49,631 nucleotides of DNA, taken from Ilumatobacteraceae bacterium (GTDB lineage Bacteria > Actinomycetota > Acidimicrobiia > Acidimicrobiales > Ilumatobacteraceae). Shown in pieces: positions 1-49,631 of this stretch (position 1 is the first letter of the stretch; every line of letters starts with the position of its first letter). The notes under the pieces were generated by a model, which was given only the letters and a program-made list of their open reading frames with translations, had not been told where the DNA came from and did no database searches. Location: contig JAEMQQ010000009.1 in NCBI GenBank assembly GCA_016463775.1, forward strand, positions 1 to 49,631, read 5' to 3'. Both the position numbers and the translations under genes were made by a program.

Positions 1-4
1 CAAT

Positions 5-39
5 GTGGGTCATGGTGGTTGACAGTGGGGAGAAGTGGG
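5..39 (+). promoter_or_regulatory. Predicted MraZ operator (four 10-bp-phased GTGG boxes)
   Basis: GTGGG or GTGGT begins at 5, 15, 25 and 35, exactly ten bases apart (GTGGG, GTGGT, GTGGG, GTGGG), so all boxes face the same side of the helix. Characterised MraZ proteins bind direct TGGG-type repeats with 5-nt spacers upstream of their own gene. The array overlaps the -35 and spacer of the predicted mraZ promoter, which fits autorepression. A further off-phase GTGGGG lies at 57-62. Confidence 0.75.
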
Positions 40-48
40 GGCTAGGGT
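19..48 (+). promoter_or_regulatory. Predicted promoter of the mraZ/dcw operon
   Basis: A consensus TTGACA -35 hexamer at 19-24 is followed by an 18-bp spacer and a TAGGGT -10-like hexamer at 43-48 (TAnnnT form). Two of the four MraZ boxes lie in the spacer. The leader to the mraZ start would be about 55 nt. Confidence 0.6.
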
Positions 49-110
49 TCGTGGCGGTGGGGAAACCCACCACGGAATCCGAGCAATCGGATGGGAGGCA
101 GGAGCGCGAC

Positions 111-527
111 ATGTTCGTAGGTGTTCACGAACGACAACTTGACCCGAAAGGTCGTGTTGCCTTGCCCGCCGCGTTTCGCCCGCGTCTTGAGCCTCGTTGC
201 TACCTTGCCCTCGGCGCTGACAAATGTGTCGACATCCTCACGGCTGAGGCGTTCGAACAAGTGGCCAACGACATGATGGAAAAAGTTCGTCGCGGCGAAG
301 TCGATCGCACCCAACAGCGCGCACTGGCCGCCAGTGCAGTGGAGGTCACGATCGATGCCCAAGGCCGCATCAACATCGACGAAAAGTTGCGCGCGTACGC
401 CGGTCTCACGTTGGACTCCAAAGTCGTCATCAGCGGGTCGTTCGACCGTTGCGAAATCTGGGATCCGACGCGTCATCAGCGCGTCAGCGATGCAGGCACC
501 GCCCAGATGGCTGGCGGTGCGTCGTGA
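111..527 (+). CDS. mraZ: Transcriptional regulator MraZ
   Basis: MraZ is a ring-forming DNA-binding protein of the AbrB-like fold and usually the first gene of the dcw cluster, where it represses the operon. The 138-residue product has the two tandem MraZ half-domains, each with the DxxxR signature: DPKGRVALPAAFR near residues 11-23 and DAQGRINIDEKLR near 81-93. The ATG at 111 is chosen because it gives the canonical MFxG N-terminus and follows an AGGAG-like ribosome site at 99-103. The reading frame is open upstream, but that part covers the promoter and operator. The gene is followed by a 180-base structured gap before rsmH. Confidence 0.93.
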   Translation: MFVGVHERQLDPKGRVALPAAFRPRLEPRCYLALGADKCVDILTAEAFEQVANDMMEKVRRGEVDRTQQRALAASAVEVTIDAQGRINIDEKLRAYAGLTLDSKVVISGSFDRCEIWDPTRHQRVSDAGTAQMAGGAS

Positions 528-556
528 ATCACATCGACCAACGAAAGGAGTTCCGA

Positions 557-595
557 GGAACGCTTCGACTTGACCACTGGTCACGTTGAAGTTCC
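557..595 (+). ncRNA. Upstream hairpin (P0) in the mraZ-rsmH leader
   Basis: An imperfect hairpin: GGAA (557-560) pairs with TTCC (592-595), CTTC (563-566) with GAAG (588-591), AC (568-569) with GT (585-586), and TGACC (571-575) with GGTCA (579-583) around an ACT loop. Its 3' arm (590-595) is shared with the long helix described next, so the outer pairs of the two structures compete. Function is inferred only. Confidence 0.5.
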
Positions 596-719
596 GCTCA
601 TCAGCAGTCTCCCGGTCAGCAAAGATGGACAGCTCCAACTCCGCCCGCTGTCTGCCTCGCTATCCGGGGAGAAATCCCGGAGGCACATGTTGGCCGGGGG
701 GCTGCTGATGAGCGGGACT
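590..719 (+). ncRNA. Candidate structured RNA leader of rsmH: 32-bp helix closing a three-way junction
   Basis: Bases 590-621 pair with 688-719 along 32 consecutive positions, 27 Watson-Crick and 5 G-U, with no mismatch or bulge. Inside the closed region are two further perfect stems: GACAGC (628-633) with GCTGTC (647-652), and TCCGGGG (663-669) with TCCCGGA (675-681, one G-U). The long helix includes the G-run before the rsmH ATG and the ATG itself (708-710), while the GGAGG at 679-683 overlaps the last small stem. This would hide the rsmH translation start. An RNA motif upstream of actinobacterial mraW genes has been described; I cannot tell whether this belongs to it. The frame of RsmH is also open back to a TTG at 570, so a longer coding start is the main alternative. 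Confidence 0.6.
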
Positions 720-1661
720 CACGAACCAGTGATGCTCACCGAAATCGTCGAATTGTTTGTGCCGATTCCCAACGGAGTGTTGCTTGATGCAACGCTCGGG
801 ATGGCCGGACACGCAACGGCGATTCTCCGGCGACATCAGGGTCTGCAGGTAGTGGGAATCGACCGAGACATGATGGCAATCACCCACGCCCACGCGACCA
901 AAGCCACGCTCGGGGCCACCGACGCGGCCCGGTTCGGTGCGGTGCACGCCCGCTTCGACGGTGCCGTCGATGCGTTGCGCAATTTGGGCATCGAGCACCT
1001 GTCTGGTGCCCTGTTCGACCTCGGTGTGTCTTCTCCGCAACTCGACATCGCCGAACGTGGCTTTTCGTATCGCAACGACGCCCCGCTCGATATGCGCATG
1101 GATCGCAGCGAGGGTGTTTCGGCCTGGCACGTGGTGAATGAATATGACGCCGGCACCATCACCGATATTTTGCAGCGCAACGCCGACGAGCGTTTCGCCA
1201 AGCGCATCGCCCAGGCGATCGTTGCCGCACGCCCGATTGCCACCACCACCCAATTGGCCGCGGTGGTCACTGCAGCGATCCCGGCTGCGACACGTCGCAC
1301 GGGCGGACATCCCGCCAAGCGCACCTTTCAGGCGATTCGCATCGAGGTAAATGCCGAACTTGATATTTTGCCGAACGCGTTACGCGACGTGATGTCGTTG
1401 ATCGTGCCCGGCGGCCGGATTGCGGTATTGGCGTACCACAGCGGCGAAGACCGCATCGTGAAGCAGATCTTGCGCGACGCCGAAACCGACACGACGCGCC
1501 CCAACATCGCCACCCCCTTTGCCCATCCGTCGCGCACGGCCCCCCGTGCGTGGCGAAAAGTGCGGGTGGCGAAACAGCCGGGTGCCGATGAGCAAGCGCG
1601 CAACCCACGCGCGTCGTCGGCACGTTTGCGCGCGATGGAACGTTGTGCGGTGGCTGCATGA
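708..1661 (+). CDS. rsmH: 16S rRNA m4C1402 methyltransferase RsmH (MraW)
   Basis: RsmH transfers a methyl group from S-adenosylmethionine to N4 of C1402 in the 16S rRNA decoding centre. From the ATG at 708 the product is 317 residues and begins MSGTHEPVML, the usual family start. The SAM-binding motif DATLGMAGH is at 27-35 (the family usually has GG where MA-G is here), followed by FDLGVSSPQLD. The late motif reads YHSGEDRIVK, where most relatives have L instead of G. In-frame alternatives are ATG 687, with GGAGG three bases upstream, and TTG 570. It overlaps the next gene by four bases (ATGA), suggesting coupled translation. The start lies inside the predicted long helix. Confidence 0.93.
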   Translation: MSGTHEPVMLTEIVELFVPIPNGVLLDATLGMAGHATAILRRHQGLQVVGIDRDMMAITHAHATKATLGATDAARFGAVHARFDGAVDALRNLGIEHLSGALFDLGVSSPQLDIAERGFSYRNDAPLDMRMDRSEGVSAWHVVNEYDAGTITDILQRNADERFAKRIAQAIVAARPIATTTQLAAVVTAAIPAATRRTGGHPAKRTFQAIRIEVNAELDILPNALRDVMSLIVPGGRIAVLAYHSGEDRIVKQILRDAETDTTRPNIATPFAHPSRTAPRAWRKVRVAKQPGADEQARNPRASSARLRAMERCAVAA

Positions 1662-2209
1662 CGGCATCGGCAACCGCCCGCGCTCGTGCCCGTCGGGAAC
1701 TGCGCCCCACCGCTGAGGCATCGATGTCGCGAGTTGCACGACCCAAATCTGAATCAGCACCGCGACGACGCGAGCCAGGGTCGGCACCACATTTGCGCGT
1801 CGTGCCCCAGCCGACGGCGCGCAGTCGTACGACGTCGCGGGCGACCCTCGTCGTCATGATGCTCGCCGTATTCACCATCGGAGTCATCGTCTTTCAAGCC
1901 ACCATCGCCGAACAGCAGTTGCGTCTCGATGCGCTGACCACCGATTTGCGGTTGGCCGAGGTGCATCACGACTATCTGCGCCAGGAGCGGGCGGAATTGC
2001 TGTCGCCAAGCCGGCTGCGCGAAGAAGCGGTGATGATGGGGATGTACCAAGGTTTGAGCACGAAGTTTGCGGCGGTGCCAGCCGAAATCGTCGCTGATGT
2101 GATGGCCAGTACGGCAAAGATGAACCCGTTGTTCGCCGACCCACCACCAGCAGTTGCATCCGCAGGTGCGATTGCCCAGACCGAACCCATCGGGGCCAGC
2201 CAACCATGA
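1658..2209 (+). CDS. ftsL: FtsL/DivIC-like septum formation protein
   Basis: FtsL-type proteins are small bitopic proteins that join FtsQ and the FtsW-FtsI synthase at the septum. This 183-residue product has a basic, Ala/Arg-rich cytoplasmic N-terminus of about 65 residues, one membrane segment (VVMMLAVFTIGVIVFQA, about 65-82), then a leucine-patterned coiled coil and an Ala/Pro-rich tail. Sequence is poorly conserved in this family, so the call rests on architecture and on its place between rsmH and ftsI. Start ATG 1658 overlaps the rsmH stop and its own stop overlaps ftsI, both as ATGA. Confidence 0.78.
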   Translation: MTASATARARARRELRPTAEASMSRVARPKSESAPRRREPGSAPHLRVVPQPTARSRTTSRATLVVMMLAVFTIGVIVFQATIAEQQLRLDALTTDLRLAEVHHDYLRQERAELLSPSRLREEAVMMGMYQGLSTKFAAVPAEIVADVMASTAKMNPLFADPPPAVASAGAIAQTEPIGASQP

Positions 2210-4104
2210 GCAACACGGCCCCGATTCGCCGGGCACAACGCCCGACGCGCCGCGCCCCTGAACCGCGTCGCACGCAAGGGGTGGGCGACTTTTTTGGTGC
2301 GATCTCCAGCTATGGCGTCACCAAGATGACCGACAACATCCACGCCGGGGACATGCGCAAACGCATCTCGGCGATGTTCATGGCCATCTTCGTCGTGCTG
2401 GCGTTGGTGTACCTGCGGGTGTTGGTGCTGCAAACTTGGAAGGCTGCTGAGTATCGCGAGTTGAGTGTCGAACAGCGCACTCGCTCGCAGGTGATACGGG
2501 CCGAACGTGGCACGATCTACGACCGTGACGGTGCCGAATTGGCGATTCCCGTGCCGACCCGAACGGTGTTCGCCGACCCGCGTGAAGTAACCGACCCGAT
2601 CACGACCGCCCGAGCGCTGGCGATGGTGTTGCAACTGACGCCTGAGGCAGAAATCGACCTCGCGGCCCGTCTGCAAAACAAGAGCTCGAGTTTCACCTAC
2701 ATCGTGCGGCAGGTCGACACGGCAATCGCCAAAGCGGTGCTCGACCTCGACCTGCCAGGGGTGGCGACCTATCGCGAAGAAGGCCGTGTGCTGACCACCG
2801 AAGGTATGCGCCCGATCATCGGTCGCACCGATCTTGACGGTGTCGGCATCGGCGGCATCGAACTGCAGTACAACGATGTGCTGACGGGCGTCGACGGCAA
2901 ACTTGAGCGCGAAGTCAACAGTCGCAACCAGAGCATCTCATCGGCGGACAGCGACTATGTGCCGGCGGTGCGCGGCCAAAATCTCGTCACCAGCATTCAT
3001 CGCACGCTGCAATTCCAGGTTGATGGCATTCTGCAACAGCAGGTGGAGCGCATTCTGGCGCGCAGCGGCACCGCCATCGTGATGCACACCCAAACAGGCG
3101 AGATTTATGCGATGTCGAACGTGCGTCGTAACGACGACGGCACCTACTCGAACAATTCAGGCAACATCGCGGCGGTCGAAGCCCACGAGCCTGGTTCGGT
3201 CGCCAAGGTGTTCAGTGTGGCGGCCGCGATCGAGGATGGCACGGTGACCCCGCAGTCGGTGTTCAAGGTGCCGGGCAAACAGGTATTCAACGACGGCACG
3301 CAGTGGCGCCAAGAAATCAAGGATGCCTACCCGCACGGGCTGGAGGAGATGACCGTGCGCAAGATTCTCGTTGACTCGTCCAACCTCGGCACCGTGCAAA
3401 TTTCCAAGACACTGAGTCTCGAGCGCAACCGACAATGGCTCTCGGCCTTCGGCTTCGGTGAAAAGACCTCGCTGCAGTTTCCGGGTGAGACGAAGGGTCT
3501 GTTGAAGTTGGCGCGCAATTGGCAAGGCACCGAAACGGTGACGTTCGCCTACGGGTACGGCTATGCGACCACTGCGTTACAGCTCGTGTCGGCCGTCAAC
3601 GTGGTCGCCAACGATGGTGTGTACATCGGGCCGAAACTCGTCACCGCAACGGTGAGTGAAGCAGGGGTGAGCACGCCGACGGCTGCAACACCGACGCGCC
3701 GCGTGATTTCGAGTGCCACGGCGTCGACGATGCGCGGTCTCATGACCGACGTGGTGTGTTACGGCACCGCTCAACTCGCCAAACTGCAGGGAATGTCGGT
3801 GGCGGGCAAGACCGGCACCGGTTACATCCGCCAGGACAATGGCACGTATCTCAAGGACGACGGCTCGCGCGCCTACTTCGCCTCGTTCGTCGGTTTCTTG
3901 CCGGCCAACAAGCCGCAGTTCACGGTGTTGGTATCGATCGACGAACCCGACCCGAGTTCCCGCGATCGCTTCGGTGGCACCGCTGCAGCACCCGTGTTCT
4001 CCCGCATCGGGCAGGTGATCGTGAACGAACTCGACCTGCGACCAGAACCAGGCGACACGGGCTGTGTCGGCCCGCGACCCGCCGAACTCGGACCAAGTCA
4101 CTAA
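2206..4104 (+). CDS. ftsI: Septal peptidoglycan transpeptidase FtsI (class B PBP3)
   Basis: FtsI cross-links septal peptidoglycan together with the FtsW glycosyltransferase. The 632-residue protein has a basic N-terminal tail, a membrane anchor around residues 55-75, and the class B motif RGTIYDRDG. The transpeptidase motifs are SVAK (nucleophile S331, K334), SSN (391-393) and KTGTG (K535). There is no PASTA domain after the transpeptidase domain, unlike some actinobacterial PBPs. It starts within the ftsL-like stop codon and is followed four bases later by murE. Confidence 0.93.
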   Translation: MSNTAPIRRAQRPTRRAPEPRRTQGVGDFFGAISSYGVTKMTDNIHAGDMRKRISAMFMAIFVVLALVYLRVLVLQTWKAAEYRELSVEQRTRSQVIRAERGTIYDRDGAELAIPVPTRTVFADPREVTDPITTARALAMVLQLTPEAEIDLAARLQNKSSSFTYIVRQVDTAIAKAVLDLDLPGVATYREEGRVLTTEGMRPIIGRTDLDGVGIGGIELQYNDVLTGVDGKLEREVNSRNQSISSADSDYVPAVRGQNLVTSIHRTLQFQVDGILQQQVERILARSGTAIVMHTQTGEIYAMSNVRRNDDGTYSNNSGNIAAVEAHEPGSVAKVFSVAAAIEDGTVTPQSVFKVPGKQVFNDGTQWRQEIKDAYPHGLEEMTVRKILVDSSNLGTVQISKTLSLERNRQWLSAFGFGEKTSLQFPGETKGLLKLARNWQGTETVTFAYGYGYATTALQLVSAVNVVANDGVYIGPKLVTATVSEAGVSTPTAATPTRRVISSATASTMRGLMTDVVCYGTAQLAKLQGMSVAGKTGTGYIRQDNGTYLKDDGSRAYFASFVGFLPANKPQFTVLVSIDEPDPSSRDRFGGTAAAPVFSRIGQVIVNELDLRPEPGDTGCVGPRPAELGPSH

Positions 4105-4108
4105 GCGC

Positions 4109-5527
4109 ATGCTCACGTTGGGCGGGCTTCTCGCACGAGTGGGCACCGATCACACCTCGACGCCCACTTTGCGCGTCGAAGGTGCCGTCGGCGCAACGAT
4201 CAGCGACGTGACCAACGACAGTCGTGCGGTGCGCGATGGTTCGCTGTTTTGTTGCGTGCGTGGCGAGCATTACGACGGGCACGATTTTGCGCGCGACGCC
4301 GTCGAGCGTGGGGCCACCGCACTGCTGGTCGACCATCATCTCGATGTCGATGTTCCCCAGATCATCGCCGATGAGACACGACGAACGATGGGCCATCTTG
4401 CTGCGGCGTTCCACGACCACCCGAGTCGCACGATCACGGTCGTGGGTGTCACCGGCACGAACGGTAAAACCACGACAGCGGCGATGCTCGGGGCGATTCT
4501 CGCCCAGGCTGGTCACCGCACCACCGTGCTCGGCACCTTGTCGGGCACGCGCACCACACCTGAGGCACCCGAGTTGCAGCGCACCTTGGCCGATGAGCGC
4601 AGCAAAGGCACGAATGCCGTGGTGATGGAGGTGTCATCACACGCACTTGCACTTCAGCGTGTGGCTGGTCTGCAATTCGCCGCGACGGTGTTCACCAATC
4701 TTGGGCATGACCACCTCGACTTTCACGGCACGCACGACGCTTACTTTGCCGCAAAGGCCCGCTTGTTCTCCGACGAATACACCAAACGCGGTGTGATCAA
4801 TCGTGATGATGCCCACGGTCGCCGGATTGCCGCCGATACGAACGTCACCGTGACCACGTATGGCCGGCTTGATGCAACCGACATCGTGGTTGACGCGACC
4901 GGAAGCTCTTTTTCGTGGAGGGGTGCACGAATTCGCTGCACGATTGGGGGAGACTTCAACGTGCTCAATGCGTTGGCTGCCGCGACCACCGCAGCCGACA
5001 TCGGTGTCGCGGTGGGCGACATCGCGGCGGGTCTCGGCAACCTGCCCCAGATTCCCGGACGCTTCGAAAATGTCAACGCGCAGGGCAACTTTGCCGTACT
5101 CGTGGACTACGCGCACACGCCAGAGGCAGTATGCAATGTCATTGCCGCGGCCCGTGCAGTGGCGAGCAACCGTGTCATCATCGTGTTCGGTTGCGGTGGC
5201 GATCGCGATCCCAACAAGCGCCCCGACATGGGTGCTGCCGCCTGTGGTGCCGATCGTGTCATCGTCACGAGTGACAACCCGCGCCACGAACGACCCCAGA
5301 CGATCATCGCCGCCATCGTCGCCGGCGTACCGCCCGCCGATCGCGCCAAGTTGACGATCGAGGTCGACCGTCGTCGGGCGATCGAGATCGCCTGCACGGA
5401 GGCGGCGCCCGGCGACGTCGTGGTCATCGCCGGTCGCGGACACGAAAGCCTGCAGTCGGTTGCCGGGCAGGACATCGTGTTCAACGACGCCGATGTTGCG
5501 CGCAGCGTGTTGGGTGGTAATCGATGA
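4109..5527 (+). CDS. murE: UDP-MurNAc-tripeptide synthetase MurE (meso-diaminopimelate type)
   Basis: MurE adds the third stem-peptide residue to UDP-MurNAc-L-Ala-D-Glu using ATP. The ATP loop GTNGKTTT has its lysine at residue 120, the central Mur-ligase domain carries EVSSHAL and HDHLDFH, and DNPR occurs at 389-392. DNPR is the signature of enzymes using meso-diaminopimelate, so a DAP-type wall is predicted. ATG 4109, four bases after the ftsI stop, gives 472 residues. A GTG at 4064 in the same frame would overlap ftsI by 41 bases and is less likely. The 3' end overlaps mraY, with no murF between. Confidence 0.94.
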   Translation: MLTLGGLLARVGTDHTSTPTLRVEGAVGATISDVTNDSRAVRDGSLFCCVRGEHYDGHDFARDAVERGATALLVDHHLDVDVPQIIADETRRTMGHLAAAFHDHPSRTITVVGVTGTNGKTTTAAMLGAILAQAGHRTTVLGTLSGTRTTPEAPELQRTLADERSKGTNAVVMEVSSHALALQRVAGLQFAATVFTNLGHDHLDFHGTHDAYFAAKARLFSDEYTKRGVINRDDAHGRRIAADTNVTVTTYGRLDATDIVVDATGSSFSWRGARIRCTIGGDFNVLNALAAATTAADIGVAVGDIAAGLGNLPQIPGRFENVNAQGNFAVLVDYAHTPEAVCNVIAAARAVASNRVIIVFGCGGDRDPNKRPDMGAAACGADRVIVTSDNPRHERPQTIIAAIVAGVPPADRAKLTIEVDRRRAIEIACTEAAPGDVVVIAGRGHESLQSVAGQDIVFNDADVARSVLGGNR

Positions 5528-6591
5528 TCGCCATCCTCATGGCAAGCGGCATTTCGATCGTTTCGTCGATCATCTGCACGCGGGTACTGATCGGGTTTTT
5601 CAAGCGCCTCGGGAAAGGTCAGCCCATTTTGGGTGCCGAAGACCGTGGCCCGTCCCATCACATGCACAAGCAGGGCACCCCGACCATGGGCGGCATCGCG
5701 ATCTTGTTCTCGGCGTGGCTCGGTTGGTTGATACCCCATGCCCGTGAAGGTCTCGTCTTTTCCGACCAAGTGCTCATCATGTGGCTGGCGATCGTGGTGC
5801 TGGCGGGTATCGGCTTTCTTGACGACTACCTGAAGGTTCGTCGTCAGCACAATCGCGGCATTTTCTGGAAGAAAAAAGGCTGGATCACGTTCGGCATCGT
5901 CGTGTCGTTGATGTGGCTGCTCGCCTCACGAACGGGGGTGAGCCAGACCATTTCATTCACCCGCGCCGAGGTGCCGGGTTGGGATGTGAGCACCCCGGTG
6001 TGGATCATCTGGACGGCACTCATGGTCTGGGCAACGACGAATGCGGTCAACGTCACCGACGGTTTGGATGGGCTCGCCGCGGGGTCGGCGTTGTTCGGCT
6101 TCGGCGCGTTCGGGCTCATTGCCTACTTTGCGTTCCGCAATTCGGAAATCTATTCGTCGATGGTGAATCCGCTCGACCTCGCGGTGCTTGCCGCGGCAAT
6201 GGCGGGGGCCTGTGCCGGTTTTCTCTGGTGGAATGCCGCACCCGCGCGCATCATGATGGGCGATGTCGGTGCACTCGGCATTGGTGCTGCACTCGGACTG
6301 CTGGCCGTCACCACCAACACGCACTTTTTGTTGCCGATCATTTGCGGTATCAACGTGATGGAAGCGGGGTCGGTCGCCGTGCAGATGGGCGTGTTCAAGG
6401 CCAGCGGTCGCAAGAAGCGGCTGTTCAAGATGTCGCCCATCCATCACCACTTCGAATTATCGGGCTGGCCGGAAACGACGGTGATCATCCGGTTCTGGTT
6501 GCTGGCGGCATTGTGCGTCGCTGCCGGTGTGGCGCTCTTCGTCGCTGACTTCACCAACGAGATTCGTCTCATCGGGGATGCGGTGTTGTGA
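5524..6591 (+). CDS. mraY: Phospho-MurNAc-pentapeptide transferase MraY
   Basis: MraY moves phospho-MurNAc-pentapeptide from UDP to undecaprenyl phosphate, forming lipid I at the inner membrane face. The 355-residue polytopic protein has the family's catalytic motifs: DDYLK at 100-104, NVTDGLDG (D179) and the triple histidine HHHFE at 307-311. It begins within the murE stop. Its stop (6589-6591) shares a base with the ATG of an 11-codon ORF that leads into murD. Confidence 0.95.
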   Translation: MIAILMASGISIVSSIICTRVLIGFFKRLGKGQPILGAEDRGPSHHMHKQGTPTMGGIAILFSAWLGWLIPHAREGLVFSDQVLIMWLAIVVLAGIGFLDDYLKVRRQHNRGIFWKKKGWITFGIVVSLMWLLASRTGVSQTISFTRAEVPGWDVSTPVWIIWTALMVWATTNAVNVTDGLDGLAAGSALFGFGAFGLIAYFAFRNSEIYSSMVNPLDLAVLAAAMAGACAGFLWWNAAPARIMMGDVGALGIGAALGLLAVTTNTHFLLPIICGINVMEAGSVAVQMGVFKASGRKKRLFKMSPIHHHFELSGWPETTVIIRFWLLAALCVAAGVALFVADFTNEIRLIGDAVL

Positions 6592-6626
6592 TGACGCACA
6601 TGGCACGAGTGCGGGTGTCGTCGTGA
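6591..6626 (+). CDS. Possible 11-codon bridging ORF between mraY and murD
   Basis: ATG at 6591 sits in a TGATG junction with the mraY stop, and its TGA (6624-6626) overlaps the murD GTG start (6623) as GTGA. The predicted peptide is MTHMARVRVSS. It has no recognisable function as a peptide. Its end-to-end coupling with both neighbours suggests a device that carries ribosomes across the 31-base gap. It could equally be chance. Confidence 0.3.
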   Translation: MTHMARVRVSS

Positions 6627-7960
6627 CCACGCTCGTGTACGGGCTGGCCGTCGCCGGTCGCAGCACCGCCAGGTTCCTCGCGTCGACGGGCACGTCATTG
6701 GTGCTGGCCGACGACCGTGTGTCAGGCGACAACGTTGCACTTGCCGAGAGCCTCGGTGCTGAATTGTTGGAAGGCCCCGATGCGGCGATGGCGTGCGCCC
6801 GACGCATGGGGGAGTTCGCCCAGGTGGTGCCGAGCCCCGGGGTGCCCGAGTCGCATCCGATCATCACGAGCGCACTGCGTGCCCATGTCGAACTCGTCTC
6901 AGAAATCGAGTTGGCGTATCGCCACGAACAAGCCGGTGGTAAACCACGACCGATCGTTGCGATCACGGGCACCGACGGCAAAACCACCACCACGTTGATG
7001 GCTGCGGCGATGATGTCGGCATCGGGTCGCCGGGCGGCGGCAGTTGGCAACACCGAAACACCGTGGATCGAGGCGCTCGACGAGGCACATGATGCATACG
7101 CGGTCGAGTGTTCGAGTTTTCGTCTGCACTACACGCGCGATTTCCGCGCCGAGGCAGCCACCTGGCTGAATCTGGCCCCTGACCATCTGGATTGGCATCG
7201 CGATCTTGACTCGTACCGGGTGGCCAAGGAACGTGTTTGGGCTTCTGCACGCGCCAGCGATGTGGTGGTCGCACCGGTGCGAAATGCCGTGATCATGCAA
7301 AGTGCACGAAGTGGTGCGGCGCGGTTCGTCACCTTCGGCATGGCCGACGCCGACTATCGGGTCGAAAAGGGCGCACTCGTCGGTCCGCGCGGGCCCATCG
7401 TGGACATCGGGCAACTCGGTCGCTCGTTGCCGCACGACCTCACGAACGCATTGGCGGCCAGTGCGCTCGTGCTTGAGTCGGGGCTCGGCACCGTCGAGGG
7501 TGTCGCCACTGCACTGGAGCGCTACCGGCACGCACCACACCGAATTCAATTCGTCGCCGAGATTGCCGGTGTGTCGTACTACAACGACAGCAAGGCAACG
7601 AGTCCGCATGCCGCGCAGGCTGCGCTGACTTCGTTCGAGCACATCGTGCTGATTGCCGGCGGCAAGAACAAGGGTCTCGACCTGTCGTCGATGGCCAGTC
7701 AGCCCCAGCGCATGCGGGCCGTGGTCGCCACCGGTCATTCGGCGGCGCTGGTCGAAGCGGCATTTGCCGGTGTGTGCACCGTGCTGCGGGCCGACTCGAT
7801 GCAAGACGCCGTGTGCGCAGCGGAACGTGTCGCCAAGGCGGGCGATGTGGTGCTGCTCTCGCCCGGCTGCACGAGTTACGACTGGTACTCGAACTACGCC
7901 GAGCGCGGCGACGACTTCACGCATTGTGTCAAAGCACTCACGAAGGAGAACCAAGCATGA
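6623..7960 (+). CDS. murD: UDP-MurNAc-L-alanine:D-glutamate ligase MurD
   Basis: MurD adds D-glutamate to UDP-MurNAc-L-alanine. GTG 6623 gives 445 residues, starting MTTLVYGLAVAGRSTARF with the N-terminal nucleotide-binding fold. The ATP loop is GTDGKTTTT (K120), followed by the Mur-ligase ECSSFRL, LAPDHLDWH and NDSKATSPHA motifs, and a C-terminal DWYSNYAERG region typical of MurD. The frame is open further upstream, but earlier starts would lie inside mraY. The stop overlaps the ftsW start (ATGA). Confidence 0.93.
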   Translation: MTTLVYGLAVAGRSTARFLASTGTSLVLADDRVSGDNVALAESLGAELLEGPDAAMACARRMGEFAQVVPSPGVPESHPIITSALRAHVELVSEIELAYRHEQAGGKPRPIVAITGTDGKTTTTLMAAAMMSASGRRAAAVGNTETPWIEALDEAHDAYAVECSSFRLHYTRDFRAEAATWLNLAPDHLDWHRDLDSYRVAKERVWASARASDVVVAPVRNAVIMQSARSGAARFVTFGMADADYRVEKGALVGPRGPIVDIGQLGRSLPHDLTNALAASALVLESGLGTVEGVATALERYRHAPHRIQFVAEIAGVSYYNDSKATSPHAAQAALTSFEHIVLIAGGKNKGLDLSSMASQPQRMRAVVATGHSAALVEAAFAGVCTVLRADSMQDAVCAAERVAKAGDVVLLSPGCTSYDWYSNYAERGDDFTHCVKALTKENQA

Positions 7961-9159
7961 CCGCAGTCAACGTCGAAGACACGGGTGGGTACGCAGTGCC
8001 ATCGTTGCGTGAACGGCGCAAGGCCGCCCTGGCTGGGCGTCGTATCAGGGGTGCAAACGTCGGAGCCGACGCTGAGGCAGGCCGTTATTTCTACGCAATT
8101 TTGCTTACCGTCACGGTGTTGGTGGCGCTGGGCTTGGTGATGGTGCTCTCGGCGTCGTCGATCGTGTCGGTGAACACCGGTGGCTCGGCCTTCACGATGT
8201 TCTTGAAGCAGCTGATGTGGGCATTTTTCGGGCTCATCGTCGCGGTGGGTACCTATCGCATGCCGTACCAAGCGTGGCAAAAACTCAACAAGCCGATACT
8301 CATCGTCGTGTTGGCACTCAACCTGCTGCCCTTCACACCGTTGGGCATCACCGTCAACGGCGCCCATGCCTGGGTGGAGATAGGGCCGGCACGTTTTCAA
8401 CCGTCGGAATTGTTGAAGTTCGCACTCATCATCTATCTGACCAACACGCTTGGTCGTCGTCAGCGTGAACTCACCGATTTCAAACGCACGTTCCGCCCGG
8501 CGATCTTGGCTTGGGGCGTCGCTGCTGGCATCGCAATGCTGCAGCGAGACCTCGGTGCGGCAATCGTGCTTTCGGCCATTGCCTTCACCGTGTTGTACAT
8601 GGCCGGAAGTCCGGTGCGCTGGATCATGGCGAGTGCACTCGGCGCCATGATTCTGGGACTCGGTTATGTCATGACTTCTTCGACTGGTATCAGTCGTTGG
8701 ACGGCGTTCCTTGACATCGAGGGCAACCGCGAGCACACGGGCTATCAGGTGTGGCAATCGATGCTCAGCATCTCCAACGGTGGGCTGCTTGGTGTCGGGC
8801 CTGGGGCAGGCACGAGTAAATGGGGATATGTGCCGTTGGCCCACAGCGACTTCATCTTCACAGTGATCGCCGAAGAGTTCGGTGTCGTCGGATCCACGTT
8901 GGTGATCGGTGGCTTCTTTGCGTTGACATTCCTCGGATTCGTCGTTGCGATGCGGGCGCCCGATTATTCGGGTGCATTGTTGGCAGCAGGTATCACCGTC
9001 TGGTTCGCGGTGCAGGCAATCATCAACATCGGCGGTGTCGTCGGCTTCATGCCGGTCACGGGGCTCACGCTCCCGCTTATTTCGTACGGCGGAAGTTCGC
9101 TCCTTATCACACTCGGTGCCGCTGGTTTGCTCCTGAACATCGCGCGAAAGGTGCCGTAA
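7957..9159 (+). CDS. ftsW: Septal peptidoglycan glycosyltransferase FtsW (SEDS family)
   Basis: FtsW polymerises glycan strands from lipid II and partners with FtsI. The 400-residue product has a cytoplasmic N-terminus of about 45 residues and roughly ten membrane segments. Family motifs include GAHAWVEIGPARFQPSELLK, QRDLGAAIVLS (containing the conserved Asp after the QxD motif) and the C-terminal PLISYGGSSLL. ATG 7957 overlaps the murD stop and is preceded by AAGGAG at 7943-7948. It is followed by a 45-base gap with a hairpin before murG, one of the few non-overlapping joints in the cluster. Confidence 0.95.
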   Translation: MTAVNVEDTGGYAVPSLRERRKAALAGRRIRGANVGADAEAGRYFYAILLTVTVLVALGLVMVLSASSIVSVNTGGSAFTMFLKQLMWAFFGLIVAVGTYRMPYQAWQKLNKPILIVVLALNLLPFTPLGITVNGAHAWVEIGPARFQPSELLKFALIIYLTNTLGRRQRELTDFKRTFRPAILAWGVAAGIAMLQRDLGAAIVLSAIAFTVLYMAGSPVRWIMASALGAMILGLGYVMTSSTGISRWTAFLDIEGNREHTGYQVWQSMLSISNGGLLGVGPGAGTSKWGYVPLAHSDFIFTVIAEEFGVVGSTLVIGGFFALTFLGFVVAMRAPDYSGALLAAGITVWFAVQAIINIGGVVGFMPVTGLTLPLISYGGSSLLITLGAAGLLLNIARKVP

Positions 9160-9166
9160 CGCTCGA

Positions 9167-9191
9167 GTGCGCAAACGGCGCACGGTAGAGT
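9167..9191 (+). promoter_or_regulatory. Hairpin and -10-like hexamer in the ftsW-murG gap
   Basis: GTGCGC (9167-9172) and GCGCAC (9178-9183) form a perfect 6-bp stem with a 5-base loop. It is followed by TAGAGT at 9186-9191, a TAnnnT hexamer 13 bases before the murG GTG. This may be an internal promoter; no clear -35 is seen. There is no T-tract, so an intrinsic terminator is unlikely. Confidence 0.35.
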
Positions 9192-9204
9192 TCGGCTCAG
9201 TCTT

Positions 9205-10353
9205 GTGACGACAACCGGAAATCTTTCGTCGCCGACAGTGTTCGCCGTCATGGCGGGTGGCGGAACGGCCGGGCACATCATTCCGGCGTTGGCAATCGCC
9301 GAGCAACTTGTCGAGCGCGGACGCTCACCCCGGTCGCTGGCGTTCGTGGCCTCGCAACGCCCGAGCGATGAGCGGCTGCTCGTCGACACCGAATATCCGC
9401 GACTCTTGCTGAACGTCGACGGCTTGCAACGAAGTTTCGCGCCGCGTGCCATCTGGCGCACGATGATGGCGCTGCCAAAACTGGTGATCGCCACCGCCCT
9501 CGTCACGAGACAGTTTCGGCAGTGGCAACCCCGGGTCGTAGTGAGCGTGGGTGGCTTTGCGAGCGAACCAGCGGTTCGTGCCGCCCGAGCGCTGCGCATT
9601 CCGGTGGTCGTCGTGAGTTACGACCAGCACCCCGGGTTGGCAACTCGCCGGCAGGCCAAGCATGCCGATGCGGTAGCCGTGGCCTTCGCCGATTCGTCAC
9701 TGCCGGGGGCCAGACATACGGGGGCCCCGGTGCGCGCCAGCGTGCGGGGCATGTCGCGCCACACGCCCGCGGCCGGTGCGGCGCGGGCCCGGGCTGCCGA
9801 CACGTTCGGTATCGATGCGTCACGGCGAATCATCGTGGTGATGGGTGGCTCGCTCGGCTCGCAGATTGTCAACGATGCGATCGAACGCTTCGTCAACGAC
9901 AACGCTGCCCGCACCGATCTGGCGGTCGTGCACCTCGCGGGTGAGCGGTACATGACGACTTCATTCGTGGCGCCGGGTGCAGCGGGTTTGCAGTACGTGC
10001 GCCGGGCCAGCCACACGAACATGGCTGAGGTGTGGCAGATCGCCGACATCACGGTCTGTCGCGCGGGTGCGAGCACCGTCGCTGAACTCGTCACGGTGGG
10101 GTCGGCGGCACTCGTGATTCCGTGGGCCGAGGCAGCCGATGATCATCAACGACTGAATGCCCGCTGGTTGAGCGATGCCGGTGCGGCGGTGCTGCTCGAA
10201 GAATCCGAGCTGGCCACCAAGTTCAACGACGAGCTGCACAAGATGGTCAACGACACGGTGTTGCGCGATCGCCTGGCTGCCAAGTCGTACGCCCTTGGTT
10301 CGCTGAATCGTTCGTCGACGATCGGGTCGGTCATCGAATCGGTGGCCCGCTGA
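9205..10353 (+). CDS. murG: Lipid II synthase MurG (GlcNAc transferase)
   Basis: MurG adds GlcNAc to lipid I, making lipid II. The 382-residue GT-B protein begins with GTG 9205. The N-terminal glycine-rich loop AGGGTAGHIIPALA (about 14-27) binds the acceptor phosphate, the second glycine motif is MGGSLGSQIVND, and the UDP-GlcNAc region is CRAGASTVAELVTVGSAALVIPW followed by DDHQRLNA. All are intact. It is preceded by a short gap with a possible internal promoter, and murC follows after one base. Confidence 0.94.
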   Translation: MTTTGNLSSPTVFAVMAGGGTAGHIIPALAIAEQLVERGRSPRSLAFVASQRPSDERLLVDTEYPRLLLNVDGLQRSFAPRAIWRTMMALPKLVIATALVTRQFRQWQPRVVVSVGGFASEPAVRAARALRIPVVVVSYDQHPGLATRRQAKHADAVAVAFADSSLPGARHTGAPVRASVRGMSRHTPAAGAARARAADTFGIDASRRIIVVMGGSLGSQIVNDAIERFVNDNAARTDLAVVHLAGERYMTTSFVAPGAAGLQYVRRASHTNMAEVWQIADITVCRAGASTVAELVTVGSAALVIPWAEAADDHQRLNARWLSDAGAAVLLEESELATKFNDELHKMVNDTVLRDRLAAKSYALGSLNRSSTIGSVIESVAR

Positions 10354-10354
10354 C

Positions 10355-11764
10355 ATGGCCAGCCCCGCGCCACGGCGCATCCATATTGTCGGTGTCGGTG
10401 GCCCCGGCACCAGTGCCATCGCCATCATCCTGCGGGAGATGGGTTGCGACGTGTCGGGCAGCGACGTGCGCGAGTCGCCGATACTCGATCGTCTGCGCGC
10501 CATGGGCGTGCGCGTCAATGTGCCGCATGATGTGCAGGCTGTCAACGGGTGCGATGTGGTTGCCCATTCCGCAGCGATACGGGCCACCAACATCGAGTTG
10601 GTGGCGGCCCGTGCCGCCGACATGCCCGTGTGGTCAAGGTCGGCGACATTGGCGTGGATTGCCGAGCAGGCACGCACCGTCGCGGTGGCCGGCACCCACG
10701 GCAAGACGACGACGACGACACTGCTCACGCTGATGTTGCGTGCTGCCGGACGCGACCCCGGCTATCTCATTGGCGCTGACGTGCCGCAGTTGCGCCACAG
10801 TGCCCACTGGGGCAGTGATGTGTTCGTGGTGGAAGCCGACGAAAGCGACTCGAGTCATCGGGCGATCGCGCCGCAGTCGACGATTCTGACGAACGTCGAC
10901 ATTGACCACCTTGACGAGCATGGTTCATTCGCCGGCATCGTCGCATCGTTCGACGCGTACCTTGCCGCCGTCAAGGGCATCAAGGTGGTGTGCGCCGACG
11001 ATCTCGCTGCCGTGCAGTTGGCACGACGATACGGTGCCATTACCTACGGTGTGGGCGACCCGGTCACGGGTGCCGCCGCCGATGGTGGGTCGGTCGATGT
11101 GCGTGCCACCGACGTGCGATTCGTTTCGGGAGGTGCCCAGTTCACGGTCGTGTCGCGGCACGGGCCAATACAGATGCTTGTGCCCTTGCGTGGCGAACAC
11201 AACGTACGCAACTGTCTGGCTGCGTTCACGATGGCGGTCGAACTTGGTGTGACGCCGCAGGTGGCGGCCGATGCGTTGCGCGATTTTCGGGGTGTGCAGC
11301 GACGCTTCGAAGTGCGGGCGACGCACGGTGGGGCCACGTTCGTCGATGATTACGCCCATTTGCCGGCAGAGATCGCCGCAGTGCTCGGGGCGGTGCGGGC
11401 CGACAACACGCACTGGCGTCGTGTCGTCGCGGTGTTTCAGCCCAACCGGTTCAACCGCATGGCGGTGATGTCCGATGCCTATCGTGATGCCTTCGTCGAT
11501 GCCGACGTCGTGGTTGTCACCGACATCTATGCGTCGGGCACCGACCGGATTGCCGGTGTCTCAGGCCAGCTCGTGGTCGATGCGATACGTGCGGCCCATC
11601 CTGCGGCCCGGGTGGAGTGGCAGGCAAGCCGCGATGAACTCGTCAACTTCGTGGCGCGCGAGGTGCGTGATGGTGACGTGTGTATTTCCATGGGTTGTGG
11701 TGACATCGAGACCTTGCCCGACGAAGTAGTGGTGCGTCGGCGAGAATTGGCACATGGCCGCTGA
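10355..11764 (+). CDS. murC: UDP-MurNAc:L-alanine ligase MurC
   Basis: MurC attaches L-alanine to UDP-MurNAc. The 469-residue protein has the N-terminal HIVGVGGPGTSAIA nucleotide loop, the ATP loop GTHGKTTTTT (K117), EADESDSSH and NVDIDHLDEH of the central domain, and DDYAHLPAEIAA with FQPNRFNR in the C-terminal domain, all characteristic of MurC. It begins one base after the murG stop and overlaps the start of the murB-ftsQ fusion by 11 bases. Confidence 0.94.
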   Translation: MASPAPRRIHIVGVGGPGTSAIAIILREMGCDVSGSDVRESPILDRLRAMGVRVNVPHDVQAVNGCDVVAHSAAIRATNIELVAARAADMPVWSRSATLAWIAEQARTVAVAGTHGKTTTTTLLTLMLRAAGRDPGYLIGADVPQLRHSAHWGSDVFVVEADESDSSHRAIAPQSTILTNVDIDHLDEHGSFAGIVASFDAYLAAVKGIKVVCADDLAAVQLARRYGAITYGVGDPVTGAAADGGSVDVRATDVRFVSGGAQFTVVSRHGPIQMLVPLRGEHNVRNCLAAFTMAVELGVTPQVAADALRDFRGVQRRFEVRATHGGATFVDDYAHLPAEIAAVLGAVRADNTHWRRVVAVFQPNRFNRMAVMSDAYRDAFVDADVVVVTDIYASGTDRIAGVSGQLVVDAIRAAHPAARVEWQASRDELVNFVAREVRDGDVCISMGCGDIETLPDEVVVRRRELAHGR

Positions 11765-13949
11765 CGACACCGACACCTATGCGCGTCAGTTGCGGGCCCT
11801 CGATCGACTCAGTATTTTGCTCGGTGCGCGGGCCCAACGTGACGTAGCACTCGCGCCGTACACCACGTACAAAGTCGGTGGCCCGGCCGGCTTGTTCATG
11901 AAGGCGCGATCAATCGACGATCTGCACGCGGTCAGCAACGCTTTGCGTGAACAGCGAGTGCCGTTGTTGGTTGTCGGTCGGGGCAGCAACGTGTTGGTGT
12001 CCGACGACGGCTTCGCGGGATTGGTCGTCGTGCTCGGGGACTTTGCCGAAGAAATCATCTGGCCACAGCAACCCGGGGTGCCGCGCGTCGTGGCAGGTGG
12101 AGCAGTACCGCTACCAGTACTGGCCCGCCAGTGTGCCGCCCGTGGGCTCACCGGTGTTGAGTGGGGTGTCGGGGTACCTGGTTCGGTGGGCGGTGCGGTA
12201 CGCATGAACGCCGGTGGGCACGGCTCGGACATGGCCTCCAGTTTGGAATCGGCAAAGATCTTCCACCTCGGCAAAGGCATCATCGCCAACGTGCAAGCCG
12301 TGGACCTCGGCCTGCATTTTCGCGGGAGCAACCTGCAGCCGTATCACGTCGTGCTCTCTGCGTCATTCGCCCTGTCGTGGGGCGATCCCGTCGCCAGCGA
12401 GGCCGAGATGTCAGAGATCGTGCGTTGGCGTCGCGAACATCAGCCGGGTGGCCAGAACGCCGGTTCGGTGTTCGTGAATCCTCAACCGGGTGGTGGCTCG
12501 GCGGGGGCGATCATCGATCGGGCGGGTCTGCGCGGGCTACGTGTCGGAAGTGCCCAGGTATCAGACAAGCACGCCAATTTCATCCAGGTTGACGAAGATG
12601 GAAGTGCACAAGACGTCGCCGACCTCATGGCTGAGGTGCGCGAACGAGTGCAAGAAGAGCTGGGCATCAGTTTGCACAGCGAGGTGCGACTCGTTGGTTT
12701 CGATGCCGAAGTTGCCGCCGATGCCGGCGCACAACTCGGTGACGCCGGCAATGACGAGCGCAACGCGATTGATGGCCGCCGACCATTGACTGCCCTTGAC
12801 GCACTGTTCGGCCCGTTGGCTGGCGACGTCACCCTGAGTGCAGTCACCATCGCCCCGCCGATGCCCGACGACGCCGTCGCTGAATTGCACGAACTGTTCG
12901 GTGACACCGGCGCGATATCACGACCTGACGACACACCAGCCGAGACGCTCGACGAAATACTCGACGAGACGCCAGCCGAGACACCTGTTGCCGGCGTGGT
13001 CGACATTTCGTCGGCACTCCATGCCCGTGTCGTCGAAGATGTGGCAGCCGGACGACCGATCGTCATCGATGACGACGAGCACTTGCTGCCACATGAACGC
13101 CGCGAAGGTTCGGCCGTGGTGACCACGTCATTTTCCGTCGACCCAACGAGCCCGTTCGCCGACTCGCGCACGGCGTTCGGCGGCACGGCAACGCTCGGCG
13201 ATGTGATCGTCGATGATCGCATCGGTCGTCGCGCATGGTGGAAGCGCTGGCCGCGTTTGCGCCTGTCACCGCTCGCCGGCTTCGGCATCCTCATCGGGTT
13301 GTTCTCGCTCGTGCTCGTGGTGATGGCGTCACCGCTGTTTGCCGTTCGCCGAATTGAAATCACCGGCGTGACCTACACCGACCCTTTGTTGTTGGACAAC
13401 GTCACGAAGTCGTTGCGCGGGGCGAGCGTGTTCACCGCCGATCTTGACGGTGCACAGCGTCGGTTGGAGGGTGACCCGTGGGTGCAGCGGGCGCGACTCG
13501 ACTGGTATCTGCCGAGTCGTGTCGTGATTGAAATCGATGAACGAGTTGCCGTCGCCTGGTTCGTCGGTGTCGACAATCGTGCCCGGGTGCTGGATTTCGA
13601 CGGTCGCGTGCTCGCCGTGCTCGAAGGCCAACCCACCCAATTCATGAAGATCGAGGGTGTCGGGCCGAACCTGCCACCCGGCACCGTGCCGTCGTTGGTG
13701 TATCAGGCCGCGGCACAACTTGCGATCTCGCTTCCGGCCAGCCTGGCGCCGCAGGTGAAACACCTCAACGTGAATGGCCCCGAGGCATTGGGGTTCACCC
13801 TCAAAACGGGCACGATCGTCACCCTCGGTGCACCGGTCGACGTGCGCAACAAGCTCATTCAGGTGGTCACCCTGCTCACCCGGCAAGACCCGCAGTTCAT
13901 CGCCGCCATCGACGTGTCGGCTGGACAACCAATTGTCACGAACGGCTAG
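11754..13949 (+). CDS. murB-ftsQ: MurB-FtsQ fusion: UDP-MurNAc dehydrogenase joined to divisome protein FtsQ
   Basis: One uninterrupted 731-codon frame. Residues about 20-320 are MurB, the FAD enzyme reducing UDP-GlcNAc-enolpyruvate: YTTYKVGGPA, VVGRGSNVLVSDDGF (FAD site), GVPGSVGGAVRMNAGG, the catalytic serine in AGSVFVNP (S238) and the terminal glutamate in HSEVRL (E310). Residues about 320-500 are a poorly conserved, acidic, Ala/Pro/Thr-rich linker with a repeated TPAET. A basic WWKRWPRLRLS patch precedes one membrane segment (about 507-529), then a POTRA domain (FAVRRIEITGV onward) and the FtsQ/DivIB beta domain to the end. The predicted topology, MurB inside and POTRA outside, matches native FtsQ. 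I see no stop or frameshift at the joint. Separate genes are the norm. Confidence 0.9.
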   Translation: MAADDTDTYARQLRALDRLSILLGARAQRDVALAPYTTYKVGGPAGLFMKARSIDDLHAVSNALREQRVPLLVVGRGSNVLVSDDGFAGLVVVLGDFAEEIIWPQQPGVPRVVAGGAVPLPVLARQCAARGLTGVEWGVGVPGSVGGAVRMNAGGHGSDMASSLESAKIFHLGKGIIANVQAVDLGLHFRGSNLQPYHVVLSASFALSWGDPVASEAEMSEIVRWRREHQPGGQNAGSVFVNPQPGGGSAGAIIDRAGLRGLRVGSAQVSDKHANFIQVDEDGSAQDVADLMAEVRERVQEELGISLHSEVRLVGFDAEVAADAGAQLGDAGNDERNAIDGRRPLTALDALFGPLAGDVTLSAVTIAPPMPDDAVAELHELFGDTGAISRPDDTPAETLDEILDETPAETPVAGVVDISSALHARVVEDVAAGRPIVIDDDEHLLPHERREGSAVVTTSFSVDPTSPFADSRTAFGGTATLGDVIVDDRIGRRAWWKRWPRLRLSPLAGFGILIGLFSLVLVVMASPLFAVRRIEITGVTYTDPLLLDNVTKSLRGASVFTADLDGAQRRLEGDPWVQRARLDWYLPSRVVIEIDERVAVAWFVGVDNRARVLDFDGRVLAVLEGQPTQFMKIEGVGPNLPPGTVPSLVYQAAAQLAISLPASLAPQVKHLNVNGPEALGFTLKTGTIVTLGAPVDVRNKLIQVVTLLTRQDPQFIAAIDVSAGQPIVTNG

Positions 13950-13986
13950 TGTGCCTGTAGTGAAGGTTGAGCCTCATGCTCAACTT
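13947..13986 (+). promoter_or_regulatory. ftsZ leader: -10-like TAGTGT and a 9-bp hairpin
   Basis: The murB-ftsQ stop codon TAG (13947-13949) begins a TAGTGT hexamer (13947-13952). Downstream, GTTGAGC (13966-13972) and GCTCAAC (13978-13984) form a perfect 7-bp stem around CTCAT, extended by a G-U and an A-U pair to 13964-13986. The stem swallows the alternative ftsZ starts TTG 13967 and ATG 13976, which favours ATG 14003. Confidence 0.45.
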
Positions 13987-14002
13987 GGGGGTCAGACACA
14001 AC

Positions 14003-15112
14003 ATGCCAAGTAACTCGCAAAATTCGCCAATCGCAGTGATCAAGGTGGTCGGTATCGGTGGTGGCGGAGTCAACGCCGTCAACCGCATGATCGACGCCGG
14101 ATTGCGTGGGGTTGATTTCATCGCCATCAACACCGATGCCCAGGCCCTCATCATGAGCGACGCCAGTCACAAAATCGACATCGGTCGTGAATTGACGCGC
14201 GGGCTTGGTGCAGGTAGCGACCCAGAAATCGGTCGTGAAGCTGCCGAGGCACATCGCGACGAAATTCAAGAACATCTCGCCGGCGCCGACATGGTGTTCA
14301 TCACCGCCGGTGAAGGCGGCGGAACTGGTACAGGTGCCGCACCTGTCATCGCCGAGATCGCCAAGGCTGAAGGTGCACTCACCATCGCCATCGTCACACG
14401 ACCATTCAATTTCGAAGGTCGTCGTCGTTCGGTGCAGGCCGATCAGGGCATCGCGAAATTGAAGGACAAAGTCGACACGCTGATCGTCATCCCCAACGAA
14501 CGGCTGCTCTCCATCGCCACCGATAAAACGACCCTGCTCGACGCCTTCAAGAAAGCCGACGAAGTATTGATGCAAGGCGTCTCGGGTATCACTGGCATCA
14601 TCACTACGCCGGGCCTCATCAACACCGACTTCGCCGACGTCAAGACGATCCTTGCCAACGCGGGCTCATCGCTGATGGGAATCGGTGTGGCGAGCGGCGA
14701 CAAGCGGGCCTCCAACGCGGCCATCGCCGCCATCACGTCGCCGATGCTGGAAGCGGCCATCGAAGGTGCCCGTGGCATCCTGCTCAACGTGGCTGGTCCG
14801 TCGGACATGAGCCTCTTTGAGTTGAACGAGGCCGCCGAAACCGTGCAGCGCGTCGCGCACCAAGATGCCAACATCATCCTGGGCACCGTCATCGACGACG
14901 ATCTCGGTGACGAAGTTCGGGTCACTGTCATCGCGTCGGGTTTCGAACGCTGGGATTCGTCGGCTGGTCGCATCGCGACGCGCGGCGACGGCACTGCCAC
15001 GCGCGGCGACGCACGCCCCGAGACAGGCAAGGGCAGTTCGCGCTTGCGGGAAATTTTCGGCACGAGTGACGCCGGCGACGACGACCTCGACATTCCCGAT
15101 TTCTTGAAGTAG
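14003..15112 (+). CDS. ftsZ: Cell division GTPase FtsZ
   Basis: FtsZ is the tubulin-like GTPase that forms the Z ring. From ATG 14003 it has 369 residues starting [20 protein letters not shown], close to other actinobacterial FtsZ N-termini. The tubulin signature GGGTGTG is at 105-111, with NTDAQAL and NxDFADVK motifs nearby. A short C-terminal linker carrying a duplicated ATRGD leads to the conserved tail DLDIPDFLK, which binds SepF and other partners. ATG 13976 is the main alternative. The hairpin in the leader may tune expression. FtsA is absent, as usual in Actinobacteria, and sepF lies two genes downstream. Confidence 0.96.
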
Positions 15113-15122
15113 CCGCAAAACG

Positions 15123-15794
15123 TTGAGCGAGCCAGCGGTCGTACAGCGGCTGGCTGAGCTTCGTCAACTCGTCGACCGCAACGCCACGCGTGGCCCCGTC
15201 GCCATTTGCGCGGTCACGAAAGGCTTTGGTGCCGATGTCGTGCGAGTGGCGCATGAACTCGGGTGTGACGCCGTGGGGGAGAACTACGCCCAAGAAGCGA
15301 TCAGCAAGATCGCCGCGGTGGGTGACGCCCATCCGCCCGTGCATTTCATCGGTCGGTTGCAATCCAACAAGGTGCGCTCGCTCGTGGCGGTGGTGGCGGT
15401 GTGGCAGAGCGTCGATCGAGCGTCGCTGGTCGATGAAATCGCCAAGCGGGCCCCCGGGGCGCGCATTTTTGTGCAGGTCAATGCCACCGACGAGGTCGAC
15501 AAAGGTGGGTGTGCACTCAGCGACACGGCCGCACTCGTCGCCCGGGCGCAAACAGCGGGGCTGCGCGTCGAGGGGCTCATGACCGTGGGCTCGACCGACC
15601 CCGACCCCGACCGCACCCGCTCTGCATTCGTGGCAGTACGCCAGATGGCCGACGACCTTGGCCTCGTGGGTTGCTCGATGGGAATGTCGGGCGACCTTGA
15701 AATAGCACTCGCCGCAGGCAGCACGATGGTGCGGGTCGGCACGGCACTGTTTGGCGAGCGTCCATCAGCAGCCCGGAAACCTGAGGTAATCTGA
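15123..15794 (+). CDS. yggS: YggS/PLPBP family pyridoxal-phosphate homeostasis protein
   Basis: This family binds PLP on a TIM-barrel scaffold without known catalysis and is commonly linked to division genes in Gram-positive bacteria (ylmE next to sepF). The 223-residue product starts at TTG 15123, ten bases after ftsZ. The PLP lysine lies in AVTKGFG, followed by GENYAQEA, HFIGRLQSNK, GLMTVGS, SMGMSGD and VRVGTALFGERP, which are the family's ordered motifs. No better start is seen and no clear ribosome site precedes the TTG. The pgeF gene often found here is absent. Confidence 0.9.
   Translation: MSEPAVVQRLAELRQLVDRNATRGPVAICAVTKGFGADVVRVAHELGCDAVGENYAQEAISKIAAVGDAHPPVHFIGRLQSNKVRSLVAVVAVWQSVDRASLVDEIAKRAPGARIFVQVNATDEVDKGGCALSDTAALVARAQTAGLRVEGLMTVGSTDPDPDRTRSAFVAVRQMADDLGLVGCSMGMSGDLEIALAAGSTMVRVGTALFGERPSAARKPEVI
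15787..15792 (+). promoter_or_regulatory. -10 hexamer TAATCT of sepF (probable leaderless start)
   Basis: TAATCT ends six bases before the sepF ATG at 15799, so transcription would start at or next to the start codon. It overlaps the end of yggS. No -35 is evident. Confidence 0.5.
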
Positions 15795-15798
15795 CGCC

Positions 15799-16368
15799 AT
15801 GTCAATGTTCCGTCGGGCAATGGAGTATCTCGGGCTGGGTGCCGATGAGGCCTACGACGACAGCGACCAATCGGTGCGGGCGCGTCGGCCAGCCCGCGGG
15901 CGACAGAGGTTGACAGACGATGAATACGACGATGACGACGACGACTACACCCGTGACACCCGTGATGACGACGGTGACGACGAGGCTGATGATGACGAGT
16001 TCGAAGCACCAGCAAGGTCGCCGCGTGGCACACAGCCGCCGCGTGGCACGCGCAAGCGCGATGACTCTGGCGTCACCGTGCGCGGCCCGGTCGGTCAGCC
16101 ACAGAAAAACGTGAAGTCACTCGATCACGCCGCCGTTGAACCAGTCACGCTGAAGCCGACGTCGTTTACTCACTGCAAAGAAATCGGCGAGCGGTACAAG
16201 AGCGGCCAACCAGTGATCATGAACATGATCAGCACGCAGCCCGAAGAAGCACGTCGCATCATCGACTTTGCATCGGGAATCACCTTCGCCCTCAACGGCA
16301 CACTCGAGCGCATCTCGCGCGGTGTCTTTCGTCTCACCCCCAACGGTGTGCGAATTCCCCGCGACTAA
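15799..16368 (+). CDS. sepF: Cell division protein SepF
   Basis: SepF links FtsZ to the membrane and is essential where FtsA is missing. The 189-residue protein opens with the amphipathic membrane helix MSMFRRAMEYLGLG. A very acidic, Asp-rich linker follows (about 20-75), then the C-terminal SepF domain (about 110-185) including PTSFTHCKEIGERYKSG and RIIDFASGITFALNG, and it ends in GVFRLTPNGVRIPRD. It is probably transcribed from its own leaderless promoter as well as by read-through from ftsZ. Confidence 0.94.
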   Translation: MSMFRRAMEYLGLGADEAYDDSDQSVRARRPARGRQRLTDDEYDDDDDDYTRDTRDDDGDDEADDDEFEAPARSPRGTQPPRGTRKRDDSGVTVRGPVGQPQKNVKSLDHAAVEPVTLKPTSFTHCKEIGERYKSGQPVIMNMISTQPEEARRIIDFASGITFALNGTLERISRGVFRLTPNGVRIPRD

Positions 16369-16375
16369 GCGGCGT

Positions 16376-16381
16376 TACCAT
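16376..16381 (+). promoter_or_regulatory. -10-like TACCAT upstream of yggT
   Basis: TACCAT lies 12 bases before the ATG of a 9-codon ORF (16394-16423) that overlaps the yggT start. This is the same TAnnnT form seen before many genes here. Confidence 0.35.
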
Positions 16382-16393
16382 CACGGCACCGCC

Positions 16394-16423
16394 ATGTTGA
16401 ATGAAAGAGGAACCCGTTCATGA
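16394..16423 (+). CDS. Possible 9-codon leader ORF overlapping yggT
   Basis: ATG 16394 to TGA 16421-16423, peptide MLNERGTRS; its stop overlaps the yggT start (ATGA). The AGAGGAA inside it (16405-16411) is the likely yggT ribosome site. This is the second such mini-ORF in the window. No peptide function can be suggested. Confidence 0.25.
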   Translation: MLNERGTRS

Positions 16424-16665
16424 TTTCTGGAATCATCTCCCTGTACACCTTCGTGATCTTTGCGCGAATCATCGTCAGTTGGTTTCCGGTCAATCCGAGT
16501 GGGCCGTTTGCGACGGTCAACCGTGTGCTGTTTCAGATCACCGAGCCGGTGCTCGGACCAGCGCGACGAATCATCCCGAACATCGGACCGATCGATATTT
16601 CGCCCATCGCCGTGGTGTTTGCCCTCGGTTTCGTGCAGCGAATGCTGGCGTCTGCGGGTTTGTGA
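16420..16665 (+). CDS. yggT: YggT family membrane protein
   Basis: YggT proteins are small membrane proteins of poorly known function that sit beside sepF in many Gram-positive dcw clusters. The 81-residue product has two hydrophobic segments (IISLYTFVIFARIIVSWF and PIAVVFALGFVQRMLA) flanking the family motif FPVNPSGP...LFQITEPVLGPARRIIP. ATG 16420 has AGAGGA about nine bases upstream. ileS follows after 13 bases. Confidence 0.88.
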   Translation: MISGIISLYTFVIFARIIVSWFPVNPSGPFATVNRVLFQITEPVLGPARRIIPNIGPIDISPIAVVFALGFVQRMLASAGL

Positions 16666-16678
16666 GTAGCGCCACGTA

Positions 16679-19600
16679 ATGGCCGGCTCCTATCCCAACG
16701 TTTCGGCACAGCCGAATTTGCCGCAACTCGAAGAAAAAATCCTGGCATTCTGGGCCGCCGACCGAACCTTCGAAGCCTCGGTTGAGCAGCACTCGGGCAA
16801 CGGCGACGGCGCCAGTGGTGGCGGCGCAGCCGAGGGTGAATTCGTGTTTTACGACGGGCCACCGTTTGCCAACGGCCTGCCGCACTACGGACATTTGTTG
16901 ACCGGCTTCGTCAAAGATGCCGTACCGCGATACCGCACGATGAGCGGCAAGCGTGTCGAGCGACGGTTCGGCTGGGACTGTCACGGGTTGCCCGCCGAAG
17001 CCGAGGCCGAACGACAACTCGGCATCTCCGGTCGCCAAGCCATCACCGATTTCGGCATTGCGAAGTTCAACGATTACTGCCACCAGTCGGTGCTGCAATA
17101 CACGAGTGACTGGCGTCGATACGTCACGCGACAAGCCCGCTGGGTGGACTTCGACAACGACTACAAGACACTCGACTTGTCGTACATGGAAAGTGTCATG
17201 TGGGCGTTCAAAACGCTGTGGGACAAGGGTCTGATCTATGAGGGCTTCCGGGTGTTGCCCTATTCATGGATGCTCGAAACCCCGTTGTCGAATTCCGAGA
17301 CGCGTCTCGACGACGCCTACAAGATGGTGCAAGATCCTGCACTCACCGTTGGCTTCCTGCTCGCGACGGGGGAGCGACTGCTCGCCTGGACGACGACGCC
17401 CTGGACATTGCCATCCAATTTGGCACTCGCCGTTGCGCCCGATGTCGACTACGGCGTGTATGAACTGCGTGGCACGCGATATGTGCTGGCAATTGCCCGA
17501 CGCGAGTCGTACGAACGCGAACTCGCCGGTGCCGAACAGGTCGGCACATTGCGGGGCAGTGATTTGGTCGGCCGCAGCTACCAACCGCTCCTGCCCTATT
17601 TCGCCGATCGCGCGAGCGTCGGGGCATTCCGCGTGTTGGCCGGTGACTTCGTCACGACCGAGGATGGCACCGGTGTCGTGCACATCGCACCGGGGTTCGG
17701 TGAAGACGACCAGCGGGTGTGCGCCGATGCCGGCATCGAACTGGTCGTGCCCGTCGATTCGTGCGGCAAGTTCACGAGCGAAGTCACCGACTTTGTGGGT
17801 CTCCAGGTGTTCGACGCGAACCCACTCGTGATCAAGAAACTCAAGGAAGCGGGCGTGGTGTTGCGCCACGAGACGTACGACCACTCGTATCCACACTGCT
17901 GGCGCACGGGCACACCACTCATCTATCGGGCGGTCAGCTCGTGGTTCGTCAACGTGACGGCGATCAAGGAACGGATGGTGGTGCTCAACCAGCAGATCAC
18001 CTGGGTGCCCGACCACATTCGTGACGGCAGTTTCGGTAAATGGCTGGAGAACGCCCGCGATTGGACGATCAGCCGCAACCGTTTCTGGGGTTCGCCGATC
18101 CCGGTGTGGCGTAGCGACAACCCCGATTACCCGCGCATCGATGTGTACGGGAGCGTCGCTGACCTCGAACGGGACTTCGGTGGGCAGGTACGCGAACTGC
18201 ATCGCCCGGCCATCGACGACCTGGTGCGCGCGAACCCCGACGACCCGAGCGGCAAGTCGATGATGCGGCGTGTGCCCGAGGTGCTCGACTGCTGGTTTGA
18301 GAGTGGGTCGATGCCCTTCGCCCAGGTGCACTATCCATTCGAAAATCGGGAGTGGTTCGACAGCCACCATCCCGGGGATTTCATCGTCGAATACATCGGG
18401 CAAACCCGGGGTTGGTTCTACACGCTGCATGTATTGGCCACGGCGTTGTTCGATCGCCCGGCCTTCAAGAGTTGTGTGAGTCACGGCATCGTGCTGGGCG
18501 ACGACGGACAGAAGATGTCGAAGAGCCAGCGCAACTATGCCGACCCGATGCAGGTCTTCGACACCTACGGTGCCGATGCCATGCGTTGGTACCTGCTGTC
18601 ATCGTCAATCTTGCGCGGTGCTGATTTCTCGGTCACCGAAGTGGGCATCCGGGACACGGTGCGTCACACGATTCTGCCACTGTGGAACTCGTGGTATTTC
18701 TTGTCGCTCTATGCCAACGCCGGCAACGTGCGTGGAACGTTCGACACCTCGAGCCAGAACGTGCTGGACCGCTACATCGTCGCCAAGGCTCGCCTGCTGG
18801 TGGAGGCATCAACGACGGCCTTCGAGTGCAACGACCTGTTCGATGCCTGTGCCCAGGTGCGGGAGTTTTTGGATGTGCTCACCAACTGGTACATCCGTCG
18901 TAGTCGCGACCGCTTCTGGGCAGGCGATCAAGCGGCCGTCAACACACTGCACAGCGTGCTCACCATCGTGTGCCGGGTGGCTGCCCCACTCTTGCCCCTC
19001 ACGACCGAAGAGCTGTATCGCGGGCTGACCGGCGAGCGCAGTGTGCACTTGACCTCGTGGCCGACGACCGAGGGCCTGGGTGCCGCCGACGCACTCGTCG
19101 AGGCAATGGACTTGGCCCGCGATGTTTGTTCAGCGACATTGTCGTTGCGCAAGGCGCACCAGTTACGGGTGCGCCAGCCGCTGGCATCACTCGTCGTCGC
19201 CAGTGCGCGGGCGGGCGCCCTCACCGATTTTGTCGACGTGATCAAAGACGAGGTCAACGTGCGAGCCGTGGTCTTGAGCACGAATGTCGATGAACATGCG
19301 CGACGCGAACTCGTGGTCACACCGGCGGCGTTGGGCCCGCGACTGGGGGCCGACACGCAAAAGGTGATTCGGGCAGTGAAACAAGGTGACTGGTCGATAG
19401 ACGGACCCCGAGTCGTTGCCGGTGGGTTTGAGTTGCGCGAAGGCGAATATTCACTCACCCTGGTGGCCACTGGTGCCGGTGAGCGGGGCAGCACGACGCT
19501 GGCTGACGGCTCGGGCATCGTCGTGCTTGATCTGGCGCTGGACGACGACCTGCGACGCGAAGGTGTTGCGCGTGACGTGGTCCGACTCGTGCAGCAGGCA

Positions 19601-19816
19601 CGCCGTGACGCCGACTTGCACGTGTCTGATCGCATCCGACTCACCCTCGGGGCACCCGACGATGTCGCAGCGGCGGTACACGCCCACGCAGAGATGGTGA
19701 AGAATGAGACGCTGACGCGGGAGATGATCGTTACGACAGTCGAGTTGACTGGTGTTGCGGCGAATACCACGTTGGATGACGTGGCGCTGTTCATCGGGGT
19801 GGAGCGGCTACCCTGA
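16679..19816 (+). CDS. ileS: Isoleucyl-tRNA synthetase (eukaryote-like, type 2)
   Basis: IleRS charges tRNA-Ile and edits valine in a separate domain. The 1045-residue protein has the class I HIGH motif as HYGH (69-72, within [10 protein letters not shown]) and KMSKS at 612-616. The HYGH context and the length fit the eukaryote-like type 2 form, which is typically less sensitive to mupirocin; this is family knowledge, not tested here. The editing domain contains [14 protein letters not shown] and [15 protein letters not shown]. No T-box leader is present, since yggT ends 13 bases before the start. Confidence 0.95.
19809..19814 (+). promoter_or_regulatory. -10-like TACCCT before the DksA-like gene
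   Basis: TACCCT, inside the ileS 3' end, lies nine bases upstream of ATG 19824. This is a short-leader arrangement like others in the window. Confidence 0.35.
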
Positions 19817-19823
19817 CGGGTTC

Positions 19824-20930
19824 ATGAACGCCAAAACCCGCCGCCAAGTCGCGCAAAAAAAGAAGGCCCTCGCCAAGAAACAAGCAGCGGCAAAAAAGGC
19901 ATTAATCAAGCGCAAAATGCGGGCCAAGAGGTTGGCCCTGCAGAAACAGGCCGCCACCAAGCGCCGCAACCTCGAAGAACTGCGTCGTCGCAAGGCCAAA
20001 CGGGCAATGGAGGAAAAGCGTCGAAAAATTGCCAAACGAAGAGCCGAGCTCGCCAAGCGCAGTGCCCGCCAGAAAGCCGAAGCACTTCGTCGCAAGCTGG
20101 CGATGAAGCGCAAGGTTGATGAGCGCAAGCGCAAACAAGCCCGTCTCGCCGCCGAGCGCCAGCGCAAGCAGGATCGCAAAGAGCTCGAGCAGGCCCGCAA
20201 GCGTGCCGCCAGGGAAAAACTTGCGTTACGCAACCGTCTCGCCAGAGAAAAACTCGTCGAGAAGCGGCGTCGCGATCTTGAACGTCAGGTGGCACTTGAG
20301 GAGCGCAAACGCGAGCAGGCCCGTAAGCGTGCGGTCATCGACGAAGAACGTCGCGAAAAACAACATGAGCGTGACAAAATCACCAAGGCAAAAGACGCCG
20401 AACGCCAAATCCGCGAGTCTGAGCGGGCCCGTATTCGTACCTTGCGCGACGAAGAAGAGGGCCGAATCCGGGCCCAGCAAGAAAAAGCAATGGCCAAGCC
20501 GGTCAAGCCGCCGATCATCAAGTCTGAATCGATCAACGGCATCACACCGACCCAAGACTTCGACATTGCGTTCTTGCAGGTGCAAAAAGAATCGCTCCTC
20601 CAGAAGCGTGTCGAGTTGGTTGGTCAAGCCCAGCGTTTGACGCAGGAAGCCGAGGAGATCGTCGCCAATCAGGAGATGGGCGACGTGGATTTCGGCGAAG
20701 AGGGTGGGGAAGGCGACACGATGGTGGTCGAGCGCGAGCGTGACCTGATTCTTTCCGAACAGGCAATGGCGGAGGTCGAGGCAATCGACATCGCACTGCA
20801 GCGCATGGAAATCGGCGAGTACGGCTACTCGTCGTACTCGGGTTTGCCGATTCCGCGCGAACGTCTCGAGGCACTGCCGTGGACGACCGAACTTGTCACC
20901 GAACGTGCTGGTGGTCTGGGCAGTCGATGA
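19824..20930 (+). CDS. Cysteine-less DksA/TraR-like protein with a long charged helical N-terminal region
   Basis: The 368-residue protein has two parts. Residues 1-240 are almost entirely Lys, Arg, Glu, Ala and Leu with i/i+4 opposite charges, predicting a very long basic coiled coil or single alpha-helix. Residues about 255-368 resemble the actinobacterial TraR/DksA family: a helical hairpin with DFGEEGGEGDTMVVERERD, then GEYGYSSYSGLPIPRERLEALPW. In the family the last part is a four-cysteine zinc finger. Here the first CxxC is S336/S339 and the second aligns with L357/E360, so zinc binding should be lost. It lies between ileS and lspA, where a TraR-type gene (and often divIVA) is common in Actinobacteria. 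RNA-polymerase or nucleic-acid binding is possible but unproven. Confidence 0.72.
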   Translation: MNAKTRRQVAQKKKALAKKQAAAKKALIKRKMRAKRLALQKQAATKRRNLEELRRRKAKRAMEEKRRKIAKRRAELAKRSARQKAEALRRKLAMKRKVDERKRKQARLAAERQRKQDRKELEQARKRAAREKLALRNRLAREKLVEKRRRDLERQVALEERKREQARKRAVIDEERREKQHERDKITKAKDAERQIRESERARIRTLRDEEEGRIRAQQEKAMAKPVKPPIIKSESINGITPTQDFDIAFLQVQKESLLQKRVELVGQAQRLTQEAEEIVANQEMGDVDFGEEGGEGDTMVVERERDLILSEQAMAEVEAIDIALQRMEIGEYGYSSYSGLPIPRERLEALPWTTELVTERAGGLGSR

Positions 20931-21394
20931 ACCGCACGCAGTCGCGGCGACTGTGGGGGCTGATTGCGGTGATCGTCGCCAGTGATCAGTTGACCAAGCA
21001 CTGGGCGTTGAACCGTCTGTCTGACAACCGTGTGATCGACCTCGTCGGGTCGCTGCGCTTCAAGCTCGCCTTCAACAAAGGCATGGCGTTTTCGCAGGCC
21101 ACGGGGGCGGGACCCATTATCGGGGCATTGGGTTTCGTGGTCGTGGTCGTGATCGTGGTGTGGTTGCGTCGATCAGCGCAAGGTGCCGCCGCGATCGCCG
21201 CCGGCCTCATCGTGGGTGGGGCCATCGGCAATCTCGCCGACCGATTGTTGCGTGGCGATGCCTGGCTGCGTGGTGCGGTCGTCGACTTCATTGATGTGCA
21301 ATGGTGGCCGGTGTTCAATGTGGCGGATGCTGCAATTTCGATCGGTGCCGTGCTCATGGTCGTCGCGTCGTTGCGCAAAGGGGCACCAGCATGA
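20927..21394 (+). CDS. lspA: Lipoprotein signal peptidase LspA
   Basis: LspA cleaves signal peptides from prolipoproteins at the lipid-modified cysteine. The 155-residue product starts at ATG 20927, overlapping the previous stop (ATGA), and has four membrane segments. The catalytic aspartates are in GNLADRL (D105) and FNVADAA (D134), with the conserved FNKGMAFS motif earlier. The window encodes at least one likely substrate, the DUF3048 lipoprotein at 43375. It overlaps the next gene by four bases. Confidence 0.94.
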   Translation: MNRTQSRRLWGLIAVIVASDQLTKHWALNRLSDNRVIDLVGSLRFKLAFNKGMAFSQATGAGPIIGALGFVVVVVIVVWLRRSAQGAAAIAAGLIVGGAIGNLADRLLRGDAWLRGAVVDFIDVQWWPVFNVADAAISIGAVLMVVASLRKGAPA

Positions 21395-22335
21395 GCGACG
21401 ACACGGGTGGCATCACCCGCCGCGTCACCGAGGTGATTCCTGCATCACTCGAGGGTGTGCGAATCGATCGTGTGGTGTCGCTCATCGCCGATATCAGTCG
21501 CAGTGCCGCGGCGGCCTTGATTGCGGCTGGTGGTGTGTCGATTGAGGGCGAGGTCATCACGGCCGGCAAGGCAAAAGTGACGCAAGGTCAGTCGATCACC
21601 GTCGACATTTCACAGGCCAAGGGCCCGACGCTTCCGCTTGCCGACGGCACGAGAACACTCGAGGTGGTGTACATCGACGACGACGTCATGGTGGTGAACA
21701 AACCCGCGGGCCTCGTCGTGCACCCGGGTGCGGGCAACCAGACCGGCACGATGGTGAACTATTTGCTTGCTGCGTATCCGGACATTGCCGATGTTGGTGA
21801 TCCGTTGCGACCGGGTCTCGTGCATCGCCTTGATGCCGGCACCACGGGGCTCGTCGCGGTAGCGCGCACCCAGGCGGCGTACGACTCGCTGGTCGGGCAG
21901 CTGTCGTCACGCACTGTGACCCGCGTGTATTCGGTGCTCGTATGGGGCACCCCTGCCTCGGCCCACGGCGTGATTGACGCACCAATCGGACGCGACCATC
22001 GAGACCCGACCAAGATGGCGGTCGTCGTCGACGGTCGGGCATCGCGCACGCACTATGCCGTTGAGCAGAAGTTCTATGCACCCACCGCCTGCGCCCTCGT
22101 CGAATGCCGATTGGAAACGGGACGCACCCACCAGATTCGGGTGCACCTCGCATCGATCGGTCACTCGGTGGTCGGCGACCCCACGTACGGTGGCGTGCGC
22201 GCCGGACTGCGCGTCGGTCGACCGATGCTGCACGCCCGCGAGCTGGCTTTTGATCATCCGCGCACCGAAGAACGCCGCACGTTCACCGCACCGCAGCCAG
22301 CCGACTTCACGGCGGTGTTGGCTACGTTGTCGTAA
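21391..22335 (+). CDS. rluD: RluA/RluD-family 23S rRNA pseudouridine synthase
   Basis: The enzyme isomerises uridine to pseudouridine in RNA. The 314-residue product has an N-terminal S4 RNA-binding domain (about 10-75, RIDRVVSLIADISRSAAAAL) and the catalytic domain with HRLDAGTTG (D148 is the catalytic aspartate). NKPAGLVVHPGAG and ETGRTHQIRVHL follow the family order. The RluD assignment within the RluA group rests on the lspA-rluD gene pairing common in Gram-positives, so the exact target uridines are uncertain. Confidence 0.9.
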   Translation: MSDDTGGITRRVTEVIPASLEGVRIDRVVSLIADISRSAAAALIAAGGVSIEGEVITAGKAKVTQGQSITVDISQAKGPTLPLADGTRTLEVVYIDDDVMVVNKPAGLVVHPGAGNQTGTMVNYLLAAYPDIADVGDPLRPGLVHRLDAGTTGLVAVARTQAAYDSLVGQLSSRTVTRVYSVLVWGTPASAHGVIDAPIGRDHRDPTKMAVVVDGRASRTHYAVEQKFYAPTACALVECRLETGRTHQIRVHLASIGHSVVGDPTYGGVRAGLRVGRPMLHARELAFDHPRTEERRTFTAPQPADFTAVLATLS

Positions 22336-22353
22336 CTACGGCGAGCGAGTTAC
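22332..22353. terminator. Possible bidirectional terminator hairpin between rluD and the Rrf2 gene
   Basis: GTAACT (22332-22337) and AGTTAC (22348-22353) form a perfect 6-bp stem at a tail-to-tail junction where the two stop codons directly abut. There is no T-tract, so the call is weak. Confidence 0.2.
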
Positions 22354-22812
22354 CGACGTCTTTGTGCTGGATGCGTCGTCGGGCCACGGTGACTCGCCGC
22401 GGGCCGCTGCCAGCACGCTGCCCAACGTGAAGTTGGCAAGATGATTGCGCATGTGGTCGCCAACCGAATGCCAGATGGCCAACAACACGCATTGACCCTC
22501 ATGATCACAGGCGCCGTTGCGGTGGGGTTCGCCGAAGTCGCCGAGTGAGATGGGGCCGTCGACTGCCGAAAGAATTTCTGACAACAGAATCTCGTCGGGT
22601 TGGCGGGCGAGGGTGTAGCCGCCGCCGACACCACGCTTTGATTTGACGAGCCCGGCACCCTTCAGCGCCAGCAAGATTTGTTCGAGGTAGGGCTGGGGGA
22701 GCGCGGTGCGCGTCGCAATATCGCGCACCGAAATGGGGCCCGGCTCTTTGTCATGAAGAGCCAGCGACAACAGGGCCCGACAGGCATAGTCGCCCCGTGT
22801 TGAGATCCGCAC
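22336..22812 (-). CDS. Rrf2-family transcriptional regulator
   Basis: Rrf2 proteins (IscR, NsrR, RsrR and relatives) are winged-helix regulators that often sense iron-sulphur status, nitric oxide or redox. The 158-residue product from GTG 22812 starts MRISTRGDYACRALLSLAL, the classical family N-terminus, and has ALPQPYLEQILLALKGAGLV and RGVGGGYTLAR of the helix-turn-helix wing. The cluster region reads CDHEGQC: the first two cysteines of the IscR-type set with five residues between, but no third cysteine at the expected spacing. A GTG seven codons upstream (22833) is possible, but a TACCAT hexamer lies exactly six bases before GTG 22812. Confidence 0.85.
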   Translation of the reverse strand: MRISTRGDYACRALLSLALHDKEPGPISVRDIATRTALPQPYLEQILLALKGAGLVKSKRGVGGGYTLARQPDEILLSEILSAVDGPISLGDFGEPHRNGACDHEGQCVLLAIWHSVGDHMRNHLANFTLGSVLAAARGESPWPDDASSTKTSVTRSP

Positions 22813-22818
22813 GACCCC

Positions 22819-22824
22819 ATGGTA
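22819..22824 (-). promoter_or_regulatory. -10 hexamer TACCAT of the Rrf2 gene (probable leaderless start)
   Basis: On the minus strand TACCAT ends six bases before GTG 22812. Its flanking GTTTACC (22821-22827 on the minus strand) has an exact inverted copy at 22882-22888. Confidence 0.5.
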
Positions 22825-22888
22825 AACCCCCACTCAGCCACCGTGCGCAGACCTTTGTCGCACACCGTCTGACGGGTGCATGTTTACC
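22821..22888. repeat. GGTAAAC / GTTTACC inverted pair in the divergent gap
   Basis: GGTAAAC at 22821-22827 and GTTTACC at 22882-22888 are perfect inverted copies 54 bases apart, one at each side of the divergent region. They may be operator halves or similar promoter elements facing outward. Confidence 0.3.
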
Positions 22889-22906
22889 GCTTGACTACAA
22901 GGTGAC

Positions 22907-24064
22907 ATGACGAGCAGCTCCCGCATCGTGGACGCCGCGCCGCGTCGACCCGACTATGCGGGTGCGTGCGTGACGAACATCGTGCCGGCACTGCTCGGGC
23001 CGGGAGGCACCGACAGCTTGCCCCCGTTTTTCCCCGACTGTGCGCGGGGCGCCCGCCAGGTGGTGTTGCTCGTGGTCGACGGCCTCGGTTGGCATCAACT
23101 GCAGGACTCCATCCGCACGAACCCCGCCTGCGCACCGACGTTGGCAACGATGCAAGGTGGCTCGATCACGACGGTCGCCCCGACAACGACGGTGACCGCG
23201 CTCACCTCGATCGCCACTGGCGCGGCCCCCGGTGAACATGGGTTGGTCGGATATCGCATCGATTTTTCCGGTCGCGTCGTGCAGATGTTGCGGTGGGCCG
23301 ATCAAAGTGGGGATGTGCGCCGTCGTCTGATGCCCCGCGAGGTGCAGCCCTGCCCGCCATTCCTCGGGGCCACCGTGCCCGTGTTGTCGAAGGCCGAGTT
23401 CGACGGCACGGCATTCACCGAGGCACATTTGCGTGACCAAAAAATGTTCAGCTGGCGAGCGATGTCGAGCATGGTGGTTGATGTGCGAAATCTTCTGGCG
23501 CGTGGCGAAAGATTCGTGTACTGCTACTACGACGGTGTCGACAAGATCGCCCACGAGCGTGGCTTCGGCGAACATTACGACGCCGAGGTACTGACGGCCG
23601 ACCGCCTCGTGGCCGACATTGCGGCAGCCTTGCCCCGCGAAGCGGTGTTGCTGGTGACCGCCGATCACGGTCAGGTGATGGTCGGTGAGCGCACGATGCC
23701 ACTGGCCCACGACGTGACCCGACATCTCTCGCATCAATCGGGTGAGGGGCGTTTCCGTTGGCTTCACCTCAATGCCGGCCCGGTCGATGCCGGTCGCCTC
23801 GGCGAGGTTGTTGCCGCTGCCCGCACCCACCACGGTGACGTGGCGTGGGTGATGACCCGCGACGAGATGATCGACGCCGGCTATTTCGGGCGGCGAGTCA
23901 CCGATGTGGTGCGCCGACGTTGCGGCGATGTGGCGGTCATGGCCAAGGACGACGTGAGTTTCGACGACCCCGCCGACAAGTCGTACTTCCAGTTGCAGTG
24001 TCGTCACGGCTCGTTGACGTCCGCCGAAATCGACGTGCCGTTTCTGGCAATTGCGGCCCGCTGA
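22907..24064 (+). CDS. Type I phosphodiesterase / nucleotide pyrophosphatase family protein
   Basis: A 385-residue member of the alkaline-phosphatase-like metal hydrolases. Metal ligands and nucleophile are visible in family order: LLVVDGLGW (first Asp), TTTVTALTSIATG (Thr nucleophile region), YYDGVDKIAHERG (Asp and His), TADHGQV (Asp-His) and CRHGSL (final His). No signal peptide or membrane segment is seen, so it is probably cytoplasmic. The substrate cannot be deduced. ATG 22907 is preceded by AAGGTG. It is divergent from the Rrf2 gene, leaving a 94-base shared region. Confidence 0.85.
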   Translation: MTSSSRIVDAAPRRPDYAGACVTNIVPALLGPGGTDSLPPFFPDCARGARQVVLLVVDGLGWHQLQDSIRTNPACAPTLATMQGGSITTVAPTTTVTALTSIATGAAPGEHGLVGYRIDFSGRVVQMLRWADQSGDVRRRLMPREVQPCPPFLGATVPVLSKAEFDGTAFTEAHLRDQKMFSWRAMSSMVVDVRNLLARGERFVYCYYDGVDKIAHERGFGEHYDAEVLTADRLVADIAAALPREAVLLVTADHGQVMVGERTMPLAHDVTRHLSHQSGEGRFRWLHLNAGPVDAGRLGEVVAAARTHHGDVAWVMTRDEMIDAGYFGRRVTDVVRRRCGDVAVMAKDDVSFDDPADKSYFQLQCRHGSLTSAEIDVPFLAIAAR

Positions 24065-24066
24065 AA

Positions 24067-24090
24067 CCGTTCGATCACCCGTTCGATCAC
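24067..24090 (+). repeat. Tandem 12-bp repeat upstream of bpa
   Basis: CCGTTCGATCAC occurs twice back to back (24067-24078, 24079-24090), followed by a partial third GGTTCG. It lies about 17 bases before a TAGAAC -10-like hexamer (24108-24113), where a -35 or activator site would be. It does not resemble the HspR inverted repeat that controls bpa in mycobacteria. Confidence 0.5.
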
Positions 24091-24122
24091 GGTTCGTCAT
24101 CCGCTGGTAGAACTAAGAGCCG

Positions 24123-24605
24123 ATGAGTGACAGCACCCCGGAACGTGGCGAATTGATCGACGGAATGCCGTCGGCGAATGACGCATTCGCCATCATGGCC
24201 CGTGGCGACGAGAGCGTGCAGGAACCCGCCAAGGTGATGCGCATCGGCTCGATGATGAAAGGTCTGCTCGAAGAGGTGCGCCAGATGCAACTCGACTTGC
24301 CGAGCCGTGAGCGTCTCGCAGAAATCTATGAGCGGTCGATCGTCGAGCTGGCCGAAGCCATCTCGCCCGACCTGCGCGAAGAATTGCACACCCTCGCCTT
24401 GCCATTCAAGGAAGGTGAGGCGCCGAGCGACGCCGAACTGCGCATTGCCAAGGCCCAACTCGTCGGCTGGCTCGAGGGTCTGTTCCACGGCATCCAAGCG
24501 ACACTCTTTGCCCAACAACTGGCGGCGCGTCAACAACTCGAGCAGATGCGCCAACTGCCGCCGTCGGGTGCGACGATTCCCGACCGGCCAGGCACCTACA
24601 TCTAG
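24123..24605 (+). CDS. bpa: Bacterial proteasome activator Bpa/PafE (DUF2587)
   Basis: Bpa forms a dodecameric ring that opens the actinobacterial 20S proteasome without ATP. The 160-residue product matches the family core: LPSRERLAEIYERSIVELAE and AQLVGWLEGLFHGIQATLF, a helical bundle. The C-terminus is PGTYI; family members end in a GQYL-type hydrophobic-Tyr-X motif that docks into proteasome pockets, so GTYI should serve that role. This implies that prcA/prcB lie elsewhere in the genome. ATG 24123 has a short leader from TAGAAC. Confidence 0.9.
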   Translation: MSDSTPERGELIDGMPSANDAFAIMARGDESVQEPAKVMRIGSMMKGLLEEVRQMQLDLPSRERLAEIYERSIVELAEAISPDLREELHTLALPFKEGEAPSDAELRIAKAQLVGWLEGLFHGIQATLFAQQLAARQQLEQMRQLPPSGATIPDRPGTYI

Positions 24606-24664
24606 GGCAATCCACACGGTTGCGAAGCAATTCGCTGGTCGCTCGGCGCCGAGCAGCCCGCTGG

Positions 24665-24670
24665 TACTCT
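24665..24670 (+). promoter_or_regulatory. -10-like TACTCT of dnaE
   Basis: TACTCT lies 13 bases upstream of ATG 24684, in the 78-base gap after bpa. Confidence 0.4.
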
Positions 24671-24683
24671 CGGCATTCCTGCG

Positions 24684-27600
24684 ATGTCTGCTTCGTTCAC
24701 CCACCTTCATGTGCACACCGAGTTCTCGATGCTCGATGGTGCAGCGCGGGTCGACGAACTAGTCGAGCGCGCCGCCGCCGACGGCCAACAGGCGCTCGGC
24801 ATCACCGACCACGGCAACATGTACGGCGTCCTTGAGTTTTATCAGACGTGCCGTCGGGCCGGCATCAATCCGATCATCGGTACCGAGGCCTACATGGCGT
24901 ACGAGTCGCGATTCGAACGCCCGGCCCGGCGCGGTCGCATCGACGACTCGGGTGGTGACACAGAAGCCGGGCGCAAGCTCTACTACCACCTCACGTTGCT
25001 GAGCGAAAACAACACCGGGTACCGCAACCTCATCAAGTTGGCGAGCCTGGCATTCCTCGAGGGCTACTACTACCAACCACGCATGGATTGGGAGTTGCTC
25101 GAACGCCATCACGAAGGCCTCATTGCCACGACCGGCTGCCTCGGCGGGCACGTCCTGCAGGCGCTCCTGCGCGACGACTACGACGAAGCAAAACGCACGG
25201 CTGCACGCCTGCAGGAAATCTTCGGTCGCGACAATCTGTTCGTCGAACTGCAGGACCACGGCATCGTCGACCAGCGTCGCACCATGGCCGACCTCATCAA
25301 GATCGCCCGCGAAATCAATGCACCACTTCTGGCGACCAACGATTCGCACTATGTGCACCGCAACGATGCCGAAGCACACGACGCCTTGTTGTGCGTGCAG
25401 ACGGGTTGCACCATCGCCGACACGAAACGCTTCAAGTTCGAAGGCCAGGAGCACTACCTGAAGAGTGCAGCCGAGATGCGACAGCTGTTCCGCGAAACCC
25501 CCGAGGCGTGCGACAACACGCTGTGGATTGCCGAGCGGGCGCGTACCGAGATTGAATTCGGCAAGTTCGTGCTGCCCGACTTTCCGATTCCGCAGGGGTT
25601 CACCGATGACCGCGGCTATCTCGAGCACCTCGCCCGGGCGGGCGCCACCGAACGCTGGGGTGCGCAAGTTCCGAAGGCAGTCGTCGAACGAATGGCGTAC
25701 GAGTTGAAGGTCATCTGCGACATGGGCTTTGCCTCGTACTTCCTCATCGTCTGGGACCTCATCCGCCACGCCCGTGAGCAGGGCATTCGCGTCGGCCCAG
25801 GTCGAGGATCGGCAGCCGGTTGTGCGGTGGCGTATGCGCTGCGCATCACCGACCTTGATCCGGTGAAGTACGACCTGCTGTTCGAGCGCTTCCTCAACCC
25901 TGATCGCGTGACGATGCCCGACATCGACATGGACTTCGACTCGCGTTACCGCGACGAAATGATCCGCTACGCGGCGGAAAAATATGGTCGTGACCATGTC
26001 GCACAAATCATCACCTTCGGCACCATCAAGGCCCGCAATGCCGTGCGTGATGCAGCGCGCGTGCTCGGCCATCCGTATGCGACCGGCGATCGCATCGCCA
26101 AATTGATGCCACCCGTCATCATGGGCCGTGACACGCCGTTGCGTTATTGCTTCGAGCAGGACGAAAGGTACATGGACGGGTTCCGCGGTGCCGCCGACCT
26201 GCGGGCATTATGCGATACCGACGCCGACGCAAAGCGGGTCGTCGACGTCGCCCGCGGTCTGGAAGGCCTCAAGCGATCGGTGGGTATCCACGCGGCAGCA
26301 GTGGTGATCACGAAAGAGCCGCTGACCGAGTACCTGCCGATTCAGCGCAAACCCGAAGCCGGACAAAAGCCCGAGGACTCACCGGTCGTCACGCAGTACG
26401 AGATGAACGGCGTGGAGTCGCTCGGTCTATTGAAGATGGACATTCTCGGTCTGCGCAATCTCGATGTCATCACCGATGCCGAGAAACTCATTCGCTTCCG
26501 CCAACCCGATTTTGACATCGGCAACATCGCGCTCGACGACCCGAAGACCTTCCAACTGCTCGCCAGTGCGAACACCATCGGGGTCTTCCAACTCGAGTCC
26601 ACGCCGATACGGGCGCTGCTGCGCTCGCTCGTGCCACGCCGTTTCGAGGACATTGCCGCCGTTCTGGCGCTGTACCGCCCCGGGCCGATGGCCGAAAACA
26701 TGCACAACGACTACGCCGACTTCAAGAACCAACGCAAGCCATCACGGTTCTTCCACGATGATGCCGTCGAAGTGCTCGGCGACACGTACGGGCTCATGAT
26801 CTACCAGGAGAGCATCATGCGGGTGGCGCAGAAGTTCGCCGGCTACTCGCTGGCCGAAGCCGACTCGCTGCGCAAAGCGTGCGCCAAGAAAGATGCGGTG
26901 GCCATGGCCGAGCAGCGACCGAGATTCGTCGGTGGTTGTGCCGCGAAGGGTTACGGCGAATCGTTGGGCCGCGAACTGTTCGCCATCATCGAAAAGTTCG
27001 CCGACTATGCGTTCACCAAGAGTCACGCGTTCGCCTACGGGCTCATCACCTATCAAACGGCCTGGCTGAAGGCACACCACACCGTCGACTACTTCGCCTG
27101 CCTGCTCACGTCCGTGAAGGGCAACAATGATCGTGCAGCTTTGTACCTGGCGGACGCGGGTGCCAACGGCGTCACGGTGCGCACACCCAACATCAACGAG
27201 TCGGGCGTCGACTTTGCACCCGTGGCGGGCGAGTCGGCAGTGAGTTTCGGTTTGTCGGGCATCCGCAACGTGGGCGAGGGTGCGGCCTCGCTCATCGTCG
27301 AGCAGCGCGAGGCGGGCGGTGCATTCACGTCGTTCTATGACCTCATCGATCGCGTTCCTGAGCAGGCCCTCAACAAACGCACACTCGAGTCGCTCATCAA
27401 GGCCGGGGCCTTCGACTCGCTCGGCCATCCGCGCCGCGGACTACTGCTCGTGTTCGAGTCGTTGGTCGATCAGGCGCTGGTGCGCCGCCGCGAGCGCAAC
27501 CAAGGCGTGATGAGCCTGTTCGGTGACGTCGACCAAGCAGAGGGTGGCTACAGCGAAAAGACCGAGATTCCGGCGCTCGCCTTCGACAAGGCCGAACAGT

Positions 27601-28196
27601 TGCGTCTCGAAAAAGAAATGCTGGGCTTTTATGTGAGTGACCATCCGCTGCGCGGACTCGAAACGCTGATGTCACGTCGCATCACCTGCCCGATCATCGA
27701 TGTACCCGAGCGCAACGAGGACAACATCACGCTCGGTGGCGTCATTTCGGGCGTCGAACGAAAAACCACGCGCAAGGGCGAGCAGATGGCCACGTTCAAC
27801 CTCGAGGATCTCGCCGGTGTCATTGAAGTGACGGTCTTCCCGCGTCTGTACGCCACGCAGGGCCATCTCGTCGTCGACGACCAGATCGCCGTCGTGCGCG
27901 GTCGGCTCGACCGTCGAGACGAGGGTCGCGCAACGTTGATGGCTGCCGAAGTGACGATCATCGAAATACCGAAGAATGGCATTGAAACCCTGCACATCGA
28001 TTTTGCCCGCCGCACCGTCACCCACGACGAAGTCGAAGAGGTGCGTGCAACGCTCGAAATGCATCCCGGCGATTCACCCGTATTCCTCACCTTTGGCAGC
28101 AAGGTCGTGGCACTTGGCCCTGAACATTCGGTGGATATCGCCCGCGTCATCGGCCTGTTGCGTGCCAAATTTGGGGCAGCGGTTTCGATTCAATAG
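24684..28196 (+). CDS. dnaE: DNA polymerase III alpha subunit DnaE (DnaE1 type)
   Basis: The replicative polymerase subunit, 1170 residues. The N-terminal PHP domain begins FTHLHVHTEFSMLDG with ITDHGNMYG. Its metal-binding histidines look intact, and in actinobacterial DnaE1 this domain is known to carry proofreading activity. The polymerase active site PDIDMDFD has aspartates at 413, 415 and 417, with GPGRGSAAG before it. A helix-hairpin-helix region and an OB-fold (LGGVISGVERKTTRKGEQMA) follow. Length and domain order are normal. It is flanked by its own short-leader promoter and a hairpin downstream. Confidence 0.96.
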   Translation: MSASFTHLHVHTEFSMLDGAARVDELVERAAADGQQALGITDHGNMYGVLEFYQTCRRAGINPIIGTEAYMAYESRFERPARRGRIDDSGGDTEAGRKLYYHLTLLSENNTGYRNLIKLASLAFLEGYYYQPRMDWELLERHHEGLIATTGCLGGHVLQALLRDDYDEAKRTAARLQEIFGRDNLFVELQDHGIVDQRRTMADLIKIAREINAPLLATNDSHYVHRNDAEAHDALLCVQTGCTIADTKRFKFEGQEHYLKSAAEMRQLFRETPEACDNTLWIAERARTEIEFGKFVLPDFPIPQGFTDDRGYLEHLARAGATERWGAQVPKAVVERMAYELKVICDMGFASYFLIVWDLIRHAREQGIRVGPGRGSAAGCAVAYALRITDLDPVKYDLLFERFLNPDRVTMPDIDMDFDSRYRDEMIRYAAEKYGRDHVAQIITFGTIKARNAVRDAARVLGHPYATGDRIAKLMPPVIMGRDTPLRYCFEQDERYMDGFRGAADLRALCDTDADAKRVVDVARGLEGLKRSVGIHAAAVVITKEPLTEYLPIQRKPEAGQKPEDSPVVTQYEMNGVESLGLLKMDILGLRNLDVITDAEKLIRFRQPDFDIGNIALDDPKTFQLLASANTIGVFQLESTPIRALLRSLVPRRFEDIAAVLALYRPGPMAENMHNDYADFKNQRKPSRFFHDDAVEVLGDTYGLMIYQESIMRVAQKFAGYSLAEADSLRKACAKKDAVAMAEQRPRFVGGCAAKGYGESLGRELFAIIEKFADYAFTKSHAFAYGLITYQTAWLKAHHTVDYFACLLTSVKGNNDRAALYLADAGANGVTVRTPNINESGVDFAPVAGESAVSFGLSGIRNVGEGAASLIVEQREAGGAFTSFYDLIDRVPEQALNKRTLESLIKAGAFDSLGHPRRGLLLVFESLVDQALVRRRERNQGVMSLFGDVDQAEGGYSEKTEIPALAFDKAEQLRLEKEMLGFYVSDHPLRGLETLMSRRITCPIIDVPERNEDNITLGGVISGVERKTTRKGEQMATFNLEDLAGVIEVTVFPRLYATQGHLVVDDQIAVVRGRLDRRDEGRATLMAAEVTIIEIPKNGIETLHIDFARRTVTHDEVEEVRATLEMHPGDSPVFLTFGSKVVALGPEHSVDIARVIGLLRAKFGAAVSIQ

Positions 28197-28221
28197 CCCG
28201 ATCCCAAAGCCCGCTCGGTGC

Positions 28222-28241
28222 GTTGCGCGCCACAGCGCAAC
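28222..28241 (+). terminator. Possible terminator hairpin after dnaE
   Basis: GTTGCGC (28222-28228) and GCGCAAC (28235-28241) form a perfect GC-rich 7-bp stem with a 6-base loop, 25 bases after the dnaE stop. No T-tract follows, so this is only a possible terminator or leader hairpin. Confidence 0.3.
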
Positions 28242-28295
28242 AAGCTCGTTGCTTTCGCCTGTCAGATTCGGGATTTTCGCTGGCAGAATGGAGGC

Positions 28296-28949
28296 GTGAA
28301 AATCGCTACGCGCGACGCCAGCGCGTTGACAGATGCCGACCTTGACGAATTGGCGGCCATGGGTGGCGCATTCGGCATCGGTGCAGTATCAAAAGCGAAG
28401 GATTCGTGGGTGCTGGCAACGACCGCCTACGACGGCAAATCGCTCGTTGGTTTCATGTTCCTCACCCTCGAGCGCCTCGGCGGCACCCCGTGCGTCGTGA
28501 TGGGCTTGCTCAGCGTGAAGCACACCCCGAAGCGTGACCTGACCCTGAAGGGGCTCATGACCGAGGCGTTTCATCGCGCGCTCATGGCGTTCCCCGACGA
28601 AGATGTGGTCATCGGCGCCCGCTTCGTTTCGGCCGTCGGTCTGGAAGCTTTCAGCTCGGTCGCCGGCATCATCCCGCGTCCGAAGTACCACGCGGTTGGT
28701 GAAGAGCGGGCCTGGGGTCGCCGCCTCGCACGGCGCTACGCCATCGAACCGCAGTACGACCCCGCGACCTTCATCGCCAAGGCCAACGCCCAATCGGGAT
28801 TCATCGACTACGACCCGGTAAAAAAGCCGAAGATCGCCGCTGAGATTCTGGCGTTCTTCAAGGGTGTCAATGTCGCCAAGGGCGGCGTGCTCATCGTGCA
28901 CGGTTGGACGATGGCCGAGTCGTTGGCCAAACTCGGCAAGAAGCGCTAG
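28296..28949 (+). CDS. Conserved-looking hypothetical protein, possibly GNAT-fold
   Basis: I do not recognise this family. The 217-residue product from GTG 28296 (GGAGG at 28290-28294) is soluble, basic at the C-terminus (KLGKKR) and has no signal peptide or membrane segment. Its first 110 residues alternate strands and helices in a way that could fit an acetyltransferase fold (LATTAYDGKSLVGFMFLTL, then VVMGLLSVKHTPKRDLTLKG), but the usual acetyl-CoA loop is not clear. It is followed 11 bases later by a nitroreductase, so the two may be co-transcribed. Confidence 0.7.
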   Translation: MKIATRDASALTDADLDELAAMGGAFGIGAVSKAKDSWVLATTAYDGKSLVGFMFLTLERLGGTPCVVMGLLSVKHTPKRDLTLKGLMTEAFHRALMAFPDEDVVIGARFVSAVGLEAFSSVAGIIPRPKYHAVGEERAWGRRLARRYAIEPQYDPATFIAKANAQSGFIDYDPVKKPKIAAEILAFFKGVNVAKGGVLIVHGWTMAESLAKLGKKR

Positions 28950-28960
28950 ACCGCGTCGCT

Positions 28961-29590
28961 GTGAGCGACCTAACGCGCCTCGTTGCGTCACGGCGCATGG
29001 TGCGCGCGTTTCGTCGTGAGCCAGTCGAGCGCGACCTCATCGCCCAACTCGTCGATACTGCCTCACGTTCGCCGTCGGCAGGAAAGACACAGGGCTGGAG
29101 TCTCGTCGTGCTCGAGGGCGCCGACACCGAGTCGTTCTGGTCGGTGACGATGACACCAGAAACGCGCGCGACCTTTCGCTGGCAACATCTTTTCGCCGCA
29201 CCGATTATCGCGCTGTCGTTTGGCGACCCGCAGGCCTATCTCGAGCGCTATGCAGAGAACGACAAGACGAAAGCCGGTCTCGGTGCGTCGATGGAGGCGT
29301 GGCCGACGCCGTACTGGACCGTCGATGCATCGTTCGCCACGATGACCTTGCTGCTGGCAGCCCACGATGCCGGTCTCGGTGCACTGTTCTTCGGGGTGTT
29401 TCGCGGCGAGCAGGAATTACGCGCGGCACTCTCGATTCCTGATCGACTCCAGTTGATCGGGGCGATCGCCATCGGCTACGAGCGCACACCCACCGACGAC
29501 GAAGCCAACGATGCGGCGTTCGCGACCGGCGCAAGTGCCCGGCGTCCGCGCGCTGACACCGAGCAGATCATCCACTACGCGGGTTGGTAG
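28961..29590 (+). CDS. Nitroreductase-family flavoprotein
   Basis: A 209-residue protein of the FMN (or F420)-dependent nitroreductase fold. The N-terminal motif [17 protein letters not shown] and [18 protein letters not shown] (flavin-contact loop) are typical, as is the later [15 protein letters not shown]. The substrate is unknown. GTG 28961 starts 11 bases after the previous gene. Its last 16 bases overlap the 3' end of the convergent DUF255 gene. Confidence 0.85.
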
Positions 29591-31575
29591 GGCGTCAGCG
29601 CCGTACGTAGCGCGGCAACCAATTCGTCGCGACTCGCTGCCGGTGCCTGGCAGGCGTATTGGCGACACACATAGGCCAGACCGTCACGGCGGTTGGCGAA
29701 CAACGGCGAGTCGAAGGTCTCGCCCCAGGCCAGCACGACGGTCGGCAGCCATTGCGACTGGATGTACTGCACGAACTCACCGCGCTGGCCGGTGATGGCC
29801 ACTTCCGTCGGGCCGACGTGGCGCAAATGCAGGGCACTCAGCAGGTGGGGGAATGCAGCCGGTGCATTGCCTACGACTCGGGCCAACAATTTGAAGATGC
29901 CGTCTGCATGCTCGGCGTACCGCTCGTCGCCCGTCAGTGCGGCCAATCGCTGCAGCGCAAATGTGGCCACCGAATTCGCCGATGGCGTGGCGTTATCAAT
30001 CAGGTCTTTTTGGCGCACGATCAACCGCTCGCCATCGTTCGGCGTCGTGAAGAGTCCGCCCTCGGCGGTGTCCCAATGGTGGGCGAGAAGCTGATCGGCT
30101 GCCGCACGCGCGAGTGTGATCCAACGAGCCAGACCGGATAACTCGTACAGCCGGGTGAACGCATCAACGAGGTTGGCCAGGTCGGCTGCCATCGCGAGGT
30201 GTTTCGGGGTGGCGTCACGGTGCCAGGTGCGCAACCACCGCCCATCGGCCCGCCGCATGGTGGTTGCCAAGAAATTTCCGGCTTGTTGAGCCGCAACCGC
30301 CCACTCGTCGTTGGAGTACGCAGCAGCCGCCTCGGCCAGCGACGCGGTCATGAGCGCGTTCCATTCGGTGATCACCTTGTCGTCGAGACCTGGTCGATGA
30401 CGCGTGTTGCGCGCGGCGAGCAGCAACGTGCGAATCGTCTCGACGTCGTCGTTGCGCATGAGCGAACCACGGTTGGAGAGCCGGCACGGGATTGATTTGC
30501 CCTCGAAGTTGCCCGCCTCGGTGATTTCGTACCACTCGAGTGCGACGTCAACCAAATGTGCGGGCACGATCTGGCGCACCTGGTCAGGCGTGAACACGTA
30601 GAAGTGCCCTTCGTGCGAGTGCCCCGATTCGTCGAGGGAGTCGGCGTCCTGTGCGCTGTAAAACGCCCCCTCGGGTGAACGCATCTCGCGCAGTACGTAG
30701 TCGATCGTTTCCTGCACCACTTGGCGCCAACGTGGTGCGCGGAACACCAAGGATGCATGCAGGTACGGGCGGATGAGGAGCGCCTGGTCGTAGAGCATCT
30801 TTTCGAAATGTGGCACCAGCCAGCGCTCGTCGACGCTGTAGCGGGCAAAACCACCGCCGATGTGGTCGTACATGCCGCCCGCCGCCATGGCATCGAGCGA
30901 GGTGGTGATGATGTCGCGGGTGCGCGGTGATTCGTCGTTGAGGTACGACCGCAGCAACAACTCGATGGCCATCGTCGAGGGAAACTTCGGTGCACCACCG
31001 AAACCGCCCCACGTCTCGTCGAAGTTGCCGTCAAGCTGCGCCACGGCGGCGGCGAACACGTCGATGCTCGGCAAATCGGTGTTGGTCGTGATCTGTGAGG
31101 TGCGGGCGATGTTCTCCACCAGTGCCGTCACGTTGTTGTCGATGTCATCGCGACGATGATGCCACGCATCGTCGATCGCCCCCATCAACTGCAAGAACGA
31201 TGGCTGTGGATAATACGTGCCACCGAAGAACGGCTGGGCTTGTGGCGTGAGGAAGACCGTCATCGGCCAACCGCCACGACCGGTCATCGCCTGCACGGCA
31301 TCCATGTACACGCTGTCGACATCGGGGCGCTCCTCGCGGTCCACCTTGATGTTGACGAACAGGCGGTTCATCACTTCCGCCACATCGGCATCCTCGAAAC
31401 ACTCGTGGGCCATCACGTGGCACCAGTGGCACGCCGAATATCCGACGGACAACAACACCGGCACGTCACGTCGCTTGGCTTCGGCGAATGCCTCGTCGCA
31501 CCATGGCCACCAGTCGACGGGGTTGTCCCGGTGTTGGCGTAGGTAGGGCGACGACTCGTGCGCGAGTCGGTTCAT
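29575..31575 (-). CDS. DUF255 thioredoxin-domain protein (YyaL/SSP411 family)
   Basis: A 666-residue protein. The N-terminal thioredoxin-like domain starts [15 protein letters not shown] and has [10 protein letters not shown] (C49, C52), [17 protein letters not shown] and [11 protein letters not shown], the DUF255 signatures. The rest is the alpha/alpha-barrel region ([44 protein letters not shown]) related to glycosyl-epimerase folds. The biological role of the family is poorly known. ATG 31575 is chosen because the family begins there; the longer frame upstream runs into inhA and is not conserved-looking. It is seven bases downstream of inhA, likely in one operon. Confidence 0.9.
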
Positions 31576-31582
31576 ATTGCGA

Positions 31583-32350
31583 TTACGCGCCGACGGCGTG
31601 GTATCCGCCGTCGACGTGCACGACTTCACCCGTCGTGGCCGGAAACCAATCAGACAGCAGCGCACAGCAGGCGCGGGCGACGGCTGACGAATCGTTGATG
31701 TCCCAACCGAGGGGTGCGCGCGCACTCCAGAGGTCTTCGAACTGGGCAAAAGACGGAATTGATTTGGCCGCCATCGTGCGAATCGGACCGGCAGCAACGA
31801 GGTTGCAGCGAATCTTGCGCGGACCAAGTTCGCGCGCGAGGTAACGGCTGGTGGATTCGAGCGCCGACTTGGCGACACCCATCCAGTTGTAGGCCGGCCA
31901 GGCGACCGTGTTGTCGAAGTCGAGACCGACGATGCTGCCGCCAGCGGGCATGAGCGGCACGAACGCATCGGCCAACACCTTCAGCGAATATGCCGACACC
32001 TGCACGGCCACCGAGACGTCTTCCCAGGTGACTGCCATCAGGTCATCACCAAGACATGCCGCCGGCGCAAAGCCGATGGAGTGCAACACACCGTCGACGC
32101 CGCCGAGATGTTGGCGGGCGGCTTCACGCACGGTTTCGACGTGGCTGGCGTTCGTTACATCGAGCTCGGCAACGTGGGGCACGGTGCCGAGTTTTCTGGC
32201 GGTACGTTCGGTGATCGATAGCCCTCGCCCGGCTCCGGTCAGCATGACCGTGGCGCCTTGTGCTTGAGCGAGCTTGGCGACGCCGAACGCCAACGACGCG
32301 TCGGTGAGCACACCGGTGATGACGAGCCGCTTACCAGCCAGAATCGACAC
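31583..32350 (-). CDS. inhA: Enoyl-ACP reductase, InhA/FabI type
   Basis: Reduces enoyl-ACP with NADH in the last step of fatty-acid elongation. The 255-residue short-chain dehydrogenase-like protein has the FabI-type cofactor region ([20 protein letters not shown]), HSIGFAP, and the catalytic YNWMGVAK (Y154, K161). PAYNWM and [12 protein letters not shown] closely resemble mycobacterial InhA. It starts with GTG 32350 and is divergent from npdG across only 18 bases, with a TACCGT hexamer six bases before the GTG, so it is probably leaderless. Confidence 0.92.
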
Positions 32351-32355
32351 GTCGC

Positions 32356-32362
32356 TACGGTA
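32356..32362. promoter_or_regulatory. Symmetric shared -10 core of the inhA/npdG divergent promoter
   Basis: TACGGTA contains TACGGT on the plus strand (32356-32361, seven bases before the npdG ATG 32369) and TACCGT on the minus strand (32362-32357, six bases before the inhA GTG 32350). The two -10 hexamers overlap by five bases in an 18-bp intergenic region. Confidence 0.6.
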
Positions 32363-32368
32363 GTGGAC

Positions 32369-33037
32369 ATGAGTCCTACCTTCCCGAGTATTGGCTATCT
32401 CGGTGGTACCGGTCCGGCCGGCACCGCACTCGCGGCGCGACTGGCATCGGTGGGCTATGCGGGGTTCATTGGCTCGCGCACCGCTGCCCGCGGGGTGGAA
32501 GTCGCGAGTGAACTGACGACCAAATGGGCCGGTCGCAATTTGGATCTGACCGGTGGCGACAATCGCAGCGCAGCGCAGCGCGACATCATCGTGTTGGCCA
32601 CGCCATGGGATTCAGCCGCCACCACCGTTGCCGAATTGGCCGATGCCCTGCGCGGCAAAGTGGTGATCACCATGGCGAATGCACTCGTGCGCGTGGGCAA
32701 GGAGTTTCAACCGCTCATTCCGCCGCGCGGCAGCATCGCTGCGCACGTGCAGGCTGCGATTCCTCTATCGCAGGTGGTTGCTGCGTTCCAGCACCTGCCA
32801 GCCGCCGAACTGGGGGCGCTCGACCATGAGGTGGACAGCGACGTGCTCATTTGTTCGGACAGCCCTGCTGCGACCAAGACGGTGAGCGAGTTGGTGTCGC
32901 GAATCGCCGGATGCCGCCCGCTCAATGCCGGATCGTTGTCGAACGCGTTGGCGATCGAGGCATTGACCGCCGTGTTGCTGCAGCTGAATGTGCGGTACAA
33001 GACGCGTGTGGCACCGCGCTTCACGGGCATCAACTGA
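32369..33037 (+). CDS. npdG: F420H2:NADP+ oxidoreductase (NpdG/Fno)
   Basis: Transfers hydride between NADPH and coenzyme F420, supplying F420H2 to F420-dependent enzymes. The 222-residue product has the N-terminal dinucleotide-binding loop IGYLGGTGPAGTALAARLA, the NADPH-contact GSRTAARG, and VLATPWDSA and NALVRVGKEF as in family members. ATG 32369 is probably leaderless. It is followed by mshC after eight bases. The window contains a second F420-linked gene (39593-40510). Confidence 0.88.
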   Translation: MSPTFPSIGYLGGTGPAGTALAARLASVGYAGFIGSRTAARGVEVASELTTKWAGRNLDLTGGDNRSAAQRDIIVLATPWDSAATTVAELADALRGKVVITMANALVRVGKEFQPLIPPRGSIAAHVQAAIPLSQVVAAFQHLPAAELGALDHEVDSDVLICSDSPAATKTVSELVSRIAGCRPLNAGSLSNALAIEALTAVLLQLNVRYKTRVAPRFTGIN

Positions 33038-33045
33038 GCGCAAGC

Positions 33046-34197
33046 ATGCGCCTCTACGACACCGCACGACGCGCGGTCGTCGACTTCACCCCCGGTGACG
33101 ACGTCAAGATGTACGTCTGTGGTGTGACGCCGTACGACGCCACGCATCTCGGGCATGCCTTCACCTTCATCACCTACGACATCTTGATTCGCCGCCTGCT
33201 CGACACGGGGCGCACCGTGCACTGCGTACGCAACGTGACCGATGTCGACGATCCGCTGTTTGCCAAGGCCCGCGCGCTCGACATCCACTACCTGGATCTG
33301 GCGGCGCGGGAAGAACAGCGCCTCGAAGACGACCTCCAGGCGCTCAACTTCGTGCCGATGCAGTCGACACCGCGGGCGTCGTCGGCAATCGCCGACATTC
33401 GGGGGTTCATCGGCATGGTGCTCGAACGTGGCTTTGCCTACGAAGCCGGCGGCTCGGTGTACTTCGACGTGGCACGCTCCCCGAACTTCGGTGCAATTTC
33501 GCAGTACGACCGCGAAAAAATGCTCATGTTGGCGCGTGAGCGGGGTGGCAACGTCGACGACCCGAACAAACGCGATCCGCTCGACTTCGTGCTGTGGCAG
33601 CCGTCGGCCCTCGACGAACCCTCCTGGGACACCATTTGGGGTGCGGGTCGACCCGGTTGGCATATCGAATGCAGCGCGTTGGCCCTGCGTGAACTGGGCA
33701 CGACCATCGACCTGCATGGCGGGGGTACCGACCTGATTTATCCGCATCATGAGTGTGAGCGGGCGCAGTCCGAGGCGGCAACGGGGGAAACATTCGTGCG
33801 GCACTGGATGCACGTGGCAATGGTGTGGATGGACGGCCACAAGATGTCCAAGAGCCGCGGCAACCTCGTCTTCGTCGACGCATTGCGTCAGCAACACGAC
33901 CCGCGCGCCATTCGGCTCGGCTTGCTCGTGAACCATTACCGCCACGAATGGGAATGGGACAAAGGTCTCATGGATCGGGCAACCATCCGACTTGGCAAGT
34001 GGGCCGAATCGGTAGTTGACTCAAAGGAGTCCGAAACGTCAATCATCACCGCGGGGGGTCGCGATTTGTTGAACACCGTGCGCAATCATCTCGATGACGA
34101 TCTCGATGTACCCGCTGCCATCACTGCAATCGATGCCGCGGCGGGCGCTGGCATCAGCGTGCATGCTGCGGCCGCTCTGCTCGGAGTCGCGTTGTGA
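33046..34197 (+). CDS. mshC: Cysteine:glucosaminyl-inositol ligase MshC (mycothiol biosynthesis)
   Basis: MshC is a cysteinyl-tRNA-synthetase paralogue that joins cysteine to GlcN-inositol in mycothiol synthesis. The 383-residue product begins MRLYDTARRAVVDF and has MYVCGVTPYDATHLGHAFT; the THLGHA form separates MshC from CysS (which has an HIGNAR-like form). HKMSKSRGN is the KMSKS loop, and the zinc ligands are in ECSAL and HHECERAQSEA. The C-terminus is short and ends LLGVAL, without the CysS anticodon domain. The stop overlaps plsC. A CysS function cannot be fully excluded without a search. Confidence 0.85.
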   Translation: MRLYDTARRAVVDFTPGDDVKMYVCGVTPYDATHLGHAFTFITYDILIRRLLDTGRTVHCVRNVTDVDDPLFAKARALDIHYLDLAAREEQRLEDDLQALNFVPMQSTPRASSAIADIRGFIGMVLERGFAYEAGGSVYFDVARSPNFGAISQYDREKMLMLARERGGNVDDPNKRDPLDFVLWQPSALDEPSWDTIWGAGRPGWHIECSALALRELGTTIDLHGGGTDLIYPHHECERAQSEAATGETFVRHWMHVAMVWMDGHKMSKSRGNLVFVDALRQQHDPRAIRLGLLVNHYRHEWEWDKGLMDRATIRLGKWAESVVDSKESETSIITAGGRDLLNTVRNHLDDDLDVPAAITAIDAAAGAGISVHAAAALLGVAL

Positions 34198-34979
34198 ACC
34201 AGTCGCGTCAATTCCCTGACTGGGTGTTCAACGGGGCGACGCCGTTTCAATCCCGCCTGCGTCGCGTCGTGCGACCACTCGCGCGGGCGGCGTGGCGTTT
34301 CGAGTTGGACGGTTTCGAGCGTCTGCCCGCCAACGGTGCGGCGATCTTGTGTGCCAACCATGTCAGTTTCTTGGATTCGGCCGTACTGATGGTGCTCGCC
34401 CCCCGCAACATTTCGTTCATCGGCAAGAGCGAGTACATGGACTCGTGGAAGACACGCTGGTTCCTGCCGAAGGTCGGCATGATTCCGATCGATCGCAGCG
34501 GTGGGGAGAAATCCCACGCCGCACTCGAGGCAGCCGAGCGCGTGCTGCGTCGCGGTGAGTTGTTCGGTATGTTTCCGGAAGGTACCCGTAGCCGTGACGG
34601 CATGCTCTACAAGGGCCACACGGGGGCTGCCCGACTGGCGGTGAAACTCGGCTGCCCGATCTTTCCGATTGGCATCGTCGGTACGCGCGAGATCCAACCG
34701 CCCGGTGCCGCCCGACCCCGTTTGGGTGGCGTGGTCAAGATTTCGGTTGGTCGGCCGATCGACGCTGCGCACTATGCCGCCCGTGACAACGACCCACTGC
34801 TCTTTCGTGAAATCACCGATGAACTGATGTTCGAAATTCGTGCACTGTCCGGTCAGGTGTACCGCAACACGTATGCAACCAAGCGGCGCTCCGAAACGAT
34901 CGTTGCCGAAACGGCGGAGATTCCACGCTTCGAGGTCAAGCAAACACCCGATACGCAGAATTTGGCGAGCGTAGAATAA
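34194..34979 (+). CDS. plsC: 1-acyl-glycerol-3-phosphate acyltransferase (PlsC family)
   Basis: Acylates lysophosphatidate to phosphatidate. The 261-residue product has the catalytic NHVSFLD (NHx4D), the glycerol-phosphate FPEGTRSRDG and the third block IPIDRSGGEKS. A hydrophobic segment (AVLMVLAPRNISFI) suggests membrane association. It starts with GTG 34194 inside the mshC stop (GTGA). Its own TAA shares a T with the -10 of thrS. Confidence 0.9.
   Translation: MNQSRQFPDWVFNGATPFQSRLRRVVRPLARAAWRFELDGFERLPANGAAILCANHVSFLDSAVLMVLAPRNISFIGKSEYMDSWKTRWFLPKVGMIPIDRSGGEKSHAALEAAERVLRRGELFGMFPEGTRSRDGMLYKGHTGAARLAVKLGCPIFPIGIVGTREIQPPGAARPRLGGVVKISVGRPIDAAHYAARDNDPLLFREITDELMFEIRALSGQVYRNTYATKRRSETIVAETAEIPRFEVKQTPDTQNLASVE
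34972..34977 (+). promoter_or_regulatory. -10 hexamer TAGAAT of thrS
   Basis: TAGAAT ends nine bases before ATG 34987 and its last T is the first base of the plsC stop TAA (34977-34979). The leader would be about 2-3 nt at most. AAAGG follows it (34978-34982). Confidence 0.5.
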
Positions 34980-34986
34980 AGGCTGC

Positions 34987-36963
34987 ATGTCAGCAGCGAT
35001 GATCGACGTTCGGCTTCCGGACGGTTCGACGAAGCAAATACCGAGTGGTGCGACTTCTGCCGACCTCGCAGCAGTCATCGGCCCACGACTGGCCAAGGCA
35101 GCGGTGGCCGCCATCGTCAACGATCGCGAAACCGATCTGCACGCACCACTGCATGCCGGTGACCGCGTGGCCATCATCACAGCCGACAGCGACGCCGGTC
35201 GTCATGTGTTGCGGCACTCGACGGCGCACGTGCTGGCGCAGGCCGTCCTGCAGTTGTTCGTTGGCACGAAGTTCACGGTGGGCCCCGCGATCGTCGACGG
35301 CTTCTATTACGACTTCGAATTACCGGGTGGTCGCACGTTCACCGAAGACGACCTGCTGACGATCACCCAACGGATGAACGAGATCGTCGAGGCGAATCAA
35401 CCGTTCCTTCGTTCAGAGCTCTCGCCATCAGCCGCTTTGGCGTTGTTTGCCGATCAGCCGTACAAGTGCGAGATCATTCAGCGCGTTACGGCGGGCAGTG
35501 CCGACGCCGATGACGCTGGCGAAGTTGCCGGGGGCGACTCGGTCAGTGTGTATCGCAACGGTGACACGTTCGTCGACCTATGTCGCGGCCCCCACGTGCC
35601 AAGCACCGGTCGACTGCCACATTTTGCGTTGATGAAGGTTGCCGGTGCCCACTGGCGCAGCAACGAAAAAGGCCCAACCCTGCAACGCATCTACGGCACC
35701 GCGTGGGAATCAAAGGCCGCCCTGCAAGAACATCTCGTGCGGCTCGAAGAAGCCGAGAAGCGCGACCATCGACGACTCGCCGTCGAAATGGATTTGTTGT
35801 CGTTCCCCCCCGAACTTGGCGCCGGTCTGGCCGTCTGGCATCCGAAGGGCGCCACTGTGCGCAAAATCATGGAGGACTACAGTCGCGAGCGTCACCAAAA
35901 TGGCGGCTATCAATTCGTGTACACGCCGCATTTGGCGAATGCGAATCTGTTCGAAACTTCCGGACACCTGGATTTCTACAAAGACGGCATGTATCCGCCG
36001 ATGGAGATGGACAACGGCACGTATTACCCCAAGCCGATGAATTGTCCGATGCACTGCCTCATCTATCGCGACCGCCAACGTAGTTATCGCGAATTACCAC
36101 TGCGGCTCTTTGAATTGGGCACGGTCTATCGCTACGAACGGGCCGGCACCCTGCACGGCTTGCTGCGTATCCGCGGTTTTACCCAGGATGACAGCCACAT
36201 TTTTTGCACGCAAGAACAGCTCGCGGACGAAATTGGCTCGCTCCTGGGCTTCGTCCTGTCGGTGCTGCGTCGTTTCGGCTTCGACGATTTTTCGTACAAG
36301 CTCTCCACCCGCAACGTCGACAAGTCGATCGGGTCAGACGACCTGTGGGAGCAAGCGACCACCGCATTGCGGGCGTCACTCGACAAACTCGGTGTGCAGT
36401 ACACGATTGGTGAACGCGAAGCGGCGTTCTACGGCCCGAAGATCGACATCGACGTGCGCGATGCCATCGGGCGAAAGTGGCAACTCTCCACGATCCAAGC
36501 CGACTTTCAGCTGCCCGAACGCTTCGGGCTGGAATACGTCGGTGCCGACAACCAGCGTCACCGTCCGATCATGTTGCACCGGGCATTGTTCGGCTCCGTT
36601 GAGCGATTCTTTGGTGTGCTGCTCGAGCACTACGGCGGCTCATTCCCCACCTGGTTGGCGCCGGTGCAGGTGCGGGTGTTGCCGGTGACGAGTGCCCATG
36701 AAGCACATGTGGCCACCCTGGTTGCACAACTCGCCGCCGAAGGTTTCCGGGTGGATACTGCAGTGGCTGATGAACAACTCGGCAAACGTATTCGGGCCGC
36801 CAAACTCGAGCGCATCCCGTACGTGCTGGTGGTTGGTGACGATGACATCAAGGCAAATTCGGTTGGTGTCAACCCGCGGGGCGGGGAAGTGCAACGCGAC
36901 ACGCCATTCACTTCATTCATGCAGCGTCTGGCGGCCGATGTGCGCGAAGGCGCGGGGCACTAG
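34987..36963 (+). CDS. thrS: Threonyl-tRNA synthetase
   Basis: The 658-residue class II synthetase has an N-terminal TGS domain (about 1-65, VRLPDGSTKQIPSGATSADL), the second additional editing domain with HSTAHVLAQA, the catalytic core with MNCPMH (zinc ligand C353), FRYERAGTLHGLLRIRGFTQDD-like motif 2 (YRYE...RGFTQDD) and motif 3 (MLHRALFGSVERF), and the anticodon-binding domain ending in VGVNPRGGEV. ATG 34987 is used; ATG 34999 is also possible. No T-box leader exists. It heads the conserved thrS-HIT-pgsA-patA-pimA run. Confidence 0.95.
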   Translation: MSAAMIDVRLPDGSTKQIPSGATSADLAAVIGPRLAKAAVAAIVNDRETDLHAPLHAGDRVAIITADSDAGRHVLRHSTAHVLAQAVLQLFVGTKFTVGPAIVDGFYYDFELPGGRTFTEDDLLTITQRMNEIVEANQPFLRSELSPSAALALFADQPYKCEIIQRVTAGSADADDAGEVAGGDSVSVYRNGDTFVDLCRGPHVPSTGRLPHFALMKVAGAHWRSNEKGPTLQRIYGTAWESKAALQEHLVRLEEAEKRDHRRLAVEMDLLSFPPELGAGLAVWHPKGATVRKIMEDYSRERHQNGGYQFVYTPHLANANLFETSGHLDFYKDGMYPPMEMDNGTYYPKPMNCPMHCLIYRDRQRSYRELPLRLFELGTVYRYERAGTLHGLLRIRGFTQDDSHIFCTQEQLADEIGSLLGFVLSVLRRFGFDDFSYKLSTRNVDKSIGSDDLWEQATTALRASLDKLGVQYTIGEREAAFYGPKIDIDVRDAIGRKWQLSTIQADFQLPERFGLEYVGADNQRHRPIMLHRALFGSVERFFGVLLEHYGGSFPTWLAPVQVRVLPVTSAHEAHVATLVAQLAAEGFRVDTAVADEQLGKRIRAAKLERIPYVLVVGDDDIKANSVGVNPRGGEVQRDTPFTSFMQRLAADVREGAGH

Positions 36964-36971
36964 CCCGCATC

Positions 36972-37487
36972 ATGCTCGAACGTTTGTGGGCCGGTTGGCG
37001 CGCGGAGTACGTCTCGGGCTTCGGGCCGGAGGGCAACAACGCGCCAGGCAATGGTGAGTCGATTTTTTCGGGCATTCTCGCCAGTGGTTTGCCCGATACC
37101 GAGACCCACATCGTGCAGCGGGGGCCCACGTGTTTCGTCATTTTGAATGCGTACCCGTATGCGAGCGGCCACTGCCTCGTGTTGCCGTACCGACAAGTCG
37201 CCAATCTCGAAGATCTCACCGATGTCGAACGCGACGAACTGTGGTGCACCGTGCGTGACGCAACGCTGGCGCTCAAGTCGGCGTATGCACCAGCCGGGCT
37301 GAACGTGGGTCTCAATCTCGGGGCCGCGGCGGGCGGCAGCGTGGCCCAGCACCTGCACGTGCACCTCGTGCCACGTTGGGTGGGCGACACCAATTTCACG
37401 GCAACCATCGCCAATACCAAGGTGCTGTCCGAGGCACTGGCCAGCACCGCCACACGCCTGCGTGCGGCCTGGCCGCAGGGGAAGTAA
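36972..37487 (+). CDS. HIT-family hydrolase/phosphorylase (Ap4A phosphorylase-like)
   Basis: A 171-residue histidine-triad protein with HLHVHLVPRW (H127, H129, H131) and the upstream LNAYPYASGHCLVLPYR. The orthologous position in Mycobacterium, between thrS and pgsA, is held by Rv2613c, a diadenosine-tetraphosphate phosphorylase, so a dinucleotide polyphosphate substrate is plausible. It begins eight bases after thrS and is followed two bases after its stop by a small membrane protein. Confidence 0.87.
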   Translation: MLERLWAGWRAEYVSGFGPEGNNAPGNGESIFSGILASGLPDTETHIVQRGPTCFVILNAYPYASGHCLVLPYRQVANLEDLTDVERDELWCTVRDATLALKSAYAPAGLNVGLNLGAAAGGSVAQHLHVHLVPRWVGDTNFTATIANTKVLSEALASTATRLRAAWPQGK

Positions 37488-37489
37488 CG

Positions 37490-38020
37490 ATGGCTGACGA
37501 AGTTCGCGACGAACGTGCTGACGAAGTTCGCGACGAACGTGCTGACGAAGTTCGCGACGAACTTCCCGCCGACCTCGATGCGAGTGGTTATGTGGGGCCG
37601 TACCAATTCCCCGACAACAGCCGGCGACGAATTCCGGCGCTGATGTACCTCGTGATTGCCGCATTGTGCGCAGCAGCGTGGTTCTTCACGCAAGACAGTG
37701 ATACTGCGGTGGTCAACGACGGTTTTATATTTGCCGCCGCACTCTTTGCAGTGTTCGGTGCGTACGGGTTGTCCGCAGCGTGGCGAATGAAGGTCGATGA
37801 GCGCGATGCGTTGGTGCGCGCCACACAAGCAGTCGATTTTGCAGTTGGGCATGCGTCGGCCCAACAGGTGTGGCGTGGCGTGCGCAGTCGCCCGACATGG
37901 CGGGTGTTTTGCTACAGCAGTGAAGAGCCACCGTTGCAGCGTGGGCTCGTACTTGTCGACGCCGTTGATGGTCGCATCAAGGAATGTCTCGTCGAAGACA
38001 ATCCAGATCGCTTCAAGTAG
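37490..38020 (+). CDS. Two-helix membrane protein with an octapeptide repeat
   Basis: I do not recognise this 176-residue protein. The N-terminus carries three copies of an ADEVRDE(R/L) octapeptide encoded by a 24-bp tandem repeat, then ASGYVGPYQFPDNSRRR. Two membrane helices follow (ALMYLVIAALCAAAWFF and GFIFAAALFAVFGAYGLSAAW) and a cytoplasmic-looking C-terminal domain of about 80 residues with RATQAVDFAVGHA and VFCYSSEEPPLQRGLVLVDAVDG. Its place between the HIT gene and pgsA suggests a link to phosphoinositide lipid synthesis, but that is only position. The stop TAG starts the -10 of pgsA. Confidence 0.75.
   Translation: MADEVRDERADEVRDERADEVRDELPADLDASGYVGPYQFPDNSRRRIPALMYLVIAALCAAAWFFTQDSDTAVVNDGFIFAAALFAVFGAYGLSAAWRMKVDERDALVRATQAVDFAVGHASAQQVWRGVRSRPTWRVFCYSSEEPPLQRGLVLVDAVDGRIKECLVEDNPDRFK
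37493..37564 (+). repeat. 24-bp tandem repeat, three copies, coding
   Basis: Units at 37493-37516, 37517-37540 and 37541-37564. The first two are identical and the third differs at one base near its end. The period is a multiple of three, so copy changes would keep the frame of the membrane protein above. Confidence 0.9.
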
Positions 38021-38023
38021 GCT
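38018..38023 (+). promoter_or_regulatory. -10 hexamer TAGGCT of pgsA, starting with the upstream stop codon
   Basis: The TAG stop (38018-38020) of the membrane-protein gene is the first half of TAGGCT, which ends six bases before the pgsA GTG 38030. A leaderless start is predicted. Confidence 0.5.
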
Positions 38024-38029
38024 TGACGC

Positions 38030-38719
38030 GTGTTTGACGGCAAATTTCGTGTGCACGTCGACAAATATGTGCGTCCCGTCGGCGTCACGCTGACGCGCAC
38101 CAAGATCACCCCCGACCACCTCACGATCGTGGGGCTCGTCATCTCCATTGCTGCAGCCGTCACGATCGGGGCGGGCTACCTGCGCTTTGGCCTGCTGCTC
38201 GTGGTGGCCGCCGCCCTGCCCGACATGCTCGACGGAGCCCTCGCCAAAGCATCCAACGTGTCGAGCCAGCGCGGTGCGTTCTTTGACTCGACCATCGATC
38301 GCATCACCGACGGGTTCATGCTCGGCGGGGTGGCCTGGTATCTCGGTGATACCCGCGGTGGCACGGCGGCGGTATTGCCGTTTGCGGTGATGGCCGTGTC
38401 GTCACTGATTTCATATCAGCGCGCCAAGGCCGAGTCACTCGGCCTGCAGGCCAAGGGTGGCTTGATGGAGCGCGCCGAACGCATCGTCATTTTGTGCGTT
38501 GGGCTGCTGTTTGACTCGGGCTTGTATTGGGTCATGTGGGCCATGCTGGTGTTGGTGTCGATCACCGCCGTGCAACGCTTCGTGAAAATTTGGCGTCAGG
38601 CGGCGGTGGCGCCGGTGACTGCCGCGCGATTGCACACTCGTCGCACGCGTCGCGCATCACGCCGAGCCGCATTTGCCGATCGTCGTGCTCGCATGTCGTC
38701 GCGACGCCGCGATGCCTGA
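38030..38719 (+). CDS. pgsA: Phosphatidylinositol phosphate synthase PgsA (CDP-alcohol phosphatidyltransferase)
   Basis: The actinobacterial enzyme of this locus joins CDP-diacylglycerol to inositol phosphate, the first step to PI and PIMs. The 229-residue protein has about six membrane helices and the family motif D65-x2-D68-G-x2-A72-K73-x8-G82-x3-D86-x3-D90. The position after the alanine is usually arginine but is lysine here (K73). The C-terminus is extremely basic (RRTRRASRRAAF...). The call is based on the motif plus the thrS-HIT-pgsA-patA-pimA order. GTG 38030; the 3' end overlaps patA by eight bases. Confidence 0.88.
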   Translation: MFDGKFRVHVDKYVRPVGVTLTRTKITPDHLTIVGLVISIAAAVTIGAGYLRFGLLLVVAAALPDMLDGALAKASNVSSQRGAFFDSTIDRITDGFMLGGVAWYLGDTRGGTAAVLPFAVMAVSSLISYQRAKAESLGLQAKGGLMERAERIVILCVGLLFDSGLYWVMWAMLVLVSITAVQRFVKIWRQAAVAPVTAARLHTRRTRRASRRAAFADRRARMSSRRRDA

Positions 38720-39602
38720 CGACCGCAACCCGGGTATCGCCTTCCGTCTTGCCAACCTGTTGGGCGCCACCACACCAGCGGTGGTCTCGCACGTTGCCGC
38801 TTTGTCGCTCGGTGGTCTTGGCGCCATTGCGATGCGCAACGAACGAAAAATGGTTGAGCGACATCAGCGCCGGGTGTCACCACGCTTGAACGCGTTGCAG
38901 ATGCAACGTCGTGTCAACGATGCATTCCAGAGTTACCTGCGCTACTACCTCGAAACGTTTCGTATCGCGTCGCTGTCGCCGAGAGAAATCGACGCGGGCT
39001 TCAGCCTCGAAGGTTTCGTGCACATCGAGCAAGGCCTGGCGGGGGGCAAGGGCGTGATTCTCGCCTTGCCGCACGTGGGTGGCTGGGAGTGGGCCGGGCG
39101 GTGGTTGGCGCAACGCGGTCTGCGGGTCAGTGCGGTCGTCGAGGTCCTGGAAAATGAGGAGGCCTACGAAGCGTTCCTTGCCGTGCGACTGGCACTCGGA
39201 GTCGACGTGATTCCGCTCGACGAGCACGCTGGTGTCGCGGTGCAGGAGGCCTTGCGCGCCAATCATGTCGTGGTGCTGATGAGTGATCGGGACATCCAGC
39301 GCAACGGGGTAGAGGTCGACTTCTTCGGGGAGCGCACCACCGTGCCGGCCGGACCAGCGTTTTTTTCCCTCCGTATCGGATCACCGATCATCCCTGCCGC
39401 GGCGTACTTCACGCGACGGGTCGACGGCCATCACGCTGTCGTGCGGCCACCGATCGTGTTCGAGCGGGCCGGTGGTCTGCGTGACGACATGCAGCGTCTC
39501 ACCCAGTTGCTGGTGGCGGAGTTGGAAACGCTCATCCGCCGCGCACCCGAACAGTGGCACCTGTTCTCACCGAATTGGCCGAGCGACCCCGGTTACGCGT
39601 AG
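38712..39602 (+). CDS. patA: Phosphatidylinositol mannoside acyltransferase (PatA-like, LpxL/HtrB superfamily)
   Basis: PatA acylates the mannose of PIM. The 296-residue protein belongs to the lysophospholipid-acyltransferase-like LpxL group, with the catalytic Hx4E in PHVGGWEWAG (H121, E126) and MSDRDIQRNGVEVDFFGE plus PAGPAFFSLRIGSPIIPA as further blocks. The PIM assignment comes from its place between pgsA and pimA. It overlaps pgsA by eight bases at its 5' end and the convergent LLM gene by ten at its 3' end. Confidence 0.85.
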   Translation: MPDDRNPGIAFRLANLLGATTPAVVSHVAALSLGGLGAIAMRNERKMVERHQRRVSPRLNALQMQRRVNDAFQSYLRYYLETFRIASLSPREIDAGFSLEGFVHIEQGLAGGKGVILALPHVGGWEWAGRWLAQRGLRVSAVVEVLENEEAYEAFLAVRLALGVDVIPLDEHAGVAVQEALRANHVVVLMSDRDIQRNGVEVDFFGERTTVPAGPAFFSLRIGSPIIPAAAYFTRRVDGHHAVVRPPIVFERAGGLRDDMQRLTQLLVAELETLIRRAPEQWHLFSPNWPSDPGYA

Positions 39603-40510
39603 GCCGCGAACAAGTTGGTGACACCCTTGGCTTGACCGCCGTCAACGGCTGACATCACCGCCACGGGCATCACCCCAGTCGCCCACCAGGCGCTGATGCG
39701 TTCTCGCACGAGGTCGGCAGGCCCCGACATCGTGCAATCATCCAGCCATTCGTCGCTCATCACGGCAGTGAGTGCTTCGCCGAGCTGGTCTCGTGCCGCA
39801 GTTTTCAGCACCTCTTCGAATTTGTCGACCTGCGCGTCGTAGCCGCTGGCGCGCCAGTAGTTGCGGTAATTCGGCAGCGTTGCATACATCACGAGCGTGC
39901 GACGGTTGACGGCCCGGGCAGCCTCGATGTCGTCGGCGATCACCGTCGGGATCATGTTTGCCAAGAAAAACTTCGAGCGACGCTCGGCAGGAATGCGCGC
40001 CACCTGGGTGGGTATCGCTCGCAACGAGGCGTTGGCCCACAGTGCACCGTCACCGATTTCGATGGCCAAGTCGAGCATCTTGTCGCGCAAGGTGGCGAGA
40101 TATATCGGTGGCAATGAACCGCCGAATTTTTCGTTGGCCCGCATCGCCGCGACGTACTCACGGATGTCGCTGAGCGGTTTTCCGGTGGCGACACCCAGGC
40201 GCTGCACCACTGGTCCGTGGCTTACTCCGACGCCGAATGCAAAGCGTCCACCAGAAATTTCTTGGATGTGCGAGGCGGTGTTGCCGGCTTCGAAGGCGTG
40301 GGCGAGGTAGATCGGCTGAATTGACGTGAAATATTGCAGGGTGGTGGTGGCGTGGGCCAGTGACACGCACAGAGACATTGCTGCACCAAGGCTCGGGCAG
40401 GCCACATGGGTGAAGCCCCGATCTTGTGCGTCGCGCGCCAACTGCAGCACACCACCACGGCGGGTGGGCGATGCCACGAGCGAGATCGCGGGAAGTTGGG
40501 CGGAGGTCAT
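39593..40510 (-). CDS. Luciferase-like (LLM) F420-dependent oxidoreductase
   Basis: A 305-residue TIM-barrel protein of the bacterial luciferase-like superfamily. SISGGRFAFGVGVSHGP-type sequence (here EISGGRFAFGVGVSHGP) is the flavin/F420 contact region, and the N-terminal half starts with LARDAQDRGFTHVACPS. Actinobacterial members mostly use F420, which fits npdG elsewhere in the window, but FMN use cannot be excluded. It is inserted in reverse orientation between patA and pimA, genes that are adjacent in mycobacteria. Start ATG 40510. Confidence 0.85.
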   Translation of the reverse strand: MTSAQLPAISLVASPTRRGGVLQLARDAQDRGFTHVACPSLGAAMSLCVSLAHATTTLQYFTSIQPIYLAHAFEAGNTASHIQEISGGRFAFGVGVSHGPVVQRLGVATGKPLSDIREYVAAMRANEKFGGSLPPIYLATLRDKMLDLAIEIGDGALWANASLRAIPTQVARIPAERRSKFFLANMIPTVIADDIEAARAVNRRTLVMYATLPNYRNYWRASGYDAQVDKFEEVLKTAARDQLGEALTAVMSDEWLDDCTMSGPADLVRERISAWWATGVMPVAVMSAVDGGQAKGVTNLFAAYA

Positions 40511-40544
40511 GGTGTGGGCGCCCGTGGTTCGACGGTGCGTTTCC

Positions 40545-40555
40545 TACCGTACCGT
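40545..40555. promoter_or_regulatory. Overlapping -10 hexamers in the LLM/pimA divergent gap
   Basis: TACCGTACCGT holds two plus-strand TACCGT hexamers (40545-40550, 40550-40555) and a minus-strand TACGGT (40551-40546). TACCGTA at 40545-40551 is the reverse complement of the TACGGTA core between inhA and npdG. Confidence 0.45.
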
Positions 40556-40571
40556 GAACGGGGTGGGGACG

Positions 40572-41891
40572 ATGCCGTCAGAGCAGCGACGCAACGACAT
40601 GTTGCGCATCGCCATGGTGAGCCCGTACAGCCTCACCATTCCCGGTGGAGTCCAGCACCAGGTCCTCGGTTTGGCGCGTGAACTGCGCCGAATGGGCCAC
40701 GAGGTGCGCGTGCTCGGGCCCTGCGACGGGCCGCCACCCGAGCCGTTCGTTACACCACTCGGCAACAGCTTGCCGACGGCCGCCAATGGTTCATCGGCGC
40801 CACTGGCACCCGACCCGTCGGCGGCACTGCGCACGTTGCGGGCACTCAACGACGAAGCATTCGACATCCTGCATTTGCACGAACCGATGGCGCCCGGCCC
40901 CACGCAAACCGCGCTGATGTTGCGGCTCGCGCCGATGGTCGGCACGTTCCACGCAGCGGGCGATATCGCCTGGTACCGCCGCGTGCGCAAAGGCGTCGAG
41001 TGGTTGGGCACCCATCTCGACCATCGGGTGGCGGTCTCGGTGGCTGCGCGCGATATGGCGGCGCGACATGTGGGTGGCACTTTTGAAGTCTTGTACAACG
41101 GCATCGACGTTGAGACGTATCGCCGCCCCCATGTAACGCGCGAGCCAACACCGACCATCCTGTTTTGCGGGCGACACGAGCCGCGCAAAGGCCTCGAGGT
41201 ATTGCTCGATGCGTTCTTGTTGATGCCGAATCATCACCGGCTCTGGGTGTGTTCCGATGGCCCGCAGATCGCCGATGTGCGCAAGCGCTACAGCCGCGAT
41301 CCGCAGGTTGCGTCGCGTATCGAATGGCTCGGGCAGGTGTCTGAGCCAGAAAAGTTGGATCGCTTGGCGCGCTGCAGCGTGTTCTGCGCGCCGTCGTTGC
41401 ACGGTGAGTCGTTCGGTTTGGTGTTGCTCGAGGCAATGGCGGCCCAGACGCCGGTCGTGGCCAGCGACATTGACGGGTACCGCGACGTCGTCACCGACGA
41501 TCAGGACGGTGTGCTCGTGCCGCCGGGTGATGCAGCGGCACTGGCGCACGCACTACTCACGGTCATCGATGATGCCCAACTCGGCCAGCGTCTCGTGCGG
41601 GGTGGCGACGCGCGGGCCGCGCAATTGTCGATGCATGCGCTCGCGCGGCGATACCTCGAAATTTATCGAGAGGTGCTCATTGCCGAAGCCGAGGAACGCA
41701 TCGTGGTGCAACCAAGCACTCTCGTGCGCTACTTCGAGGACCGACTTTTGCGTCGCCCACGATTCGCACAATTTTCACAGAATATGGTCGACAGCCTGAC
41801 CGACTCCGTCAACGACACCATGAATACGCTGCGTGACAAGTCACAACTGTGGCGTGAACGCGTCACTGGTGAGCGCTCGGACGACGAGTAA
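40572..41891 (+). CDS. pimA: Phosphatidylinositol alpha-mannosyltransferase PimA (GT4)
   Basis: PimA adds the first mannose from GDP-mannose to phosphatidylinositol. The GT-B protein carries RIAMVSPYSLTIPGGVQHQV (N-terminal loop), FCGRHEPRKGLEVLLDAF (nucleotide-binding strand) and PSLHGESFGLVLLEAMAAQTPVVAS (GT4 E-x7-E). A 60-70 residue C-terminal tail after the catalytic domain is charged and helical. ATG 40572 gives 439 residues. GTG 40554 and ATG 40599 (just before RIAMVSPYS, nearest to mycobacterial PimA) are alternatives. It is separated from patA by the reversed LLM gene. Confidence 0.88.
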   Translation: MPSEQRRNDMLRIAMVSPYSLTIPGGVQHQVLGLARELRRMGHEVRVLGPCDGPPPEPFVTPLGNSLPTAANGSSAPLAPDPSAALRTLRALNDEAFDILHLHEPMAPGPTQTALMLRLAPMVGTFHAAGDIAWYRRVRKGVEWLGTHLDHRVAVSVAARDMAARHVGGTFEVLYNGIDVETYRRPHVTREPTPTILFCGRHEPRKGLEVLLDAFLLMPNHHRLWVCSDGPQIADVRKRYSRDPQVASRIEWLGQVSEPEKLDRLARCSVFCAPSLHGESFGLVLLEAMAAQTPVVASDIDGYRDVVTDDQDGVLVPPGDAAALAHALLTVIDDAQLGQRLVRGGDARAAQLSMHALARRYLEIYREVLIAEAEERIVVQPSTLVRYFEDRLLRRPRFAQFSQNMVDSLTDSVNDTMNTLRDKSQLWRERVTGERSDDE

Positions 41892-41894
41892 CCT
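41889..41894 (+). promoter_or_regulatory. -10 hexamer TAACCT of lemA, starting with the pimA stop codon
   Basis: The pimA TAA stop (41889-41891) is the first half of TAACCT. Seven bases separate it from the lemA ATG 41902, so lemA is probably leaderless. Confidence 0.5.
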
Positions 41895-41901
41895 TTCGGT
41901 G

Positions 41902-42456
41902 ATGAACGCACTCTGGATCTTGTTGGTCGTCGTGGCGCTCGTCGCCGTGTGGGTGGTGTTCTCGTACAACCGCCTCGTCAGCCGTCGCAACGAGGTGGAT
42001 AACGCCTGGTCGCAGATCGACGTGCAACTCAAACGCCGTTTGGACCTCATTCCGAATCTGGTCGAGACCGTCAAGGGTTACGCGGCGTTCGAAAAGAGTG
42101 CACTTGAAGCGGTCATCGAAGCTCGGTCAAGGGCCATGTCGGCTGCGCCCAACCCGGCCGCCCAAGGTGTCGCAGACATCGGGTTGACCGGTGCACTGCG
42201 CCAGTTGTTCGCCTTGTCCGAGGCGTACCCCGACCTGAAGGCCAACACCAACTTTTTGTCGCTGCAAGAAGAGTTGCAGAACACCGAAAGTCGTGTTGCT
42301 TTCGCCCGCCAGTTCTACAACGATGCCGTTGAGCGCTACAACAACACCACGCAATCGTTTCCCGGTGTTATTTTTGCCAAGTCGTTCAACTTCGCCGATC
42401 GCGAATATCTCGAGGCCGAGGCTGCAGCTGCAATACCGCCGTCGGTGAAGTTCTGA
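41902..42456 (+). CDS. lemA: LemA family protein
   Basis: LemA proteins are bitopic membrane proteins of uncertain role, often next to htpX. The 184-residue product starts with a membrane segment (ILLVVVALVAVWVVFSYN), then the conserved NRLVSRRNEVDNAWSQIDVQL-type region (RNEVDNAWSQIDVQLKRR), DLIPNLVETVKGYAAFE, and the C-terminal YNNTTQSFPGVIFAK and AIPPSVKF. It is intact. Its stop overlaps the predicted CTG start of htpX. Confidence 0.93.
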   Translation: MNALWILLVVVALVAVWVVFSYNRLVSRRNEVDNAWSQIDVQLKRRLDLIPNLVETVKGYAAFEKSALEAVIEARSRAMSAAPNPAAQGVADIGLTGALRQLFALSEAYPDLKANTNFLSLQEELQNTESRVAFARQFYNDAVERYNNTTQSFPGVIFAKSFNFADREYLEAEAAAAIPPSVKF

Positions 42457-43358
42457 ACGACCTCATCGCGGCGAACAAACGCCGCTCAGTGGCGTTGATG
42501 TTCGGGTTCGTGCTGGTCCTCGTTTTGGTTGGCATGGCAGTTGGCATCCTGATCGGCAACGGCATCCTCGGAACGTTGCTTGCCCTCGCCATCGCTTCGG
42601 TGGCGGCCTTCGGCTCGTACTGGAAGTCAGACGCCATCGCTTTGCGCATGAGTCGTGCAGTGCCGGCAGACCCGGTGACGTACAAGCGTCTGCACAACCT
42701 CGTCGAGGGTTTGTGCATCGCCGGTGGCCTGCCCAAGCCGCGTGTCTATGTCGTTCATGATCCGGCACCCAATGCATTCGCCACGGGCCGCAACCCGAAG
42801 AATGCCGCCATCGCGGTGACGACCGGCCTGCTGGAGAAAATGAACCGTGTCGAACTCGAGGGTGTCGTGGCGCACGAACTCTCGCACATCAAGAACTACG
42901 ACATCCTCGTCATGACACTCGCCGTCACACTCGTCGGCACCGTTGCAATCATCACCGACATCACCATCCGCATGATGTGGTGGAACGGCGGGCGAGTCGC
43001 CCGGGCAGGCGATCGCGACAATCGCAGCAACCCGTTGGCGTTCATCGGCATTGCGCTGTTGATTTTGGCCCCACTCCTGGCGCGAGCGATGCAGGCAGCA
43101 GTCAGCCGCCGCCGCGAAACCCTCGCCGATGTGTCAGCCGTGCAGTTGACCCGCTACCCGCCGGGGCTCATCTCGGCGCTGGAAAAATTGCAGGCCGACA
43201 GCACCGTGACCCATTCGGCCTCGATGGCCACCGCCCACATGTGGATTGAGCAGCCAATGTCGGGGGTGAATGACACAGGTCGGTTGGGGTTTTTCCATAA
43301 ACTCTTCAATACCCACCCGCCTCTCGCCGAGCGCATCGCGCTGCTGCGAGAAATCTAG
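42453..43358 (+). CDS. htpX: HtpX-type membrane zinc metalloprotease (predicted CTG start)
   Basis: HtpX degrades damaged membrane proteins under stress. Active-site motif HELSH (H141, E142, H145 counting from 42453), glutamate ligand region RRRETLADVSAVQL, and four hydrophobic segments. The first standard start in the frame is GTG 42489. However, the codons before it read NDLIAANKRRS, matching the conserved HtpX N-terminus (IAANKRR type), and reach back to a CTG at 42453 that overlaps the lemA TGA as CTGA, just like the ATGA/GTGA joints elsewhere. I therefore predict CTG initiation, giving 301 residues. With GTG 42489 the product would have 289 and lack that segment. Confidence 0.85.
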   Translation: MNDLIAANKRRSVALMFGFVLVLVLVGMAVGILIGNGILGTLLALAIASVAAFGSYWKSDAIALRMSRAVPADPVTYKRLHNLVEGLCIAGGLPKPRVYVVHDPAPNAFATGRNPKNAAIAVTTGLLEKMNRVELEGVVAHELSHIKNYDILVMTLAVTLVGTVAIITDITIRMMWWNGGRVARAGDRDNRSNPLAFIGIALLILAPLLARAMQAAVSRRRETLADVSAVQLTRYPPGLISALEKLQADSTVTHSASMATAHMWIEQPMSGVNDTGRLGFFHKLFNTHPPLAERIALLREI

Positions 43359-43374
43359 AGAGAAGGAGAACGCA

Positions 43375-44445
43375 ATGTTTCTTGCCCAGCGCCGTCTCGC
43401 AATCGCCAGTGGCCTACTCGCCGTGCTCGTCATGAGCGCCTGCAGTGGTGGTGGCGCCAGTACCAGCGACGCATCTGACACTGCGGCGCCAGACACCACC
43501 GTCGCTGAGTCAACCACGACGACGACGACGATCCCAGCGATCCTCGCCCCGCTGACTGGCCTGCCGGTGACTGCGGCGATCACCCGTCCGGCACTCGTTG
43601 TCAAGATCGACAATCACCCGAAGGCACGACCGCAATGGGGTTTGAATCAGGCCGACATTGTCTTTGAAGAAAATGTCGAGATGCTCACCCGTTTCGCGGC
43701 GGTGTTCCACACCAATGACAGCGACCCGGTTGGCCCGATACGCAGTGGTCGTAAACAAGATGTCGATCTGCTCGAGTCGTTGAATGCGCCACTGTTCGCC
43801 TGGAGCGGTGGCAACGTTGAGGTCACGAACCTGATTCGTGCATCGACGATGATCGACCTGAGTTACTCGACGGCGAACAAAGAGGGTGGGTACCGCCGCG
43901 AGGGTTCGCGTTCAGCCCCACACAACCTGCTTGCCGACACATCTAAATTGTGGACGCTTGCACCTGCCGGCGCGTTGCCCCCGCCCGCACAATTCGTGTA
44001 TCGCGCTGCCGACGAGGTGATACCTGCGACTGCCCGCGAGACCGGTGGGGTCAAGCTCACGATGGACGGGGTGCGGGTCTTGTGGGAATGGAGCAGCGAC
44101 TTCAGCCGCTTCTTGCGATCCCAGGATGACAAGGCCCACGTTGACGTCGACGATGTGCGGGTGAACGCCGCCAACGTCGTCGTGCTCTATGTGTCATACA
44201 GCAAGAGCGGCTACAGCCCGGTTGCCAAAACGCTCGGTGCGGGTGAAGCCTGGGTATTGACTGCCGGCAAATTGTTTCAGGGCACCTGGGAGCGCGACGA
44301 TGCGACCAAGCCGTTCACGCTCAAAGACACCGCCGGCAACGTGATGAAATTGACCCCGGGCAACACCTGGGTCGAACTGACCCGCGTCGGCAAGGGTGTG
44401 TCGTATCTGCCAGGCACGGCAACGACTTCCTTCCAGTATCCATAA
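43375..44445 (+). CDS. DUF3048 (YerB-like) lipoprotein
   Basis: A 356-residue secreted lipoprotein. The signal peptide ends in VMSAC, a lipobox with Cys at about residue 23, followed by a Gly/Ser/Thr-rich spacer including a threonine run (TTTTTT). The DUF3048 domain follows: PALVVKIDNHPKARPQWGLN, ADIVFEENVE, DPVGPIRSGRKQD, and later SAPHNLLADTSKLW. Function is unknown; the family occurs in Firmicutes and Actinobacteria as surface lipoproteins. ATG 43375 has a strong AAGGAG (43363-43368), in contrast to the leaderless genes around it. LspA at 20927 would process it. Confidence 0.88.
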   Translation: MFLAQRRLAIASGLLAVLVMSACSGGGASTSDASDTAAPDTTVAESTTTTTTIPAILAPLTGLPVTAAITRPALVVKIDNHPKARPQWGLNQADIVFEENVEMLTRFAAVFHTNDSDPVGPIRSGRKQDVDLLESLNAPLFAWSGGNVEVTNLIRASTMIDLSYSTANKEGGYRREGSRSAPHNLLADTSKLWTLAPAGALPPPAQFVYRAADEVIPATARETGGVKLTMDGVRVLWEWSSDFSRFLRSQDDKAHVDVDDVRVNAANVVVLYVSYSKSGYSPVAKTLGAGEAWVLTAGKLFQGTWERDDATKPFTLKDTAGNVMKLTPGNTWVELTRVGKGVSYLPGTATTSFQYP

Positions 44446-44512
44446 AGAAGAGTGCCTGGCGCGTCGCCGTTTGTCACGCCCCCTGCGTTCGGGTGTGCAC
44501 GGGGTGCTTCGG

Positions 44513-44518
44513 TACGAT
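44513..44518 (+). promoter_or_regulatory. -10 hexamer TACGAT of pdxS
   Basis: TACGAT ends eight bases before ATG 44527, and AAAGGA lies in between. No riboswitch-like structure is seen in the 81-base gap upstream. Confidence 0.5.
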
Positions 44519-44526
44519 AAAGGATT

Positions 44527-45417
44527 ATGACAAATTCTGAAAAGAGCACCGGTTCAATGCGGGTGCAACGCGGTCTGTCTGAAATGTTGAAAGGTGGCGT
44601 CATCATGGACGTCGTCACCCCCGGCCAGGCGAAAATCGCCGAAGATGCCGGCGCAATCGCAGTGATGGCACTCGAGCGGGTGCCTGCCGACATTCGTCGC
44701 GATGGTGGTGTGGCCCGGATGAGTGACCCGGAGATGATCGAAGGTATCCAGGCCGCAGTCTCCATTCCGGTCATGGCCAAGGCGCGCATCGGCCACTTCG
44801 TCGAAGCCCAGGTGCTCGAAGCCCTCGGTGTCGACTTCATCGACGAGAGCGAAGTGCTCACGCCCGCCGACGAGGCGCACCACATCGACAAGATGAAGTT
44901 CACCATTCCGTTCGTGTGTGGTGCCACCAATCTTGGTGAGGCGTTGCGCCGTATCTCCGAAGGTGCCGCCCTCATTCGCTCGAAGGGCGAAGCAGGTACC
45001 GGCAACATCGTCGAAGCGGTCCGCCACCTGCGCTCGATTCTCGGCGACATTCGCAAGATCACCCAGGCCGACTCGGCCGAGTTGTTTGCGTGGGCCAAGT
45101 TGCTCGATGCACCGCTGCCGCTCGTGCAGGAAATCGCCGAAACTGGTCGCCTGCAGGTGCCGCTGTTCTGTGCCGGCGGTATCGCCACACCAGCCGATGC
45201 TGCGCTGGCCATGCAACTTGGTGCCGAATCGGTGTTCGTTGGTTCGGGCATCTTCAAGAGTGACGACCCGGCACCGCGGGCCCGAGCGATCGTTGAAGCA
45301 ACCGCTCACTTCCGTGACGCGCACATCATCGCCAAGGTCAGCCGCAAACTCGGCGCGCCGATGACCGGCATCGCGATGGACGAAATCAACCAGCGTTACG
45401 CCGAACGCGGCTGGTAG
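44527..45417 (+). CDS. pdxS: Pyridoxal 5'-phosphate synthase subunit PdxS
   Basis: PdxS builds PLP from ribose 5-phosphate, glyceraldehyde 3-phosphate and ammonia supplied by PdxT. The 296-residue (beta/alpha)8 protein has [54 protein letters not shown] and [14 protein letters not shown], the strictly conserved PdxS blocks, and the catalytic lysines appear intact. It forms an operon with pdxT 19 bases downstream. PLP made here would also supply the YggS-type protein's ligand. Confidence 0.96.
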
Positions 45418-45436
45418 GAACCCCACTCGGGGAACC

Positions 45437-46021
45437 ATGTCGGCGCGCACCCGCATCGGAGTGCTCGCCTTGCAAGGTGCGTTCGCGGCCCATGCTGCAG
45501 CGTTGCAACGACTCGGCGTACGAGCCGATGAGGTGCGTGTGCCTGGCGACCTCGCCGAGTGCGATGCACTCGTGATGCCCGGCGGTGAGTCAACGACGAT
45601 GTCACAATTGCTGGAAACCTCAGAATTGTTCGACCCGCTCGCCAAACGCATCGCCGATGGCATGCCCGTATTTGGTACTTGTGCCGGCATGATTTTGCTG
45701 TCCACGGGCATTGCCGATGGGCGCCCCGACCAACGGTCGTTCGCTGCGTTGGACATCGACGTGCAGCGCAACGGTTTTGGTCGACAGTTGGACAGTTTCG
45801 AAACTGAAATCGCCGTGCAAGGTTTTGATCGCGCGTTCCATGCGGTGTTCATTCGCGCCCCGCGCATCTCGCGCATCGGTAGTGGCATCGAAACACTCGC
45901 CACATACGGCGGTGAACCCGTGCTCGTACGCTCAAAGACCGTGATGGCTGCCTCGTTTCACCCTGAGTTGGCCGATGACGACCGCGTGCATCAGTTGTTT
46001 TTGAACATGGTGCAAGGCTGA
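45437..46021 (+). CDS. pdxT: PLP synthase glutaminase subunit PdxT
   Basis: PdxT hydrolyses glutamine and channels ammonia to PdxS. The 194-residue class I glutamine amidotransferase has IGVLALQGAFAAH, MPGGESTTMSQL, the catalytic cysteine in FGTCAGMILL, and the catalytic SFHPEL near the end. ATG 45437. yebC begins seven bases after its stop. Confidence 0.95.
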   Translation: MSARTRIGVLALQGAFAAHAAALQRLGVRADEVRVPGDLAECDALVMPGGESTTMSQLLETSELFDPLAKRIADGMPVFGTCAGMILLSTGIADGRPDQRSFAALDIDVQRNGFGRQLDSFETEIAVQGFDRAFHAVFIRAPRISRIGSGIETLATYGGEPVLVRSKTVMAASFHPELADDDRVHQLFLNMVQG

Positions 46022-46028
46022 GTCGACG

Positions 46029-46778
46029 ATGTCTGGTCATTCCAAATGGGCAACGATCAAACGCAAAAAGGCGATCATTGACCAGAAGAAGGGCAAGACA
46101 TTCGCCAAGCTCGCACGCCAAATCGACGTAGCGGCCCGCCTCGGCGGGGGAGACCCAGCGACCAACGCACCGTTGCGCACGATCATCCAAAAAGCAAAGG
46201 CGTCGTCGATGACCAACGATGCCATCGAGCGAGCAATCAAACGCGCAACGGGCGAAGCCCAGGGTTCAAACTACGAAGCAATCACCTACGAGGCATACGC
46301 ACCTGGCGGTGTGGCGCTGCTCATCGACATCCTCACCGACAACCGCAACCGCACCGCGTCGGACGTGCGGGCAATTTTCAGCAAAGGTGGTGGCTCGATG
46401 GCTGCCCCTGGTGCGGTGGGCTGGCAGTTCAGCCGTCGTGGTGTGATTCTGGTGGATCGCACCGCCCAAGAAGATGACGTCATGAATGCCGTGCTCGAGC
46501 ACGGGGCCGACGACATGCTCGACGATGGTTCGGTCTGGCGCGTAACTTGCGATGCCACCAAAGTGTGGGAAATAAAAACCGCGTTGGAAGCCGCTGCACT
46601 GCCGGTGCAGTCGGCTGAGAGCACGATGGTGTCGTCGCAAACCGTGGTCGTTACCGATGTGGGTGTGGCGAAGGCGATTCTCAAGATTCTGGATGAACTC
46701 GAAGAGCACGACGACGTGCAGGATGTGTATTCCAACTTCGACATCTCCGAAGAACTGCTCGAAGCGGCTGCTTCATGA
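46029..46778 (+). CDS. yebC: YebC/PmpR family regulatory or translation factor
   Basis: YebC proteins were long annotated as transcription regulators; some members act on ribosomes stalled at proline runs. The 249-residue product begins MSGHSKWATIKRKKAIIDQKK and has the conserved YEAYAPGGVALLIDILTDN-type block (YEAYAPGGVALLI, ILTDNRNRTASDVR) and the C-terminal NFDISEELLE. It is normal in length. Its place between pdxST and ruvCAB is common in Actinobacteria. Confidence 0.94.
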   Translation: MSGHSKWATIKRKKAIIDQKKGKTFAKLARQIDVAARLGGGDPATNAPLRTIIQKAKASSMTNDAIERAIKRATGEAQGSNYEAITYEAYAPGGVALLIDILTDNRNRTASDVRAIFSKGGGSMAAPGAVGWQFSRRGVILVDRTAQEDDVMNAVLEHGADDMLDDGSVWRVTCDATKVWEIKTALEAAALPVQSAESTMVSSQTVVVTDVGVAKAILKILDELEEHDDVQDVYSNFDISEELLEAAAS

Positions 46779-46791
46779 CTGAGCAGTGGGC

Positions 46792-46797
46792 TACGGT
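46792..46797 (+). promoter_or_regulatory. -10 hexamer TACGGT of the peroxiredoxin gene
   Basis: TACGGT ends six bases before ATG 46804, so the gene is probably leaderless. It is the same hexamer as the npdG promoter. Confidence 0.5.
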
Positions 46798-46803
46798 GGC
46801 GGT

Positions 46804-47262
46804 ATGAGCAAAACAGTCGGTGTTGGCGATGCGGCCCCCGTTTTTACGTTGCCGGGCACCGGTGGGCGGTCGTATTCACTCGCCCAACTGCGTGGCGCAC
46901 CGGTGGTGTTGGTGTTTTATCCGGGTGACAACACGCCGGTGTGCACCAAGCAGTTGTGCTCCTACAACGACGAGCTGACCCAGTTCGCCGGGTTGTCGGC
47001 CCAGGTCATCGGCATTTCGGCACAAGACGTGGCGAGTCACGAAAAGTTTGCCGCCAAACACGGTTTCGGCTTTCCGCTGCTCTCTGATGTCGATAAATCG
47101 GTGCATCGGGCCTACGACGTGCTGGGCCTCATGAACCTGCCGCGGCGCAGCGTGTTCGTCTTGGATGCCGTGGGCGTGATTCGCTATGCCCATCGGGCGG
47201 TCGTCGGGGTCACCTATCGGCCAGTCAAAGAATTGGTCGATGCCATCACCGCCATCGGCTAG
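46804..47262 (+). CDS. bcp: Thiol peroxidase of the Bcp/PrxQ family
   Basis: Reduces hydrogen peroxide and organic hydroperoxides. The 152-residue product has FYPGDNTPVCTKQLCSYND with peroxidatic C47 and probable resolving C52, the two-cysteine arrangement of PrxQ-type enzymes, and PLLSDVDKSVHRAYDV later. ATG 46804 is preferred over GTG 46786 because it matches the leaderless promoter spacing and the family start. Its stop TAG begins the -10 of ruvC. Confidence 0.92.
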   Translation: MSKTVGVGDAAPVFTLPGTGGRSYSLAQLRGAPVVLVFYPGDNTPVCTKQLCSYNDELTQFAGLSAQVIGISAQDVASHEKFAAKHGFGFPLLSDVDKSVHRAYDVLGLMNLPRRSVFVLDAVGVIRYAHRAVVGVTYRPVKELVDAITAIG

Positions 47263-47265
47263 AAT
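47260..47265 (+). promoter_or_regulatory. -10 hexamer TAGAAT of ruvC, starting with the bcp stop codon
   Basis: TAG 47260-47262 is the bcp stop and the first half of TAGAAT. Seven bases separate it from ATG 47273. It probably drives ruvCAB. Confidence 0.55.
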
Positions 47266-47272
47266 CAAACAT

Positions 47273-47839
47273 ATGTTCGCCCCCCGTCAAGGGTCCAACG
47301 ATGCCCGAGCAGGCAACGAATCATCCGGCCTCGTGCTCGGCATCGACCCCGGGTTGACTCGCTGTGGATACGCCATCGTGCAACCTGGTGCCCACGCCAC
47401 CGCCCAGCCGTCGCTGCATTCACTCGGTGTGTTGACCACGTCGCCTGACGAAGAATTGCCGTTGCGTTTGGCCCAACTTCAGACCGATCTGCTGGCGCTG
47501 TTCGATGAGTTTGCACCAACGGCAGTGGCCGTCGAGCGGGTGTTTTTTCAGCACAACACCCGCACCGCGATGAGTGTGGCGCAAGTGAGCGGCGTGGTCT
47601 TGGCGTTGGCAGCGTCGCGCGGTTGTCGCGTCGTGCAATACACCCCGACACAGGTAAAGAGTGCCGTCGCCGGGTTTGGCGGCGCAAACAAAGACGACAT
47701 TGCGCGCATGGTGCAACTGCGGTTCGGGTTGCGCACCCTGCCAACGCCTGCCGACGCAGCCGACGCCGCGGCGCTGGCACTGTGTCATATCGCAACTGAA
47801 CCGTTTGCCCGCAGCGTGGCCGGAGCACAGGCGAGATGA
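47273..47839 (+). CDS. ruvC: Holliday junction resolvase RuvC
   Basis: RuvC cleaves Holliday junctions. The 188-residue product has the first catalytic aspartate in LGIDPGLTRCGYA (D25), the glutamate in AVERVFFQHNTRTA, and the C-terminal pair in DAADAAALALCH. It carries about 18 extra N-terminal residues compared with many RuvC proteins; the leaderless promoter geometry supports the ATG at 47273 all the same. It overlaps ruvA by four bases (ATGA). Confidence 0.94.
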   Translation: MFAPRQGSNDARAGNESSGLVLGIDPGLTRCGYAIVQPGAHATAQPSLHSLGVLTTSPDEELPLRLAQLQTDLLALFDEFAPTAVAVERVFFQHNTRTAMSVAQVSGVVLALAASRGCRVVQYTPTQVKSAVAGFGGANKDDIARMVQLRFGLRTLPTPADAADAAALALCHIATEPFARSVAGAQAR

Positions 47840-48429
47840 TCGGTTCACTGCGCGGACGCGTGCTCGAGCGCATGAGCGACTCGACCGTGCTGCTCGACGT
47901 TGCCGGTGTCGGCTATGTCGTCAGTGTCACGCCGCGCACGCTCGGTGAACTCGAGCCGACGACCGATGCGTTCTTGCACGTGCACCATCATGTGCGTGAC
48001 GACGCCGAGTCGTTGTTCGGCTTCTTAGATCGCGACGAGCGACGCACGTTTGAAGTGCTCATCGAAACCAACGGCATCGGGCCTTCGTTGGCGATGGCAA
48101 TCTTGGCCACGCATTCACCGCGGGCGCTGGTCGACATCGTGTTGGCGGGCGACGTCGCCGGGCTCACGACCGTGTCGGGCGTGGGCAAAAAAACGGCCGA
48201 ACGATTGCTGTTGGAATTGAAGGACCGCCTGAACCTGCCCACCATCGACGAGCCGCGTGCGGTCGGTGAACGGGGTGCCGGTGGCATGAGCGACGTGCGT
48301 GATGCCCTCGCTGGTTTGGGTTATGACGACACCGAGATTCGCGCCGTATTGCGCGAATTAACACTCAGTGACGATGCCGCCACCATGTTGCGCGAAGCGC
48401 TGAGTCTGTTGGGGGCCCGCCGTGCGTGA
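47836..48429 (+). CDS. ruvA: Holliday junction branch-migration subunit RuvA
   Basis: RuvA binds the four-way junction and loads the RuvB motor. The 197-residue product has the N-terminal OB fold ([20 protein letters not shown]), two helix-hairpin-helix motifs ([14 protein letters not shown] and [18 protein letters not shown]) and the C-terminal RuvB-binding helices ([16 protein letters not shown]). It starts inside the ruvC stop and overlaps ruvB by eight bases. Confidence 0.95.
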
Positions 48430-49441
48430 AGAGTTCGTCGATCCCATTGCACGCGACGATCACGACCAGCGCACCGACAGCGCGCTGCGGCCGCGCAAGC
48501 TGGCAGATTTCGTGGGTCAACAAGAACTCAAGAGACACTTGGCGATCGTGCTCGAGGCTGCGCGGCAACGCAACGAAGCCGCCGATCATTTGTTGCTGGC
48601 TGGGCCGCCCGGCTTGGGCAAGACCACGATGGCGGGCATTGTGGCGGCCGAAATGGGGGCCAAGTTCCATGTCACTTCGGGCCCGGCCTTGGAGCGCGCC
48701 GGTGATCTGGCGGCCATCCTCACCAAGCTCGAAGAGCGCGACGTGTTGTTCATCGATGAGGTGCATCGCTTGTCGCGGGTGGTCGAAGAAATTCTGTATC
48801 CCGCCATGGAAGATTTCCAGATTGACATCGTCGTTGGCAAGGGCCCAGCAGCATCATCGATTCGCCTCACGTTGCCGCGCTTCACGTTGATTGGCGCCAC
48901 CACACGTACGGGCATGATCACAGGGCCGTTGCGCGACCGCTTCGGGTTGGTGGCGCGGCTCGAGTATTACGAACCCGATGAACTGCGCCAGATCGTGCAG
49001 CGTGCCGCGGGCATCTTGGAAGTCGCCATCGACCACGATGCGGCCCACGAAATAGCTTCGCGTTCACGGGGCACGCCCCGCATCGCCAACAGGTTGCTGC
49101 GCCGCGTGCGCGACTTTGCCCAGGTGCGCAACAGTGGGGCAGTGACCGCCGCCGTTGCCGACGAAGCGCTACGGGTGTTCGGGGTTGACCGCTTGGGTCT
49201 CGACAAAGTGGATCGCTCGGTGCTACAGATCATCTGCGAGCGCTTCGGTGGCGGGCCGGTGGGGTTGTCGACTCTGGCCATTGCGGTCAGTGAGCAGACC
49301 GAAACCATCGAAGACGTCTATGAGCCGTTCTTAATTCGCGAAGGCTTGTTGGCGCGCACACCGCGGGGCCGGGTGGCGACAGCGGCGGCGTATCTGCACC
49401 TGGGGCTCACCCCACCTGATCGGTCCGCTGAATTGTTCTAG
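48422..49441 (+). CDS. ruvB: Holliday junction branch-migration ATPase RuvB
   Basis: RuvB is the AAA+ hexameric motor of branch migration. The 339-residue product has the Walker A loop GPPGLGKTT (61-69), Walker B in [10 protein letters not shown], sensor I in LIGATTRTG, and the C-terminal winged helix with [21 protein letters not shown] 48422. Its stop codon TAG (49439-49441) is also the first three bases of a tandem repeat array. Confidence 0.96.
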
Positions 49442-49492
49442 CCGTGCTGTTTTAGCCCTGCTGTTCTAGCCCGCGTTGTTTTAGCCCTTTTT
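49439..49492 (+). repeat. Degenerate TAGCC tandem repeat beginning at the ruvB stop
   Basis: Units start at 49439 (TAGCCGTGCTGTTT), 49453 (TAGCCCTGCTGTTC), 49467 (TAGCCCGCGTTGTTT) and 49482 (TAGCCCTTTTT, partial), with periods of 14, 14 and 15 bases. The array ends in a T-run (49488-49492), but I see no stem that would make it a normal intrinsic terminator. Confidence 0.6.
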
Positions 49493-49522
49493 ACTGCTGT
49501 TTGTAATTGTTGACCAAAAGAG

Positions 49523-49551
49523 TTGCATTTGGCCTGTGGCCCGATTATGGT
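49523..49551 (+). promoter_or_regulatory. Predicted promoter of the gene beginning at 49617
   Basis: TTGCAT at 49523-49528 and TATGGT at 49546-49551 are separated by a 17-bp spacer. This AT-rich region is unlike the leaderless promoters elsewhere, and the leader would be about 60 nt. Confidence 0.5.
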
Positions 49552-49555
49552 AAAG

Positions 49556-49592
49556 CCGACTAAACCAGTCGGAATTGATTTCATCTCAATTC
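49556..49592 (+). promoter_or_regulatory. Two adjacent palindromes in the last leader
   Basis: CCGACT/AGTCGG (49556-49561, 49567-49572) and GAATTGA/TCAATTC (49572-49578, 49586-49592) are perfect inverted repeats placed back to back near the predicted transcription start. They could be an operator or an RNA double hairpin. Confidence 0.45.
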
Positions 49593-49616
49593 ATCAACCA
49601 GAAAGCAGCCCACCCC

Positions 49617-49631
49617 ATGTCGTACCCCACC
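49617..49631 (+). CDS. Start of an unidentified gene (cut by the window end)
   Basis: Only ATG plus four codons (MSYPT) are visible. The assignment as a start rests on the promoter and leader upstream. No ribosome site is obvious beyond GAAAG at 49601-49605, and the product cannot be identified. Confidence 0.4.

Follow-up and report, generated by a model that had tools for sequence, protein, structure and literature searches.

A structured RNA between mraZ and rsmH, conserved across Acidimicrobiia, and its possible role as a gate on rsmH translation

In E. coli, RNase III cuts leader and intergenic hairpins at rpsO-pnp and rnc, where a long duplex lies in or before an operon gene with a ribosome site nearby. 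Autoregulation of pnp and rnc is cited in PMC3997798. PMC5089854 describes a structured RNA in the dcw transcript of Rhodobacter sphaeroides, the UpsM/extended dcw leader, which lies ahead of the cluster and has an sRNA among its features. In the actinobacterium C. glutamicum, cutting of the mraZ mRNA by RNase III is reported to be needed for cell division (Maeda 2016, as cited in PMC7761207 and PMC8247434). The mraW RNA motif of Actinomycetales (Rfam RF01746) was described by Weinberg 2010 (PMC2864571); it lies straight after mraZ and before rsmH/mraW, on the same strand.

We found an element in this same place in a 49,631-nt stretch of DNA from an Ilumatobacteraceae bacterium (assembly GCA_016463775.1, contig JAEMQQ010000009.1), the whole of which we refer to as the window (Table 1). 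Like mraW RNA, the element has a long closing helix and a C-rich apical loop; it differs in forming a three-way junction where mraW RNA has an inner hairpin, and in the loop itself, which is CUCCNCC as against the ACUUCCCC read off nine mraW loci. With the E. coli hairpins it shares the long duplex close to a ribosome site, but throughout a class its loop sequences do not vary, and its cutting is a proposal. As in R. sphaeroides, a structured RNA would be part of the dcw transcript, although there it precedes the cluster, includes an sRNA and belongs to a different lineage.

Table 1. Features of the element and its surroundings, in window positions.
Feature	Position	Strand	Evidence or remark
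Whole RNA element	588..720	+	Matched by model R1 at 127 bits; occurs once in the genome
P1, 5' strand	590..621	+	32 pairs, five G-U; two-sided changes at 22/32 pairs
P1, 3' strand, with rsmH ribosome site and start	688..719	+	Pairing, covariation, opening energy
P2 hairpin	624..655	+	Here paired 628-633/647-652; fold; family P2 covaries
L2 motif CTCCGCC, P2 loop	639..645	+	Best conserved segment in the family (CUCCNCC in 78/80)
P3 hairpin, with CGGGGAGAAATCCCG	663..681	+	Missing from some divergent members
G-run, likely Shine-Dalgarno of rsmH	696..701	+	Duplex with the anti-SD, -8.8 kcal/mol
rsmH (mraW)	708..1661	+	Start ATG 708 inside P1 3' strand
mraZ	111..527	+	60 nt upstream of the element
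Upstream hairpin	557..595	+	Conserved in the genus only

The closing helix, P1, is a run of consecutive standard pairs without a bulge and, as the first-pass annotation had read from the letters alone, the G-U pairs are its sole departures from a perfect inverted repeat. No inverted repeat of the window with arms within 200 nt is longer; the second longest (2534-2559 / 2712-2737, 26 nt, 85%) lies within an ftsI-like ORF. The minimum free energy of 528-740 is -108.7 kcal/mol, compared with -72.3 +/- 4.8 kcal/mol for 200 dinucleotide shuffles, none of which folds as well (z -7.53). Of the two inner stems that the annotation called perfect, that in P2 is so, but the stem 663-669/675-681 in P3 contains one G-U pair. 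The register of P2 in the window species is slightly off the family consensus, which pairs 624-628 with 651-655 and adds an inner part. The annotation's upstream hairpin, lying directly before P1 and able in principle to compete with its base, does fold (-22 kcal/mol, z -2.6), but it is weaker than the main fold and by inspection its sequence is conserved no further than the window's genus, and competition of the kind proposed is thus no feature of the family.

Of 61 relatives spread over the order, 30 have DNA that matches positions 540-740. When 22 elements aligned by sequence alone (alignment A1) were set against the structure of the first-pass annotation, 27 of its 45 pairs were found to have two-sided, pairing-preserving changes, where shuffles lead one to expect 13.1 and reach this number in 0 of 500 cases; the covariation score is 0.359, against 0.168 for shuffled and at most 0.115 for slid alignments. 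Under the consensus structure, 96.6% of the cells are paired. Alignment A3, whose 81 members include a few found by similarity besides those chosen by the model, was fitted to the model and is for that reason biased towards structure; two-sided changes appear in 41 of its 42 consensus pairs, and its score is 0.516 (0.215 shuffled, at most 0.138 slid). Within P1, G-U cells outnumber A-C cells by 194 to 52 (the cells, like the loci counted throughout, are phylogenetically non-independent), an indication that the + strand RNA, rather than the DNA or the other strand, is the selected molecule. Compensatory changes, whose lack in related genomes would have spoken against the first-pass annotation, are abundant. 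Covariation and the G-U excess bear out the earlier suggestion of selection on RNA and, by these comparative measures, the element is a structured RNA under selection.

Searching 397 genomes of the order Acidimicrobiales with model R1, we found the element in 258 genomes and in 143 of 203 genera. Model R2, built from 81 members, was searched in a sample of 376 genomes of the phylum Actinomycetota and gave 21 positive genomes, all of the class Acidimicrobiia; 8 of 8 sampled genomes from other orders of that class carry the element, as do 0 of the ~340 genomes from outside it. Both large scans were strictly filtered and can miss weak members, so the absences set lower bounds on the range. The bacteria concerned are mostly uncultured, and the evidence on the element is comparative throughout: the named records with it are MAGs of Ilumatobacteraceae, Acidimicrobiales and Acidimicrobiia, including Candidatus Microthrix, and the isolate Acidiferrimicrobium sp. 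IK. Eight MAG records named Bifidobacterium breve or Acidobacteria (L112, L142 and L181; L139, L153, L165, L175 and L176) also carry it; their adjoining mraZ and rsmH are Acidimicrobiia-like, and they are probably misnamed. A Methanosarcinaceae record hit by a pattern gave no model match and was discarded. In the window's own genome, a second listed match is the same palindrome on the opposite strand. One genome (L014, G021) has a mraZ-rsmH gap of ~150 nt with no recognizable element or long helix, which is, by comparison with its element-bearing congener L258, a recent loss.

Nothing credible was found for the element in Rfam, either at the gathering thresholds or at E<=10. The scan with the mraW model that the earlier reading had called for came back empty: RF01746 has 0 matches in the window at gathering and none at E<=10 in 480-780, 0 in the 61 relatives, and none at E<=10 in 10 divergent loci. 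Nor is there a credible match of R1 or R2 in the nine mraW loci, where the best values (R1, 20.6 bits and E 0.019 at one locus; R2, E 2 at another) carry the rough E-values of home-made models. With no credible match of any of the three models, homology between the two RNAs stays unproven; the mraW RNA is nevertheless the nearest known kind, by a clear analogy of place and C-rich loop, and neither kind is a member under the other's models. Our literature searches, from which subscription papers were mostly out of reach, found no report of the element. On the sequence comparisons it is a new RNA family, conserved across the class Acidimicrobiia and missing from Rfam 15, which joins strong covariation to one fixed place in one of the best-conserved bacterial gene clusters and provides, in another class, a counterpart to the long-orphan mraW RNA.

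Wherever the sequence of a locus extends far enough, the element is located between mraZ and rsmH and on the strand of these genes, at 0 to 349 nt from rsmH, an rRNA methyltransferase gene that we take to open the downstream dcw cluster. A constant position behind the opening gene of a long operon, together with conserved hairpin loops, would suit a transcription attenuator or antitermination element within the dcw operon. No terminator or promoter was found on the + strand of the mraZ-rsmH gap, however; that strand has no U-tract terminator, no boxA-like sequence was seen, and we regard control of this kind as distinctly improbable.

We surveyed start codons in 134 distinct elements, 131 of which have rsmH in the fetched DNA. 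The P1 3' strand contains an AUG or GUG in the frame of RsmH at 61 of the 131 loci; at 10 it begins a short ORF that ends in an ATGA-type overlap with the rsmH start, at 15 another ORF starts there, and at 45 it has no start codon. The RsmH frame is thus used in 61 of the 86 loci with a start in this fixed place, where one third would be expected (p ~1e-12, for loci that are not independent). Pairing with the anti-SD upstream of these starts is -7.9 kcal/mol, compared with -5.5 kcal/mol in composition-matched random sequence. The first-pass annotation's reading that the start codon is buried holds for the window's genus, but not as a universal property, as it applies to about half of the loci. 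The 45 loci with no start in P1 and the variable distance to rsmH imply that burying a start is not the sole function.

The same survey bears on the possibility that the region encodes an extended RsmH with its start at TTG 570 or ATG 687. The frame is open in the window species and its genus, but at 31 loci a stop interrupts it once the element has begun, TTG 570 varies even within the genus (it is GCG in several species), and covariation coexists with single-base indels in the joining regions. The element is hence not in general an N-terminal extension of RsmH; we reject that explanation for the family, and a coding role is hardly credible. In one relative rsmH itself has a single in-frame TGA (G053:C115:2100-3011), from a sequencing error or because it is a pseudogene.

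Nine relatives that lack the element near rsmH were examined. In five of them (L017, L019, L022, L026 and L030) the mraZ stop and the rsmH start share four bases; in a sixth the overlap is a few bases longer, and three have gaps or other starts. These overlaps suggest that the element replaces direct coupling, and the two arrangements look like alternatives.

P1 spans both the G-run and ATG 708, as had been noted from the sequence, and the computed energies agree with burial of this start. The cost of opening the ribosome footprint is 44.9 kcal/mol at ATG 708, and the median for 20 relatives with a start in P1 is 41.8 kcal/mol; in eight element-less relatives the cost is 9.7-21.8 kcal/mol, and the starts of long ORFs in the window have a median of 17.4 kcal/mol (a crude, ATG-only figure). 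In the window's genus, a conserved helix over the Shine-Dalgarno sequence and start codon gives the element the hallmark of an RBS-sequestering leader. The model energies indicate that a P1 this strong should block initiation at equilibrium, and its stability would call for cutting, active opening or a race with folding. A metabolite riboswitch, in which small-molecule binding by the three-way junction controls translation of rsmH, would fit the wide conservation, the invariant loop and the aptamer-like complexity of the fold. Yet conservation is centered on the apical loop, not the junction, some members have no P3, and P1 is far too stable for equilibrium switching, such that a simple ligand equilibrium should not open it; the single gene context suggests no ligand. 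A riboswitch is in our estimate improbable.

Judging from the conserved fold and start site, we think it rather probable that the element is a cis-acting RNA in which P1 gates rsmH translation and a factor reads L2. The element would act in cis within the mraZ-rsmH gap of the dcw transcript, with P1 closing the three-way junction and its 3' strand carrying the G-rich ribosome site and the start codon of either rsmH or, as some genomes have it, a short ORF that overlaps the rsmH start with its stop. With P1 closed, ribosomes would be barred from starting there, and RsmH would be made only when P1 has not yet formed, has been opened, or has been cut. L2 would most likely be the docking site of a trans-acting factor, probably a protein, that sets the gate. 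We infer repression by P1 in the cell, binding of a factor to L2 and, as the outcome, control of the dose of rsmH relative to mraZ.

Cutting could also be the point of the element. In a purely operon-processing hairpin, RNase III would cut P1 within the joint transcript of mraZ and rsmH, which would give the two messages separate fates and make the ribosome site of rsmH accessible. P1 is long and continuous, a 28-32 bp duplex where at least ~22 bp of continuous duplex is characteristic of RNase III-processed hairpins; the window's genome has an RNase III gene (215 bits), and the C. glutamicum precedent concerns the mraZ mRNA of another actinobacterium. This cutting leaves the invariant L2 and the conserved P3 unexplained, however, and the C. 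glutamicum cut is said to fall in the mraZ coding region, outside the gap. We consider a processing hairpin a serious possibility, short of an even chance. It may be no alternative to a translational gate but its opening step, for which RNase III is a good candidate because the duplex has sufficient length, the genome encodes the enzyme, and mraZ mRNA is one of its targets in C. glutamicum.

For a gate on rsmH, the choice of reader turns on the P2 loop, which is more conserved than the helix. L2 is CUCCNCC in 78 of 80 distinct members, with one or two of the last letters varying in three of them, a count that excludes 80 loci fetched by a loop-containing pattern, although the model favors the loop as well. 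Such invariance in a C-rich, single-stranded loop suggests that a partner binds it. L2 is kept where P3 is missing (L241, L263, L265, L266 and L269); pairing of L2 with P3 (CUCC/GGAG) looked attractive, and was dropped since such members exist.

RsmH methylates C1402 of 16S rRNA. The commonest loop, ACUCCGCCCG, is identical at 9 of 10 positions to the 16S sequence around C1402, ACACCGCCCG, which was checked in relatives; 9/10 identity to 1396-1405 is found in most members, and several vary at the equivalents of G1401 and C1402. L2 could thus imitate this site, with free RsmH binding its own leader and holding the gate closed, and the element is found before rsmH only. Against such autogenous control, the U of CUCC, the best conserved differing letter, is A in 16S, and a short C-rich loop is easily matched by chance. 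It is further weakened because RsmH requires the 30S subunit rather than naked 16S rRNA (PMC5053481) and the mitochondrial homolog METTL15 contacts RNA through the backbone, not bases (PMC10828496). We regard it as unlikely, and its extension to the class-wide family, RsmH shutting its own ribosome site by binding an imitation of its 16S target, as a long shot. If true, it would tie the maturation of ribosomes to expression where the division cluster begins, and two actinobacterial lineages, counting the one with mraW RNA, would then have different RNA gates in the same place. Why actinobacteria place a structured RNA between mraZ and an rRNA methyltransferase gene, and what reads the loop, are questions that can be tested.

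A hammerhead-like string in P1, CUGAUGAG, was also considered; that reading was dropped because GAUGAG alone is kept. In one genome (L051, G008:C93:7526-7556), the P2-loop half of the element, apart from the rest of the fold, recurs after another gene as a second partial copy with ~90% identity over 28 nt.
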